Below are positions 1 to 64,000 of a DNA stretch of 64,000 nucleotides, piece by piece. The notes under the pieces are model-generated. The model was not told where the DNA came from. It saw only the letters and a program-made list of their open reading frames with translations, and searched no databases. Within the stretch, counting starts at the first letter, position 1, and each line of letters begins with the position of its first letter. Made by a program: the position numbers and the translations under genes. The DNA is taken from contig JAHLKD010000116.1 in assembly GCA_025526935.1 (NCBI GenBank), forward strand, positions 62,001 to 126,000. The letters are read 5' to 3'. The stretch comes from Cladochytrium replicatum (Eukaryota > Chytridiomycota > Chytridiomycetes > Cladochytriales > Cladochytriaceae).

Positions 1-1077
1 CGCCAGCACTTTGGCGACGACTACGCCATCGCCTGCTGCGTTTCCGCCATGCGGGTCGGCAAAGACCAGCAATACTTTGGCGCGCGCTGCAACCTCGCCA
101 AACTCATGCTCTACGTCCTCAACCGCGGCCGCGACGAGATCACCGGCAAGCAAGTCGCGCCGGACTTTGGCCCTGTCCCCGACGGCCCGATCGATTTCGA
201 CTGGTTCTACAAAACCTTTGACAAGGCCATGGACTGGCTCGCAGACCTGTACGTCAACACCATGAACGCAATCCACTACTCGCACGACAAGTACTGCTAC
301 GAAGCCCTCCAGATGTCCCTCCACGACACCGAAGTCCGTCGTCTCATGGCATTCGGCATCGCCGGCCTCTCCATCGTCGCAGACTCGCTCTCAGCCATCA
401 AGTACGCCTGCGTCACACCCATCCGCGATCCCAAAACCGGTCTCACGACTTGGTTCGATATCCAAGGCAACTTCCCCAAATACGGCAACGACGACGACCG
501 CGTCGACGTTTTCGCAGCTGAGACACCGAGAGCGTTTTGGGAGAAACTCCGCAAGACTCCCGCGTACAGGGACGCAGTGCACACGCTCTCGGTGCTCACG
601 ATCACGTCCAACGTTGTCTACGGCCACGCGACTGGTGCGACGCCCGACGGACGCGCGAAAGGCGAGGCGTTTGCGCCTGGGGCGAACCCCATGCACGGTC
701 GTGACGGCGAAATGGGCGCACTGGGCTCGCTTAACTCGGTCGCCAAAGTGCCGTACTACCCATGCTGCATGGACGGCGTCTCGAACACGTTCTCGATCGT
801 GCCCAGCGCGCTCGGAAAAACGGACCCTGAGCGGGTGGAGAATCTCGTGGGGTTGCTCGATGGGTACTTTTCGAGGAGGAACGATGTGGAGGATAGCGGC
901 GGGTTCCATCTGAACGTCAATGTGATGCGGAGGGAGACACTAGTGGAGGCCATGGAGCATCCGGAAAAGTATCCTAGTCTGACGATCCGGGTCAGCGGTT
1001 ACGCAGTGCACTTTGCGAGGTTGACGAGAGCGCAACAGATGGAGGTCATTGCGAGGACGTTCCATGGGAGCATGTGA
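1..1077 (+). CDS. pfl: Pyruvate formate-lyase (formate C-acetyltransferase), C-terminal part, truncated by window edge
   Basis: This glycyl-radical enzyme converts pyruvate and CoA to acetyl-CoA and formate in fermentative metabolism. The reading frame is open from base 1, so the true start lies outside the window. The active-site cysteine pair is encoded at 34-39 in the context IACCVSAM. The glycyl-radical loop RVSGYAV lies near the C-terminus, with the radical glycine at codon 997-999, and the protein ends shortly after the usual RTFH motif. No intron is visible across 1 kb. In fungi this family is best known from anaerobic chytrid relatives; eukaryotic copies are thought to derive from bacteria by transfer. 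The 3' end is duplicated in tandem just downstream. Family assignment is secure; the cellular compartment cannot be seen because the N-terminus is missing. Confidence 0.95.
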
Positions 1078-1195
1078 GGGTTCCTGTGGTGTTCCGGAGG
1101 ACGGTGCGAGGTTGACGAGAGCGCAACAGATGGAGGTCATTGGGAGGACGTTCCATGGGAGCATGTGAGGGTTTCTGTGGTGTTGCGGAGGACGG
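1014..1195. repeat. 91-bp tandem duplication of the pyruvate formate-lyase 3' end
   Basis: Copy 1 (1014-1104) holds the last 21 codons, the stop and the first 27 bases of the 3' flank of the pyruvate formate-lyase gene. Copy 2 (1105-1195) repeats it with only a few substitutions, including a Cys/Gly-type change (GCG to GGG) in the former coding part. Copy 2 is after the stop and so is not translated. Confidence 0.95.
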
Positions 1196-2056
1196 GAACT
1201 GATAGGCAGTGGTCAGATTATGTCATTGTTTTGAGAATGTGATAAGGTGCCCCTCATCTTTTTATTTTTGTATTTTATCAATTCCAAACTGGAGTTAACT
1301 AATAAACACAACGTTCATGTTGATTCATCGAGATATCTCGTCACCTAAGATTGACTGAAATAAACTCGTGGATATTTAACGAATAAATTCAGGGAGTTTT
1401 CATAATTGTCAGAACAAAAGGCTTGCATTCGTAAGCACATCAGAGGGCTACACTGCTTTTAATGATCTTAACTGTTGTTTAATGATCGTTTCTCTAGTCT
1501 AAAAAACTTAAGACTATTGTTTTGAAAAGGAAAGTTCACCTGATATATTAATGCCTCGGATTACGGCCAATTTGACATATTCTCACAAATGGCATTAAAA
1601 CATAGTTGACTTTGATAGTCGTCTCCAAGTGGCTCCGTCTCTTCTTGAAGCTTAATGGGACTTGGATTCATTTCACCAAAATGAACAGTCCCTAATTTCT
1701 GGTAAGTGAACTTTGTGGTACAGTCACACATGGTTACACCAGACCTATCTGTGCAGCCCAAATGTGCTGTATCCGGTGTCTGGTTAGGCTGGACAGTCAA
1801 GCATTGGCACGTCTGTTCTTCAAAATATTGTCCGGTCAATGGTAATCTGTTGTAAAGAGGGTCGGTGTAACCAGGTGTGACTGTAGTATCAATTGTGTTG
1901 TGGGAGTTCTGAAAGGCACACAAAGGAAGGGAGTTAACCTGAGAAATAGGTGATCAAGCAATGTCTTGTAATATAGCAAGTAATGTTCGCGATACGGAGG
2001 CAGCAATTGGTTTGTAAAGGGTACTTTGTATTGAACTTGATCTAGGATCACATGAA
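1196..2056. other. AT-rich stretch without a recognisable gene
   Basis: The minus strand has two open stretches (about 1836-2051 and 1561-1923). The second is rich in Cys, Thr and Pro and reads like a secreted-protein exon, but there is no start with a signal peptide and no family match that I recognise. I see no RNA gene. The sequence from about 2057 on belongs to a transposon copy. Confidence 0.5.
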
Positions 2057-2830
2057 AGGGGAAGGCGGGTTTTTATAGTTGGGTACTCCTCGGTATTGAA
2101 TCTGATAGGAAGCCAATCAATTTTATGGACTGGTTGAAGACCGTTGGAAGTGTGAACTTTCCAGCCCTAAGCCAGATGGCAATGGACTATTTAGGAATAC
2201 CAGCAACAAGCGCTCCAGTCGAAAGGAAGTTTTCAGCCGGGGTTGATTTGGTACCTGCAACTCGCAACCACCTTGCTCCAAGAATAATAAATGCGTTGAT
2301 GTGCCCTCATGACTGGTTGCATCAATTGAGTGCTGAAGAGCCGTTCAAAAATGATTCCCTAGATTCAAAAGTGATGTTAGGGAATTTGCAAAGGTGCATA
2401 ATTTTGGCAAGGATTTTGATGTGGTACCACATAGAGTTGGAAGCAACTGATGATAACCCAATCTTTTAAATATAAATTGTTGTTTAGAGTGTTCATCTGT
2501 TGAAGTACTGTCCAGGAGTTGAGAAATTGTCCGCATGCACAGAATCCTATTCGTAAAAGGATTGATAGAGAGGTTAGTTGTTTTGGGTAGAGATAACTGA
2601 AGTACCGTCAACAGTTTCTTCCCTAGCTTATTATTATTGTCATATTGGGTAGAAAATTACAGTTATAGTGTTAGGGAAGTATCATAGCATACATTCCTTT
2701 AACATTCTGGCAAAGACGCCAGTCCCATATCTCCACCACATACATTCCCAACACCCTGCTTTGAACTACAAAGAAGTGAGCTTTGAAACAATCCAAACAT
2801 CATTTGAAAGCAGTTCTGCTTCTGATGAAG
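2057..2830 (+). mobile_element. Truncated hAT transposon copy (deletion derivative of the 6280-12213 element)
   Basis: From about 2083 to 2812 this segment runs parallel to 8957-10275 of the full element: the 3' end of the transposase, one 97-bp repeat unit (about 2517-2613, against many units in the full copy), then the start of the downstream cargo region. Just left of the match, GGCGGGTTTTTA at 2064-2075 equals bases of the left terminal repeat of the full element (from 6288). This suggests an internal deletion that brought the terminus next to the transposase end. No right terminus was found, so the copy looks broken on that side. Confidence 0.75.
2125..2469 (+). pseudogene. hAT transposase C-terminal dimerisation (hATC) fragment
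   Basis: The 114-codon open frame encodes the hAT family C-terminal dimerisation region: DYLGIPATSAPVERKFSAG, then a DLVP..RNHLAPR stretch and a conserved Trp-Leu pair. This is the part of hAT transposases that forms the oligomer. Unlike the larger copy at 8873-9163, this fragment keeps the acidic residue in SAPVERKFS and the downstream reading frame. The BED finger and the RNase H-like catalytic core are absent, so it is a remnant and not a functional transposase. Confidence 0.9.
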
Positions 2831-2899
2831 ATAGCAAAATGATCTTTTGCCTAGTAGATTGCCACCTAATTGCTGTGTTCGTGAACATTACAGCGTAAC

Positions 2900-4610
2900 C
2901 AGTTTGTCAGTACCTTGATGGATCGTTTACAAAATCTGCATCAGGGTATACTTGTGATAGAAACTTTTGTTCATAGTTTTCATCTGATGAGTCTACCCAT
3001 TCATACATTCCGTCTCGTCGAGTACTTGGTTTGGGTATGTTGGTTTGGATGTAATGCAATCCTGAATCCTTATCACACATTTGAGGTTGAACCTGATGTT
3101 GTGCGAGATTATTTACTGCATATGATAGATATGGTCTAGTCTTTGTTGCTAAATACGCGACTTTCAGGAGTTTGGAACGATATTGAGTTGCGGCTGATGA
3201 CATTGGAGTTTTGGCAGACTTGGTGTTAGTACCCATAGCTTTACGGCTTCTAAGATATTTTGTGTGTAAAGTCTATTGCCCAAGAGACAAACTTCTTCTG
3301 TCTCTACTACTTCCATTTTCAGTATCCATTTTGCTTTATGATCACTTCTAACAGTAAAGATGGATTCAAATCATCCTTAAAAATACTACATCGAGATGGA
3401 TCCGGTGTGAGAGTAGTATGTCATTGACATTAACTGTCATATGTTCTCTTACTCCGTGTTTACCAGGAATCTTTCGCCAAAAATGACAGACATTTGACAG
3501 TTTCGTACAAAATTCATAGTTTTGTACTTTTCCCATAAACTGATATACTATTCTCTGGCAGCTTGATGCAAACTATACAAGATCTTGATTAGTTTACAAA
3601 CAATCTCTTGGAGTTGTTCATTAAACTTCTCGAACCCATTGGGCATCTCAAGATAGTTTGTGTCACAAAGTGGATAGATAAGCATAAGGATAGAAGTAGT
3701 CTTTGTGACTGGAGAATAAACTTCATTGGAGTCCTCACCATTGGTCTGAGAAATCTCTTGCAACCCATCTTGCTTTGGATTGAATAATGTTTCCAGCTTA
3801 TAATCAAATACCTATTTCCCTGATAGGAATTCTTACCTTTCAGTAAGATTGATTCTTCCAATGTGTTAGTTTGGACAAGTTGATTGTTCTCTTCACACAT
3901 TGCGGCCAGCCAGTATCCTACTTCATCAGGTCGCTACATTGCTTCCTTTAAAGTCATAGGAACTGTTCTGTATTGCCTGGATGGAAACGTGTTGATGGAG
4001 TTGCAGATCTTTCTTCAAGTGCCAAGGTAAAGCCAGTTTGCTTTATTTACAGTTTCAAAATTCAAATTTCCCTTAAACTTGCAATAGCCTGTCCACGCCC
4101 CCTAAGCATATAGGGTTCACGTTCAAGAAGGTTCACGCTCAAGAATAATCAATGGTTGTCCAGCAGGTGGAACATAAGGTTCAATTGGAGGTTGCTTAGG
4201 TCTTCTCTGATGTGGCTCTGGTTGAAGACGTTGAGGTGGTTCCGGTGGAAGAATCTCCGGTTGATCGGGCTGATCATCAATGTCCCGCTTCATCGGGCAG
4301 GTTATTAATGGGTGCCACTGGTGCCGTTGGAGCAGTATACTCCAAGTGAAGCACGGAACGTATTCCTCTCCTGCATCCCGCTGAAGAGGTTTGAGATAGC
4401 AATTTGATGGCATGAAATTGTCATGCTATCAAATTCATACGCCGGTGTGTCTCTACCCGTACTGTAGACACCATGCGGAACTGGATACTTCATTCTTAGA
4501 ATTTCAAGAAGATCTGCTTTTGGTAGAGATCCAACGAACAATCCTTCATGAAACTTAACGTGCTTGTATTCCCCGTATTTGGTTTGTTCTGAAGTTTTGA
4601 ACAACCTTGA
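2900..4610 (-). mobile_element. Decayed Ty1/copia retrotransposon, pol remnants
   Basis: On the minus strand, in element order, there are three kinds of fragment. A connector region (4604-4123) carries a Pro/Gln-rich stretch. Reverse-transcriptase parts lie at about 3900-3548, with VYSPVTKTTSILMLI and a degenerate version of the copia KSLYGLKQA motif (KILYSLHQAARE). The RT/RNase H junction (3236-2907) has YLATKTRPYLSYAVN and, after a gap, DADFVNDPSR. Frames shift repeatedly and stops interrupt all of them, so it is inactive. The gag and integrase core were not recognised, and intact LTRs were not found. Confidence 0.85.
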
Positions 4611-4660
4611 TCATATCCCCATATTTGGTTTGTCCTGAAGTTTAGAACAACCTTGATCAT
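4569..4660. repeat. Imperfect ~46-bp tandem duplication
   Basis: The unit with core TATTTGGTTTGT.CTGAAGTTT.GAACAACCTTGATCAT occurs twice in direct orientation (about 4569-4614 and 4615-4660), with a few mismatches. It lies at the upstream edge of the decayed copia element. Confidence 0.85.
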
Positions 4661-4777
4661 AAAATCATCTCCAACTTAGCCTGGGAAAGCACCAAGTTCT
4701 GAGTGGTCTTCCGTTCTGCAACATAACATTTCAGATTTGGATACTTTAACATATTACGCATCACGTCAGTCCAAGGG

Positions 4778-4900
4778 TCTTTGTTCGCATTCAGGAACAA
4801 AGAATCTATTATCTGATTGAAGCACTATTTAGTAATCAATAGTAATATTTACCTATTGGGAACAGTAGTTTAGGAATCAAGCCATATTACTTTATAACAG
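4778..4900 (+). repeat. Dispersed repeat, second copy inverted at about 55655-55790
   Basis: The core AGGAACAAAGAAT, then CTGATTGAAGCACTATTTAG and about 60 further bases, matches the reverse complement of 55655-55790 with scattered differences. It sits next to copia remnants and may be an LTR or leader fragment of that family; this is an inference. Confidence 0.75.
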
Positions 4901-6271
4901 TATGGAACAATGATTGAATGGTGCGTAATGAGTCTCAGGATCAACTCTACTCAATCATGTTCCAACGGAGTGGAAGTAGAAAAGATGACATGGAATCCAT
5001 GTATTTATGTTGAACAGTGTTGAATTATAGTTTCTCATAATGTTTTTTGTTTAGCAGAAAAGAACTCTCAGTGTAAAGAGCTGTGTCGTCTGTTTTCGCC
5101 AGCCCACACCACTTCCCGTGTTGGCTTGTTGCTGTTTGCGCAAATTCCTACATTTGAGTTCAGGCTGAAGGACTTTCAGGCTCAGATGTTTGCTCGCTGG
5201 TCTAGTGATTCCAGCCCTCTGTTTCCATCTGCTGTGTTGCAATTCTATCAGTCATCTCCAGTTGGTTATTGTTCATCTCCTTATGTTTCAGCTTGTCACA
5301 ATGATTTCATTGTCCCTATGCCTGTTAGGCCCCGTTGATGTTGCATTTTCAGTCTTTAGCTGTTCCGCATAATGGACCAATTGCAGTTTTGTTTGCCCTT
5401 GTCCGCGATTGTCACCATTTGTTGCTTCCCCTGCACCAACATTTCCCAACAGTATGTCTTTGTTTGTTGCTGCTATATCAGCTTGGCTGCCTGTTTCCCA
5501 ACCCCCAACCCTATTGTAGGAACTGTCATGGTGCCCCTGAAGTGTCGCGTGCCCAAGTCTCTGTGTGTTTACATTTACGTACTAGTTTGTCTGCTAGTTT
5601 TGATTTAAGCCTGCCTGATGATCCCCGCTTACCTCTTGATATGGCAATTGATGTGCTTTCACCACAGCCTTTTTCCTTCAGCTGTTTTTTCCCAGTGGGT
5701 TCTTGTTCTTCGTGCACTTAACCGCATTTGGTCAATCTGTGGTTATGACCTAGTTTTGTCTCCCGCTCCTGATTCTATCTGGTCTGCTTTGTTGATTTGG
5801 ATATGCGTTATGAAACATTTTCCTTTTCATATGGCTCGCACAGCTCGCCATGTCCTGCCAATTTACATATATTTTTTACACTTGTATTTGGATTTCGCAC
5901 CAGCGAGTGATATGTATTGGTTGGAAAATAAACATATTATGAAGGGGAAAAAAGCACTGAACTCCATTTTGTTTACTTAATTGTCTATTTCAGACAAACT
6001 TTAGTTTAAGGGAACATGATGGAAACTTGATGGAATGTGCAGGATTTTACGTTGGGGAAAATTTTAGCACTTTGGATTGATCTAAAGTGGAGCTCATGCT
6101 GCTCAATATACTTGAAGATCTTCTACCTGATCCTTCTTTTCCAAAACCCAACAATCAGAATGTGGTGACGGATACATAGATTGGACATTTAACATTTGCA
6201 CGAAATACATGCTAACTTGGCTATGTAGTTGGTCCACTTTGAGTCCTCCTCAAAGTCGACTGCCTAATACT
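4901..6271. other. No recognised gene; many short overlapping open frames
   Basis: The plus strand at 5100-5980 is pyrimidine-rich and has overlapping open stretches in all three frames, none with a recognisable domain. They may be remains of a retroelement linked to the copia fragment upstream. I see no RNA gene. The stretch ends at the target-site duplication of the hAT element. Confidence 0.4.
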
Positions 6272-6279
6272 CTTGCTAC
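6272..6279. repeat. Target-site duplication, left copy
   Basis: CTTGCTAC directly precedes the left terminal inverted repeat of the hAT element and is identical to 12214-12221. Confidence 0.9.
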
Positions 6280-6479
6280 TAAGGATCGGCGGGTTTTTAG
6301 GGTCTTTCGGGTCGGGTCCGGGTCCATTGACCAAATGTACCCGACCCGAGTGCCGGGTTTTCATGGAAAATTTTCGGGTCGGATCCGGGTCGGGTATCAG
6401 GTCCAGTAAGAAAACCCTTCTCGGGTCAAAAATCAGACCCAAGTAAAACCTGATGTGATAGGGAAGCTAAAACGAAGCT

Positions 6480-6890
6480 ATTGTTCTTTCTGTCCAAGCG
6501 GACACTTTCCAAGAAGACGCAATATAAGTTTTGTATGTATCAAACAATTTGCATCACAACAGACATCGAGGCATGTATTTTCTGTCCACCTGGACACTTT
6601 CTCAACTCATTGATGGTACTTCAGGGATCTCTATCAAGTACAACTAACCTCTCTATCAATGTTACTAGCAATAAGATTCTGTCCACCCGGACACTTTCTC
6701 AACATTGACGTACTTCAGTTATCTCTACTCAATACAACTAACCTCTCTATCAATGTTACTAGCAATAGGATTCTGTCCACCCGGACACTTTCCAAGAAGT
6801 CACAACGGAAGTTCTGTAACAAACAATTTCTACCACGACAGACCTCGAGAGCTGTGCTTTCTGTGCACCTGGACACTTAGAGTCGGTAAC
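6480..6890 (+). repeat. Left array of 97-bp repeats with TGTCC..GGACA motif
   Basis: At least five copies of a near-palindromic motif of the form CTGTCCACCCGGACAC occur near 6490, 6582, 6679, 6774 and 6860, with 76-97 bp spacing. The spacers are shared (CTCTCTATCAATGTTACTAGC). The array is upstream of the transposase start and is the mirror image of the array at 9390-10110. Such subterminal motif arrays are usual transposase-binding sites in hAT elements; that role here is an inference. Confidence 0.9.
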
Positions 6891-6914
6891 GTTTCCAGCC
6901 ACACCACAGCAAAA

Positions 6915-9340
6915 ATGGACGCCGCCTTTGTTAAACCAAAGCGTAAGGCAGCGTCCGACGCAAGCCAAAGACTGGTGGACAGTCATCCGCTTGACACACG
7001 GAAGCGAAGTCTGCCAGCCCCCCAAATTTCAGAGGCGTCCAGCGTGGGGAACAGCATGCAGGACAAACGCAGACTAGTATCAGGACATGGTGGCAACAAC
7101 AGCGCTCGAGAGCTGAGCTCCACATCTTCTTCCAATGACTCCAGCGAGTTGGGCCTGGCTTCTCAGCGTGCACCAGAGCTTCCTGCCGACCTTAGTTTTG
7201 CTGACTCTTCAGTGCGATAGGAGCCTGCAGCTGGATCAGTTCAACCATCAATGCTTTCATCAGACGCAGATGTTGATAGCATGTCGGACTGTAGAGGTAG
7301 TCGAGGCGGCATAGCGAAGGATTACTATAAGGTTGATAATGGTCTGAGAACATGTTTGGTTGCGAAATGCAAGTGGAGCCAGAAGGTCGATAAGACAGGA
7401 TCAACAAAACACTTCCTCCGGCATCTGAAAAACCACCATGGAAGTATTCCCAGGTCGCTTGGACTGTTGGACATCGTCCCCAAGGGACAACAGACATTGA
7501 ATTTCGGCTCGCAGGAGAAGGAGCAAAACTTTGTGTTCAATCCAGACGTAGCGTGGCGGTCGATTTTGGACTTGATTGCTGCAGACAATCAGGCTTTTAC
7601 TGTTGTGGAGAACGAGTTCTTTGTCAGCATGCTGAAGACTTTTCAGCCAAACTATACACCAAAGACGGCAAAAGCAGTGAAGCAAAAGGAGATGGATCTT
7701 TACGATAGGCAGAAGGAGCTCGTTAAAGGTCTGATTGTTGGTTCGCCTTCAAAAGTATCAATAACAGCTGACTGTTGGACATTGAAGAACCAGATTTCTT
7801 TTCTTGGAATTACTGCCCACTTCATCACGAAAGAATGGGAGCCGCAGGACTTGCTGCTGCAGATGATTCCGATGGTTGGAAAGCATGAAGGCGTCGCCAT
7901 GGCTAATCAGCTTGTCAAGTGTCTGGATGAATTTGGCATGCTATCGGGTGAACGCTTATCGTGCATTACAACTGACAACAGTTCAAACAACTTTACCATG
8001 AGTGCTAAGCTGGAGACGCTCTTGGAAGATAGGGATATTGCGTGGTCTGCAGAAACTCAACACATGCAGTGTATGGCACACATTATTAATCTTGCAGCAA
8101 AGGATTTTATCGATACATTCGCGCCTGCAGGGGACACAGTCGCAAATGACGATAACTCCGGCGTTAATGTCATAAACCTTCTTTGACGGCTAGTCAGAGG
8201 AATCCGGTCTTCCCCAAAACGACGAAGCTCATTTATTGATTCGTGCCAATTTGTGAAACTGGTTCCTCTATTACCAATTATCAATGTGACAACTCGCTGG
8301 AATAGCACGTTCTATGAGCCTTACAGCTACAAGAGGCAATGGACAAAATATGCTGGATTGAAGATTCTTTGAAGATTGGTCAATAAATCCAAAGCAATGG
8401 GAGGTCCTACAGAAGATCCGGGATGGTTTGAGTGTTTTCAAGGTTATATCAAAGGCAATCGAGGGGTCTAGATATCCAACACTTCCGCTTGTTATTCCAT
8501 CTTACAACGATCTTATCGATCAACTGGAGGACCTAGAGGAGGCAGAATTGGATGAAACTTTCACCAAAAGCATTTCAAAATGCACTAGATAAGCTGAGAA
8601 TATATTACTCAATCGCTAAGAGCCCGTGTTTAGCAGTTGCTACGGTACTCGATCCTCGTTTTAAGGATCAATGAATGTTATCGATTTTCAAAGGTTTGGG
8701 AGAAAGATGTAGGAAGGGATCAGGTCACCCTAGTGCAGAAAGTCTGGGAGGAATCGTATAAGTCACAGAAAATCAACAACAGTGGTGCCGATGTTTTTGG
8801 AAACATGCCAGAACGTCGACACGATTCGAGCGGAGCTTCCGGTGTAGACAGAAAAAAACAGACGCTGAACGCTTGAGAGCCATTAGATCCGTTTTCATCT
8901 GGCAAGAAGAGATTCCTGAGGAAAAAGATGAGCTGGATCGCTATCTTGGCGATCAGGTACTCCGCGATATTGATTCTGATGGGAAGCCAATCAATATTAT
9001 GGACTGGTGGAAGACCGTTGGAAGTGTGAACTTTCCAGCCCTAAGCCAGATGGCAATTGACTATTTAGGAATACCAGCAACAAGCGCTCCAGTCAAACGA
9101 AAGTTTTCAGCCGGGGTTGATTTGGTCCCTCAACTTGCAACCGCCTTGCTCCAAGAACAATAAATGCGTTGATGTGCCGCCATGACTGGTTGCATCAATT
9201 GAGTGCTGAAGAACCGTTCAAAAATGATTCCCTAGATTCAAAAAGTGATGTTAGTGAGGATTTTGTAAAGGTGCATAATTTTGGCGAGGATTTTGATGTG
9301 GTATTAGAGTTGGAAGCAACTGATGATAACCCACTCTTTT
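6915..9340 (+). pseudogene. hAT transposase, interrupted
   Basis: The likely start is ATG 6915. The frame runs to an in-frame TAG at 7218-7220 and continues in the same frame to a TGA at 8184-8186. After that the homology goes on through several frame changes to about 9340. Domains in order: a disordered Ser-rich N-terminus; a BED-type zinc finger with CLVAKC and HFLRHLKNHH (about 7355-7440); the RNase H-like core with the first Asp in ITADCWT and the second in TTDNSSNN; then CMAHIINLA, TRWNSTF and the hATC dimerisation region at 8873-9163. The motif that reads SAPVERKFS in the other copy is SAPVKRKFS here, an acidic-to-basic change. Two stops and several frameshifts make it non-functional as read. 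Confidence 0.9.
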
Positions 9341-9389
9341 AAATATAAATTGCTGTTTAGACTGTTCATCTGTTGAAGTACCATCCAGG

Positions 9390-10110
9390 AGTTGAGAAAG
9401 TGACCGCCCGGACAGAATCCTATTGCGAGTAGTATTTGTAGAGAGGTTGGTTGTACTTGATCGAGATCAGTGAAATATCAGTGAAGTACCGTCAATGAGT
9501 TGAGAAAGTGTCCGGGTGGACAGAATCTTATTGCTAGTAACATTGACAGAGAGGTTAGTTGTATTGGGTAGAGATCACTGAAGTACCGTCAATGAGTTGA
9601 GAAAGTGTCCGGGTGGACAGAATCCTATTGCTAGTAACATTGATAGAGAGGTTAGTTGTACCTGATAGAGATTACTGAAGTACCGTCAATGAGTTGAGAA
9701 AGCGTCCGGGTGGACAGAAAATACATGCCTCGATGTCTGTTGTGATGCAAATTGTTTGATACATACAAAACTTATATTGCGTCTTCTTGGAAAGTGTCCG
9801 GGTGGACAGAATCCTATTGCTAGTAACATTGATAGAGAGGTTAGTTGTATTGGATAGAGATCACTGAAATACCGTCAATGAGTTGAGAAAGTGTCTGGGT
9901 GGACAGAAATCTGGGAGACTGAGTGTCACTGTGTCTGTCTCGGTAGAATAGGATTCTGTCCCCCCAGACACTTTCTCAACTCATTGACGGTACTTCAGTA
10001 ATTTCTATCAGGTACAGCTAACCTCTCTATCAATGTTACTAGCAATAAGATTCTGTCCACCCGGACAGAATCCTCTCTATCAATGTTACTAGCCAGTTTC
10101 TTCCCTAGCT
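9390..10110 (-). repeat. Right array of 97-bp repeats, inverted relative to the left array
   Basis: Units beginning GAGTTGAGAAAGTGTCC start at 9497, 9594 and 9691, an exact 97-bp period. Variant units continue to about 9910. After that the orientation flips (motif in plus orientation at about 9957 and 10052), so the array ends in its own inverted repeat. About eight motif copies are visible. The homologous position in the copy at 2057-2830 has only one unit, so the array has expanded since the two copies separated. Confidence 0.9.
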
Positions 10111-10231
10111 TATTATTTTCAGATCGGGTAGAAAACTATAGTATCAGGGAAGTATTATAGCATACATTCCTGTAACATTCCGGCTAAGAACACCGGGCCA
10201 GTATCTTCCCACGACAAACAGTACAAACACC

Positions 10232-11913
10232 ATGCCTCAAACTACAAAGAAGCGAGCATTGAAACAATCCAGACCATCATCTGAAAGAGAATCAAGTGCA
10301 GAACCGGTGACTGCACCTGAAACATCTCTGGGATCGGGTTCTGAAGTGGAAGAAGCAGAAGTTGGCCTTGATGTCAAATCGACAGATGTCAAATCGACAG
10401 CTCCTTCAAAGAAACCGGCGCGACGTGGTACAAAAGGGGATGCTGACTATTTGCTCATCGACAGACTCTGTCCTGCTTCAGACATACGACTTTGGTATCG
10501 AAAATTCAAAGCAAGCAGCCACAGCTACGACTCGGAGGTCTTCATCAGCAACTGTCAAACAAATCGCGATGAATGCGGCCCAAGATTTGTTGTTCAAGGG
10601 TTGATCGACCGACTTAACTCTGACAGCAAGCTAGTTCGTCAAGCCCTGAACAAAATTCACGATGAATGCAGTTGACGAACGGAGTTCATAACAGCAGCAA
10701 ACGCCTATCGTATGGAGTGCTTGAAAAGCTCTTCCTTTCAGAAGGAAACAACATTTCTGGACTTTTACAGGCGGCAGGGACACAAGTACGGCATTTACAG
10801 AGGAATGCCTGTCACTGCAAAGGTTGACGAGTTCCAGCGACCATCAAACGAGCAGATGAGGACCATGAAAGGACAAAACAGGTCCTCAAACAGTCAGAAC
10901 AACTGTTGAACAGACAAAAGATCTTGAAGAGACTGCAATGAACGAGAGAAGGACCTGCATCGCAGCAGAAGTGCGAGAGAAGGCTCTCATTGATGAATTG
11001 GGCAGGGCGGGTGCATTGATTCAGCACGGCGAGCACGAAGAGCTAGCAAGATTCAGGGAGATCACCGCTGCAATGGAAAGGGAGAAGCAGGCGACTTCCC
11101 AGGAGATTTCACAATGGAAATCATGTGTGACCGCTTTGGAGGGAGAGCTTGCTGCTCTGAAACGACAGGCTGGCATTCAGAAGCTGCAGCACCACCTGCG
11201 GCGCCAACATCAACAGGCGGCCCAATAAGCATATCGTCGGCTATCAAGGGGATTGGTAGAATTCCGAAGGTACATCGAACCAGTTCTCCAACGAGTTCCC
11301 TTGCATTGCTTAGCCTGCAGCAGCACCGTCGTACGGCTATCCTTTTGGTGAAGAGGTCATCCAGGGTATCTGCTTCCAGATGCATAAGATCAATGAGGTT
11401 ATTTATGACCTTAAATTGCCGTCTCTTCCACCATCAATCAAGTACGTCAACGTAAACTACGAAGTCCTCTCCCGAAATGAGTTTTTACGGCCCATATTTG
11501 TTGAATCAGACGACCACTCAAGCCGAATATCAACTTCAAGTAGCAGTGCGCGGAGCAGCCTTACTCTTCTTAGGGTGCACATTTTGCTCGGAAACTGGAT
11601 ACGGCACAATAATTCGCTAAGTACGTCTGCCACTATCTATCGCATGTTCAGGGCATTAGTGGATGCATATCCTTCTGAGTGGCTAAGGTTCTGGACGGCA
11701 TACATCGGGCATCTTTCGTCCATAACGCTCCCTGAGGTGGATTGGAAACCTTGGAAGACAGGTTTAGCCAAGGATTTCATGCTTTCAAATGACGACATTG
11801 ATCGGTTCATCAGGACTGGGTTGGGGAAGGACGTAACCAGTGGTGGATGGGACTCTGACGATAGGAACCAGATACAGAAGCTGATTTGGGCTGTTCCACC
11901 TATCAACTTGTGA
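10232..11913 (+). pseudogene. Decayed cargo gene region of the hAT element, unknown function
   Basis: The open frames look like one ancestral gene. Frame 10232-10675 has a basic, Lys/Arg-rich N-terminus with KKPARRGTKGDADYLLIDR. It continues in the same frame beyond a TGA at 10673 to 10909. A frame change then leads to a coiled-coil segment (about 10830-11228) rich in Glu, Lys, Ala and Leu heptads. A C-terminal segment (11380-11913) is rich in Trp and Ser, with WLRFWTAYIG and WKPWKTGL. I recognise no family. The truncated copy at 2057-2830 includes the start of this region, so it belongs to the element. It could be an accessory DNA-binding protein or a captured host gene; I cannot say which. 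Confidence 0.55.
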
Positions 11914-12213
11914 TTGTTCAGTGGAGTTTTGTTTCTTTTTACGATAGTGTTTCTAAAATACACACTGTCCACACAGACACAAAGTGTTCATGTAAATATC
12001 CGTGGTCTAACTCAAAGTTCAATCAATCCTCTCCTGGGCAGCAAAAACCCGGCGGGTCAGGGTCGGGTACGGGTTTCAACCACTTCGGGTCCGGGTATTC
12101 CCTTTGTACCCGTCAGTGACCCGGCGGGTCCCCAGACAAACACGACCCGACCCAAAGGGTTTAATGCGGGTCGCCACTGAAACCCGGACCCGACCCGGAC
12201 CCGCCGAACCTTA

Positions 12214-12221
12214 CTTGCTAC
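12214..12221. repeat. Target-site duplication, right copy
   Basis: CTTGCTAC directly follows the right terminal inverted repeat of the hAT element and is identical to 6272-6279. Confidence 0.9.
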
Positions 12222-13160
12222 AAATTATTCAAAGTTTTTAAAATGTTATTTATTCAGAAATCTTGTGAATACATGTTGCTTTTCCCGAGTAAACGATTGC
12301 TATCAGCTCAACAATTATAACTGACAGGTCTCTCCGCATCCCGCATCAAGAACTCCTGGAGGTTGCCAGTCTATCTTTTATGTCGTAGCGTGTTGAACGT
12401 TCCAGTCTCTCTGTTGTGCTGTAGTGTGTTATGTGAATGGTCGCTAAAGTGACTGTAGTAACAGTGTCCTGTAACATTCATAATCTGACGACAAGGCGTC
12501 TGCCTGCCGCCGATGCATGCACAAAATGGACCTCAAGTGTGCTGTTGAAACCTTCGAAACGGTGCTCGGAAGGTTTGTAGAAATGGAACTGGAGCAGGTT
12601 GTAATGAGCGCCGCCATTCAAATCACATCCGCAAGACAGTTCTATGAGCTTCCACAAGAGAAGACAAGCGGATGATCAATACAACCAAGATTGCCGGCCA
12701 AACTTTCTCTTTGCCATTCTGATCTAGAAGTACCAAAAACGGAACTGATACTTTGGCCTGGACAGAGATATGAGTGTTTCTCCGCACCGATTCCCTCAAC
12801 GGGGTCTCTGAACCTTGAGAAAGGTTTCGTGCGGACACGCAGATCAGATCGGGTTTGTCTTTTCATTCTGTTTTTGTCCTGCACCATCAGAAATACTGGC
12901 ATATCCGGTGGCTACATTACCCCGATTACGCCAACCTGCACATTAATAAGGGGGAATTGTCGCTGGTCGTTCCGATATGGATATACCAACCACGAAAGTG
13001 TTTTGATTTGAATAACAATTGGATAAGAGTTTGATATTTCTCGACTATGAGACATCGACATAAATACAAATATTTCACAAAATCATAAACAGCAATCTAA
13101 TATGACAACATTCGACATTCCATCCCATCGATCTCCCGACCATTCGAGCTCTTTGCCCGC
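12222..13160. other. Stretch without a recognised gene
   Basis: Short open frames on both strands at 12620-13010 show no domain. The stretch probably includes the 3' untranslated region of the minus-strand gene that ends at 13161. Confidence 0.4.
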
Positions 13161-14463
13161 TCACTTCTGCTTGTAGTAGCTACCCGAGGTCTGAGCTTCG
13201 CAGATCGCCTTCCAGTTCTTGGCCTGCTTGAAGCAAGAGTCGTAGCCATAGCTGTAGCTAGCTCCGCAGTTGGCAACGTACGTCTCGTAGGTGACCTCGC
13301 AGTGGTCCTTTGAGTAGTAAGTGTCCTTAGGAGGCTCGTAGGCCCCGTGAGCACGAGCGGGAGCCTTGTCATGAACACGAGCGCGAGCTCCGTAGTAAGT
13401 CGAAGGAGCCTCGTAATACTCGGTTTCGGGCTCGTAGTAAGAGCCACCAGAAGTCTGAGCGCGGCAGATTGCGACCCAAGCTTCGGCGTCCTTCTTGCAG
13501 GTGTCGTAGCCGTAAGAGTATGATCCTTGAGCCTCGCAGATAGCCAGGTGCTGTTTGTAGGTAACCTCGCAGTGGTCCTTTGAGTAGTAAGTGTCCTTAG
13601 GAGACTCGTAGGCTCGGTGAGCACGAGCGGGACGCTTGACACGAACACGAGCGCGAGCTCCGTAGTAAGTCGAAGGAGCCTCGTAGTATTCGGTCTCGGG
13701 CTCGTAATACTCGGTTTCGGGCTCGTAGTAAGAGCCACCAGAAGTCTGAGCGCGGCAGATTGCGACCCAAGCTTCGGCGTCCTTCTTGCAGGTGTCGTAG
13801 CCGTAAGAGTATGATCCTTGAGCCTCGCAGATAGCCAGGTGTTGTTTGTAGGTAACCTCGCAGTAGTCCTTTGAGTAGTAAGTGTCCTTAGGAGGCTCGT
13901 AGGCTCCGTGAGCACGAGCGGGAGCCTTGACACGAACACGAGCGCGAGCTCCGTCGTAAGTCGAAGGAGCCTCGTAGTACTCGGTCTCGGGTTCGTAGTA
14001 CTCAGTCTCGTGTTCGTAGTACTCCTCCGCCGGCGGCTCGTAGTATTCGGTTTCCGGTTCGTAGTAAGTGTTCGGAGGCGTGTAGTAACCACCGCTGGTC
14101 TGGGCCTGGCAGATCGCCAACCAGGAGTCGGCCTGCTTCTTGCAAGTGTCGTAACCGTAGCCGTAGCCCTGAGACTTGCAGATCGCAACGTGAGTTTCGT
14201 ATGTGACCTTGCAGTGATCAACTGCACTTTAGATTTCAAGATCAGCACGGATCACGCTAGATCACGGCTTCGCGTCAATGACTTTGACTTTACCTCTGGG
14301 TTGTGAGACGAGGAGCTGAGCCGGCCTTCACTGCCGGCGCGGCAGCGGCAGCAGCAGCGGGAGCAGCAGCTGGGCCAGGGTTTGCATTAGCGTTTGGGTC
14401 GGCGACTGGGGCGGCCGAAGCGCCCGCGGCGAGGAGTGCAACAACGAGGTAGTTGGCAATCAT
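13161..14463 (-). CDS. Secreted Tyr-rich, four-cysteine tandem-repeat protein
   Basis: The model is two exons, 14463-14294 and 14226-13161, with a 67-nt GT-AG intron (GTAAAG...CTAAAG); phases agree and give 411 aa. The start has a good context (GCCACCATGA) with TATTTAAAT about 75 nt upstream. The N-terminus is a signal peptide (MIANYLVVALLAAGASA) followed by an Ala/Pro-rich linker. The rest is four repeats of about 60-100 aa. Each has a Cys module (DHC.VTY...ICEAQ.SYGYDTC.K..W.AIC) and a tyrosine-rich tail of YYEPETE units, then an Arg/Ala/Val-rich segment. The sixteen regularly spaced cysteines suggest disulfides, and the Tyr tails suggest a cross-linked extracellular or adhesive material. 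No known family is recognised. An upstream alternative acceptor (GTGCAG) is out of phase. Confidence 0.8.
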
Positions 14464-14536
14464 GGTGGCGATTGGTATCAGATCAGGCTGTTTCTCAGAG
14501 TCTTCAAGTGGTGGTGGACGAGATCTGGAAGGAGCG

Positions 14537-14545
14537 ATTTAAATA
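14537..14545 (-). promoter_or_regulatory. TATA-like box of the secreted repeat protein gene
   Basis: TATTTAAAT on the minus strand lies about 75 nt before the start codon at 14463. The rest of 14546-15005 shows no gene. Confidence 0.5.
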
Positions 14546-15005
14546 GCGACCGAGGGCACTTCGGATGTCTCCTTGTTCCGCCCGGTTGTTGAAGCTGGTC
14601 GGAGGTTCCTGGGCCAGCGATTATATCTCGGCACGATCACGGCGGAGGTAATACCAGCTCATGCACGGCTGCAAGGTTTTCGGCGGAGATTGCGGGTCAT
14701 GAACGCAGATAGCCAAATCCAACCCCACCGCCTCAATTAACACAATAGCATTTATCGGTTCGTATGAGATCTTAGTTTTACGGGCTGGGAGTGGGCGGTG
14801 CTGTGTATGGAACAGCAAGGTTCTGGTACCACAATATCGTTTTTTTCGCTTTTTTGTTATTAGAAAAGCGTATACTTCTTGTTTTTCTTGCAAATGCAGA
14901 GCTTCAAGCTTGTCCGGGAAAGTCAGTGATTACCCATCAAAGCGAATCCCTGTTGTGCCCCAGTACCATCTGACATTATATTCGAACCCATTATTACCGT
15001 TGTTT

Positions 15006-17327
15006 CTATCGCTTGTGCTCTTTCGCAGCATCTACTTCAGCCAACAGCAGACTTCTTGCGTTCATGAGCACGTCTCTCAACACTGGGTGGTTCGCGCAAG
15101 CAGCAGTCACATCGCCATGTCTCAACACAACCGTGTCAAGAGCCGCTAACGCTTCAGCAAGCTCTGTCGATGCCGGATTGCTGATTCCCAGCACTGCCTT
15201 CTTGTCCCGGTGTACATAAGGAGATATTGGTGGGGTGGGTGTCATAATAATTGCTCTTGATGGTGTCTCAGTGGAGCTGTCATGGACGGATAACCGAGTG
15301 TGATGTTGTTGACCCGTTGAGTGGGAAACATCGTCCGTGCCAGACTCAATTCCACTGTGCATGTGTATTTGGTGATTTGCGTCTCTCATGCTCAAGTGAT
15401 TACCCGACAACGAAGGTCCAGCATTCTCATTCCCCAATCGACGCGGCGGACTCCTCGACGCTCCTCGATCCGCACGTCCACCTCGTCTCAAGAGATTGTT
15501 TCCACGGTTCTGTTCTTGAGAAGTTTGCGCTATCGGAAGTGGTTTTGCTGATGGCGTTGTTGGCGGGGGAGCGAAGCTGGTGACTACAACTTCACCGTCC
15601 GGGAACGAGTGTCGGAAGGAAGAAATGGCAACTTGGGTCATATACGTGATCACCGCCATCCCGACGAAAATGAATATCTGGAGGAGAAGGAGCCCCAGGC
15701 CGCTTTGGGGGACAAGGTCTCCGTATCCGATCGTCATCAACACCTGGGTGAAAATGAATCAACACACATCCTTGGAGTATCTAATTCGGAGGTTACGTAC
15801 CACAAAGCAAAAGTAGACGGAGTCAATGAAATCCCAGTCCTCGATCCACGAGAACAAGATCGCACTTCCGAACCAAAACCCAACGGTCACGATCAATGCG
15901 AATCGAAGCTGCCCGCTCATATCTTGCGTCATAGCCCCTTCACCTGCTCCCACCTCCACGTCTACCGGACGATCTGTCTCAATCAAAGTCTCGGGAGAGC
16001 GTCGTGACGGTATCGGAGGGTAACTTGATTTCCGTAATGGGCCAGTCGACGACGATGGTGTGTTGAAGCGACTGCTATTCGTAGCTCTATCGAGTGTGTC
16101 TACGGTGGATGACGCAGTAGCGCGTGCGTCGCTGATCCGGCGATACTCCTGCGTAATCCGGTCATGGAAGTTCTCAAGTAGCACTTCTCGAATTGCTGCA
16201 ATTGTGAGAGCGATGATCGCAACTCCGAAAATAGTGTACACGAACAGGAATAGCTTTCCAAAGACAGTCTTGGGGGTGCGGTTGGTGAGACCAACTTGAA
16301 GAAACAGTAAGACGACGTCAACATTGCGAGGATAGTCCAAGCAACTTACTCAGTGTGAGCGTGACCACACAGAAGAAGACGCCATCGTTGAAGTTCCAGC
16401 CTTCAAGCTGTTGATACACCAAACCGCCAAAGCCCAGTGTCTGAATCGCGACGGTGACCATAACAATGAGCTTTCGTTGGCTGCGAGACAGTCCAGATCC
16501 TCTCAACTCAAAGTTGATCCGATGTCTCCAATAGTCCCATGCGAACGATAACGATGCAAGGATCGAGCATGTGCCAGACGCCAACGACTGATAGAGACCT
16601 GAAGACGCAAAAATTACATCCCTTCAACAGCTGAATTTACAAAAACAATTACATGGAATCTTATCGACTCACCTTCAGAAAACTCGGTGTCGTCCGGTAA
16701 TTCTGACACCAGCAAATGGAACAACACAAGTACTTCAAGAACAATCCCCTGTGCCAACGCACTCCAAATCAGCACATGCGTGGATCGCAAGACATTCTTG
16801 TCTAGAAACCGAAAGCACAGCGCCGCATTCGAAATCGCCGCAAGTATCAAGCCCAGGAACAAGAACGCCCATATTCCACCCGACTTTGTCCCCACAGCGA
16901 CGTAAACGACTCCCGGTGGAGCAAGCAACTTCGAACTCCCCGTCCCACTGCTCACACTCCCTCCTCCTCCTTTTGAAATCGAGTCCGAGCCGGCTTTTTC
17001 CAATGTGATCTTTGATAGCCATGATGGGGCAGACATGGAGAACAGCAGCATGGCGAGTGAAGCTGGAAGGAGCACGCTTCCGAAGAATGGGAGAAGACGG
17101 GTGTTACCGGGACCGGATTCAAGCCATGGTAGCAGCACCCGTTTTGCGAGGGTGAAGTGGATGACAATGTATTCGATTGCTTGGCGAATGCGTTCCAGAG
17201 CAATGGAGAGGTACCACGCTGCGGTGTTCCGAGATCGAATGTCATGCACCGTTGAGTTTTCAGGCTGTGATCCCGCGAACAGGTGCTGCGTCGAGTCCCC
17301 CAGCTCGATTTGCTCCTCCCGTGGCAT
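15006..17327 (-). CDS. TOK-type two-pore-domain outward-rectifier potassium channel
   Basis: Four exons (17327-16673, 16598-16350, 16294-15801, 15743-15006) with matching phases encode 711 aa. Eight membrane segments can be counted in the 4+2+2 TOK layout, for example LLPFFGSVLLPASLAMLLF and IWAFLFLGLILAAISNAALC. The second pore keeps the K+ filter TIGYGD. The first pore reads VTLTLIGLTNRTP, so the usual T-V-G-F/L-G-D is replaced by L-I-G-L-T-N. The exon junction falls inside this filter, but donor GTAAGT, acceptor TTCAAG and phase all fit. The C-terminal tail is long, charged and probably cytoplasmic. TOK channels are a fungal plasma-membrane family that releases K+ on depolarisation. The start is 76 bp from the divergent VPS28 gene. 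Confidence 0.88.
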
Positions 17328-17403
17328 TTTTTTTTTGATATTTGAATTGCTGAGCGAAAGCTTAAAAAATTACGCGCCTGGGAATCACCAATTCAATAAT
17401 TCA
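17328..17403. promoter_or_regulatory. Compact bidirectional promoter between the K+ channel and VPS28 genes
   Basis: Only 76 bp separate the two divergent start codons. The stretch has a run of T after the channel start codon and no clear TATA box. The two genes probably share initiation signals; this is inferred from spacing alone. Confidence 0.5.
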
Positions 17404-18229
17404 ATGTTTGCACCACACAGCAACGATAAAGAAGGTCAGGTACGATTGGGAACAGAGAATACACTGAATGTTCATGACTGAATGTTGCCATTTGCAGGAA
17501 GTGAGACTGTACACAACAAATAAAGAGAGAGAAAATCACGAAAACACTGCAGAGTTGTACAGCATCGTGGCTAAGGAGCATCGAGGGAGAGCACATGTGC
17601 GAGATGCGATTACTGCTCAAGTGTACGTTATATTGTGTTTTATTATATGCTTGATTTTGGGCCAAATTAATTGCCTTTGTTGATTAGGTTCACCCCAGCA
17701 TGCAATAAACTGATCGAGCGGTTCAAAACGGCATTGAATTTGCTTCGAGACGAAGTTCCGGATGTTGAGCGATTTATGCAAGAGTACAGGTACGCCGGGT
17801 TGTGGAGCATTGCAAGCCGCTGCGGATAGGATAATAGTTCTGTGGATGCTATTCCACGGCTGGTAGAAATTTACGTTCCGGCTACTGTCGAACACACTGC
17901 TGCAGAGACACCGACAGTTTCCAAGAGAAATGTTGCCGAACTTACACAGGAAATAGCCACTCTTTTAGTTGTTTGTGAATCGTCAGCCAACATCCGTCAT
18001 CCCCGTGGATATTCATTACGCTTATGGATGCACTGAAACTCAATATGGTGGAAGTTGACCAGATCCATCCTCAACTGAGCGGACTCATGCAGACGCTTTG
18101 CAGGTTCGCGCTTTCAGAACGAATGGAAGATTAAGGAGTGGTGAGTCCAAATTTAGTGCAACCCAACCAATTAAGTCATGATCCAACATCAACAGAGCGC
18201 ACGAAGAGTTTTTCCAAGCACTCAAGTAG
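17404..18229 (+). CDS. VPS28: VPS28-like ESCRT-I subunit, apparently damaged in its 3' half
   Basis: VPS28 is a core subunit of ESCRT-I, which sorts ubiquitinated membrane proteins into multivesicular bodies. Exons 17404-17439, 17498-17622, 17688-17789 and 17838 onward splice in phase. They give the N-terminal core with EVRLYTTNKERENHENTAEL and ACNKLIERFKTALNLLRDE, then DAIPRLVEIYVPATVEHTA. The C-terminal four-helix domain begins with FITLMDALKLNMVEVDQIHP at about 18012, but it is one frame off from the preceding exon and no GT-AG intron bridges the gap. The end (AHEEFFQALK, stop 18227-18229) resembles the family C-terminus, but about 30 residues of the usual domain are not found. It is either a pseudogene, an annotation-defying intron, or an assembly error. 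Confidence 0.7.
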
Positions 18230-18540
18230 CCAACATGAAAACTTTGAACCTCTCTGCACTCTCTCACTTGTGTGTGCTGTAATCCTTCATGCTCTTGTAC
18301 ATAAGGGTGAAATATTTGGAACATTCCCGTGGTCATATGTACCCATATGGCAGTCACGTGTTAAAGATCGCAATCACAGTTTCGTGAAGGTCGGATCACA
18401 CGCTTTCTGAACCACTGCTCACTTGCCCCTCGTTTATCAGAACTTCACAATGATGGACGGGTGAGATAAATTGCGCTGGAAGGTACACTCGTCGTTGCTA
18501 ACATGGCAACATTGCATAAGCATTGTCCTGGACGCTAAAC
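18230..18540. other. Short intergenic stretch and probable 5' region of the PACRG gene
   Basis: No domain is visible. An ATG-ATG pair near 18450 followed by a GTGAGA donor-like site could be the first exon of the downstream gene, but this cannot be settled by eye. Confidence 0.3.
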
Positions 18541-19527
18541 ATGGAAACGCAAGCGGTGCAGGCGGCTTCTTTGCTCCTAAAGGCTCAAAACCACCCCGTG
18601 CTGGAGCTTTTGCACCAAGGAAAATGGGAAATGGTCAGGAACCTGCAGGTGTGTTTCAGTCGACTGGGAAACTGTTTTTCTCACACTTTTCTGCGACCTC
18701 AAAGCAGCCCGTGCAGTCGTGTCAAGTAAGTTCGTTTGGATATACTTCAAAGCGATAGAAAACGCTCAGAGCTCCGCCTGTTTCACATTTCTGCAGGTTT
18801 TAGGAAGCTCTACGACAGAGGCGACTTCCCCATCTCAGTGAATCATGATGCGAAAGGGAACAAGATAAACTGGAAGGTAAGGTCTATCTCAATAGCGGAA
18901 ACCCAGATTCAGGACTCCTGATTCATTGCCTAGGTTGATATCGAGAAACTTGATTACCACCATTACCTCCCATTGTTCTTCTCTGGTCTCTGCGAAACGG
19001 AAGAACCTTTTGCATTCCTCGCTCGACAGGGAATCCACGATCTACTGGACAAAGGCGGAAACAAGATTTTGCCAGTGGTGCCACAGCTGATCATTCCAAT
19101 TAAGAGTGTGTCAATAATCCCAACATCGCCTTTAAACTAATCTTTTCCTCGCAGAGGCATTGAACACACGAAACGTCCATGTCATCACAACAACACTCAA
19201 AGTCCTTCAGCATCTCGTTGAGTCCGCGGATATGGTCGGCGAAGCGCTGGTCCCTTACTACCGCCAGATCCTTCCAATCTTTAATCTATTCAAAAACAAG
19301 AATGGTAAGCCGTAACTGCTCTCACATACTTAACATTGCTTTGACACATTTGATTCTCAACAGTTAACTTGGGTGATGGCATCTACTACTCACAACAGAA
19401 GCGCGAAAATATCGGTGACCTTATTCAGGAGACACTGGAGAAGTTTGAGCTGACGGGCGGGGAGGACGCCTTCATCAACATCAAGTACATGGTTCCAACG
19501 TACGAATCGGTGATGACTCGAGTTTGA
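18540..19527 (+). CDS. PACRG: Parkin co-regulated gene protein (PACRG), axonemal microtubule inner/junction protein
   Basis: PACRG sits at the inner junction of axonemal doublet microtubules and marks organisms with motile flagella. Exons 18797-18876, 18934-19105, 19155-19304 and 19364-19527 join in phase. They encode the conserved core: [93 protein letters not shown] and the C-terminal [17 protein letters not shown]. The upstream exon (about 18540-18648) encodes [21 protein letters not shown] further small exon ending at about 18726 is needed to restore phase. The first exon and start codon are uncertain. The gene follows VPS28 on the same strand. Confidence 0.92.
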
Positions 19528-19786
19528 AGAGCGACAAAAGGCGATGGATACCCGTTTGGAGAACTAAATCAAAGAATGTAATATTTTACCACTTCCTCCA
19601 TTGACTGATGTGTGATCATTTGGAATTTGCATCTTCCTTTCCCAGACATCACGATTTGCAGTGGGTAGTTGGATGCATTAATTGTTAACACAAGTGCTTC
19701 GAATTAAACCTGGTTTTCTTATATATATATTACACTTAAAGTTGCTTGTTAGAAAGTCCGTGTTAAAGCCACACATTCAGTCGAGC

Positions 19787-22506
19787 ATGGATGGCACTCT
19801 GTCCGGCACAAAGAAACCAACCGTGATCGGGTCGGATGCGTATGTGGACAGGAAAAAGTAGAAGAAACATCGCTAATAATCAATCATTTCGTTGTTGTCA
19901 GGTTCTTACGTGACCAGGTCGAAAAGTTGCTCCGGGAATCAAAAACTTTGAAGCAGAAGGTCGAACTTCTTGACAAGGTGGGCATCATCATCATGCAGTG
20001 AGAAAAGGGAAGGGTTGTGGGACTTTTCCTCCATTGCATTCAATGAGCGACGCAATGGACTTGTTTTGCGAGCTGCTACTCTCCCTATGCTGAAAACAAG
20101 CTCTCATGAAGGAGAATGCCGCGCTAAAGAAGTCTCTCTTCGACCTCTCCCTACGCTACAACGCCCTTGCCACGCGCCTCCCCAAAAATCACAACTTCAA
20201 CCTCTTTGGCTTTCTCGACTCTGATCCGGCCTCCGAAACCGACGCCGGGAACGGATCCGACGTCGGCGCTGCTGCGGGCGCTTCGGGCTCACCTTCTAGC
20301 TCGGGATTTCCGTCTGCATCGGGATCGACGACGTCAGGTGTGCTCTCCGTTGTCGCAAACTCGCAGGTTTCGATTGGAAGTACGGGGCTTTCGATTCAGC
20401 CGGGTTTGATAGCGAGTGTGTCCTCGCCGACGACTTCGGGCTCGTTCCCACAAGGAAGCTTTGCTGGGGTCCGGGATGTCATATCAGCAGCAGGTGTCTC
20501 CGTGATCCCAAACGTGCTTACCTCTGGTGCGGGGAGCGCTGTCTCAGAAACGGCTGCCGATTTGCCTTTCAGTGAGTAAAATCAGCAGTAGAGTGAGGTG
20601 AAATCTGCTCAAAATTTGGATCCATTCCAGCTACTACTTCTCAGACCAAGGACACATACCACAAGAGTGGGAAACTATTCACGGCCAAGCATGAGTTCAA
20701 AGTACGAGAGAATTTTTAATCTACTTTCTTTTTAGTTACGTTTGTAGAATCATTCCGGAGCGGTTTACGCAGTCCAGTTTTCACCATCAGGAAAACTTTT
20801 AGCCACGGGATCGTTCGACAAAACAGTTCGCATTTTCGATCCAATAGTCACACAAAAAGAGGTGTGCATTAAAGAGAGAATAGAAGTACAAATACTCATG
20901 TATTTGTTCTCATTTCCAGATTCATTGCTTCAAGAAGCATACACTTAACGTGTCGGATCTTGGATGGACAGCTGACTCGACCGAGCTTTTGTCCGGAGCT
21001 TACGACCAAACCTGTAAGATCTGGGATGTCGAGAGTGGCAAGCTGATGGAATCATACGACTGCGACGGCTTTGTACAGTCGATCATGTCATATCAGCGAG
21101 GTAGGATCGTTTAGCAAAGGCATTTCACAAACTTTAAATGTGACGACTAGACAAAAACATATTTTTCCACGGAACATCCCGCAACGTACTCGCGATGATC
21201 GACAGACGCGTTGGACACACGTCTGCTTCAGATGGGAGCGCATCGCCTGCACCGCTGAGCGCAAACTCGTCTGCGTCGGGTCAAACACAGAATGCTGATG
21301 TCATATTCAGGAACGATGCCATGATCAACTCCCTGTGAGTGTCCAATCCTATTTAATCACATTTTACTAACCCTTTGAATTATGAAGCTACATCCTTCGT
21401 GACGGTCTTTATGTGATCACCTGTGATAGCTTGGGTTTCATAAAGACATGGGACATTCGTTCGGGTAAGACAGATGCTTAAAAGAGGAACGTCGAGATCT
21501 AATCATGTTACCTTCAAACGTTTGTTTTTTAGTGAAATGCGTGTACTCCCACAAGTCCTCACCCACGGGAAGCCCGATATCACACCTGGCCATGTGCTAC
21601 ACAACACCTTGTAAGTTGCTCACTCTGAACAATCTTTTCTGCCGCAGAACTTAAGCGCATGTCCAGCCATGGATGAAGATCCGAGGTTCCTTGCAGCCAA
21701 CAGCTACGATAATGGTAGGAGAAAACTCTCGGTTGTCTCCTAGCTCACTCCCGTTGTCTATGTTCCCCAGTGATACGCGTTTATGACCGAGGGTTCCAGC
21801 CTCCAAAGTTCTCCTACAGACAAACAGACGCACTCAAAGGTCACAAGAATAAGAACTGGCCTATCAAATCCTCATTTTACTACTCTCAAGATGGTAGGTC
21901 GTTGTATTAGTAACGATTCAAAATGTCTATAGTTTGTTTTAATGTACTGTACAGATATTGTTAGAAGAATCTCAAGCCATGAAGATGTGTATGTCGGTGC
22001 AGACGGCCAAGCTGATCCTATGGACTCAAGCAGGTGGGATAGCAATGACGAAGGACGAATCATAGCTAAAATCACCGACAGCTTCGAAAAGGACAAGGGT
22101 TCTCGCGAAACGGCGCTACTCGCGACGGGTAGTTCTGACCCATACATTCACGTGTACGCCGTTAGCGGCGGAAACGGGGTAATATTTAAAGAGCAGTCCA
22201 CACCCCCAAGATGCTAATTCTTACATCCTATGTTTTCAGAAAAACGTTGGATTTGGGAACAGTTCGGCAACGTCCGGACTTGGGATCTCGACGAGCGGTG
22301 GATCAAACTCGAGCTCCTCTGGATCGATGGGTTCAGGATCTGGGGGAGGGTCTTCGACTGGTGGTGAGCTGCTGCAACGGCTTGAAGGCCACGGTGACCG
22401 TGTCTACGCCGTCAACTTCCACCCGTACGAGCCGATCCTCGCCTCTTGCTCTGCAGATTTCACTGTAAAGCTGTGGTTTGGCAACTTTGCGCGGCTGAAG
22501 GCATAA
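19787..22506 (+). CDS. WD40-repeat protein with N-terminal coiled coil
   Basis: The proposed start is ATG 19787, with first exon ending at 19839. The second exon encodes a coiled coil (FLRDQVEKLLRESKTLKQ), and the third begins ENAALKKSLFDLSLRYN. A long Ser/Gly-rich linker follows (about 20220-20570). WD40 blades then come in separate exons: NHSGAVYAVQFSPSGKLLATG with FDKTVRIFD; HTLNVSDLGW with YDQTCKIWD; LYVITCDSLGFIKTWD; a degenerate middle; and a C-terminal HGDRVYAVNFHPYEPILA with ADFTVKLW. The stop is 22504-22506. About ten exons with short introns are visible. The protein is likely a scaffold. I could not tie it to a named family, so no function is given. Confidence 0.8.
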
Positions 22507-22509
22507 ACA

Positions 22510-22925
22510 TCAACTCGTTATTGGCACAGTCTTGTATTTATTGTAGGAGGAATCAGAAGTTTGATACATGAGAGAGATCCCTCCTGCACCGGCATTCATA
22601 GAATTACGAGCAGTTCTGCCCTGGAATACAAGCGCAACAGTGACAACAGCCACCAAGACAATATGCACACCAAAGAACATTTTGCCAGCGGCGGATATTC
22701 CGCAAAAGTTGAATCCAGTCAAATTGTCTCAGCACTCTCATCAACTGAAATACATTGTTTTTGATTTTCCAAGATCCTCACAGAGCGACAGGCCATCGTA
22801 TTAGATCGAACCGTCGCACCCCTCAATCTTCCCACTGCACTAGAAGAACTGGCCCCATAAACCACGATCCAAAAGGCTCCTTCACAAATCCAAGCCCGTC
22901 GTGAGTACCGAAAGCATGTTATCAA
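22510..22925 (-). CDS. Small multi-pass membrane protein (MARVEL-like?), 5' end uncertain
   Basis: At least two exons are seen on the minus strand. The upstream part (22925-22760) encodes RRAWICEGAFWIVVYGASSS with a membrane-type segment. The downstream part (22710-22510) encodes FNFCGISAAGKMFFGVHIVL and a second strongly hydrophobic helix, then a polar tail. The layout of hydrophobic segments with a GFNFCG-type loop resembles fungal MARVEL-domain proteins, but this is a weak comparison. The splice between the two parts is not certain. The gene ends 4 bp from the convergent WD40 gene. Confidence 0.4.
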
Positions 22926-22997
22926 ACTAACCCAACGAGTTTATGATGTTTACCTGCCGTCTTAAATAGGAAGTCGTTTCAGCATCATACACGTAGT

Positions 22998-23003
22998 CAC
23001 GTG
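22998..23003. promoter_or_regulatory. CACGTG box between two divergent genes
   Basis: A CACGTG palindrome lies 58 bp before the CDT1 start and on the upstream side of the minus-strand membrane protein. It is a typical bHLH/bZIP site. A second CACGTG is found before the histone gene. Confidence 0.35.
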
Positions 23004-23060
23004 TCGCTAGCAAGACTGTCAAATTTCATTTCGTTGTTTTTGTTAACCGGCGATCGGAAA

Positions 23061-25194
23061 ATGGAACAGCCGTCACTGAAGGCGTTCCTGGCTGCAAACA
23101 AGTCGAAGCTGCTCACGGCGACTCTGGCTGCAAAGAAACTCGGAAAACGCGAACTCACCACAACGCAAAAGAAGGTAAGGTTCAGGGCCAGGGCTGGATT
23201 TTTGGTTAGAATTACCTATCTTCGCGTTCGAATCGTGCCAGAATGTGGATTCAGAGCGAAAAGATGGTTCGGTTCTGCAACCAGAGAAGCGTAGGAAGAT
23301 CGCTAAAGGAAGCGATACAGAACTAGCACCGGGGAGTTTGGTGGAATTGCTCAAGGTATGCGATCTGTGCGTCGCGATGCCTTCTCCAGGATTGATCGAT
23401 TGCTACGACAGAATGAAAATGACTGTCGACCGAGCTCGAATCCGATACAGCAAGTCCTTGGTGGTCACGAGAAAGATATGAAGGAAGTTGAACCGACCGC
23501 TTTAGAAGATACCAATCCGTTTGTTGAGCACGCTCCAGAGCCGCGTCTTGAAGAATCTTCAGAGAGATTTCCTGGGAATACCCATCGAAAGGAGATTGTA
23601 AAAAAGCGTGATCGCGAAGACGATGACATCCAAACTCCGAAGCGACAGGTGGCCGTGTCATTCCCGGGCTCTCGGTCCCGTTCTTCTTCCCCCGTACCAC
23701 TTCGATTTTCGCGAAGGTGATATACCCCCGGTTGCAATAATCCATGTCGTTTGTTCTTACACTTCTTCAGCTCCGCAGCTCCACCACCAACGCCCTCCGT
23801 ATCTCCAGGCCCAAAAACACTGCAAGCCCCGAAATTAGCTAGCCCTGCGAACGCCCTTCGACAATCCCTCAGCTCTTGGTCCCTTTGGAACATCCCAAAA
23901 AGCTATAAGGCGCTTGCCGAGGCATTTTACGCTCTAGACAACGCAGTCACTTTCTTGATGAAGTCCGGGACCGCGGAAGGAAGCTTAGTTGACTTTTACA
24001 AAATCAAGAAGCCTGTCGAGAACCAGACCTCGCGGTAAGCACTATTCAGTGGGGGGTTTATTCGTATATTGATCATTGCCTGAAACATTTTGCAGGAGTT
24101 TTGAATTATCGCATGTCGCGCAGATCCGAACGATCTTCCCGGAAGCGTATCAGTACAGGCCGTCCAAAACAGTGTATAAAGGCGAAACAGTCTTCTCTGT
24201 GCTGTTGATGCTATCGATCTCGCCTGGTGAGCGAGAGATTCTGGATTCAGTGAAGAAGACGTCACCAATTCGAACCCCGCCGAACCCGATTGCTGTTCTC
24301 GGATGGCGATTGGCGAATCGAAAAGACGAGTTCATGAGGCGGCTGGTGGGTCGTGTTCAGAATTTCCACGAAGTAGCGTGATTTCTCCACCTTACCAACA
24401 ACAGAGGCTTACATGATTTCACAGGAGTTCTTGAAAGAAAATGGCATCGGAGAGATGCAGAGGGAGAGTAAATCATGGCACAAGGACTTTGACGTCGATT
24501 CTATCCCCGAAGTTCCAAGAGCCGAGCTTCCGCTGATGGAAGTAGTTCCGATGCATCAAAACCGTGATTTGGTGCTACGAGAGGTCGAACCTCCGAAGGC
24601 TTCGAAAGTTCAAGCGAATGGCAGCGAGAATAATGAAGAGCAACGTGCCGCGCGTACCGAAACCTCGAGGGGGAAAGCTTTGCTTGAGAGGGTGGGTACA
24701 TCATGACCTACACATGCTTTACGTCAATCAACGATGCACAATGCAGATTCGCGCAAAGGAAAGAATACGCGCGGAAGCGGCTGCGGCGGCGTCAATCGCA
24801 GGATCAGAAGACGAGATTAAGAATCGGGAGAAACTGCCTCAAGTCGCACGAAGTTTATTATTGTACGTTTGGGTTGTGGTAGCAACTGAGCGTCTTCTCA
24901 CCGATTTATTCAAAGCTTGTTCGTTTCGGTCGGAAAGAAGACGATGGAGCTTCAACAGGTTCTTGGCAAACTCGTAGACAGCTGTTCCGTTGCCACTGGG
25001 AGAGGTGAATCATAGAGTGATTTGGTATTTCAGTGTGCTCACTGGCTGGTGATTCAGATGAGATGGAGAAGCTTGTGTCGCACATTGCGACAAAGGTGCC
25101 AAATTGGTGCAAGATAGCTAGTGTTGGACGAGCACGCTTTGTAAAGCTCGACGACAAGACTCCCCTTTCCGACGTGCTCGCCACTCTTTCGTGA
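23061..25194 (+). CDS. CDT1: DNA replication licensing factor CDT1
   Basis: CDT1 loads the MCM2-7 helicase at origins with ORC and CDC6. The multi-exon gene starts MEQPSLKAFLAANKSK, at the position where other CDT1 proteins carry a PCNA-interacting degron. The central winged-helix region is recognisable: SYKALAEAFYALDNAVTFL, HVAQIRTIFPEAYQYR and the following FKxG-type hairpin. Next come FDVDSIPEVPRAELP and LLERIRAKERIRAEA, which match the linker and MCM-binding start of animal CDT1. The C-terminal winged helix ends in WCKIASVGRARFVKLDDKTP, with stop 25192-25194. The N-terminal motif Q-P-S-L-K-A-F-L fits a PIP box only loosely because the second aromatic and the TD pair are absent. Confidence 0.9.
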
Positions 25195-25271
25195 TGATAC
25201 TTAGTTTTTGTGCTTTTGTATCCTAATGTGTATATTGGTCCAGATGTGTCCCAAACAGGCAACATTGCTCC

Positions 25272-25305
25272 CACGTGACCTTCGTTCCCACCACTTCCTA
25301 TTTAA
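25272..25305 (+). promoter_or_regulatory. Promoter elements of the histone H2A gene
   Basis: CACGTG at 25272-25277 and TATTTAA at 25299-25305 lie 70 and 42 nt before the start codon at 25347. Confidence 0.5.
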
Positions 25306-25346
25306 GTCGCTGTCGTCCCTGCAACTCGCGAATCTCTGAACTTGAA

Positions 25347-25935
25347 ATGGCCGGAGGAAAAGCTACTGGTGCGTGTTCGGTCTGGCACGGTGTACTTGCG
25401 TGTTATTGACTCTCTTTGCTTTGCTCTGCTCTGTTCCGCAGGTGGAAAAGGTAAGTCGAGCTCGAGCTCGGCCGACAAGAAGCTTGGAAAGTCTCGTTCC
25501 GCCCGCGCCGGTCTCCAGTTCCCCGTCGGTCGTATCCACCGTCTCCTCCGCAAGGGCAACTACGCTCAGCGTATCGGTGCCGGTAAGAAAAGAATACAAA
25601 GTCCTTAACACCCTAAACACGAGACCTGACCTTTCTGCCCATCCGCAGGCGCTCCCGTCTACCTCGCCGCAGTGCTCGAGTACCTCGGCGCAGAAATCCT
25701 TGAGCTGGCAGGTAACGCCGCCCGCGACAACAAGAAGAGCCGTATTATCCCCCGCCACTTGCAGCTCGCCATCAGGAACGACGAAGAGTTGAACAAGCTC
25801 CTTGGAAACGTCACCATTGCCCAGGGCGGTGTCCTCCCCAACATTCACAACAATCTGCTACCCAAAAAGTCCAAGGATCCCATGGGAAAGAAGATGGGTC
25901 CCCCCGGAAGCCAGAGCCAGGAGTATGACGACTAA
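25347..25935 (+). CDS. Histone H2A, H2A.X-like, with an Asp-Asp C-terminal extension
   Basis: Three exons (25347-25368, 25442-25582, 25649-25935) join in phase. The protein has the canonical H2A fold ([50 protein letters not shown]) and not the H2A.Z signature. It ends [13 protein letters not shown] is the phosphorylation motif of H2A.X used in DNA-break signalling. In most H2A.X proteins it is the extreme C-terminus, but here two Asp residues follow. The presence of two introns suggests a polyadenylated, possibly replication-independent gene. No paired H2B gene is adjacent; it follows CDT1 by 152 bp on the same strand. Confidence 0.95.
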
Positions 25936-26716
25936 GTAATGTATGTTTTGCGCTTTCAAGCTGATTTCCTGCTTTTTTTGATAGGTACTGATCCGAGACT
26001 TTGTAGTTGACGCTTTTTTAGAAATCACCCCATTCGGTCTGTCGACATGTATCGCACGCGGGCTTGTCGATCCCTTGGAGAGAGTGTTCACACACCCCTT
26101 GTAAATTATTAGTTTTCAATCTGAAAGAGATTCTTCAAAACCAAATACGATTGTGCCATCTGCCCCTCAGCGATGATCTGTTCTGGGAAGCCTTTGAATT
26201 TGTCAGAAGGAAGAAAGCCTATTTTGAAAACCTCATCGAAGCAACAACACAAAAAGTTTCGAATTCTGTCGACCGGAACAAAGAGGGAAGGAAATAAAAG
26301 GTGTACAACTGCACACTTTCACTACCAAAACAAGGAATGGGACCACCACAGGATCGAAATCCACACCTGAAAGACCCGTTGGAAAGAAACTATCGAGACA
26401 CTTTCAACAAGGTCAGCCAACAGAAAAACTGGGGGGAAAAGCACACAATTTAAAGATAAACCGAAAAATTGTCCTCAAAGAAAATCCCCGATTCACCAAT
26501 GAATGACCGTAAAAAAAGCGTTAAGGACGGATTTGGGAAGAAACAAACAGGTTCGTGAACGAAAAGGACAGAAAAGGGGGGACGCAAGAAAAGAATAACG
26601 TTGCTTCACTACAATGATCCCTTGCGAACACCAAAAGCTAAAATCTAAAGCAGACGCCGATTTCTCGCCGAATGTCGCAATCACGTTTCTAACTCTCATC
26701 CAGCCTTCTCCCCCAT
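25936..26716. other. Convergent 3' region without a gene
   Basis: AT-rich sequence between the convergent histone and PKA regulatory subunit genes. No domain or RNA gene is seen. It probably contains both 3' untranslated regions. Confidence 0.5.
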
Positions 26717-28175
26717 TCACGCCTTGGGCTTAGGTGAAAGGTTTAGTTTATAAATCACCACTGGAATTCACTATACTCACCAAAACCTGCTCTGCAATCT
26801 TTTCGTAGTTTGTAGCGTTCCTCTTGACAATGTCCAAGACCGGACCAAACAATCGCTCGAACGCCCTCTTTCCCAAGCTCGCACACTTGAGCCTGCCCTT
26901 GGCGATGATCGTGGCTCTCCTCGGCTCGTTTGTGATCAAAGCAAGCTCTAAAAGAGACAATAACGCAAAAATGAAGAGATTAACGCTTTTGTTGTACAAA
27001 ACAATTCTCGTTGTTCCTCACCGCCGAAATATTGACCCTTCTTTAGCGTGATCGGCGACTCGTGCTCCACTCCATTCTCATCCATCTGCGTGACCCTCGC
27101 CTCTCCAGACTCGATAATGAAAAAGTTGTCCCCGCGATCTCCCTGCCTGATCACCGTGTCACCGTCGCTGAACGTCACCGACTCGAGCGCATCCGCGATC
27201 TTGTGCCTCTCATATGGCTCAAGCGACACAAGCAGCGGCACCTCTTCAAGGAACTCTTCGTACATCCTCCTCTTCCTCGACGTGTTCTCCATCAAGATCC
27301 TGCGGAACGTCACGCGGTCCAGAGCCCACAGCACAGCAGTCGAAGTGCACACGACCGTAGCCGCGCGAGGGGCGTTGTACATCAGCGCGAGCTCGCCAAA
27401 GCTTCCTCCCGGTCCATAGTCCGTCACCTTCACAGGCGGCTGCCCGTTCCTCGACACAAAGACGTCCAACGTCCCCGTCTCCACAACGTAAAAGTAGTCG
27501 CAGTCCATGCTGCCCTGCTGAATCACCTCCTCCCCCGCAGCAACCTTCTTCTCCTCCATCGCGTTCACCACGTCCGCGTACTGCTCCTCGTCGAGCGAGC
27601 GGAAGAGGAAGTTGTTGATGATGGACTGCCTGATGCGCTGCCGCTGCTCGTCCGACTTGTCGACGACTTTCTTGACGTAGTTGGTGTCAAGCGTCGGCGC
27701 CATCGACTCGGCGGAGACGGAGGTGCGCCGCCCGCGGTTGTAGGTCGGAGGGGGTGGCGGTGGTGCGGCTTCTTCTTCCTCCTCGTCTTCATCGTCGTCG
27801 TCGTCTGTGTAAGTGTCGCTTTCGTCCTCGGCGCCGCCGGAAAGCTTCTTGGCTTCCTCGTCTTCCTCCATCGTCCTCATCACGCTGGAATCGTTGCCTT
27901 TTACCATCGATCCGCCTGTATGCTGGTGTCCGTCTGCTGTGAAAGAAGAAAAATACTGTAGATGAGCCGTCAATCCAAAACCCGGGCATGCGTACAAGCT
28001 CACCGAGTACCAAAAGTTTAGAGCGCTCCTCGGCGAGCTTCTGGTTGAAATAATTTGCGCAAAACTGATAAATGTCCTGTGGTTGGGCCCTGAGCACCTC
28101 TCGGTTCAGGTCTTTGAGAATTTCGGGGAAAACGGACTGGACTGTGGATGGATCGCTCGAAAATCTTTCACTCAT
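26717..28175 (-). CDS. cAMP-dependent protein kinase regulatory subunit
   Basis: Four exons (28175-28004, 27936-27022, 26947-26781, 26728-26717) match in phase and give 421 aa, close to the usual size for fungal Bcy1-type subunits. The N-terminus has a dimerisation/docking helix (IYQFCANYFNQKLAEERS). An acidic and poly-Pro linker leads to the pseudo-inhibitor site RRTSV at about 127-131. It has Ser in the phospho-acceptor place, so it is a type II-like, autophosphorylatable subunit. Two cyclic-nucleotide-binding domains follow, each with its phosphate-binding cassette: FGELALMYNAPRAATV and, across the third junction, FGGELALITNEPRRAT. The last exon encodes only PKA and the stop; it is defined by splice signals and phase alone. 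Confidence 0.95.
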
Positions 28176-29475
28176 CGCGGGGTTTGAGGGGCTGCGGGGA
28201 GGGGTATTTAACCAGCGATCCCAAGGAGGTGAATTTTCGAGTGTTCAACAGAAACACCGACACAAAAAACCACAAAATTGTCAGCGATTCTCATTCTGCC
28301 GGCGGAGAACTTACGTTGTGCAGTGTGGTTTTTCTGAAGGTTGGCGGGGTAGCTGACACACAGAGTGTAATAATACGGTCGAAGTCTTGCAGCCTGGTTT
28401 GACCCATTGCAAATTCAGCACAGAAATTCATCTTGAATGATGTCTCTATTCACCTGAGATGCAAACGACAAAAGTTTGTTCAAGCTAGATGACCTCGTGG
28501 GCTGGTATGTCGGGCTTGCAGACACACTGCAAAGTACAATGCAAATTCCAGGATCAGTGAGAGTAATCCTGAAAGCGGCGAGGGGGCCAGCTGCGACCGC
28601 CCCGACGAATTCCTTTGAGCGAGGGTTTGAGATTCCCCCTTGCCGTTGGGTTTTAGGCTTGGGAGCAACCCGTGTGGCTGCAGGTGGTTGGGAGGGGGCC
28701 AACGTACCTGGAGGGGGAGTGGGACTGTGAGTTGGTCGCTGGGTTGCAAGTCTGAGGAAGGAAAGAAGGCGAGCGGTTTATTTGTGGGCAGTTTAGTTTT
28801 AGCTGATTCAGACCGAATGAGTGGAGCTGAGGATCTGAGACGACCTGATTGGAACAGAGCCAGAACAACAAATACATTCGGGATAATGCTAGATTTTAAT
28901 GTGTTCGATCATGAGTGTACTGGACAATGAGCGATCCGAAGCTAATGTGCGAATCTCACTGGACAATGAGTGATCCGAAGCTAATGTGCGAATCTCAGAA
29001 GACTTCGGTGACTCGGTGAGCCGTCGGGTCTTTCTCAAAACAATCATGACTTCATTTGCATAGAAGCGTCAGGATTTTGCTTGAGAGCATTTCCCCACTC
29101 CGCGCACCATCTTCAGCGGGCATCTTGGATCGCAACATATTGCCTCCTCAAAATCAGAATGAACTGGACATCAGGTCAGCGAACTTCTCTAAACTCCAGC
29201 ATAAATCGTTCTCTTCAAAAAGACCCACCTTTGTTCTCGTGTGGGTCATGTATCCATACCCACAAGAATCAACGTTAATACAAGACTCATCCACAAAATG
29301 CCCCCTCAAAAAAACAACACAGCCGAATCCTAAAGCAGCCCCAGATACAAGGCCGCATTCTTTGCGCCCACGCTCACTATTAGATAAATCCAAAACCACT
29401 GCGTCAAGAAGCAAAAACTTGCACACACAACAACAATGAACTTACCCCCCGCTCTTCAATCACATCGCACGACGT
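28176..29475. other. Intergenic stretch with weak open frames
   Basis: No recognised domain. The stretch 28176-28400 is the upstream region of the PKA subunit gene. A 39-bp tandem duplication lies at 28920-28997. An open frame at 29056-29439 (plus) is Lys/Ser/Pro-rich with no domain and may be part of the next gene. Confidence 0.4.
28920..28997. repeat. 39-bp tandem duplication
   Basis: Two direct copies (28920-28958, 28959-28997) differ by one base (GCGATCC against GTGATCC). Confidence 0.95.
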
Positions 29476-30404
29476 ATGCGCAATACAGTGAAACTTGAGA
29501 AATATTCGAGCGAGTACGAGAAATCACTACACTCGGTATGCATAAAAAAACAATGTTTTTGCCGATCAACCCCGCACATTTTCTCAAACAAGGAAGCAAG
29601 TCGACTTGTGACGCGCACATTCGCGCTCAAAGCGATCGAAATCGACCGGAGAATACAATCTGGAATCGCACTCTCTCCATGGATCTATCCTACTGCCGAG
29701 ACAGCTCGGCACTTTGGCTCGGTGGCATCCGATCAGCCTTACCGAAAACGACCGCGAACGGAGCATCGAGACCCGCTCACGACTCGAACCGTGCCCCTAG
29801 ATATTGCTGAATCGACTGAAGTCAGCATTGCCGCACCGCAAGCAGCCGGTCGAGCAAAGTCTGCTTCCAGATCACGTCACACTGTATCCGTCCAAACCAC
29901 CCCGAAAATCCTCCGACCGAAGACTCGACCCCTCAGTAGCCAACCGTGAACTTATCGTCTGTGGACGCTGCAGCTCGTGGCCCACGGGTAGTCGAAACAG
30001 AACTGAAAGAGGAAGTCAAACTCTTCCTGCTCAACCTCTCAACAGTCAAACGCTCAATGCAGGTAATCCACTTTATATACTTTTTTATTTTGGGATTGCA
30101 CCCTGAGCTGAAATGGGTATCCCAAAAACTGGCATAGCTTGGTCTCTGTGAACCCAAGCTCAAACCCACGCACCGAGCGTTGCTCATCACCGCCGTGCTC
30201 GATGTCGACGCGATCGAGACCCAGCTGGGCAAGCTCCTGGTGGATCGAAAAAGATGCTTTGAGAACCATGGTGCGATTATCGCAAGGGTTTGTTCTAGAC
30301 ATGAATTCATCCGGGTTTTGACCCCACCCCCCACCCGTTAACGGAACCTCTCTGCAGCTCCTGGGAGATCCGATTGTGTTCGACTGGAAAGTTTCCTTGA
30401 AAGG
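29476..30404 (+). CDS. Hypothetical protein, multi-exon, boundaries uncertain
   Basis: An open stretch at 29476-29949 encodes a basic, Ser/Thr-rich protein part with a nuclear-localisation-like run (RKRPRTEHRD). It is followed by helical segments in separate exons: ETELKEEVKLFLLNLSTVKR (ending near 30060), CEPKLKPTHRALLITAVLDV through VDRKRCFENHGAIIA (about 30140-30285), and LLGDPIVFDWKVSLK (about 30358-30401). The final piece recalls a COMM-domain strand (hydrophobic-DW.V.L), but the match is too short to name it. The join between the first two parts crosses a stop, so an intron is needed there. Confidence 0.45.
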
Positions 30405-30790
30405 TATGAATTTTGTTGCTAACAACCATGAAGAACCAGCTATTGAGACTTTACGTTTCGGCTGTATCCAGGATATGATGATTTTCAGTGCACAGCTCTG
30501 TCAGTCGTACGGTATCCTCCACAAGCGATTAAGACCTCTTGTTGTGGCCGACTTTCTTCTCTCTCGGATCTATGCATGTCCGTCTTTGAGCCATACATAC
30601 ATTTTTTTCCTAGAACGTTGATTTTTGTTGGATGACCCACGAGAATTATGTATTGTAGCTTATATTAGATTTCTCAACATCCCAATTGGCTTTTTAGGAT
30701 AGTATGGTTGCATTCCAACACACGACCCGAATTGCGAACAAAAACAGGGGCAGAACTCCCCGTACCCCCCACCCCAAAAAAAGTTCTCAT
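30405..30790. other. Convergent 3' region
   Basis: Possible last exon or 3' untranslated region of the upstream gene, then sequence with runs of C and A before the F-box gene stop at 30791. Nothing is recognised. Confidence 0.4.
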
Positions 30791-32732
30791 CTAATCAAAC
30801 ATCGCGGGATCGTCCAGACCTTTCGTAAAGTCCCAGATCACAATCTTGCGGTCCTAATAGAAACATAAACTCTTCAGTCAGCCAAGAAAACTTTTCCCAA
30901 GCCAGCTATTCCCACAACCCACTCACCTGGCTCGCCGAGATGATCTTGGTCGCGTCCGTCTGGACATGAAACACCCAGCTCGTATGCGCCCTCTCCAGAT
31001 TCAGCATCAGCTCCCCCGTCCTGAAATCCCACACCTTGATCGTCTGGTCGTAACTCCCCGACACGATCCTCTCCCTATCGAAACACAGGGTCCTCACAAG
31101 ATCCGTGTGCCCAAGCGACGGCCCCGCGCTCACCCCGCCCGGCAACGTCAGGACGCACTCCCCGCTCCCCGCGTCCCACACTTTGATCGTGCGGTCGTTG
31201 CTCCCGCTCACAATGTACTCCCCGTCAAACTGCACGCACGCGAGCCCGCGGTCGTGGCCCCTGAAATCCCGCACGTGCGTCCCCGTCTCGACGTTCCACA
31301 GCTTCACGCAGTTGTCCCCGGACGCAGACGCCACGTACGGCCCCCACAGATGCACCGCGTTCACCGCCGCGCGGTGGCCCTCGAGCGAGCGCAGGGGCGC
31401 CCCGAGCTCGAGGTCCCACACGCGGATCGTCCAATCTTTGGAGCACGAGACGACGATGGCGGCGTTGAAACGCACGTCGAGGACCGGGGAGGCGTGCCCA
31501 CGGAGCGTGCGGATCGGCGCGCCGGTGTCAAAGTTCCAGACGATCATGGTGGCGTCCGAGGACCCCGTGACGACGTAGCGCGAGTCGTATTGCAGACACA
31601 GCACGGAGCCGTTGTGGCCCGTCAGCACGCGCGTGCATTCGAGGGTCTTGAGGTCCCAGTAGCGCACCGTGCGGTCACGAGAGCCGGACAGCAGCCGCAC
31701 AGGGTCGAACTGGATGCAGTAGACGCTGTCCTCGTGTCCGTGGATGTACTTGGCTTCAATGTTACCTTCGGCCCAGTTGCGGTTCAGGAGCAGCCGTTGG
31801 CGGTAGAGGTAGCGGAAGTTGGGGACGGGGGAGAGGTGAGTGGAGTGGCTCGTGCTGGAGGGCGTTGCGAGACTGTGGAAGTCGGAGGTTGCGTCCGAGT
31901 CGGAGGAGTGGTCGGCTGTTGTGGGGACGAGAGAAATTGGGCGTGGTGATGAGGTGTCTTGGGACATGGGCGAGGATGGTTGGGATATAGAGGCGATGGG
32001 AGATGAAGGCTGGGATGATTCTGCGAGAGCGCGGGCTCGAGATGCGGCCTCTGCTCTGACGATGATGGGGTACTTGGAAGGATGCACGGCACCCCACCGT
32101 CGAGTGTACAGGACACGCCATACTTCGTTGTCACTCACCAGTTCGCACCACCGTCTCGACACTCGCGCCACTATTCGCAAAGTCGCAATGCTATCGGTCC
32201 AAGAAAGAATTTGAAGCGCAATCTCCAAGGGTAGTATGGTCAGAAAGTCTGTGAATGAAGAGTTAAGATCACGGTAAGCATACGGACTCCAGTATCTTAA
32301 ACCTTGTCTGATATCTTCCACTCCAAATGCAGAATCGGTTGCGCTGACACAGACATCACCATCGGTCGCACTGGGTACAGGTTGGCCCACAGAAAGCGTA
32401 AGCTTGGACGGTACCTGTGCATTCCGATTCAAATCGGCCGTGGCGAGCTGCCGTAAAGGATGCGACGGCATGTGCATTGCAGCTATGAGTTCTCCGTCCT
32501 GGTTGTAAGTAAAAGTCGACGATATAGATGCAGAGTCCTCGGCAACTTTGATAAACGAGCGCGAAGGTAGATCTGAAGTGCCTGGTTGAGTATATTGGGA
32601 CGATGAAGGCGAGTTGGAGTGAGGTTGAGGCCGAGAGGTTGGAGATGCAGTCTCTGGGTTATCTTGCTGCAAGTGGGGTATATTTGCAGGCGAATTGAAC
32701 CTCCTTAACCAGCGTTTAAATATGGTAGCCAT
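30791..32732 (-). CDS. F-box/WD40-repeat protein, SCF ubiquitin-ligase substrate receptor
   Basis: Two exons (32732-30927 and 30853-30791), in phase, give 622 aa. A disordered Ser/Pro-rich N-terminus is followed by an F-box at about residues 163-210 (LPLEIALQILSWTD...VSRRWCEL), which binds SKP1. After a Ser-rich linker, seven WD40 blades fill about 325-615, for example HGHEDSVYCIQFDPVRLLSG with DRTVRYWD, and HTDLVRTLCFDRERIVSGS with DQTIKVWD. The short last exon completes the final blade (DRKIVIWDF). Proteins of this plan (Cdc4, Met30, beta-TrCP and Fbxw7 types) recruit substrates for ubiquitination. Which subfamily this belongs to cannot be decided by eye. The gene is divergent from the Siw14-like phosphatase. 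Confidence 0.93.
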
Positions 32733-33113
32733 AGTCGCAAAACCAATCGCAAATCGGATATAGAATCTATTTCGGTGACAGCGACGAAATCGAGTCCAAT
32801 CAGCCCGGCGTAATGCGAGGATGAAGAAATAAACTCGTCAATGGTTGTGTTCTTCTGCGGCGTGCAGTCCGAGTCCAGCCTAGTCGCTGGTAGCCGAGAG
32901 GTGTCCGGTGTGCGATGTGCGCACACAGCAAGCCGGTCACTACCAAAATTAAAGACAGTAGTGTTAGCTGCTGGGATAGGTGTGCGATTTACTACTGGGC
33001 AATTCATTCGTTGTACAGTACGGATCAACAACACAACAATACCAGAACTGTAGTACCAGATACCACTTTCAAGTATTTCAACTGTTCGACGTCGGTGTCG
33101 TGTGGCTTCACGA
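32733..33113. promoter_or_regulatory. Divergent promoter region of the F-box and phosphatase genes
   Basis: 381 bp between two divergent start codons. No clear TATA box in a standard place was seen. Confidence 0.45.
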
Positions 33114-34158
<1,045 letters not shown>

Positions 34159-34434
34159 GAGAAGAGAGATAAAGTGCGGGTGTAATTTAATGACAGTCAG
34201 GTGGTTGTGAATTGTGATGAGATGAACGACATAACGTGTTTGATGGGATGCTGCCGAGTTGCAATACAACCCTCGTCACGTGCCAGATCAGATCACGGTG
34301 ACAGCCCGTTGCTGTCTTCGTTCGCAGGGGGTGTCAACGCGTGGGAGTCGGAGAGGCTTGCCCTTCTTAAGCGGGAATGTCCATCCCGTTGTTGCCCCCC
34401 CTTTCCCCCACTCACTCACTCCCGATACACATAC

Positions 34435-35492
34435 ATGGCTCCGTCAACTATCTCGGATCTCGCTCGCGACACTCTCCGCCTTCGCATCTCGGACGACTCC
34501 ATCTCTAAGCAAAAACCAATGTATATCTGGGGAGACGGCATAGTATACTGGTGGACCTTTACTGATCGATCCCTTTTCTCGTTTCTCCCCGTCCCATATC
34601 TTTACTAATTCTTCATGTTGCGTTACCTCAGAGTTCCTCCCCCGCAGTGCAAAAAGGAGACCCCGGCGGCCTCGCTCCACTGCGCGCTTTACTGCCAGCA
34701 CCACACCTACATCCACCCCAAGATCGCTCCTCTGTTCGCCAAAGCAGTCGCTCGACTCCTCGCCGGGACATGGGCACCACCCTCGCTCAACAACGGCGAC
34801 CGTGACACCGCCTTCGTCAGCTTCGCGACCGAGCTCATGGGCCGCACGCAAGTCCAAGGCGCGATGGTCGTGATCTGCATGATGTTCCTCGACAAGCTAT
34901 GGCAAAAGTCCAAGGGAGTCAAACTCGGTCGTGGGAGTGAATACAGGCTCTTCACAACTGCCCTCATGCTCGCCAACAAGGTACATTCGAACCCACCTCC
35001 TCCAACTACGAACCCCGCCTTTTATTTTGCTAACCTTTGCTCTCTCAGGTCATGGACGACCACCGCTTCCCGAACGTATGCTGGGCCGACCTCGCCGGCG
35101 TCACCCTCGAAGAGCTCAACGTCATGGAACGCGAACTCCTCGACTCCCTGGACTTCAACCTCCACATCCCGCACAAGCTCTACCTTCTCCACGCAGAAAA
35201 ATTCCACCGCTCCATCGTCGCCCTCACTTCCACGACCCGCCCGCCCGCCATGTCAAGGATCCCGTCCTCGCACCCGCGCTCGTTCTCGAGCCCCGTGGCG
35301 GTGCCGCCCTCGGTTCGCAGGGGCAGCGTCGTCGGAATCGCGTCTCCGGCCGCGTACTCGGTCGTGAAGGAAGAGAACACGGCGCCGTCCCAGTGGATGA
35401 GCCCGAGGACCGGGATCGACGTGCCGAGTCGGCATTCGGTCGCTGGGGCGGCCGCATTGCAGCAGGTGAAGCGCACGCGCGCGCTCGCTTGA
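34435..35492 (+). CDS. Cyclin, Pho80/Pcl-like
   Basis: The start ATG 34435 gives MAPSTISDLARDTLRL. The second exon encodes the cyclin box: FATELMGRTQVQGAMVVICM, FLDKLWQKSKGVKLG and YRLFTTALMLANK. The third encodes FPNVCWADLAGVTLEELNVM and RELLDSLDFNLHI, followed by a Ser/Pro-rich tail to a stop at 35490-35492. Three exons fit in phase (first junction AT|A). The order of helices with LFTTALMLANK and LEELNVMERELL is typical of the cyclins that partner Pho85-type kinases in fungi and cyclin Y-like relatives. The partner kinase cannot be told from this window. Confidence 0.88.
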
Positions 35493-36557
35493 AGACGTCG
35501 ATGTGGACGCGAAGGGAAGACCGGTTCCTTCGCTCTTGGTTTTTTTGTTTAGACTTGATACATGGAGCAGGACACCCTTTCATCCCCTTTTTCCTTTCTC
35601 TCCAAAGGCATCGAACCCCCTCCCCCATTTCCTTCCCTTCACACTCCCAGTTATATTTTATTCTTGCGGACCTGCGTCGTCGCAAAAACGCCTAATTGTT
35701 TTTCTTCCTCTCTTTCTTAATATTGTTGTAAAAATACTCCCCCAAAAAAGTTTTAATTCCTCACTACCCCTGTTGCTCTCCAGCTCCCAAAAAAAAAGAA
35801 GCTCAGATTGCTTTCATTTTTATTCTTCTTTGATAACGGTTTTTCTCAGATTGCTTTCCTTTTTTCTTGGTCTGAAAACGGTTTTCCTCTATCTCTTATT
35901 TTCGTTCTCTGCATCTTTTATTACTTCTTGCCACTGACGGAAACGAGAAGGACGAAGGCGAGCCGTGGAGCTTGAACGCTACAGACTTACTCGACAACGG
36001 TTAACGATTTACGACATCGACATTACGGACGCCAACATGTATCAACAACGACGACATCTTCGACTTTCAAAACGCGAGAGCAGCGCAATCCCATTGGGTT
36101 GCAGCGCTTTTCATTTGCTTCTGCACAGGCTTCAGCATATCACCCATTCGTGGTGCCAAAATCTGCAGATTTCCGCTTTTCATAGTTCACATTCAAAACA
36201 ACGCACTCCTCTATTTTATTTTCTTCCCAATTCTTTTGCGGGTCCAAGAAAGTTAGAAAAACTCTTTCAAAAAAAGTTCAAAACGTGGAGGGATTGAGGC
36301 ATTGGAGAAAAAAAAAGTTTCGTTCTGTCTATTCACTTTATTGTCTCTCGTTTCCCTTCCTTCACAGCGGAAAGCGTTTTTTGCGTTCAGCGCTTTCATT
36401 TTTGTTCGCAGACTTTGGATAATAAAACAATCAGAGGAGCTCTTTCTTCTCAGCGTTAGCTTTGATGTGAGTGAGTGTATTTTCATCGATTCTCACACAA
36501 ACAACCCAAAACGTTTTATGGTCTCTCCCACGCTCATCTGGTACTTGACGAATGTGA
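35493..36557. other. T-rich intergenic stretch
   Basis: Long pyrimidine-rich runs at 35570-35930 probably belong to the 3' region of the cyclin gene. The remainder has only short, biased open frames. Nothing is recognised. Confidence 0.5.
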
Positions 36558-39365
36558 TTGACCATCATGAATTACGTCGTTCGTTACAGAACGTTCAAGT
36601 GCGAAGGACGAATGGACCGCCCACCGATTTCGCTGCGACGGCCGTGTACTAACTGGCGCCAGCCCGCCGAAACCCTCTCCTTGAACCCGGATCTCTTCAG
36701 GGAGCATTGCGAGAAACATCCTACTGCTCCGGCCAATCACCTCCGGAGATGATCGCCATGGGGGAGTTGTCTCCTCGCATTGCACCTGTTACGTCTCATT
36801 CCTACCCAGTACCTACTTCGGCGAGCATGTTGGGAGAATATTCGGACTTTGACTATTTTTCGATGTGCAATGTATCCACCACAGTATCTTGAGCGACCGT
36901 GCGGGATGGGTGTTGACGTCACGGAGCAGCTAGCGAATCTCAAGCCCAGAGCGATTAAGGATAATTGGCGGCCCGAATCGCTAGCCGCGTGCAAGCCCAA
37001 AGAACCTCCGGATGAACGGCCCTCAGTTGGAATTGCAATGGAACCGGTTTCCGGACTGTATGGCTGTCAAGGGACCCATCAAAAATTTGGGAGTCAAAGG
37101 TCTGTTGAAGTTGCACTGCGGATAGGGTACCTGTTCCCTTCTTCTTGAGCGCATGATCGAGTCCGGGGTAGGCCTCTCTGGATACAGATACTCAAGTTGG
37201 TTCGCGCCAGGACGAGGATTCGTTGGACGAACAAAGCCTGCTTTACTTTGCTGCATTGATTGTTAGTCAACCCGACGAAGAAGTGATAAACTTGTTGTGT
37301 CAGAGAGGATGCGATCTGCAACCTTGCGCTCGCTCCTGGTTTACGCCTTCAGTGAAAAGACCTCTTTTATCTCGTAAGTGACGGCAAAGTTCAGAAACTC
37401 GAGGTTTCGATGGAGTTACCTTGATAGAGCATGTCTGTGGACACTAACAAAGGCTTCAATCCTCAAGCACTTCACTCTATCACAAAGAAGCATACATAAG
37501 TTGATTCGACATGATTTTCCTCCATTAACATTCGGCACGAACACAGCTGCTTTGAGCGGTGCCAATGGGAACGAGATCTGCACGATCGAATTTGTTGCAC
37601 CCAAAAGCGAATACAGAGGAGAAAGAATCGGAAAGGTGATCGACAGAGACGGGGTGGAAATGGTGAGTGTTTCAGCACTTTGTAAGGCGAGTACTTACAA
37701 AGATTGTATGAACTGCAGTACCGGTTGAGCAAGTACAACTACACACAACGATGGCTCCACGATGCGCGGACGAGTCATGGCCACCGTGAAAACTCGATTG
37801 ATGGTGAAGAATACGATATGATGGCGGAGGAGTCTTCAGGAGATATTTACATCAATGTAGGAGGAAACAAACAGCGTGTTGCCGTTGCATATGGCGGCAG
37901 GAACGGCTTTTCTATGAATATTGCGGAGGGGATGGACATGGCCTTGATTACTGTTTTCACCCTTACCGAAGATTCACCTCAGAATGACGGACTGGCTAAA
38001 GTCGCCTTGAATTGTTGACTTGCCATTGGAGTTTTAGTTCAATATTAACATCCTCGTCGGATGACACCAACCGATCTACTGAATCGCAGTGTGGGATCTC
38101 ATAACGGACGCAAATCGATCCGAAATTGTTCGGTTTGAGAGACCGCGTTCTTGGTTGAGAATTTCCATACAAGCGACGTTATCCTCACAGTGAGCCACGG
38201 TTTCTCATCGAGCATCATGAGCATGCGTGATCTCGCTGGAAATACCATCTGCACGGCTGAATTCAAAGGCACCGGAAGTTGGATGCAACCGCGGAGATAA
38301 TGGTGAGGAGATTGAGCACCTTTCTCGATTCTTGCAGAATCTGGTACATAAACGACGTTTTGATCTGTCGAGTGCGAGTTTAGCACCTTCAGATCGAGAC
38401 CGTGATCGACGTGCCGCTGGGCAATTAAACTTCCTAGAACTATGTGACAGTGAATGGAGAGAAACAACTCGTCGCCGCCGACCAAAGCAACCGGGGAAAT
38501 ACTGACTCATCCTGTGCTAAAACTCGGAGATCATTTAGCTTCATTGTGACCGCTTCTTGGCGCAAAATGTTTCGCTCTTAATTTGACTCCTAAAAGCATC
38601 GTTTAGGATCCCTGTGTTCCGCTCGGGAAAATTCTCTAATTTAAAGCTTTTGCAGCTAGATGAGTTCGACTTCTCCGCACATGACGACAATGCAGCTCCA
38701 CAAGATGGAATTGCTCTCGAATATTGGATCCACCTGCTGCACAGAATTTCTACAGTGGCAAGAAGAACTTCACGATTGAGAATTGTTTCAAGGGGTAGAC
38801 AGCCGCAGAGTGACGATGAAGAACGGCGTGAACTCGGATGGGTGCTCGACAGAAACATGGATAATGGTATGGAACTTCAATCTGGCAGCACCAAAATTAC
38901 ATTAAAACAACTCATTCGAAATGCTTTCCATCAAACGCATTGGAGCCACTAATCCCATCAGCACATAATGTTCGAATTCCTCAACAATTACTTCGTTGAA
39001 GATGAAGGATCGGACTCGGAGAAATTGAATGTGAGAATCACCAAAGGGAAGCTAAAAGTTGTGCCAACTTATGACGATTTACTTCACAGCTCGATCCGTT
39101 CTACTTCTCAGTGCACGGCAAGTTCACATCCCCAGAAGGCGGAATCATCCTCGAATCAAGGATCCCTCGACTTTTGCGGTAGAATTCACGGTCGAGAATT
39201 TCCACACTAAGGAAGTGATTTTCAAAGTGAGTCACGGTTTCCTGTCAACCACCAGATGTCTCCGGAAATCGGATCTGCTCGGTTGAATGTAAAGAGAGTC
39301 TCGACTGGTTTTCCGACGATCCCGATCGTTTGGTGTTTGACAGCAATGGGGAGAAGGTAAGTGGT
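36558..39365 (+). pseudogene. Degenerate repeated fragments of an unknown gene family, with a possible ankyrin piece
   Basis: Three places share a short protein motif of the form G-N-x-I-C-x-x-E: GANGNEICTIEF (about 37555), AGNTICTAEF (about 38240) and GNRICSVEC (about 39260). The second and third are also alike upstream (VENFHT..VI..VSHGF). In the first and third, a splice-donor-like GTGAGT or GTAAGT follows about 25 codons later. After the first, an exon-like stretch (YRLSKYNYTQRWLHDARTSH, then GDIYINVGGNKQRVAVAYGG) runs to a stop near 38018. At about 37215-37375 a stretch with SLLYFAALIVSQPDEEVINL looks like an ankyrin helix pair. Frames break repeatedly. I do not recognise the family. Confidence 0.4.
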
Positions 39366-39615
39366 TTGGGTTTACGTAAGCAAACGACCTACGAGGGTGA
39401 GTCTGTAGTACGGATTCACTACATGTCCCGCATAGAAAGCGGGATTAGGGGCATGGTTAAGAATCTGCTGAAATAGTCTCACCATCGCAGTATTAATAGA
39501 TCCACCAAAGCCTAATACCCTGTGATCCAACACTCATTTCGGTACCGCTTGCCAAATTTATCCCACAAATTTAATCCCCAGACTTCTCAGACTTCTTCTC
39601 GCTACCCACCAGCAA

Positions 39616-40622
39616 ATGCACATCGTCGCTCCTCCCACCCCCGATCACCGCGTCACCGTATGGACGTACCGTGTCCTGAACACTGTCTTCTTCTCCGGGA
39701 TAATCGTCGCTAATGGCCTGGCCCGCGACATCTTCGACACCAAGCCGACCGACAAGGAGGACACCTGGATCACCCCTTCCGGCCCAACCTTTGCCATCTG
39801 GGGCCTCATCTACACCACCCTGTTGGCCTTTGTGATCTTCCAGCTCCTCCCTTTCACAACCGATGTCTCAAATCCCGCCGGTGCAGCCGCATTCGACGAA
39901 ATTACCCGCCGCGTTCACGGCTACTTTCTGCTCACCTGCGTGTTGAATGTGCTCTGGCTATACATTTGGAGCCGTCGAATCGTCCCTCTTGCGTTTTTCG
40001 TTCTCCTGCTTCTCGTCGTTGTGCTTTCAATGATCTACGTGCGACAGCGTCGGCTCATGCTTGCGCCTTCAGTCGAGGAAGCGCCAGCACAAGAAGGGTC
40101 TCCTTTGCTCGGACATTACGGTCCGATCTTGTCCACCCCTTCTGAGCACCCATGGTGGATCGTTCTGCTGTCCCGCTTGCCTTTTGGCTTGTACCTTGGT
40201 GAGTCACAATGACCACTTTCGCGGTTGCCATGCACTAAAAATGTGTTTTCACTCAAGGTTGGACGACGGCAGCGACTTGCGTCAATCTCTTCATATGGCT
40301 GTTCCCCATCGATCCCGAAAACCCCTTCCCGAATGTGCCCTACTCCATCGCTGCAGTCGTCTTCCTTTCCGCTATCGGTGTTGTCCTTCCGTTCACCAAA
40401 GGTGGGGATGTGACCATCACGCTCGTGCTCGCCTGGGCACTCCACGGAGTGTCTGATTCCAAGGCTATCCACTATTACCCCGGGAAAGAAGCTGACACGA
40501 TGAAATGGGTAAGCTCAACTGCATCGAAGGGACTGCTTGTCGTAGCCGCAGTGGCAGTTGTGTACCGGATCGTGCTGGCTTATCGCAGCCGTGCAGCTGA
40601 ACGTGCGCGCATGAATGCTTAA
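39616..40622 (+). CDS. TspO/MBR-like (tryptophan-rich sensory protein family) membrane protein
   Basis: Two exons (39616-40198, 40258-40622), in phase, encode about 315 aa with seven or so membrane segments. The signature of the bacterial-type TspO/MBR-related family is present: TPSGPTFAIWGLIYTTLLAF, then VLNVLWLYIW, and LPFGLYLGWTTAATCVNLF with the splice inside the GLYLG-W motif. Family members bind tetrapyrroles or act as stress sensors in membranes; most are bacterial, so a transferred origin is possible but not shown. The N-terminus has no clear targeting peptide. The name rests on motif similarity, not on catalytic residues. Confidence 0.65.
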
Positions 40623-41581
40623 CGTCTTTGTTTTTCTGAATGATTCTTTGATAATGTAAATAAAAGCTTGAAAGTGAGTGATTCTCTCGCCAAGGAAGGA
40701 ACTCATCAAGTTTGGTGAATATGGCATCAAATATTCTGTGAAAAATATCCTCCGAATGGAGAGTATTCGCCAAGTAACCAAATCTTTTCGCTCTTGACGT
40801 TTCCCTTTCCAATGGCACCGTGGTTCGACGTTGATGACCTATGATCCGAATCCTCCCGTTTCGGTTGATCCTTGGCTCCACCGCTATTCCCGACTCGCTT
40901 TGACTTCCTCGGTAGAAACGGGATGAACGACGTGGCTGTCAAGATTGTTTTCGCCAAAAAATGAATGCCACTACTGGTGAAGATTGTCCAGCAAAGGCCT
41001 TTGATGTCCTCTAAGGTCGGAATGCGACACTGGACTTGGTGTGCGCACTTGACTGGCAGTCACGCCTTCAGACTAACCGCTCGAGCCCAAGCCGTCCGAT
41101 CTGTGTTTGGAACGTCTTTGTTCGGGTCAAACATTAACCTGTGATGATGATCGCACACTCGACTGACATGTTTTCCATCGCTTTGGATAGAATGTGTGTG
41201 CGATTCCCATTGGTGCCAATTTTGTTATGTGAAGTTCTGTATATTTATTCGAATGGATGCTTTCGCAACAACAAATGTGTTCATTTGATGTTTTTGCGTG
41301 AGTGCGATTCCACCAAAAATGCAAACAAAACGAAAAATTGAGAGTTTGTTTGCCCAAAAAGAGAGAGATGTGGGTGTTTGTGTGTGTGAGAGTGTGAGTG
41401 AGTGTGTGTTTGTATGCAGGTTTGAAGAGTAGAGAAACGGTTCCGGTTGATACCAATAGCGATGAGTGGGAAATTTTCAAAAAGCAAAGCCGCAAATCAA
41501 AACAAATCCCGAAAAGGGAGCGAAATGACCGCAAATGGGTAGTTTGGAGTGACGAGCAGGTTTGAAGGTTTTTGTGTTCTC
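40623..41581. other. Intergenic stretch
   Basis: No gene is seen. A GT-rich run with TGTGTGTGAGAGTGTGAGTG lies near 41380-41410 just after the NOX gene end; a similar short run follows the next NOX copy near 43493. Confidence 0.5.
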
Positions 41582-43205
41582 TCAGAACTTTTCTTTTCTG
41601 AACACAAACTTGGTCCCGCCATTCGCATTCACCTTTCTGCACGCCTTCCTAAGCGTCTCCGCCAACGGGCTCGGACCGCAATAAAACACTCCAACTTCAT
41701 CCGCGCCAAAGCTATTGTTCTGCGCCGCGACGCCCGAGAAGATCCCGTCCCAGTTCGGGCGGCCATAGTGGCACCGGGTCTTGAGCTCGATCAACGGATC
41801 GACCTCATCGTCCTGGTTCAGGACAATGTTTTGAATATCATCGAGCGAGAGCTTGCCGGTGAGGTAGACGTGAATCTCGAGGAAGCTCGTGGGGACGGAT
41901 TCCTCGAGGGTCGCGAGAAGCGAGTGGAACCATTCAAAGGCTTCCTTGTCGCGGTTGATCCAGAAGAAGTAGACTTTGCGGAGCTTCATGGGTGCTTTCC
42001 GGTAGTAGCGGTACCAGACGGATTTGAGCAGGGAGGCGGATGGCGTGACGCCGATACCAGCGCCGACCAAGACACCCACGCTGTAATTATAGAAGTCTTC
42101 AGCGGGTGCACCGTAAGGACCATCGACACGGATGGTGGGGAGGACCTTGGCGCTTTGATAGCCGCCGAGAAGCTGGGAGGCTTTTCGGGTCCAGTCGCCG
42201 ACAATACGAATGTGGATCGAGACAAAGCCTTCCTCAGGCGTCGAAGTGATTGTGAACTAATCGGTCAAGATAGTGAGATCACCAGTTTCGAAGTGGCGAC
42301 ATTTTCCAAACTTACAGGATGCCACTCGACCCTCGAAACATCAGGAATGTTGATGAACAGGTATTGGCCAGGTTTGTACTTGAACGAAGGCTTTTCGAAT
42401 TGAAGCTCCATGGTGTTTCCAGGGTGGAAAACGACCTTGATCAGCGCCGTAAACTGTCGTGCTCTGTACTCTCGCAACATCCTTTCGAGGAAGTACAGCG
42501 CAAACACGGGCACGGTGTAGTAATAGTTGCTGTATGGCCTGCACTCTCCCTTTCCGGTCTTGACGAAGCAGCCGTAGCCATGGAAGAAAAGCAAGATGTA
42601 GTAGAAAAAGTAGAGATGGTGCGTGATCCAGAAAACTTCGAATTTGCGCCTCCGCACCTCGATTTTCGCGGAGGTGTGCATAAGGAACATGATCACGAGC
42701 ATGATGTGGCCAGTTGTTCCTGCCCATGTCATGTAGTGAATCTGCCATGCACGGAACGGGAGCACTTTGAAGAGCTTCAATTCAACAACGAAGAAGTTCT
42801 GGTAGTGCGCGTTCACGTGGACCATTGTGAAGAACAAGTTTGCATAGGCAGCACATTTGTGGAAGTAAATGTTGTCATCAAAGTCCATGATGTGACGGAG
42901 GGGCGTTGTTCGGAGAATGGCAATCAGATTTCGGCATACGGGGACAAGCAGACATGTACATGTATAACACATTACAAGGCCTGCTCCTCGAGAAGAGAAC
43001 ACAGATCCTCCGATTGAATTGAGAAGTGTTAGGCCAGGGTCATCTCTTTGCTTACTAGATAAGGCAGATTTATAGAACATCAGCTGTGCATTTAGTAAAA
43101 TCCCGATCACACATACATGAACCCATAGATGAAGAGAGCGACGTTCGATGCAACCCAGAAGGTGTACCAGGCAATTCGCTTTGGGGTAATCTCCCACAGT
43201 CCCAT
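41582..43205 (-). CDS. NADPH oxidase (NOX), copy A
   Basis: NOX enzymes pass electrons from NADPH through FAD and two hemes to make superoxide on the far side of the membrane. Exons 43205-43117, 43054-42316 and 42256-41582 give exactly 500 aa. Heme-ligand histidines are in FHKCAAYANLFFTMVHVNAH (14 residues apart) and THHLYFFYYILLFFHG. The FAD site is HPFTITSTP with YKPGQYLFINIP. The NADPH sites are DGPYGAP, GVLVGAGIGVTPSASLLK and the C-terminal FRKEKF. No EF-hands are present, as in fungal NoxA/NoxB. This copy lacks the third intron, which is present in copies B and D, so its last two exons are fused. Confidence 0.95.
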
Positions 43206-43542
43206 GTTGATTGGATGATGCTGTGCACAGATTCGGCAGCTGAGTGGGGCTGGGACCTGCGATGAATTTAGGATGCACACGCAGCGGCAAACATACAGAA
43301 ACCGTTTGAGGACCAGCCGCAAGTTGCCGTTTTTTAGGTTTGCACCGGGAGAGTTGGGACAGGCGAGAGCACGTGGACTGACCCGCCGGCATCAGAACAC
43401 GTGGGGTAGAATTTAAATCTAATATTCCAAAAAAGGACACAAAAAGGACCAAAAATTGGTGGTAGAAGTAGTTGGAGTATAGCCAAAAGAGAGAGAGTGT
43501 GTACACGAGTAGTGGGGATGGGTGTAGTCTCTGGGTGTTTGC
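43206..43542. other. Spacer between NOX copies A and B
   Basis: 337 bp containing the end of copy B's 3' flank and the upstream region of copy A. No gene is seen. Confidence 0.5.
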
Positions 43543-45218
43543 TTAGAACTTTTCCTTTCGGAAAACAAATTTCGCTCCCGATGTCGAGCTGATCTGCCGG
43601 CACGCTTTGCGCAAACTTTCTGCAAGGGGGTTTGGACCTGAAAATGGAAAACAATCAGCTCATTGTCATTGTGTTAGTCCTTCAAATCGACTTACCGCAA
43701 TAGAAAACTCCGATCTCGTCCCTTGCAAAGCTGTTGTTGGCCGCCGCAATGCCAGAGAAGATCGCCTCCCAGTTGGGTCGTCCGTAGTGGCAACGCGTCT
43801 TCAACTCGATCAGAGGATCAACCTCATCATCATGGTTCAACACGATGTTCTGAATGTCATCCACCGAGAGCTTTCCTGTTAAGTATACATGGATCTCCAA
43901 GAAACTCGTTGGAACCGATTCTTCAAGTGTTGCCAAAAGAGAATGGAACCATTCGAAGGCTTCCTTGTCACGATTGACCCAGAAGAAGTAAACTTTCTGC
44001 AGCTTCATCGGCGCCTTGCGGTAATAGCGGTACCAGACCGACTTGAGCAACGAAGCCGATGGCGTAACGCCGATACCGGCTCCGACTAAGACACCCATGC
44101 GGTAGTTGTAGAAGTCCTCTGCTGGGGCACCGTATGGTCCATCGATACGAATGGTTGGCAGCACCTTCGCGTTCTGGTATCCACCGAGAAGCTGTGACAC
44201 TTTCTTTGTCCAGTCGCCGACAATACGGATGTGAATAGAGACGAAACCTTCTTCGGGAGTCGATGTGATCGTGAACTGTAATAGATTATTAGTGACTGCC
44301 CTATGAACTGAAACAACATTGCGCTTACGGGATGCCACTCGACCTTGGAGACATCGGGAATGCAGACGAACAAGTACTGTCCTGGCTTGTACTTGAACGA
44401 CGGTTTCTCAAACTGCAGTTCCACGGTATTCCCAGGATGGAACACCACCTTGATCAACGCCGTAAACTGTCGTGCTCGGATCTCCCTCAACATCCTCTCG
44501 AGGAAGTAAAGCGAGAATACCGGCACCGTAAACCAGTAGTTGTAGTATGGCCTGCAGTCTCCAGTACCAGTCTTCACGAAGCATCCGTAGCCGTGGAAGA
44601 ACAGCAGAATGAAGTAGAAGAAGTACAGGTGGTGCGTGATCCAGAACACCTCAAACTTGCGTTTCCGCACTTCGATCTTCGCTGACGTGTGCATGAGGAA
44701 CATGATGACCAGCATGATGTGGCCGGTCACACCACCCCACATCGTGTAGTGGATCTGCCACGCCCGCACAGGAAGAACTTTGAAGAGCTTGAGTTCAACG
44801 ATGAAAAAGTTCTGGTAGTGCGCGTTGACGTGCACCATTGTCCAAAACAGGTTGGCGTAGGCAGCGCATTTGTGGAAGTAGATGTTGTCGTCAAAGTCCA
44901 TGATGTGTCGGAGCGGGGTTGTTCGGAGAATGGCAATCAGATTGCGGCAGACAGGTAGAAGGAGACATGTGCAGGTGTAGACCATGGCCATACCAGCTCC
45001 TCGAGAGGAGAACACGGACCCGCCGATAGAGTTGAGGAGGGCAAGTCCGGGATCATTCTTTTGCTTACTATACAATGGAAGTGGGTCAATCCCCGTTCAC
45101 ACTTGAGGTAATTTAGATAGATCACTCACAGGAATCCCGCAATGAAGAGCCCTACATTAGACCCGAACCAAAAGAGATACCAAGCAATGCGCTTGGGTGT
45201 GAGCTCCCACAGACCCAT
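43543..45218 (-). CDS. NADPH oxidase (NOX), copy B
   Basis: Exons 45218-45130, 45067-44329, 44275-43696 and 43637-43543 give exactly 500 aa, with the same exon lengths as copy D (89, 739, 580 and 95 nt). The heme histidines (FHKCAAYANLFWTMVHVNAH; THHLYFFYFILLFFHG), FAD motif (HPFTITSTP), NADPH motifs (DGPYGAP; GAGIGVTPSASLLK) and C-terminal FRKEKF are intact. It lies head-to-tail with copy A, 337 bp away, so the pair arose by tandem duplication. The C-terminal tail differs from the other copies (ISSTSGAKF against NANGGTKF), so it is the most diverged intact member. Confidence 0.95.
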
Positions 45219-46409
45219 TATTCAAAATCAGGTGAGAGTGAGTGGTCGACCAGTGCAAGATGGTCAGTGGCGAGGAACTCTGTGCGCTTATATGATCCGC
45301 AACAGACGTACAAAATTGGCATGCCGCACTCAAAGAACGTTTCCTGTGATCACATTTCGTGCATTGAGCTCAGAATCTTGATTGAGGGCAGCCAATCAGA
45401 CGCGTCGACCCCAGCCAATCAGAGTGCGGCGGGCAGCAGCAAGGTTTTGGGGGACACTTGGTCGCTTGAAAAATACCTTGGCTTCCTGTATTTCGAAAGC
45501 TTGCGTCCAGACTGCCAGCCATTCTCGCAGCACTCCCCGGTGTAAATGCATTGCTTGTGTGACAGATACTATTTCTTATAACTACCAATTTGACAACATC
45601 AACTCATCAACTCTCGCGTCATGTCACGACGGTTAACATCAACCCATATTTTATCATCACATCACTCCAAATGATCTTGAGGATGGTGCATCTTTCGGAC
45701 GTTCCCAGTACTTTCAGTTATATCGATGAACCAGTTGCGCGTGGTAGCGAGGCTTGAAAAGTTCGAGCAGCATTATCCGAACGATCTTTCTATTTTAACA
45801 ACCCATGTTAAACCATTACCCATCAAACAAGGTTGTTATAACAGCGCCGCCATAAACGGTAAGGCGAATCATCACCATTCAAATTGACGTTGGCCGCAAT
45901 GTCGTCAGCTCAGGTCACTTTGATATTTGATATTCGCAAAATCGGGAAATTCGGTCACTAGCCGAACTCCTATCCAACCATGTTTCGTAACCAAACAGGC
46001 ATGGGCATTCGCAGAAATCTCTTCAAGCCGCCAAAAGAGAAACCTTTGCAATACATTTCATGTTGAGCTGGGATGATCTTGACTTTCGGATAATGCTTTT
46101 CGAATCGGTGACGTTACCTCCCGCCAGACTCCATTAATCAATTCTTCGGAGTATTTTACGGGCACACACGCATTGGGAGTACTACAAAGATCCGGGAACG
46201 GCGGGTTGTGGATGGGGGATCACACACCGTGATTCCAAAAAGCGATGCTAAAGTATTGATATATTATGTCACAAGTTCCCTTGAAAGTCCAAAATGGAGA
46301 GTAATGATTGATTTGGAAAAAGGAATAACGGATTGCAGTGGAAAGAAAATGGATCGCTGTGTAGCGGCAATTGCACGCAGCAACTCATTCGTTGTGTTGT
46401 GTGTTTTTT
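45219..46409. other. Spacer without a recognised gene
   Basis: The first part is the upstream region of NOX copy B. The rest shows only short open frames with no domain. Confidence 0.5.
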
Positions 46410-47432
46410 TCAGAACTTTTCTTTCCTGAAAACAAACTTTTGTCCCGCCGTTAGCTGTAGCTTTCCTACATGCACTCCTGGGGGTTTCAGCCAGCGGATT
46501 GGGACCTACGTGCCGAAAGCGACCCATCATTTCAAAATCGTGCCACAAAGTAATTTCCTCATACCGCAGTAAAACATGCCAACGTCGCTTGCACCAAATA
46601 TATTGGTCGCCAACTGCGACGCCCGCGAATATCAAGTTCCAGCTCGGATGGTCGCCGTGGCACCGGTCTTGAGCTCAATCAGATCAACTTCTATTTGACC
46701 GGAAATCTCGATTTTCAAAACATTAAACTGAACCACGATCCCCTGATCCCTTCCTCGGGCGTCGAATTGATTGTGAACTGATCGATCAAGATAGTGTGAG
46801 ATCACCAGTTTCGAAGTGACAGGATGCCACTTTAGTCTTGAAACATAAGGAATGTCGATGAACAGGTATTGGCCAGAGTTGTAATTGAACGAAAGCTGTT
46901 GCCGCTCCAAGTGTTTCCATGATGGAAAACTACCTTGATCAGCGCCGTAAACTGTCGTGCTACGTACTCTAGCAGCATTCTCTCAAGGAAGTACAGCACA
47001 AACACTTGCACAGTGTAGTAAAAGTTGTTGTATGGCCTGCACTCTCCCTTCCCCGTCTTGACAAAGCACCAAATAACCATGAAAGAAAAGCGAGATGTAG
47101 TCGAAGAAGCACAGCTGGTGCGTGATCCAGAACACCTCCGACTTGTGTGTCTGCAGACTTCGATCTTTGCCGACATGTGCATCAGGAACATGATCACCAG
47201 CATGATGTGGCCCGACACGCCGCCCCACATCGTATCATGGATCTGCCATGCTCGGAACGGGAGAGCGCTGAAAAGGTAGAGTTCGAGATGAAAAATGTCT
47301 GGTAGTGCGCGCTGACGTACCATTGTCCAGAACAGGTTAAGTCGCGCAGATCAGTGTCGTTCTCCTGTTTGCTGCACGAAAAGCTGACTTAATATCCGGT
47401 AAGTACCCGTAAACGAAGAGCACAATGTTAGT
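46410..47432 (-). pseudogene. NADPH oxidase pseudogene, copy C
   Basis: Fragments in NOX order on the minus strand: an exon-1 remnant (about 47432-47400, with ALFVYGF-like residues), the membrane part from ALPFRAWQIHDTMWGGV, a frameshifted THH helix region, FVLYFLERMLLEYVARQFTA, a frameshifted FAD-domain start, and then a large deletion of most of the FAD/NADPH domain. It ends with GPNPLAET, which leads to a C-terminus broken by one extra base. The most N-terminal heme-histidine region is also missing. It was likely made by the same tandem duplication and then decayed. Confidence 0.92.
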
Positions 47433-47592
47433 GTATACTGGGACCTCGCACTGCGAATGACACATCATCTGATCTATGGAAGGATGACGATGCAAGCAAA
47501 GATATTGTTTGGTTCAACGACACGCATGGGTGCAATTTTGTAGCAAATGTAAGAAAAGACATGAAGAAATCAAAGTTGACTGGCTGGTAGCA

Positions 47593-49067
47593 CTATGCAA
47601 AATGATCGTTTTTCTTCTGCCATTTGATGTATTCTTTGTTGTTGCTGTGTAATGCACGGTGGCTGATTTTCATCTCTAACCCACTCGATTTCCACCAGTC
47701 CAGAATATCAATGTATCCAAACACACATGCCTTTTCTAGTGTACGCTCAGTGTACTTTAACGGAAGTCCGCTCGATAGCCACCAGTTCAAAGTATCGATA
47801 TTTCGAAAGACACTTGCCCAATCGACTGCAGATTGGGTATACTTCAGCTCAAGCACCTCCACGTTTCTTCTCCGGAGACTCGCACCGTCCATCGCATAAG
47901 AATTGTACTTGAGCTCCAATCCACTCGATTTCCACCACTCGAGAACGTGTATGTATCCAAGCATGCATGCCTTGTAGATAGAATCGGGGTCCAGTGCAGC
48001 TCCCGCGCATTGCACTTCCACCATTCGAGCATCTCAACGTCGCCGTTTGCGCTCGCAGTGTCCATTACGTTTCTCGACCCTACTTCCACCACATGCTCCT
48101 TCCACCACTTGAGCACATCCAAATGCCCTCGGCTTGCCGCATCGTCGATCCCTTGTCTAGTCCATGATAGCTCCTTGTTGTTACGTTTCCACCATTCTAG
48201 GACCTGAACATGCCCGTTCCTACACGCGCTGTCCAGAGCTCGGGGAAAAAATCTTAAGTCCAAAAAGGTTTTGTCCAACCACTCCACCACGTCGACGTGT
48301 CCTTTTTCGCATGCGAAAGTGACTGCACATGAACTGTGTGGATACTTTCCGATAGACTTCCACCACTCCAACCTCGACATGACCGTTCCTGCACGCCAAG
48401 TCTATAGCGCGATGACTGAGCATCATTCGCAACCCGCACGATTTCCACCACTCCAAAACCGTAATGTGCCCGTTTGCACTAGCATAATCGACCGCACGCT
48501 CGGTGTATTTTAGCTCCCAGCCACTTTTTAACCACCACTCGAGCACGTCCAGGCGTCCTTTCTCGCTCGCATATTCCATCGCTCGGGAAGTGGATGTCAG
48601 CTTGGAGACATTGTTCGACCACCAGGTCAGCACGTCGGTGTTCAAAGCGTAATCCACGGCGCGGAAACTGCGTTTCAGGCCAAGTCCGGAGGCTTTCCAC
48701 CAGCGCAGAACGTCCATGTGCCCAAACTTGCTTGCCTGGTCCAGTGCCTTTTCGGTGTACTTTAGCTCGAGACCGCTCGAGAGCCACCAGTAAAGGACGT
48801 TGATGTGGCCATGCTTGCTCGCCCTGTCCATCGCATCCTGGTGTATGCGGATTTCTTTTCGCGGTGGAGAGCAAGGAGGTGAATTAGTCCCAAGGCACTG
48901 GAGGTGTCGAAGGAGGGAGCGTGGTCGAGGAGGGCTATGCAGACGTAGGTTCTGCGCAGGTACGATGCAGCTCTGAATGCGAGCTTGGGATGGTTTGCCC
49001 AAGTTCCCAGCAGCACCAGGATCTCGTCGACGATTTCGACCAGAGGTGTGACAAATGTAAACGTCAT
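47593..49067 (-). pseudogene. Ankyrin-repeat gene with three frameshifts
   Basis: The N-terminal part (from ATG 49067) has LVEIVDEILVLLGTWANHP, an F-box-like start often seen in this family. A frame change near 48850 leads to a run of about twelve repeats of 33-34 residues of the type ALDQASKFGHMDVLRWWKAS. Two more frame changes occur near 48380 and 48010, after which the repeats continue to the stop at 47593. All three breaks fall inside coding repeats, so the gene is not translatable as one protein. Large families of such WWKSSGLELKYT-type ankyrin proteins are known in chytrid genomes. Confidence 0.85.
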
Positions 49068-49759
49068 TTGCCAGATCAGGAACGTAGGGTCCAAACTTTG
49101 GCTCCGCGGACTTACTCTGGGATGCTTCGCAGTTCTTCATCCTGTGCGGGTAAGGGTGGGTCTCTGTCACGTCGAGGACATGCAGTACATGCTCAACCCC
49201 CGATCGATTGATCACACTCCTCAAAACCAACAATTTTCTCGCAGACATGCTGAGGAGTGTTGAGATGATGAGCGAGAAGCCTTGGTAACGACTGCGACGT
49301 TCGGTGTTCGAGATAATGAAATTCCATGGAAAAAACGGGCTGCGGTATGAAGCCAGCGAAACTGTATCAGTTTGTCACTGCTGCTCCGCAGAACTTCTTC
49401 GAAATTCACCATGCGTACAGATGATGTGTAGTGTAATGTAATATCTTCACCAAAAAGCAAACATATTTGACAATTATTGGAATGCACGATTTTCGCTTTC
49501 AATGTTGATTTCGTTTCGTAAGAAGTCTTGGCAGGCCCAAGTGAGAGTTTTCTTAATTGACATGGGAAATCGCCGGTCAACCGTTCGAAAGCGGCCGACC
49601 ACTTAGCGGCAGAATCCAATTGGCTGGGATGAACGATCTTATGAAACGAAAATTTAATTTTGGCAAAGCGGACTTTCAAGAAACATACTCCATCCGAGTG
49701 CCCAGGCATACACATATAAGTCTCGATATGATCCTCAGAATATTTTTCTGAGAATAGCA
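49068..49759. other. Spacer between ankyrin pseudogene and NOX copy D
   Basis: A minus-strand open frame of 191 codons (49221-49796) has no domain and overlaps the NOX start, so I treat it as chance. The stretch is probably promoter sequence. Confidence 0.45.
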
Positions 49760-51449
49760 ATGGGGCTGTTGGAAATAACACCGAAACGACTGGCATTCTA
49801 CGCCTTTTGGGCTTCGACTAACATTGCACTTTTCGTATACGGGTTCTTGTAAGCCAATAATACTTAATTTCCATCTCTGTTTTGACTATCCAGCCCATTT
49901 TGTTGTCCAAAGCAAACAAAAGAATGATCCAGGGTTGACTCTGCTTAACTCCATCGGTGGATCCGTCTGGTCTTCCAGAGGTGCAGGCCTTGCCATGTGC
50001 TACACATGCACCTGCCTTCTTGTTCCCGTATGCCGCAACCTGATCGCTGTTCTTCGCACCACACCTATCCGACACATCATGGATTTTGACGATAATATCT
50101 ACTTCCACAAATGCGCGGCGTACGCGAACCTATTCTGGACAATGGTGCATGTCAACGCGCACTACCAGAACTTTTTCATGGTTGAACTCAAGCTTTTCAG
50201 CGCACTCCCATTCCGAGCGTGGCAGATCCACTATACAATGTGGGGTGGCGTGACGGGCCACATTATGCTTGTGATCATGTTCCTGATGCACACGTCGGCA
50301 AAGATCGAAGTCCGTAGACGCAAGTTTGAGGTGTTCTGGATCACCCACCATCTGTACTTTTTCTACTACTTTTTGCTGTTCTTCCATGGATACGGATGCT
50401 TTGTGAAAACGGGAACGGGACAGTGCCGACCTTACAGCAACTTTTTCTACACCGCGCCAGTGTTTGTACTGTACTTCCTCGAGCGCTGTCTTCGCGAATA
50501 CCGCGCACGGCAGTTCACGGCCCTGATCAAAGTCGTCTTTCACCCTGGAAACACAATGGAGCTGCAGTTTGAAAAACCATCATTCAAGTACAAACCGGGT
50601 CAATACTTGTTCATCAACATTCCTGATGTTTCCAAGTTGGAATGGCATCCTGTAAGTTAACTATCGCCCTCGACCTTGTTTCCAATGATTCTGATGCATT
50701 GATTTTTGTAGTTCACAATCACATCGACACCGGAGGAAGGTTTTGTCTCCATCCACATCCGAATTGTTGGCGATTGGACACGAAAGGCCTCGCAACTCCT
50801 CGGCGGCTACCAAAACGCCAAGGTACTCCCAACCATCCGCGTAGATGGCCCCTATGGCGCACCCGCAGAAGACTTTTACAATTACAGTGTCGGTGTCCTG
50901 GTCGGCGCAGGTATCGGCGTCACACCTTCCGCCTCCCTCTTGAAATCCGTTTGGTACCGCTACTACCGCAAAGCACCCATGAAGCTCAAGAAGGTGTACT
51001 TCTTCTGGATCAACCGCGACAAGGAAGCCTTTGAATGGTTCCATTCTCTCCTGGCGACGCTCGAGGAATCCGTTCCGACGAGTTTCCTGGAGATCCACGT
51101 GTACTTGACCGGGAAGCTCTCGGTGGATGATATCCAAAACATTGTGCTGAATAACGACGACGAGGTGGATCCTTTGACTGAGCTCAAAACTCGGTGCCAC
51201 TATGGCAGACCGAGCTGGGACAAGATATTCGCGAGCGTCGGGGCAGCGAATAACAGCTTTGGTGCGAGCGAAGTCGGTGTGTTTTATTGTGGTAAGCGAG
51301 CAAAGTAGTGCAATCGATTTATTAGCAGAATTGATGTTGTCTGTTGCTGTGTAGGTCCCAATCCGCTGGCTGAAACATTGAGGAGTGCGTGTAGGCAGGC
51401 AAAGTCGAACGGCGGGACCAAGTTTGTTTTCAGGAAAGAGAAGTTCTGA
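49760..51449 (+). CDS. NADPH oxidase (NOX), copy D, inverted relative to copies A-C
   Basis: Exons 49760-49848, 49913-50651, 50712-51291 and 51355-51449 fit in phase and give exactly 500 aa. The heme histidines (FHKCAAYANLFWTMVHVNAH; THHLYFFYYFLLFFHG), FAD motif (HPFTITSTP with YKPGQYLFINIP), NADPH motifs (DGPYGAP; GAGIGVTPSASLLK) and the C-terminal FRKEKF are intact. It starts MGLLEITPKRLAFYAFWAST. The gene is on the opposite strand to copies A, B and the pseudogene C, so a local inversion or inverted duplication is needed. Confidence 0.95.
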
Positions 51450-51553
51450 AATGCAAAACAATCTGCGACATGCTGCAGCTCAACGTCAAACTTTTTCGGG
51501 GATATTATTATTTCATCGCACCGTTGTCATCACTCTCTTTTTTGGACTATTCT

Positions 51554-52772
51554 TCATACTTGGCAAACATGCCAGCAAAAGAAGTATTTTTTTGGACATA
51601 TCACACAAAGGGAGCGTGAGTGATCATAGTTTAAGACGCTTGGTGGTCCCATCGAACTGACACTGAATACCCGTGCGATGACAGAAGACAAAGTACATAA
51701 ACTCCAAACTTTAAAACATGTTTTGCCCTGGAGGGAGCATCCCATTAGGGCGAACCGCAGCATATCTCGTTTCTCAGCTCTTTCCTCTCTGCAGATACGC
51801 ATCTCCTCCATCATGAGATCCAACTTCTTCAACTGTCTGCCGCCATCTGCTTTGTCCTGAACTCGCCGTCTTGTTTGATCCTAGCCAACTCTACCTCCCT
51901 GTTTAACTCTGCTACTCTCACTCGCGCTTCGCTGTCGCCCAGGCCCCTTTCTTGCAGGTACTTCTGGGGATTTGCGCCTCGCTTTTTAATCCAACTAACC
52001 CTACCTCCAAGATCAATGTCATCATCTTCACTGTCGGAACCGTCAGGAGTAGCTGAAACAGAGCGCTTGCGAGGATTCGATTTTGCAGGAGTCTTTCTAA
52101 GTGTCTTTTCCTTCGCTTTGGGTTGTGGTGTTGGAACATCATATTCAACATCCTCGGGATTGGAGCCTTTCCTTTTCGGGTTTTTGGCAATTGTGTCTTC
52201 TTCGTCAAATGATTCTTCACCACCCATGTGGTGCAACTCCCTCTGATCTTCCGATCCAGTTCCGCCCACTGCCCTCAGGATCGGCTTCACCATCCAAGCT
52301 GTTTTCCTGAGGATTCATTTCAAAGGAGATTATCGGCATCATCAATGCTTTCTTTGCGACGGCCACCAGCAAGTCTCCGTGATATAGCGGCAGCAGTCTC
52401 TTCGGTTGGCTCCGGAGGTGCGTTGCTTCCAATTCGTTGACCCATGAATGCATCAAGCCGATCACAATCGCGGTGTGTTCCTTTAATGGTTTCAATTCTT
52501 GTTTGGCCTGATTGAATGCCTTCGGAAATTTTGCATCTGCAAGTTTCTTCTCAAGGCTTTCGATGCAGTCTTCTTTTCTTCCCATCGGTTTTCGCGGATC
52601 TGTGGGAGGATTTTACCCCAGAGTTTCTGTACTGGTCATACCAGGTGGATCCAACTTCAGCGACGACCTCCTCAAGGGTGGAGTAAAGTATTTGGTTTGC
52701 GTCGCGAGACCATTGCTCTTTCTTGCCAGTCTTTGCCCACCCCAGGTTGTAATATCGTGTTGAGCTCAGCAA
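51554..52772 (-). pseudogene. Broken gene with Myb/trihelix-like and coiled-coil C-terminal region
   Basis: On the minus strand, in order: WSRDANQILYSTLEEVVAE (52772-52600); a helical stretch LEKKLADAKFPKAFNQAKQE and LKEHTAIVIGLMHSWVNELE (52585-52330); an acidic, Lys-rich linker; and RVAELNREVELARIKQDGEF. The frame ends at 51829, but the homology goes on one base out of frame as KKLDLMMEEMRICREERAEK. Proteins of this kind, with a basic helical N-terminus and a coiled-coil tail, often accompany PIF/Harbinger-type transposons, but no transposase is seen here. The frame changes suggest a pseudogene. The family is not certain. Confidence 0.5.
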
Positions 52773-53216
52773 CGTCAGGAGTCGCGAGATTGCACTGGTG
52801 CTCGATCCGTCATTTGGTTCTGCTCTTCAACTTGTGGTGCGATCACCATTCCCGCATTCCGGCTGCTGGTTCCTTTATTCACTGAAGATGACATCTAGGA
52901 AGTGGCCTAAGGTAAATCAAGTCCATACAGCGTTCCTGAGGATGCTGTTCTTTGATGCGCTGGATCTCCCACGCCGAAGGCTTCGGATTGGTTGGTTGTT
53001 TCAGCGACCCTAATGCAAGCGGGCTGAATATTACAACGCGGGAACTTCGAATCCCCCTAATATTCGAAACAAAATTTAAGCTTGGATTTTCTCTTCAGGT
53101 GGCGAGTGAAAAGCATAGACGTCCGTACATAGAAAGGGGGAAAGCATGGACGTCCGAACATTAAAAGGAGGGGATCGGGCGAAATCATTCAAGTCCACTT
53201 ATCGCCCAGTATGGAA
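52773..53216. other. Spacer before the NOX exon-1 fragment
   Basis: No gene is seen. A short repeated string (AGACGTCCGTACAT / GGACGTCCGAACAT) occurs twice near 53113-53161. Confidence 0.5.
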
Positions 53217-53275
53217 ATAATGGGATTGTGGGAGATCACGCCAAAGTGCCTTGCATTCTATGCCTTTTGGAAGCG
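53217..53275 (+). pseudogene. NADPH oxidase exon-1 fragment, copy E
   Basis: The frame encodes MEIMGLWEITPKCLAFYAFW, which matches the N-terminus of the other NOX copies (MGLLEITPKRLAFYAFW in copy D). The homology stops abruptly in the first membrane helix, and an unrelated minus-strand reading frame begins within about 25 bp. This is a truncated fifth copy in the same orientation as copy D. Confidence 0.85.
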
Positions 53276-53299
53276 ACGGCAAGGACCACTTTGTTCTCG

Positions 53300-54373
53300 T
53301 CACTGTCGAGATACCGGCCGGAAAACCTCCCTTCGCCACGAAATTCTTTCCGTCAACGGACTCCCAGATCGCGCCCGCATCCCAACATACCACCTTTTCC
53401 AATCACCCCTGTACGCCTCGAGAGCATCGCCTCTCCCAACAGCGCGTGCAGGCTTGGTGGAGCCGTCCTGTCTTATGTACCTGAACTTCAGCAAGTTAAG
53501 CTTGGAGTCCTTGAAATCGCGTTTCCACAACACAAAAAGGTCGCTGCTAGACCCAGCATCCCACCGTGCATCCGCGACGCTCGCACGAGTCACTTCACTT
53601 CGTTCCACAAAATTTTCATAATAAAACTTCGACCGTTTGAGATGCCAGCGCACGCTGTCACCGTCAAGGGGAATCGCAAAATGGATTGCATCAGGTCTCA
53701 GCGGACTTTGCGAGGTCTGATTCGAGGGATGTAGATCGGTCCGTACTATTTCGTTGATTTCGGAAGCATCGATCCAGACCAACTGTTCGGAGCTTGCAGC
53801 GACTTCCGCCCATGCAGGCACAGAACCCAAGGATGTAGCGACATGGATCTCAGTGTGCACCACTTTATGCGTAACCCAGCCCTGTTTTGCGTAAAGATGT
53901 GGTCGATGTCCGAGTACAGAATCGAACCTCTGCAAGTTCTGTCCCGTCGTGCCACAGCCGAGTGTATTTCGCCACGACAAATTCAGGGCTTCGACCTCAA
54001 TAACTCGATCATGGTCGAAGCGTACCCTTTGCCGCCGTGGGGTTCGGAAGTGTAGACTGGAGAGATGGTGTGGATCCTGATGCGGAGGTCCAGTGAGCCA
54101 GGCAGACGCACCAATGCTTCGTGCTCGTTGGTTTCGCAGCAGGATCTCGTCGGGAGACGGGGGGTTCGATGAGGACCCAGGGTGTGAAGTGCTTTTGCGA
54201 GAATGGTGGGTGGCCTCACGGTCGAAGAATTCGAGTGGAGAGAGTTTCGGTGTACCCCAGCTATTCGACGACAACGCCTTGAGTTCGAAACATCCAATAG
54301 CGGTTAAGAACATAAACATACGAAGGATTGCATAGTTGGTTGGTGAATAGGACCTCCACCAGGGAGAGGACAC
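53300..54373 (-). CDS. Hypothetical single-exon protein with N-terminal hydrophobic anchor
   Basis: The open frame encodes 357 aa without introns, unusual for this window. The first 35 residues include a hydrophobic helix (NYAILRMFMFLTAIGCFEL) that could be a signal anchor. The rest is polar, with repeated Trp and His (SLHFRTPRRQRVRFDHDRVI; WIDASEINEIVRTDL). The C-terminus is Arg-rich. It begins facing copy E of NOX and may have been inserted there. I recognise no family. The long frame on one strand and the biased composition support a real gene, but the lack of any domain keeps confidence moderate. Confidence 0.55.
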   Translation of the reverse strand: MSSPWWRSYSPTNYAILRMFMFLTAIGCFELKALSSNSWGTPKLSPLEFFDREATHHSRKSTSHPGSSSNPPSPDEILLRNQRARSIGASAWLTGPPHQDPHHLSSLHFRTPRRQRVRFDHDRVIEVEALNLSWRNTLGCGTTGQNLQRFDSVLGHRPHLYAKQGWVTHKVVHTEIHVATSLGSVPAWAEVAASSEQLVWIDASEINEIVRTDLHPSNQTSQSPLRPDAIHFAIPLDGDSVRWHLKRSKFYYENFVERSEVTRASVADARWDAGSSSDLFVLWKRDFKDSKLNLLKFRYIRQDGSTKPARAVGRGDALEAYRGDWKRWYVGMRARSGSPLTERISWRREVFRPVSRQ

Positions 54374-56362
54374 ACAGCAAGGGCGAGGGCAGAGGGCATT
54401 TCTGTAAGTGATGATCGATCAGAAGTTCTTATTTTCAAGTTGCTAAGGGGATAATGTCCTGAAAAACAAGCTTTAGTACTTATCAGTATTAGATTTCAAT
54501 GGATAACAAATACAGTACAGTATCCATAATGCTATGAAATTGGGCATGGTCGTCTGAGTTTGCATCGGCTTGGTTAGAGAACAAGCTGGAAGTATAGATC
54601 ATTCTTATTGCCTTTTAAGCGTACTCACTCCATCGTGGTTAGGACACGATACCCACACGTCCCACAACAAGAGCAAAAACATTTTTTCCCGCAACGACAG
54701 CATTAAACTGTCCCAACAAAATGGCAGGACTTAGGAGAGGACGGAAGGTTGTGCACAAACTAAGATTCAATAATGTGGTTAGGAGACCATTTATGAGGAA
54801 ATCGAGCTTAAATTTCTTCATAGAATAGAACGGCACAGACAACCAAAAACACGGTGTGATATTTGTACTTTGAAACTTCTAGTTCTTGCCGATGTCAAAG
54901 CTACAGTGAATCATAAACCAGCAGAAATCATCGGTAGAATCCTGATCCAACTGGCATATCCACTGGGCTAGCATCAATGGTCCCATCAATTGAGTGGTGG
55001 AGATAAAAAGGCATCCAAATGTTCCAAAATGTCATCGCTGGGAAGACTTCCCATGAAACCGGCTGGGGATCCCATTGCCCGATCTATGAATGTTCAAACA
55101 GCTCATTGGTCAAGAAAATGCGCAGTTACGGATGGGAGGGTGAGATCGATGACTCATCAATAACCACCGCTTTGAACGGAGTCGCCGTTTCCACTGAAGT
55201 CGGCGCACAGACCAACAATGCAGCAGTCAGATCTGCTGGGGAAAAAAACCATGGATCTAGCCAAAATCGAACGACCTTACCTCACACAGTAACCCTACCC
55301 GCATTTATTCCAACAGCGATCAGAACAACCAAAGCCGTCCTCGTCAAAGAATATACGCAGAACACAAGGGATCATAGCAACTACTGGCTTTGCCTACGGT
55401 GTTTTCATGCGATTCTTTGCAGATTTGGGAGGTGTCTCATATCCCGAGAGTGCATTGAATACTCTGGTATCGCTCAAGAATCAGACGACGGAACCTTTAA
55501 CTAAATTGTACACTTAACCCAAGCTTCAAAATGGTGTGTGCTGACGTTCCAAAACTGTGTTGAATATTTGTTGACTCCCTCTTTGTGATGAACTATGTGG
55601 TGAATCGCTGTTGTGGGAGTAGGGGAAAACTCCGGTTACTTCGTGGTTGGGTAGATTTTATACAGATACGGTTTGATTACTAAACCACCGTTCTCAATAA
55701 GTAGATATTCCTGTTGATTGCTAAATAGTGCTTCAATCAGACAGTGAATTCTTTGTTCCTAAACGAGAACAAAAAATACCATCAGAAACTGCAATTCACA
55801 GTTAGGCACTTTACATCCACTGTATGGATGAAATTGAGAAAAGGGCCGACAGCTCAGAGATCTTGAGCCATTCATCGCAGTTTATGCTGAGTAAGTGTTA
55901 CGGATACCAATCTCTTCCTTTTTTAGGAATGTAATTGCGGATTCTCGAACCAACTGTCTCAACACAAATAAAAGTTCACTTCGGATTGTATATTTCTTAT
56001 GACAACAAGATCCGAAGGGAAACAAACGGTGCAAGAAAAGATATAAAAGAATTCACTGTTGTAGCAGCCAAAACGGCATCGCTAAAAAACGCTCTAACCG
56101 ACAGAAAGAAAAAAGAAAAACTGATCCGCATCGGAATCAAAAATAAAATAGAGGGATACAGAACAGTGAAGCAATAACTCCATACTCTTTCTTAAATGAC
56201 CCAACCTTAGAACTGAAGAACCCGAAAATGGCCTGTAAACAAAAAGCCAAAACGATTACACAAGCCATTTCCCACACATACACAAAAGTCAAAACAGAAA
56301 AAATGGATACAAAACAGCTCCAATGCACTCAATTCAATTTGATCTCAACTGCCCTGGCAATC
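54374..56362. other. Gene-poor stretch with decayed repeat sequence
   Basis: A plus-strand open frame at 55019-55504 has no recognised domain; a nearby frame with YGVFMRFFADLGGVSYPESA is perhaps a broken gene end. A dispersed repeat lies at 55655-55790. The AT-rich last part is the 3' region of the bZIP gene. Confidence 0.45.
55655..55790 (-). repeat. Dispersed repeat, inverted copy of 4778-4900
   Basis: In reverse complement, the sequence contains AGGAACAAAGAATTCACTG and CTGATTGAAGCACTATTTAG, matching the copy at 4778-4900 over about 110 bases with scattered differences. Confidence 0.75.
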
Positions 56363-57334
56363 TTACTCATCATCGCTCATGTTTGCCTCAAGCTCCTGCA
56401 CGCGAGCCTCAAGGCTGGCCTTAATCTCCTCCAACTCCGCAACCTTGGCTTCAAAGCTGTCCCGCTCCTCCTCGAGAATCTTCAACCGCTCCTCGAGAGA
56501 GTCAACCTTCTGCATCCGCTTCTGCCTCGACCGCCTCGCAGCCTCAGTGTTCTTCAAGCGCTTTCGCGCAAGCTCGGCCGCAATGATCTCGGGGTCGGTA
56601 GGTCGGATCTTTTTCTTCCTTCCAACCTTCTTCTTCACCTTGATGGGAAGCCCAGTGATGGGGTCGATCGCAGGCGGGGGAGGAGGCTCGGTAAAAGTCT
56701 CAGCCTTTGGGGCAGGAGGGAGAGGAGCGGTAGGGAGCGGGAAACTGATCGCGGGCTCAGAGGACTTCTTCTCGCGAACCATGTTGAGCAACATTGCCGC
56801 AAAAGACAAGTCCACCGCAGGAGCAGGAGTCACGGGAGGGGGAGGAGGCAACGCAGACTGAGCGTTTGACAACATTTGGGCAGTCAAAGCAGCCAACGCA
56901 TTTGTACCAACATCAACACCCATCAGCCCACTTCCGCTCATCGCATTACCGAGCAATGCCTGCGCAAACTGGAGGGACGGCGAGCCGCCACTAACAGGAA
57001 CGGCAGGAGGCAAAATATCGAACAACCCAGACGCAGGGGAGTGCGAGGACGTGAACGGCATGTCGGGAGATGGTGCCAAGCTGTTGGCCGAGAGACCTGG
57101 AGTAAGAAGGGCCTCAAGAGAAAGCTCTTCAACGGGAATGGTCATCGATTCGAGCGGAGAGGTATCCATGAAGGGGGAGGTCTGCTCCGAGTAAGGGGAG
57201 CTGAAGATTCCCTCAGAGGTCATCGAACTGAGGAAGGCAAACGGGTCCTCGACGGCCTGAGACACAGACGAGGAGTCTCCGAAAACAGCATTGCCACCAA
57301 GCAAAAGGGCAAGTTGGGTGTTCAGGTCTTCCAT
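56363..57334 (-). CDS. bZIP transcription factor, Gcn4/CPC1-like
   Basis: The start is ATG 57334 (MEDLNTQLALLLGG); 323 aa. The N-terminal two thirds are acidic and Ser/Pro-rich, as expected for an activation region (VEDPFAFLSSMTSEGIF). A basic stretch (KVKKKVGRKKKIRP) leads to the DNA-contacting region NTEAARRSRQKR, with the bZIP N-x7-R pattern. A zipper with Leu every seventh residue follows (VDSLEERLKILEEERDSF). The basic region closely resembles fungal general amino-acid control factors. A 55-nt intron (57400-57346) lies in the leader, and short upstream reading frames precede it. If the factor is indeed Gcn4-like, those frames could give translational control. Confidence 0.92.
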   Translation of the reverse strand: MEDLNTQLALLLGGNAVFGDSSSVSQAVEDPFAFLSSMTSEGIFSSPYSEQTSPFMDTSPLESMTIPVEELSLEALLTPGLSANSLAPSPDMPFTSSHSPASGLFDILPPAVPVSGGSPSLQFAQALLGNAMSGSGLMGVDVGTNALAALTAQMLSNAQSALPPPPPVTPAPAVDLSFAAMLLNMVREKKSSEPAISFPLPTAPLPPAPKAETFTEPPPPPAIDPITGLPIKVKKKVGRKKKIRPTDPEIIAAELARKRLKNTEAARRSRQKRMQKVDSLEERLKILEEERDSFEAKVAELEEIKASLEARVQELEANMSDDE

Positions 57335-57562
57335 GTTTTGAAAATCTGTTGACAAACTGTTACACTCCAGGAAGAATGTAGATGATTTCGATTTTCTTAC
57401 CTGTGAACGGCTGATGGAAATGATCTGTTTAAGACTTCGGTCGAAGTGAGAAATTGTGAAAGTTTGTGTAGGTTTGATCGAAAATTAGTTTCACGGTCAA
57501 AGAGTATGTAGAAAAAGCTTCACAGAGGGAAAGTTGGGTGGTATGAATGTTGTGATTTCTGA

Positions 57563-57761
57563 TTAAGAGTAGTAATGGCCAAGGAGAGACATTGTTGTGG
57601 GAGGAGAGAACCAAAATGGTTTCTAAGAGGGAAGCAAGTTTAAGAAGACATGGTGAAGGATTGGTAAAAGGAGCTCTCCAAAGGAAAACTAGGTGTGTTC
57701 AAGAGGGGGGTTGGAAGGTGATTGGGGGTCAACAGGACGTTGCAGAGCGTTCGGACGACAT
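57563..57761 (-). promoter_or_regulatory. Three short upstream open reading frames in the bZIP leader
   Basis: On the minus strand before the main start, the only ATG codons found between 57761 and 57335 open three short frames: 57761-57729 (ten codons, MSSERSATSC), 57651-57640 (three codons, MSS) and 57592-57563 (nine codons, MSLLGHYYS). Each ends with its own stop before the leader intron. The arrangement recalls yeast GCN4 and animal ATF4, where such frames couple translation to amino-acid starvation. The transcription start is not known, so not all may be in the transcript. Confidence 0.6.
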
Positions 57762-58129
57762 TTTGAGAGCGAGAGCGCGCAGGTAGCGAGCGAGAGTTGG
57801 ACGACGAGCGACGATTAGCACTGTTGAAAAGTAAGATGGTGGTTAATGATATGGTTGCGAGAAGCAGATCAACTTAAAAAGCAGCAGCACTCCCAGACAG
57901 CTCGTCCCCTCTCCCAGCAACTCCTCCGCCGGACACCCAACTCACCTTCATTCTGACTGATTCTTTTTTCGTTTGAATTTGAAGTGACTGGAAGAAAATC
58001 TACAGGGATCCAGTCACATGATATACTCTGCGGGGAGCACTGCCACACACAAGCCATGCACTGTGATTGGAGGGCTGTGCCTCTAGTACCCTAGGACACT
58101 GGCGGATCATATTGTGGAGACACCGGATC

Positions 58130-59130
58130 ATGGCTCGAGGCACTAAGAAGAGCAAGCAGAAGAAGGACGGGAAGAAATCAGAGCAAAAGGTCCCAAAGAC
58201 GGACCCTGTACCACCAGCTGATGTGACCCTCCGACCATCTACTACGGCAGCGGCTCAGGAACATCGACGGGCATGGGCTCATCAACAACCTTCAAGGTTG
58301 GTCACTCTGAGGGTGCGTCAGGTCGACTTTGGATCCTTCCATGACTTTCTGGTGACCCTTCCAAAAGACGCAACGGTCCATCGACTACGCTGTGATATCT
58401 CTCGTTTCCAACACAACGGTAGAGTAGTTTGTGTGTGTGTGTGGAATCACAAACCGAAAAACGGCTGACACTCGGACTTGTTTTCGAAGGTGCAGTCCAT
58501 CCAGACGACGTGATACTGTACCGCTCCAACCCAGTCCCGTCTCCAGATAGCCTGGACGACCCTCCCATGCCCTGTGAACTCGCAATCCCACAATCAGACG
58601 CATTCCTTCCGCTCTCCACCGTCTTTCCCGACCTCCACAACTTCAACTCGTCCCTAGAGCCCTCTCACACATCTCTCACACAACTCTCCCGCGCTGTCGA
58701 CATCTCCGCATTCCCACGAGCATGCTACCCGCACCCGTTCACCCATCTCAACGACTACGCGACCCCGATCGCACCGGGGGAAAAGCAGCACATGCATGTC
58801 GCTGCAAGAAACATCGCGCTTCTGAAGTCGTTCCAGACGAAACAATCCCAAGGGATCGTGAATTGGTCTGGGGGAACTGCCAGTGTCGGTGGGATGTTGG
58901 AACCGAACGCGTTGCCGGTTTGGTACGATGTGTCCGAGAGAGTCGCGGTGGGGCCCGGCGGAGCAAGTTGCGCTCTGGCTATGTCGGAATGCTGCAGAGC
59001 AAAGACGGCTGCTCCTCCACCGAAACCGGCAAGACTAAATGCCTGGGGTTCTCCGTTTTCGATGGCGGCATCTGGTGTGTCAGTACCGAGTTTGAGGGCT
59101 CTGGGTGCAAACTCAACACTGTTTGGATGA
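58130..59130 (+). CDS. Hypothetical protein, basic N-terminus
   Basis: The start ATG 58130 opens with a Lys-rich tail (MARGTKKSKQKKDGKKSEQK). A segment with alternating hydrophobics (RLVTLRVRQVDFGSFHDFL, LPKDATVHRLRCDISRF) looks like a ubiquitin-like or similar beta-grasp fold and is split by an intron with donor at about 58419. The second exon runs from about 58490 (GAVHPDDVILYRSNPVPSPD) to a stop near 59128-59130. The C-terminal half is Pro/Ala-rich with no known motif. I do not recognise the family. The gene is divergent from the bZIP gene. Confidence 0.6.
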
Positions 59131-59317
59131 AGTGGGTAGAATGTGCTGACTGATGAAGTGGATGCTTTTTGGATCGAGCTTACAGAGTGCGGAACAATAA
59201 CTAATACCCAATATTGCTGATCGTGAGCGGACATTTTGGAGCGGTCCCAAAAGAGTCGCAAAAATAAATGATCAATGCTTAATCTGCTCGCACAATTTGC
59301 GTTGGGACAGCCCAATT

Positions 59318-60391
59318 CTACTTTGCGATACACTCATCAAGCACCTCGCAGATCCAGTGTGTCTCATGCACCCACCCCAGCGCCCTCTTTTTCAGATCCA
59401 CCACTCTCTTCAGATCGTTTCCGGCCAACTTGCCTGGTATCTTTCTAGGTTCGAGACTGTTCACACAGTCAACCGTCTGTCGCGAGAGCTGCGTTACTCT
59501 CTCTTCGATCCGATCCCACTTCTTCTCATCCACCTCGATCCCACAAGCCCCACACAATCGTGTGATCCAGTTCACCGCCCCAACGCTACACCCCGGACAA
59601 CGAACGCTCTCTCCCTCCGCATTCCGACACCGTTTACACTGGCAGTCAAAGAAATACGTGCGTGACAAGTGTCGCTGTCTCGCGGCCGCGGTTCGGTACT
59701 CCAGGGGCAGCGCAGTGGTATTTGATGCCGTGTGAAGGTACGAGATCAAGATGGGTTCTCCTGGCGCGATGTCAGCCATGGTCGTGAGCCTATATTCGAC
59801 GTCACGAGGGTTGGAGTTGGTTTCGGAAGTGAATTCGTCGACGCGGGAGTTTGGGTCGCAGGAGTGGTTGCAGTTCGATATGAAATGGAGTAAGCCGGAT
59901 GGGAACGCATTGCACTGAAGATCAAAGTAGAGCTCGACTGCTTCTGCGATTAGTTGGCTATTCGCGTTGGGTAGGTGGGATTTCACCAGTTCGGCGGCTT
60001 CAAGTCTTCGAGCCTCGGGTATTGTTTCGATCTCGTCGTCTCGGGGATACAATGCCTTCCATGGGGGTCGAGATGCAGATTTGTATCTCGCTTCTTCTAT
60101 TATTCCTTTGTTCCAGTTCACTCCATCATCGGTCGCTTCGAACCACCCTGTTAACCATTCCTCGTTCTCCTTGTTGAACAGCAGGATGGTTTGTGCAGCA
60201 ATACGGGCTGGGTTGTAAGTTGAGCCAGGTAGCTCTGCCGAGACCCAGCGGATGAATGGATATTCTTCAATGAGACAGGTTCCCTTTGCAATCAGGCTCT
60301 TTGCAGACAGCGAGAATCCAGCTTCAGCAGAGTGTTCCACCTGGACGGCGGGGTGCACAAATTTGAGATTCTGCATCAAAAACGCCACCAT
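59318..60391 (-). CDS. SET-domain protein (SMYD-like without MYND finger)
   Basis: One exon of 357 aa. The SET-domain landmarks are present: an N-terminal AGFSLSAKSLIAKGTCLIEE (pre-motif), the cofactor loop NHSCDPN at 175-181, GEPILISY at 211-218, and a post-SET zinc site with CQCKRC at 250-255 and RCPGC at 264-268. The catalytic domain is split by a long insertion (about 60-160), as in SMYD proteins, but the MYND finger that normally sits in that insertion is absent. SET proteins transfer methyl groups from S-adenosylmethionine to lysines of histones or other proteins; the target here is unknown. Confidence 0.88.
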   Translation of the reverse strand: MVAFLMQNLKFVHPAVQVEHSAEAGFSLSAKSLIAKGTCLIEEYPFIRWVSAELPGSTYNPARIAAQTILLFNKENEEWLTGWFEATDDGVNWNKGIIEEARYKSASRPPWKALYPRDDEIETIPEARRLEAAELVKSHLPNANSQLIAEAVELYFDLQCNAFPSGLLHFISNCNHSCDPNSRVDEFTSETNSNPRDVEYRLTTMADIAPGEPILISYLHTASNTTALPLEYRTAAARQRHLSRTYFFDCQCKRCRNAEGESVRCPGCSVGAVNWITRLCGACGIEVDEKKWDRIEERVTQLSRQTVDCVNSLEPRKIPGKLAGNDLKRVVDLKKRALGWVHETHWICEVLDECIAK

Positions 60392-60868
60392 CCATCCACA
60401 ATTGAGCAGGCCGGCAGGTTACACTCCGGGAAATCCATGAGCATTCAGGAATCTTTTCGGAATGAGAACGCATTGCGGTCTTGGGTGCACATAAACTCGA
60501 TCCACACCTTGAATCTCGCGATCAGATCAAGTTCGACTGATCGCTCTTGTGTGCATCGCTTCGCAGCCTCACCATCAGAGCGACGGAGCTATACGTAATA
60601 GTGTTCTAGTAGAATCACACTGTCCCACTCGCATCTTTCGACGAAAAAGCATCGTCCACTGTCCATATGGATTTCGCTGTGCATCCATTTTGCAAATCGT
60701 GCACACCAGCCGAGTATTAAAATAACTTCTGCCATTCGTCCAGAGATACCAGACGCTACTACTGTCTACAGATTCGACCGACCTAGTGCCCTGCTAAGTG
60801 CGCAGGGAGATGTCTTGGTGGCAAATTTGCTCTTCCTTGGGCTGGATCAACTAAATCTCTTGATCCGA
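60392..60868. other. Intergenic stretch
   Basis: The upstream region of both the SET-domain gene and the dehydrogenase gene. AGTATTAAAATAA near 60714 is a TATA-like run upstream of the latter. Confidence 0.4.
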
Positions 60869-62145
60869 ATGGTCCATCATTCCACTCTCGGCACCTCTGA
60901 GGCCATCCGCATCGCCTTCTTCGAGGGCCTCTTCCCCTCCGCATGGCAGTAGCTCAACAATTGTCGCTGCTTTCAAATAATAACCCTTCTCCAAAGGCCC
61001 ATTCTAGGAGCGGCGCTTACCCGCCGCAACATCCAACACCGTATCCTCGCTGTCTCCAGAGAAGACCTCTCTGAAGTCCGCGACTTCAAACCACACGTAA
61101 TCATCCCGACGATGCGTCGCGTGAACGACGAGGTTCTCGATGCCGCCGGGAGCCAAGTTCTCATGATTCAGCAGTATGGGGTTGGGCTAGAGGGCGTCGA
61201 TTTTGCAGCAACACGTCGACGTGGGTTGCCTGTTGCCAATGTTCCTTCGGACCCGGCGTACGGAAATGCTGCGGCTGTCGCTGAAGTTGCAATGATGGTT
61301 CGTTCAATTCTACATTGTTGATAGATTAACGTCGGCTGAGCTTCTTTTGAAATCTATTTAAGCACCTGTTGATGCTTGTGCGGCAGTATCAGCCCGCACG
61401 GAAGTCATTTCTCGCGCGAAAGAACTGGGGTGACCCATGCACGACTTCGCTCACTAACAAGAAAGTTGTGGTCTTGGGTCCTCTCGGTGCATGCGGCCGG
61501 GCCATTGTAGGAAGACTTCTACCCTTCGGAGTCAAACTCATCGGCGTGGGCAGGAGGCCACTGAGCGAATGCTCGGAGGAATGGGATGCACTTGTTGGAG
61601 GATCAAAATCGCATGTGTACGTGGACGGCACCGGAATGCGTGAGGCCCTTCGTGGTGCGTTTGCGTGTGTGGTCGCTGCTGTCTTGAGTGAGGACACGAA
61701 AGGCGCACTTGATCGCGATGCGCTTTTCTCTATGCAGAAGGGAAGCTATTTGGTCAATATTGCGCGCGGAGGAGTGGTCGATAAGTATATTTGACGAGAT
61801 CTATGAAAAATCCCCGCTCTCTAATCCATTTTTTTTTCTTTGTAAAGACCCGCTTTGCTGGAAGCGCTAAAGTCGGGGCATCTGGCTGGAGCAGGACTCG
61901 ACGTATACCACGTTGGTAAGCTACCATGGCTCAATCTTAGCTGAAATTGTCAAGAATCATTCATATTTGGTTGCATTGCAGAACCATTCCCTGAAAATGA
62001 CGACCTTCTGGATTATTTAGATGTTATCACCACCACACCGCATACAGCTGGGGTCACTTTCGAGTCCGCCGAGGCAATCGCCGAGAGCGTATGCGACAAC
62101 ATGGAAAATCTTATCCACGGTCGACCGCTGCAGAATACCGTTTAA
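60869..62145 (+). CDS. D-isomer-specific 2-hydroxyacid dehydrogenase (phosphoglycerate dehydrogenase-like)
   Basis: The likely start is ATG 60869; the 5' exons are not fully resolved. The substrate domain has GVGLEGVDFAATRRRGLPVA and PAYGNAAAVAEVA. The NAD-binding domain has VVVLGPLGACGRAIVGRLL, a variant of the usual G-x-G-x-x-G loop (G-P-L-G-A-C-G). The catalytic residues are all found: Arg in NIARGGVVDK, Glu in EPFPEND and His in TPHTAGVTFESAEAIA. The stop is at 62143-62145. At least four exons are visible. Family members reduce 2-keto acids or oxidise D-2-hydroxy acids, the best known being serine biosynthesis. The substrate cannot be told. Confidence 0.85.
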
Positions 62146-62256
62146 TCTATTCACGGACTATGTTTTACATGAATCAACAATTTAGAATAAAAGCTACACA
62201 GTAGTACCCCGAAAAGGACCACCACCAATCACAAACAGCTTGAACCTTCGAAAACA

Positions 62257-63414
62257 ATGGCTGAGAATGCTCAAGACAATAGCCATGTCAATCAGTATAC
62301 CCTCGAAAAGAAGATCGGGAAAGGACAGTTTTCGACCGTCTACCGTGCCAAGAATGTTAAGGATGACACCATTGTTGCCCTCAAGAAAGTCCCCGTTTGT
62401 GTCGTCATATATATCACTTCCTTATCGCACCGTTCATCCTCGTTGGCATGTAGATATTCGAGATGATGGACCTGAAATCTCGGAATGACTGCATAAAAGA
62501 GATTGACCTACTGCGAGTAAGCATAATCACACAGGGGAGTCCGGTTGGAAAGAGTCTTATGAGAGAATATCACATAGTCATTGAACCACATTAACGTGAT
62601 CAAGTACTACGAGTCTTTTGTCGAAAACAACGAGCTGATCATCGTGCTGGAGCTCGCAGATGCCGGTGATCTTTCAAAGATGATCAAGCATTACAAAGCA
62701 CAGAACAAGTTCCTGCCAGAGCGAACGGTGTGGTTAGTTCACATGCTCTTGGGTCCTGCAAAAACAATAACCCTTGATAATAGGAAGTACTTTATTCAGA
62801 TCTGTGCGGGGTTGCGACATATGCACCAAAAGAGAATTATGCATCGAGGTGAGATATTGAAAACATATCTTCCGTCACCTCTAAACCATCTCAAAAATCT
62901 TGTTACTGCAGACATCAAGCCCGCCAACGTCTTCGTGACTGCCCAAGGGGTAGTCAAACTCGGCGACCTCGGTCTCGGCCGCTTCTTCTCCCAAAACACC
63001 TCCGAAGCACACTCTCTCGTCGGCACGCCATACTACATGGCTCCTGAGCGCATCCACGAGAACGGCTACTCGTTCAAATCCGACGTCTGGTCACTCGGTT
63101 GCTTGCTGTACGAGCTCGCGGCGCTGCAGTCGCCTTTCTACGGGGAAAAGTTGACGCTTTTCGGGCTTTGCCAGAAGATCGAAAAGTGCGAGTATACGGA
63201 GTTGGAGGCTGGGAAGTGGTCCGAGGGTTTAAGGGGATTGGTGGGAAGAATGGTCCAGGGGGATCCAGGAAAGAGGCCGGATGTGGAGGAAGTGTTTGAG
63301 ACTGCGAGGGGGATGATTGCAAAGGATGGAGGGAGCAGAGTGGCGAGTGCGAGGGATGGAAAGGGAAAGGTTGAGGGGACGGGGACTCCGCAGGCAGAGC
63401 CAAAGGCGAGTTGA
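62257..63414 (+). CDS. NIMA-related protein kinase, NEK6/7-like
   Basis: The start ATG 62257 gives MAENAQDNSHVNQYTLEKKI. The kinase domain follows over at least five exons: the Gly-rich loop GKGQFSTVY, the catalytic Lys in VALKKVP, the HRD motif (split by an intron) leading to DIKPANV, DLGLGRFF in place of DFG, and the APE-type MAPERIHENGYSFKSDVWSL. DLGLGRFF and the segment SLVGTPYYM plus ALQSPFY are characteristic of NEK6/7. After the domain there is a short Gly/Lys-rich tail to the stop at 63412-63414. NEK6/7 kinases act in spindle and centrosome function; in a zoosporic organism a link to basal bodies is plausible. Confidence 0.93.
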
Positions 63415-63574
63415 CGTGAAAATGCCAGTGGGCATATGCTTCTAAACCAAGACATTGGACGAAATGTAGCGGTGACTATCTTGCGTAGAAAAATGATAAC
63501 AAAGTTCTTTGAGAAAGCAGCTGTTGGTTCCTAACAGAAGGAGACCTTCTCTCTCTCCATTCAAAGTTTGATCT

Positions 63575-64000
63575 TCAGATGTTTTTGTCTTTCGCCTGAG
63601 TGCGTTGTCCTTTGACATGATGAGGGATGCAAAAGTTTAAAATGGTGCCATACATCGTTTTAAAGTTTTCGCTCAACAAAGACACTCGAACAGCACGATC
63701 GGAAACAGAATCCCCGGCAGTGATATTGAAAGCACAGCAATGATATGGGGACGCCTGAAAACGCTCCATACTGTCGATGGTGTCGTGCACGCGTCATACC
63801 TTCAGACACATGGTGAAGTCTGAATATTATGATCCGGGGGCGACAATGAAGATAGAAAGACCTTGGATTTCACCAAGTTAAGCTCTTCGGTTGTGAAGCG
63901 CTTCTTCATCTGCGATGGAAACCAATTTTTCAGAGGTTACAAACATAACTTAACATCAAACTTGGTCAAATCATAGAGGTCTCGAATAGCTTTTTGTTTG
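63575..64000 (-). CDS. Unknown multi-exon gene, 5' end outside the window
   Basis: On the minus strand from the right edge: AIRDLYDLTKFD (64000-63953), a splice donor GTTAAG, an acceptor CATCGCAG, then MKKRFTTEELNLVKSK (about 63918-63871). Later exons with FNITAGDSVSDRAVRV and LSENFKTMYGTI run to a stop at 63575. The intermediate exon(s) at 63855-63790 are uncertain. No family is recognised. Confidence 0.4.

Follow-up and report, generated by a model that had tools for sequence, protein, structure and literature searches.

The question raised by this locus is whether a second gene lying inside a hAT transposon is a stray passenger of one copy or a part of the element. hAT elements usually have a single gene and are textbook one-gene transposons. 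An element at positions 6280-12213 of a 64-kb window (the whole stretch of DNA analysed) from Cladochytrium replicatum had been described in a first-pass annotation as a hAT element with a non-transposase "cargo" region. Its features are listed in Table 1; the element is structurally complete and dead.

Table 1. Features of the hAT element of C. replicatum, with positions in the 64-kb window.
Feature	Positions	Strand	Evidence
Left target-site duplication CTTGCTAC	6272..6279	.	8/8 match
Left 15-bp terminal inverted repeat	6280..6294	+	14/15 vs right end; 246 genome-wide left ends
Left subterminal GGGTC block	6280..6450	.	9 GGGTC/GACCC
~97-bp tandem array upstream of transposase gene	6488..6880	+ (forward)	Repeat analysis
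hAT transposase gene, broken by stops and frameshifts in the window	6915..9342	+	PF05699, E 3.2e-14
~97-bp tandem array downstream of transposase gene	9374..9912	- (reversed)	Repeat analysis
~97-bp tandem array upstream of second gene	9947..10093	+ (forward)	Repeat analysis
Second gene (basic, coiled-coil protein), broken in the window	10232..11913	+	23/31 distinct copies open
Right subterminal GGGTC block	12031..12213	.	11 GGGTC/GACCC
Right 15-bp terminal inverted repeat	12199..12213	-	14/15 vs left; 212 exact genome-wide right ends
Right target-site duplication CTTGCTAC	12214..12221	.	8/8 match

The element is flanked by a perfect 8-bp duplication. Alignment of the ends gave terminal repeats, TAAGGATCGGCGGGT and TAAGGTTCGGCGGGT, that were identical at 14 of 15 positions. 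hAT terminal inverted repeats are short and begin with YARNG, and the TAAGG start of the window element conforms to this pattern. The outermost 171 bp on the left contain 9 GGGTC/GACCC motifs and the outermost 183 bp on the right contain 11, whereas the Markov expectation for each end block had a mean of 1.7 and a maximum of 7 in 2000 draws. Between the two blocks, the element has a single such motif in 5580 bp, and the remaining 58,050 bp of the window have 84. Duplication, terminal repeats and GGGTC-dense blocks had all been claimed in the first-pass annotation and were confirmed, as was the hAT transposase inside the element.

The hAT dimerisation domain PF05699 was matched by the window fragment of the transposase (E 3.2e-14) and more strongly by an intact copy (E 2.2e-20). 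In other copies the gene is intact and encodes 811 amino acids, and the intact product matched Hermes with an E value of 2.3e-12. For an RNase-H-like core with D, D and E catalytic positions as in Hermes, the alignment to Hermes was uneven: the ERxFS block aligned well, the first D block aligned weakly, and the second D was left unaligned by the tool. PF14372 matched the intact transposase with an E value of 6.2e-05, under the cut-off of that family.

The genome (50.5 Mb, 198 contigs) was scanned with short probes for the ends and the genes. Left ends (at most 1 mismatch to the family 20-mer) and exact right ends were found 246 and 212 times, respectively, while backwards-pattern controls for the end probes gave 0 matches in the genome. 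Because each end recurs more than 200 times and the controls gave none, the features of the window element are beyond chance. Genome-wide, the transposase probe detected 235 genes and the second-gene probe 290. Both genes were whole in the three copies retrieved over their full length (L039, L040 and L041), encoding 811 and 560 amino acids, respectively, and L040 (contig C43, 7110 bp) also had both ends and a perfect duplication.

To what extent copies with these ends hold the second gene can be read from 43 end-paired elements drawn from contigs C1-C45: the probes for both genes matched in 25, only that for the transposase in 10 and only that for the second gene in 4, and the remaining 4 matched neither. 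The second gene is thus usually, not always, inside. Among the transposase probes listed, 55 of 97 had a second-gene probe within 5 kb downstream on the same strand; it was on the wrong strand in 5 and upstream in 0. The 100 listed right ends were associated with both probes (39), neither probe (28), gene 2 only (18) or the transposase only (15). Of five examined copies with the transposase probe and without the gene-2 probe, three have lost at least the first third of gene 2. In two this region is still present, so the gene-2 probe undercounts. A single gene is usual for hAT elements and is not a defining feature; this family departs from it, since 29 of the 43 paired elements have the second-gene probe and 23 of 31 copies keep the frame open. 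Because of the 25 paired elements with both probes and the 23 open copies, the second gene seems to belong regularly to the element family and not to be stray cargo. This is a high-copy, two-gene hAT family. "Cargo" was correct insofar as a non-transposase gene lies inside the element, and it was too weak a term for a regular family component.

The second coding region had been annotated as encoding a coiled-coil, basic protein, and this was upheld: in intact copies elsewhere in the genome it reads whole as 560 amino acids, with a predicted pI of 9.05. Its reported decay is true of the window copy and of some others, but not of many further copies, since the frame is open from start to stop in 23 of 31 distinct aligned copies. 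In a protein search of the genome, in which 78 of 1100 candidates were scored, 55 of these 78 copies had no internal stop, as judged by reading. A single-copy host relative of gene 2 may be present in the same genome; the searches fill up with family copies. Pattern matches to protein 2 were found in 3 and 32 stretches of viral_contigs and genome_contigs, respectively, and 0 were confirmed as relatives.

Tandem arrays of ~97 bp, in both orientations, were absent from the first-pass annotation. In all 4 copies examined, an array of the same orientation heads each gene, and a further array, in reverse, lies downstream of the transposase. The order of arrays and genes was identical in the window and in three other copies.

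Perfect 8/8 duplications flanked 25 of the 43 paired elements, 27 matched at 7/8 or better, and 16 matched at 6/8 or fewer; these 16 were taken as nested, recombined or mispaired ends. hAT elements prefer nTnnnnAn targets, and 16 of the 25 perfect duplications have T at position 2 and 16 have A at position 7. For each of these two positions the preferred base was present in 20 of 30 right flanks (L009-L038). An empty site was found in the same genome: an element on C147 is inserted within the second gene of another copy with CTGCACAT on either side, while three uninterrupted copies carry this stretch once, with 1 base different (CTGCACCT).

We consider it probable that this is a two-gene hAT family in which the gene 2 product serves as a DNA-binding accessory protein. 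Gene 1 encodes a hAT transposase that, going by its family, would cut and paste the elements, whose ends are composed of short TAAGG repeats and GGGTC subterminal blocks and which are flanked by 8-bp duplications. Gene 2 is a regular family component, and a tandem-repeat leader of one kind precedes both genes. The gene 2 product, basic overall, could multimerise through the coiled coil and would bind the GGGTC blocks or the ~97-bp arrays, thereby aiding the transposase or keeping the element expressed against silencing. Our best guess for protein 2 is that it serves the element as an accessory protein, DNA-binding or anti-silencing. The window copy is a dead member of this family.

Alternatively, gene 2 may be a passenger, a host gene captured once by the ancestor of the burst and of no service to the element, which we regard as unlikely. 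The best 78 copies share 96-100% protein identity, and one capture before the burst would yield the same linkage. No homologue assigns gene 2 a transposon role, as searches of Pfam, PDB sequences, NCBIfam and PHROGs returned no more than coiled-coil hits and weak matches that did not convince. Perfect duplications also flank 7 of 10 elements that lack the gene-2 probe, but at deletion copies these do not prove movement without gene 2, because the deletion may postdate insertion. Two transposase-bearing copies sharing a gene-2 deletion breakpoint (on C8 and C23) were rejected as movers after the deletion: the 90 bp to the right of one are identical to those of the other, which on this side at least points to duplication of a segment instead of two separate jumps. 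Against a passenger, two old fragments, 83-85% like the main family and 79% like each other, join the last part of gene 2 to the right end of the element; what was seen of them, these two parts, places gene 2 inside the element before the burst. Furthermore, gene 2 has a leader array as the transposase does, and the GC3 of the two element genes is similar (0.46 and 0.48; three reading frames of the host have 0.58 to 0.72). Among 31 second-gene copies, relative N/S was 0.53 for changes common to at least 2 copies, 1.0 for singletons and 0.60 for window-only changes. When 11 diverged copies were compared with an intact one, values ranged from 0.42 to 0.97; shared changes gave 0.64 (p 0.03, with comparisons that are not independent) and changes private to one diverged copy also gave a value below 1, 0.73. 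The signal of purifying selection on gene 2 is thus modest, and it speaks weakly against a passenger.

A nested or fused pair, in which the terminal repeats would belong to a gene-2 element and an array-bounded transposase element would lie within it, is improbable. The transposase does sit between forward and reversed arrays, and 5 of 7 short copies, chosen for missing probes, carry the left end and gene 2 with no transposase inside. However, such copies are expected from loss between same-orientation arrays, the intact L040 has no internal copy of the 15-bp end at up to 4 mismatches, both probes together are the commonest state among the 100 listed right ends, and perfect duplications flank 20 of the 35 elements that combine these ends with the transposase probe. 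For two short gene-2-only copies, on C9 (2558 bp) and C10 (2560 bp), a recent common origin was not supported: they are 95.3% identical to each other, and their second genes are 95.6% and 99.0% identical to an intact copy, respectively. That the second frame is a chance-open or regulatory stretch is scarcely credible, since 560 codons are open in most aligned copies and relative N/S was below 1 in 11/11 diverged-copy comparisons, despite family matches limited to coiled coils and two low-confidence single-sequence AlphaFold models (pLDDT 44 and 38).

With hundreds of copies, many undamaged, the two-gene hAT family would be a simple system for asking why a second protein is kept if a transposase should suffice, and whether unrelated transposon superfamilies have repeatedly gained accessory or anti-silencing genes. 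More tentatively, and at less than an even chance, the hAT lineage may possess its own dedicated protein 2, of an undescribed family, that would bind the ~97-bp arrays as anti-silencer or transposition partner and be an independent counterpart of the VANDAL/VANC or PIF/Harbinger pairs. No two-gene hAT was found in the open-access papers covered, most of them as titles and abstracts; the two-ORF passages in the best-matching of these papers concerned PIF elements or retrotransposons.

Two element proteins are also present in En/Spm (CACTA), where one of TnpA and TnpD binds subterminal repeats; En/Spm differs from the present family in transposase, ends and duplication length. VANDALs are Mutator-type elements that likewise combine an extra gene with non-coding tandem repeats. 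VANC, an anti-silencing protein, binds such repeats in its own elements, according to PMC10398659. The present family is not of the VANDAL/VANC type: its transposase is hAT, and in Pfam protein 2 matched only coiled-coil families. PIF/Harbinger elements resemble it in having a transposase and a second protein. In zebrafish Harbinger, as described in PMC9710019, a 9-bp subterminal motif is recognised by the Myb-like protein, which must contact the transposase for the two to enter the nucleus. Here, in contrast, the transposase is hAT, the duplication is 8 bp and not 3 bp, and protein 2 had no Myb or MADF domain match, which places the family outside PIF. With the hAT superfamily (Ac, hobo, Hermes and Tol2, and the fungal Restless and Crypt1) it shares 8-bp duplications, short terminal repeats, PF05699 and the Hermes match, but it differs in its second, 560-aa gene, its 97-bp arrays and its length: of the 25 two-gene copies, 22 are 6.0 to 7.6 kb long and the other 3 are longer, compared with the 2.5-5 kb given for hAT elements in PMC3942097.

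The window element was flanked by perfect duplicates of CTTGCTAC, and its 15-bp ends were identical at 14 of 15 positions. GGGTC/GACCC words occurred 9 and 11 times in its outer 171 and 183 bp, respectively, against a Markov expectation of 1.7 in each block. The inner layout is listed in the table, together with neighboring features (C and L numbers denote contigs of the same genome and stretches fetched from them, respectively).

Layout of the window element and features beside it or elsewhere (window positions unless a stretch is named)
Feature	Position (strand)	Observation
Whole element	6280-12213	
1st inner part		forward tandem array, units of about 97 bp
2nd inner part		hAT transposase gene, broken
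3rd inner part		reversed array
4th inner part		short forward array
5th inner part	10232-11913	second gene, broken
Sequence directly left of element	5081-5888	86.5% and 87.7% match beside family copies L014 and L035
Single 355-aa frame	13161-14228 (-)	repeated units with Cys, rich in Tyr/Glu; Pfam search without match
Ferric-reductase-like frames, clustered	42265-43542 (-), 44086-45096 (-), 49779-50660 (+)	
Cyclic-nucleotide-binding domain; ion channel		Pfam matches within window
Far more distant hAT transposase match	L046 5671-6244	beside old copy; about 21% identity over 130 residues, E 2e-6

The sequence directly left of the element is possibly a LINE-type repeat, because a frame resembling reverse transcriptase (by eye) adjoins the L010 copy. 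The match in L046 perhaps represents a second hAT family. The cyclic-nucleotide-binding and ion-channel matches would be consistent with a zoosporic fungus as host.

Short sequence probes for both ends and both genes were searched in the genome (50.5 Mb, 198 contigs). Left ends (246, ≤1 mismatch), right ends (212, exact match), transposase sites (235, ≤1 mismatch) and second-gene sites (290, ≤1 mismatch) were counted as probe sites and not as complete elements, and backwards-pattern controls for the end and gene probes gave 0 matches in the same genome. Among the matches listed on C1-C45, 43 of 85 left ends were paired with a listed right end ≤10 kb away and 42 were not. The paired elements carried both gene probes (25), transposase only (10), second gene only (4) or neither (4). 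The second gene, which the first-pass annotation had proposed to follow through copies with the same ends, was thus found inside 29 of the 43, but not always, as 14 lacked its probe. Perfect 8-bp duplications flanked 25 of the 43 paired elements (13/25, 7/10, 1/4 and 4/4 of these classes, respectively) and also a transposase-less C46 element outside this set. On C147, the second gene of one family copy was interrupted by a further element of the family (L028/L062), which supplied an empty-site control and gave the order of the two insertions. Right flanks were identical between L063 and L064 (C23 and C8, 90 bp compared) and between L013 and L022 (C27 and C138, 60 bp compared), indicating that the genome is partly duplicated or that the assembly holds two haplotypes.

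Among the transposase probes listed, 55 of 97 were followed on their own strand by a second-gene probe no more than 5 kb downstream, while the wrong-strand and upstream controls gave 5 and 0, respectively. Five of the 42 unlinked transposase probes were inspected (C8, C12, C17, C18 and C23): three copies lacked 649 to 761 bases at the start of the second gene, and two retained most of it, missed by the probe. A sixth probe-negative copy (C17:84803, L045) also contained the gene. Since the probe misses it in some copies, 55/97 is a lower bound.

In copies on C43, C14 and C31, both genes were unbroken and encoded a transposase of 811 aa and a second protein of 560 aa; for the C31 copy, no left end was found within the fetched stretch. 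In an alignment of 31 distinct second-gene copies, the best matches to the window copy including itself, 23 were open throughout and 8 were broken. The earlier description of this gene as decayed therefore holds for the window copy but not for many others. A protein search found 55 sequences without internal stop (by eye) among the best 78 of 1100 first-look candidates. A hAT-domain search found 41 in the 819-codon frame of intact transposase copies (by eye) among the 150 scored of 297 candidates. All three fetched hAT-domain matches, two being among the highest scores listed, carried both genes in unchanged order.

Across the 31 second-gene copies, once-only changes (43 N, 18 S, 4 stops) gave a relative N/S of 1.0, which is neutral, shared changes (15 N, 13 S, 1 stop), which affected amino-acid sites less often, gave 0.53, and window-only changes (11 N, 7 S, 1 stop) were in between at 0.60. 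Compared with an intact copy, 11 diverged second-gene copies, including that of the window, gave 0.42 to 0.97, and 10 comparisons with diverged transposase copies gave 0.58 to 1.82. For pooled shared changes, the second gene gave 0.64 (p 0.03) and the transposase 0.51 (p 0.05); for private changes, the corresponding values were 0.73 (p 0.02) and 0.87 (p 0.21). The p values are optimistic because the copies are related. These sequence comparisons point to weak constraint on the second gene, similar in order to that on the transposase and no more.

The order forward array, transposase, reversed array, forward array and second gene was common to the window and three other copies, so that both genes begin behind one kind of repeat, oriented alike. 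Reversed units varied from 6 to 14 among the four copies, leaving out units outside the element. Seven short copies were chosen for the absence of probes, and the reversed array was absent from all seven. Five (C9, C10, C25, C33 and C46) contained no transposase, and two (C23 and C44) kept a truncated one; the right end of the C33 copy was not found. Deletion between the two forward arrays would yield the transposase-less form. In the C10 copy, the second gene was stop-free and the duplication perfect. From the array layout and the short copies, we infer that the arrays may exert common control over both genes, and that the second protein may act on the element's own DNA, as a transposase partner or anti-silencer.

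By its duplications and ends, as well as its dimerisation domain and target preference, the family belongs to the hAT superfamily; the full catalytic triad was not recovered in the tool-made alignment of its transposase. What distinguishes it within the superfamily is the second gene. The hATs of one fungus, in the available part of PMC3441728, are characterised by their ends and the domain of their transposase, and no second gene is mentioned. VANC proteins bind tandem repeats that lie in their own elements (PMC10398659), and this binding is the nearest precedent for a second protein that would act through the arrays.
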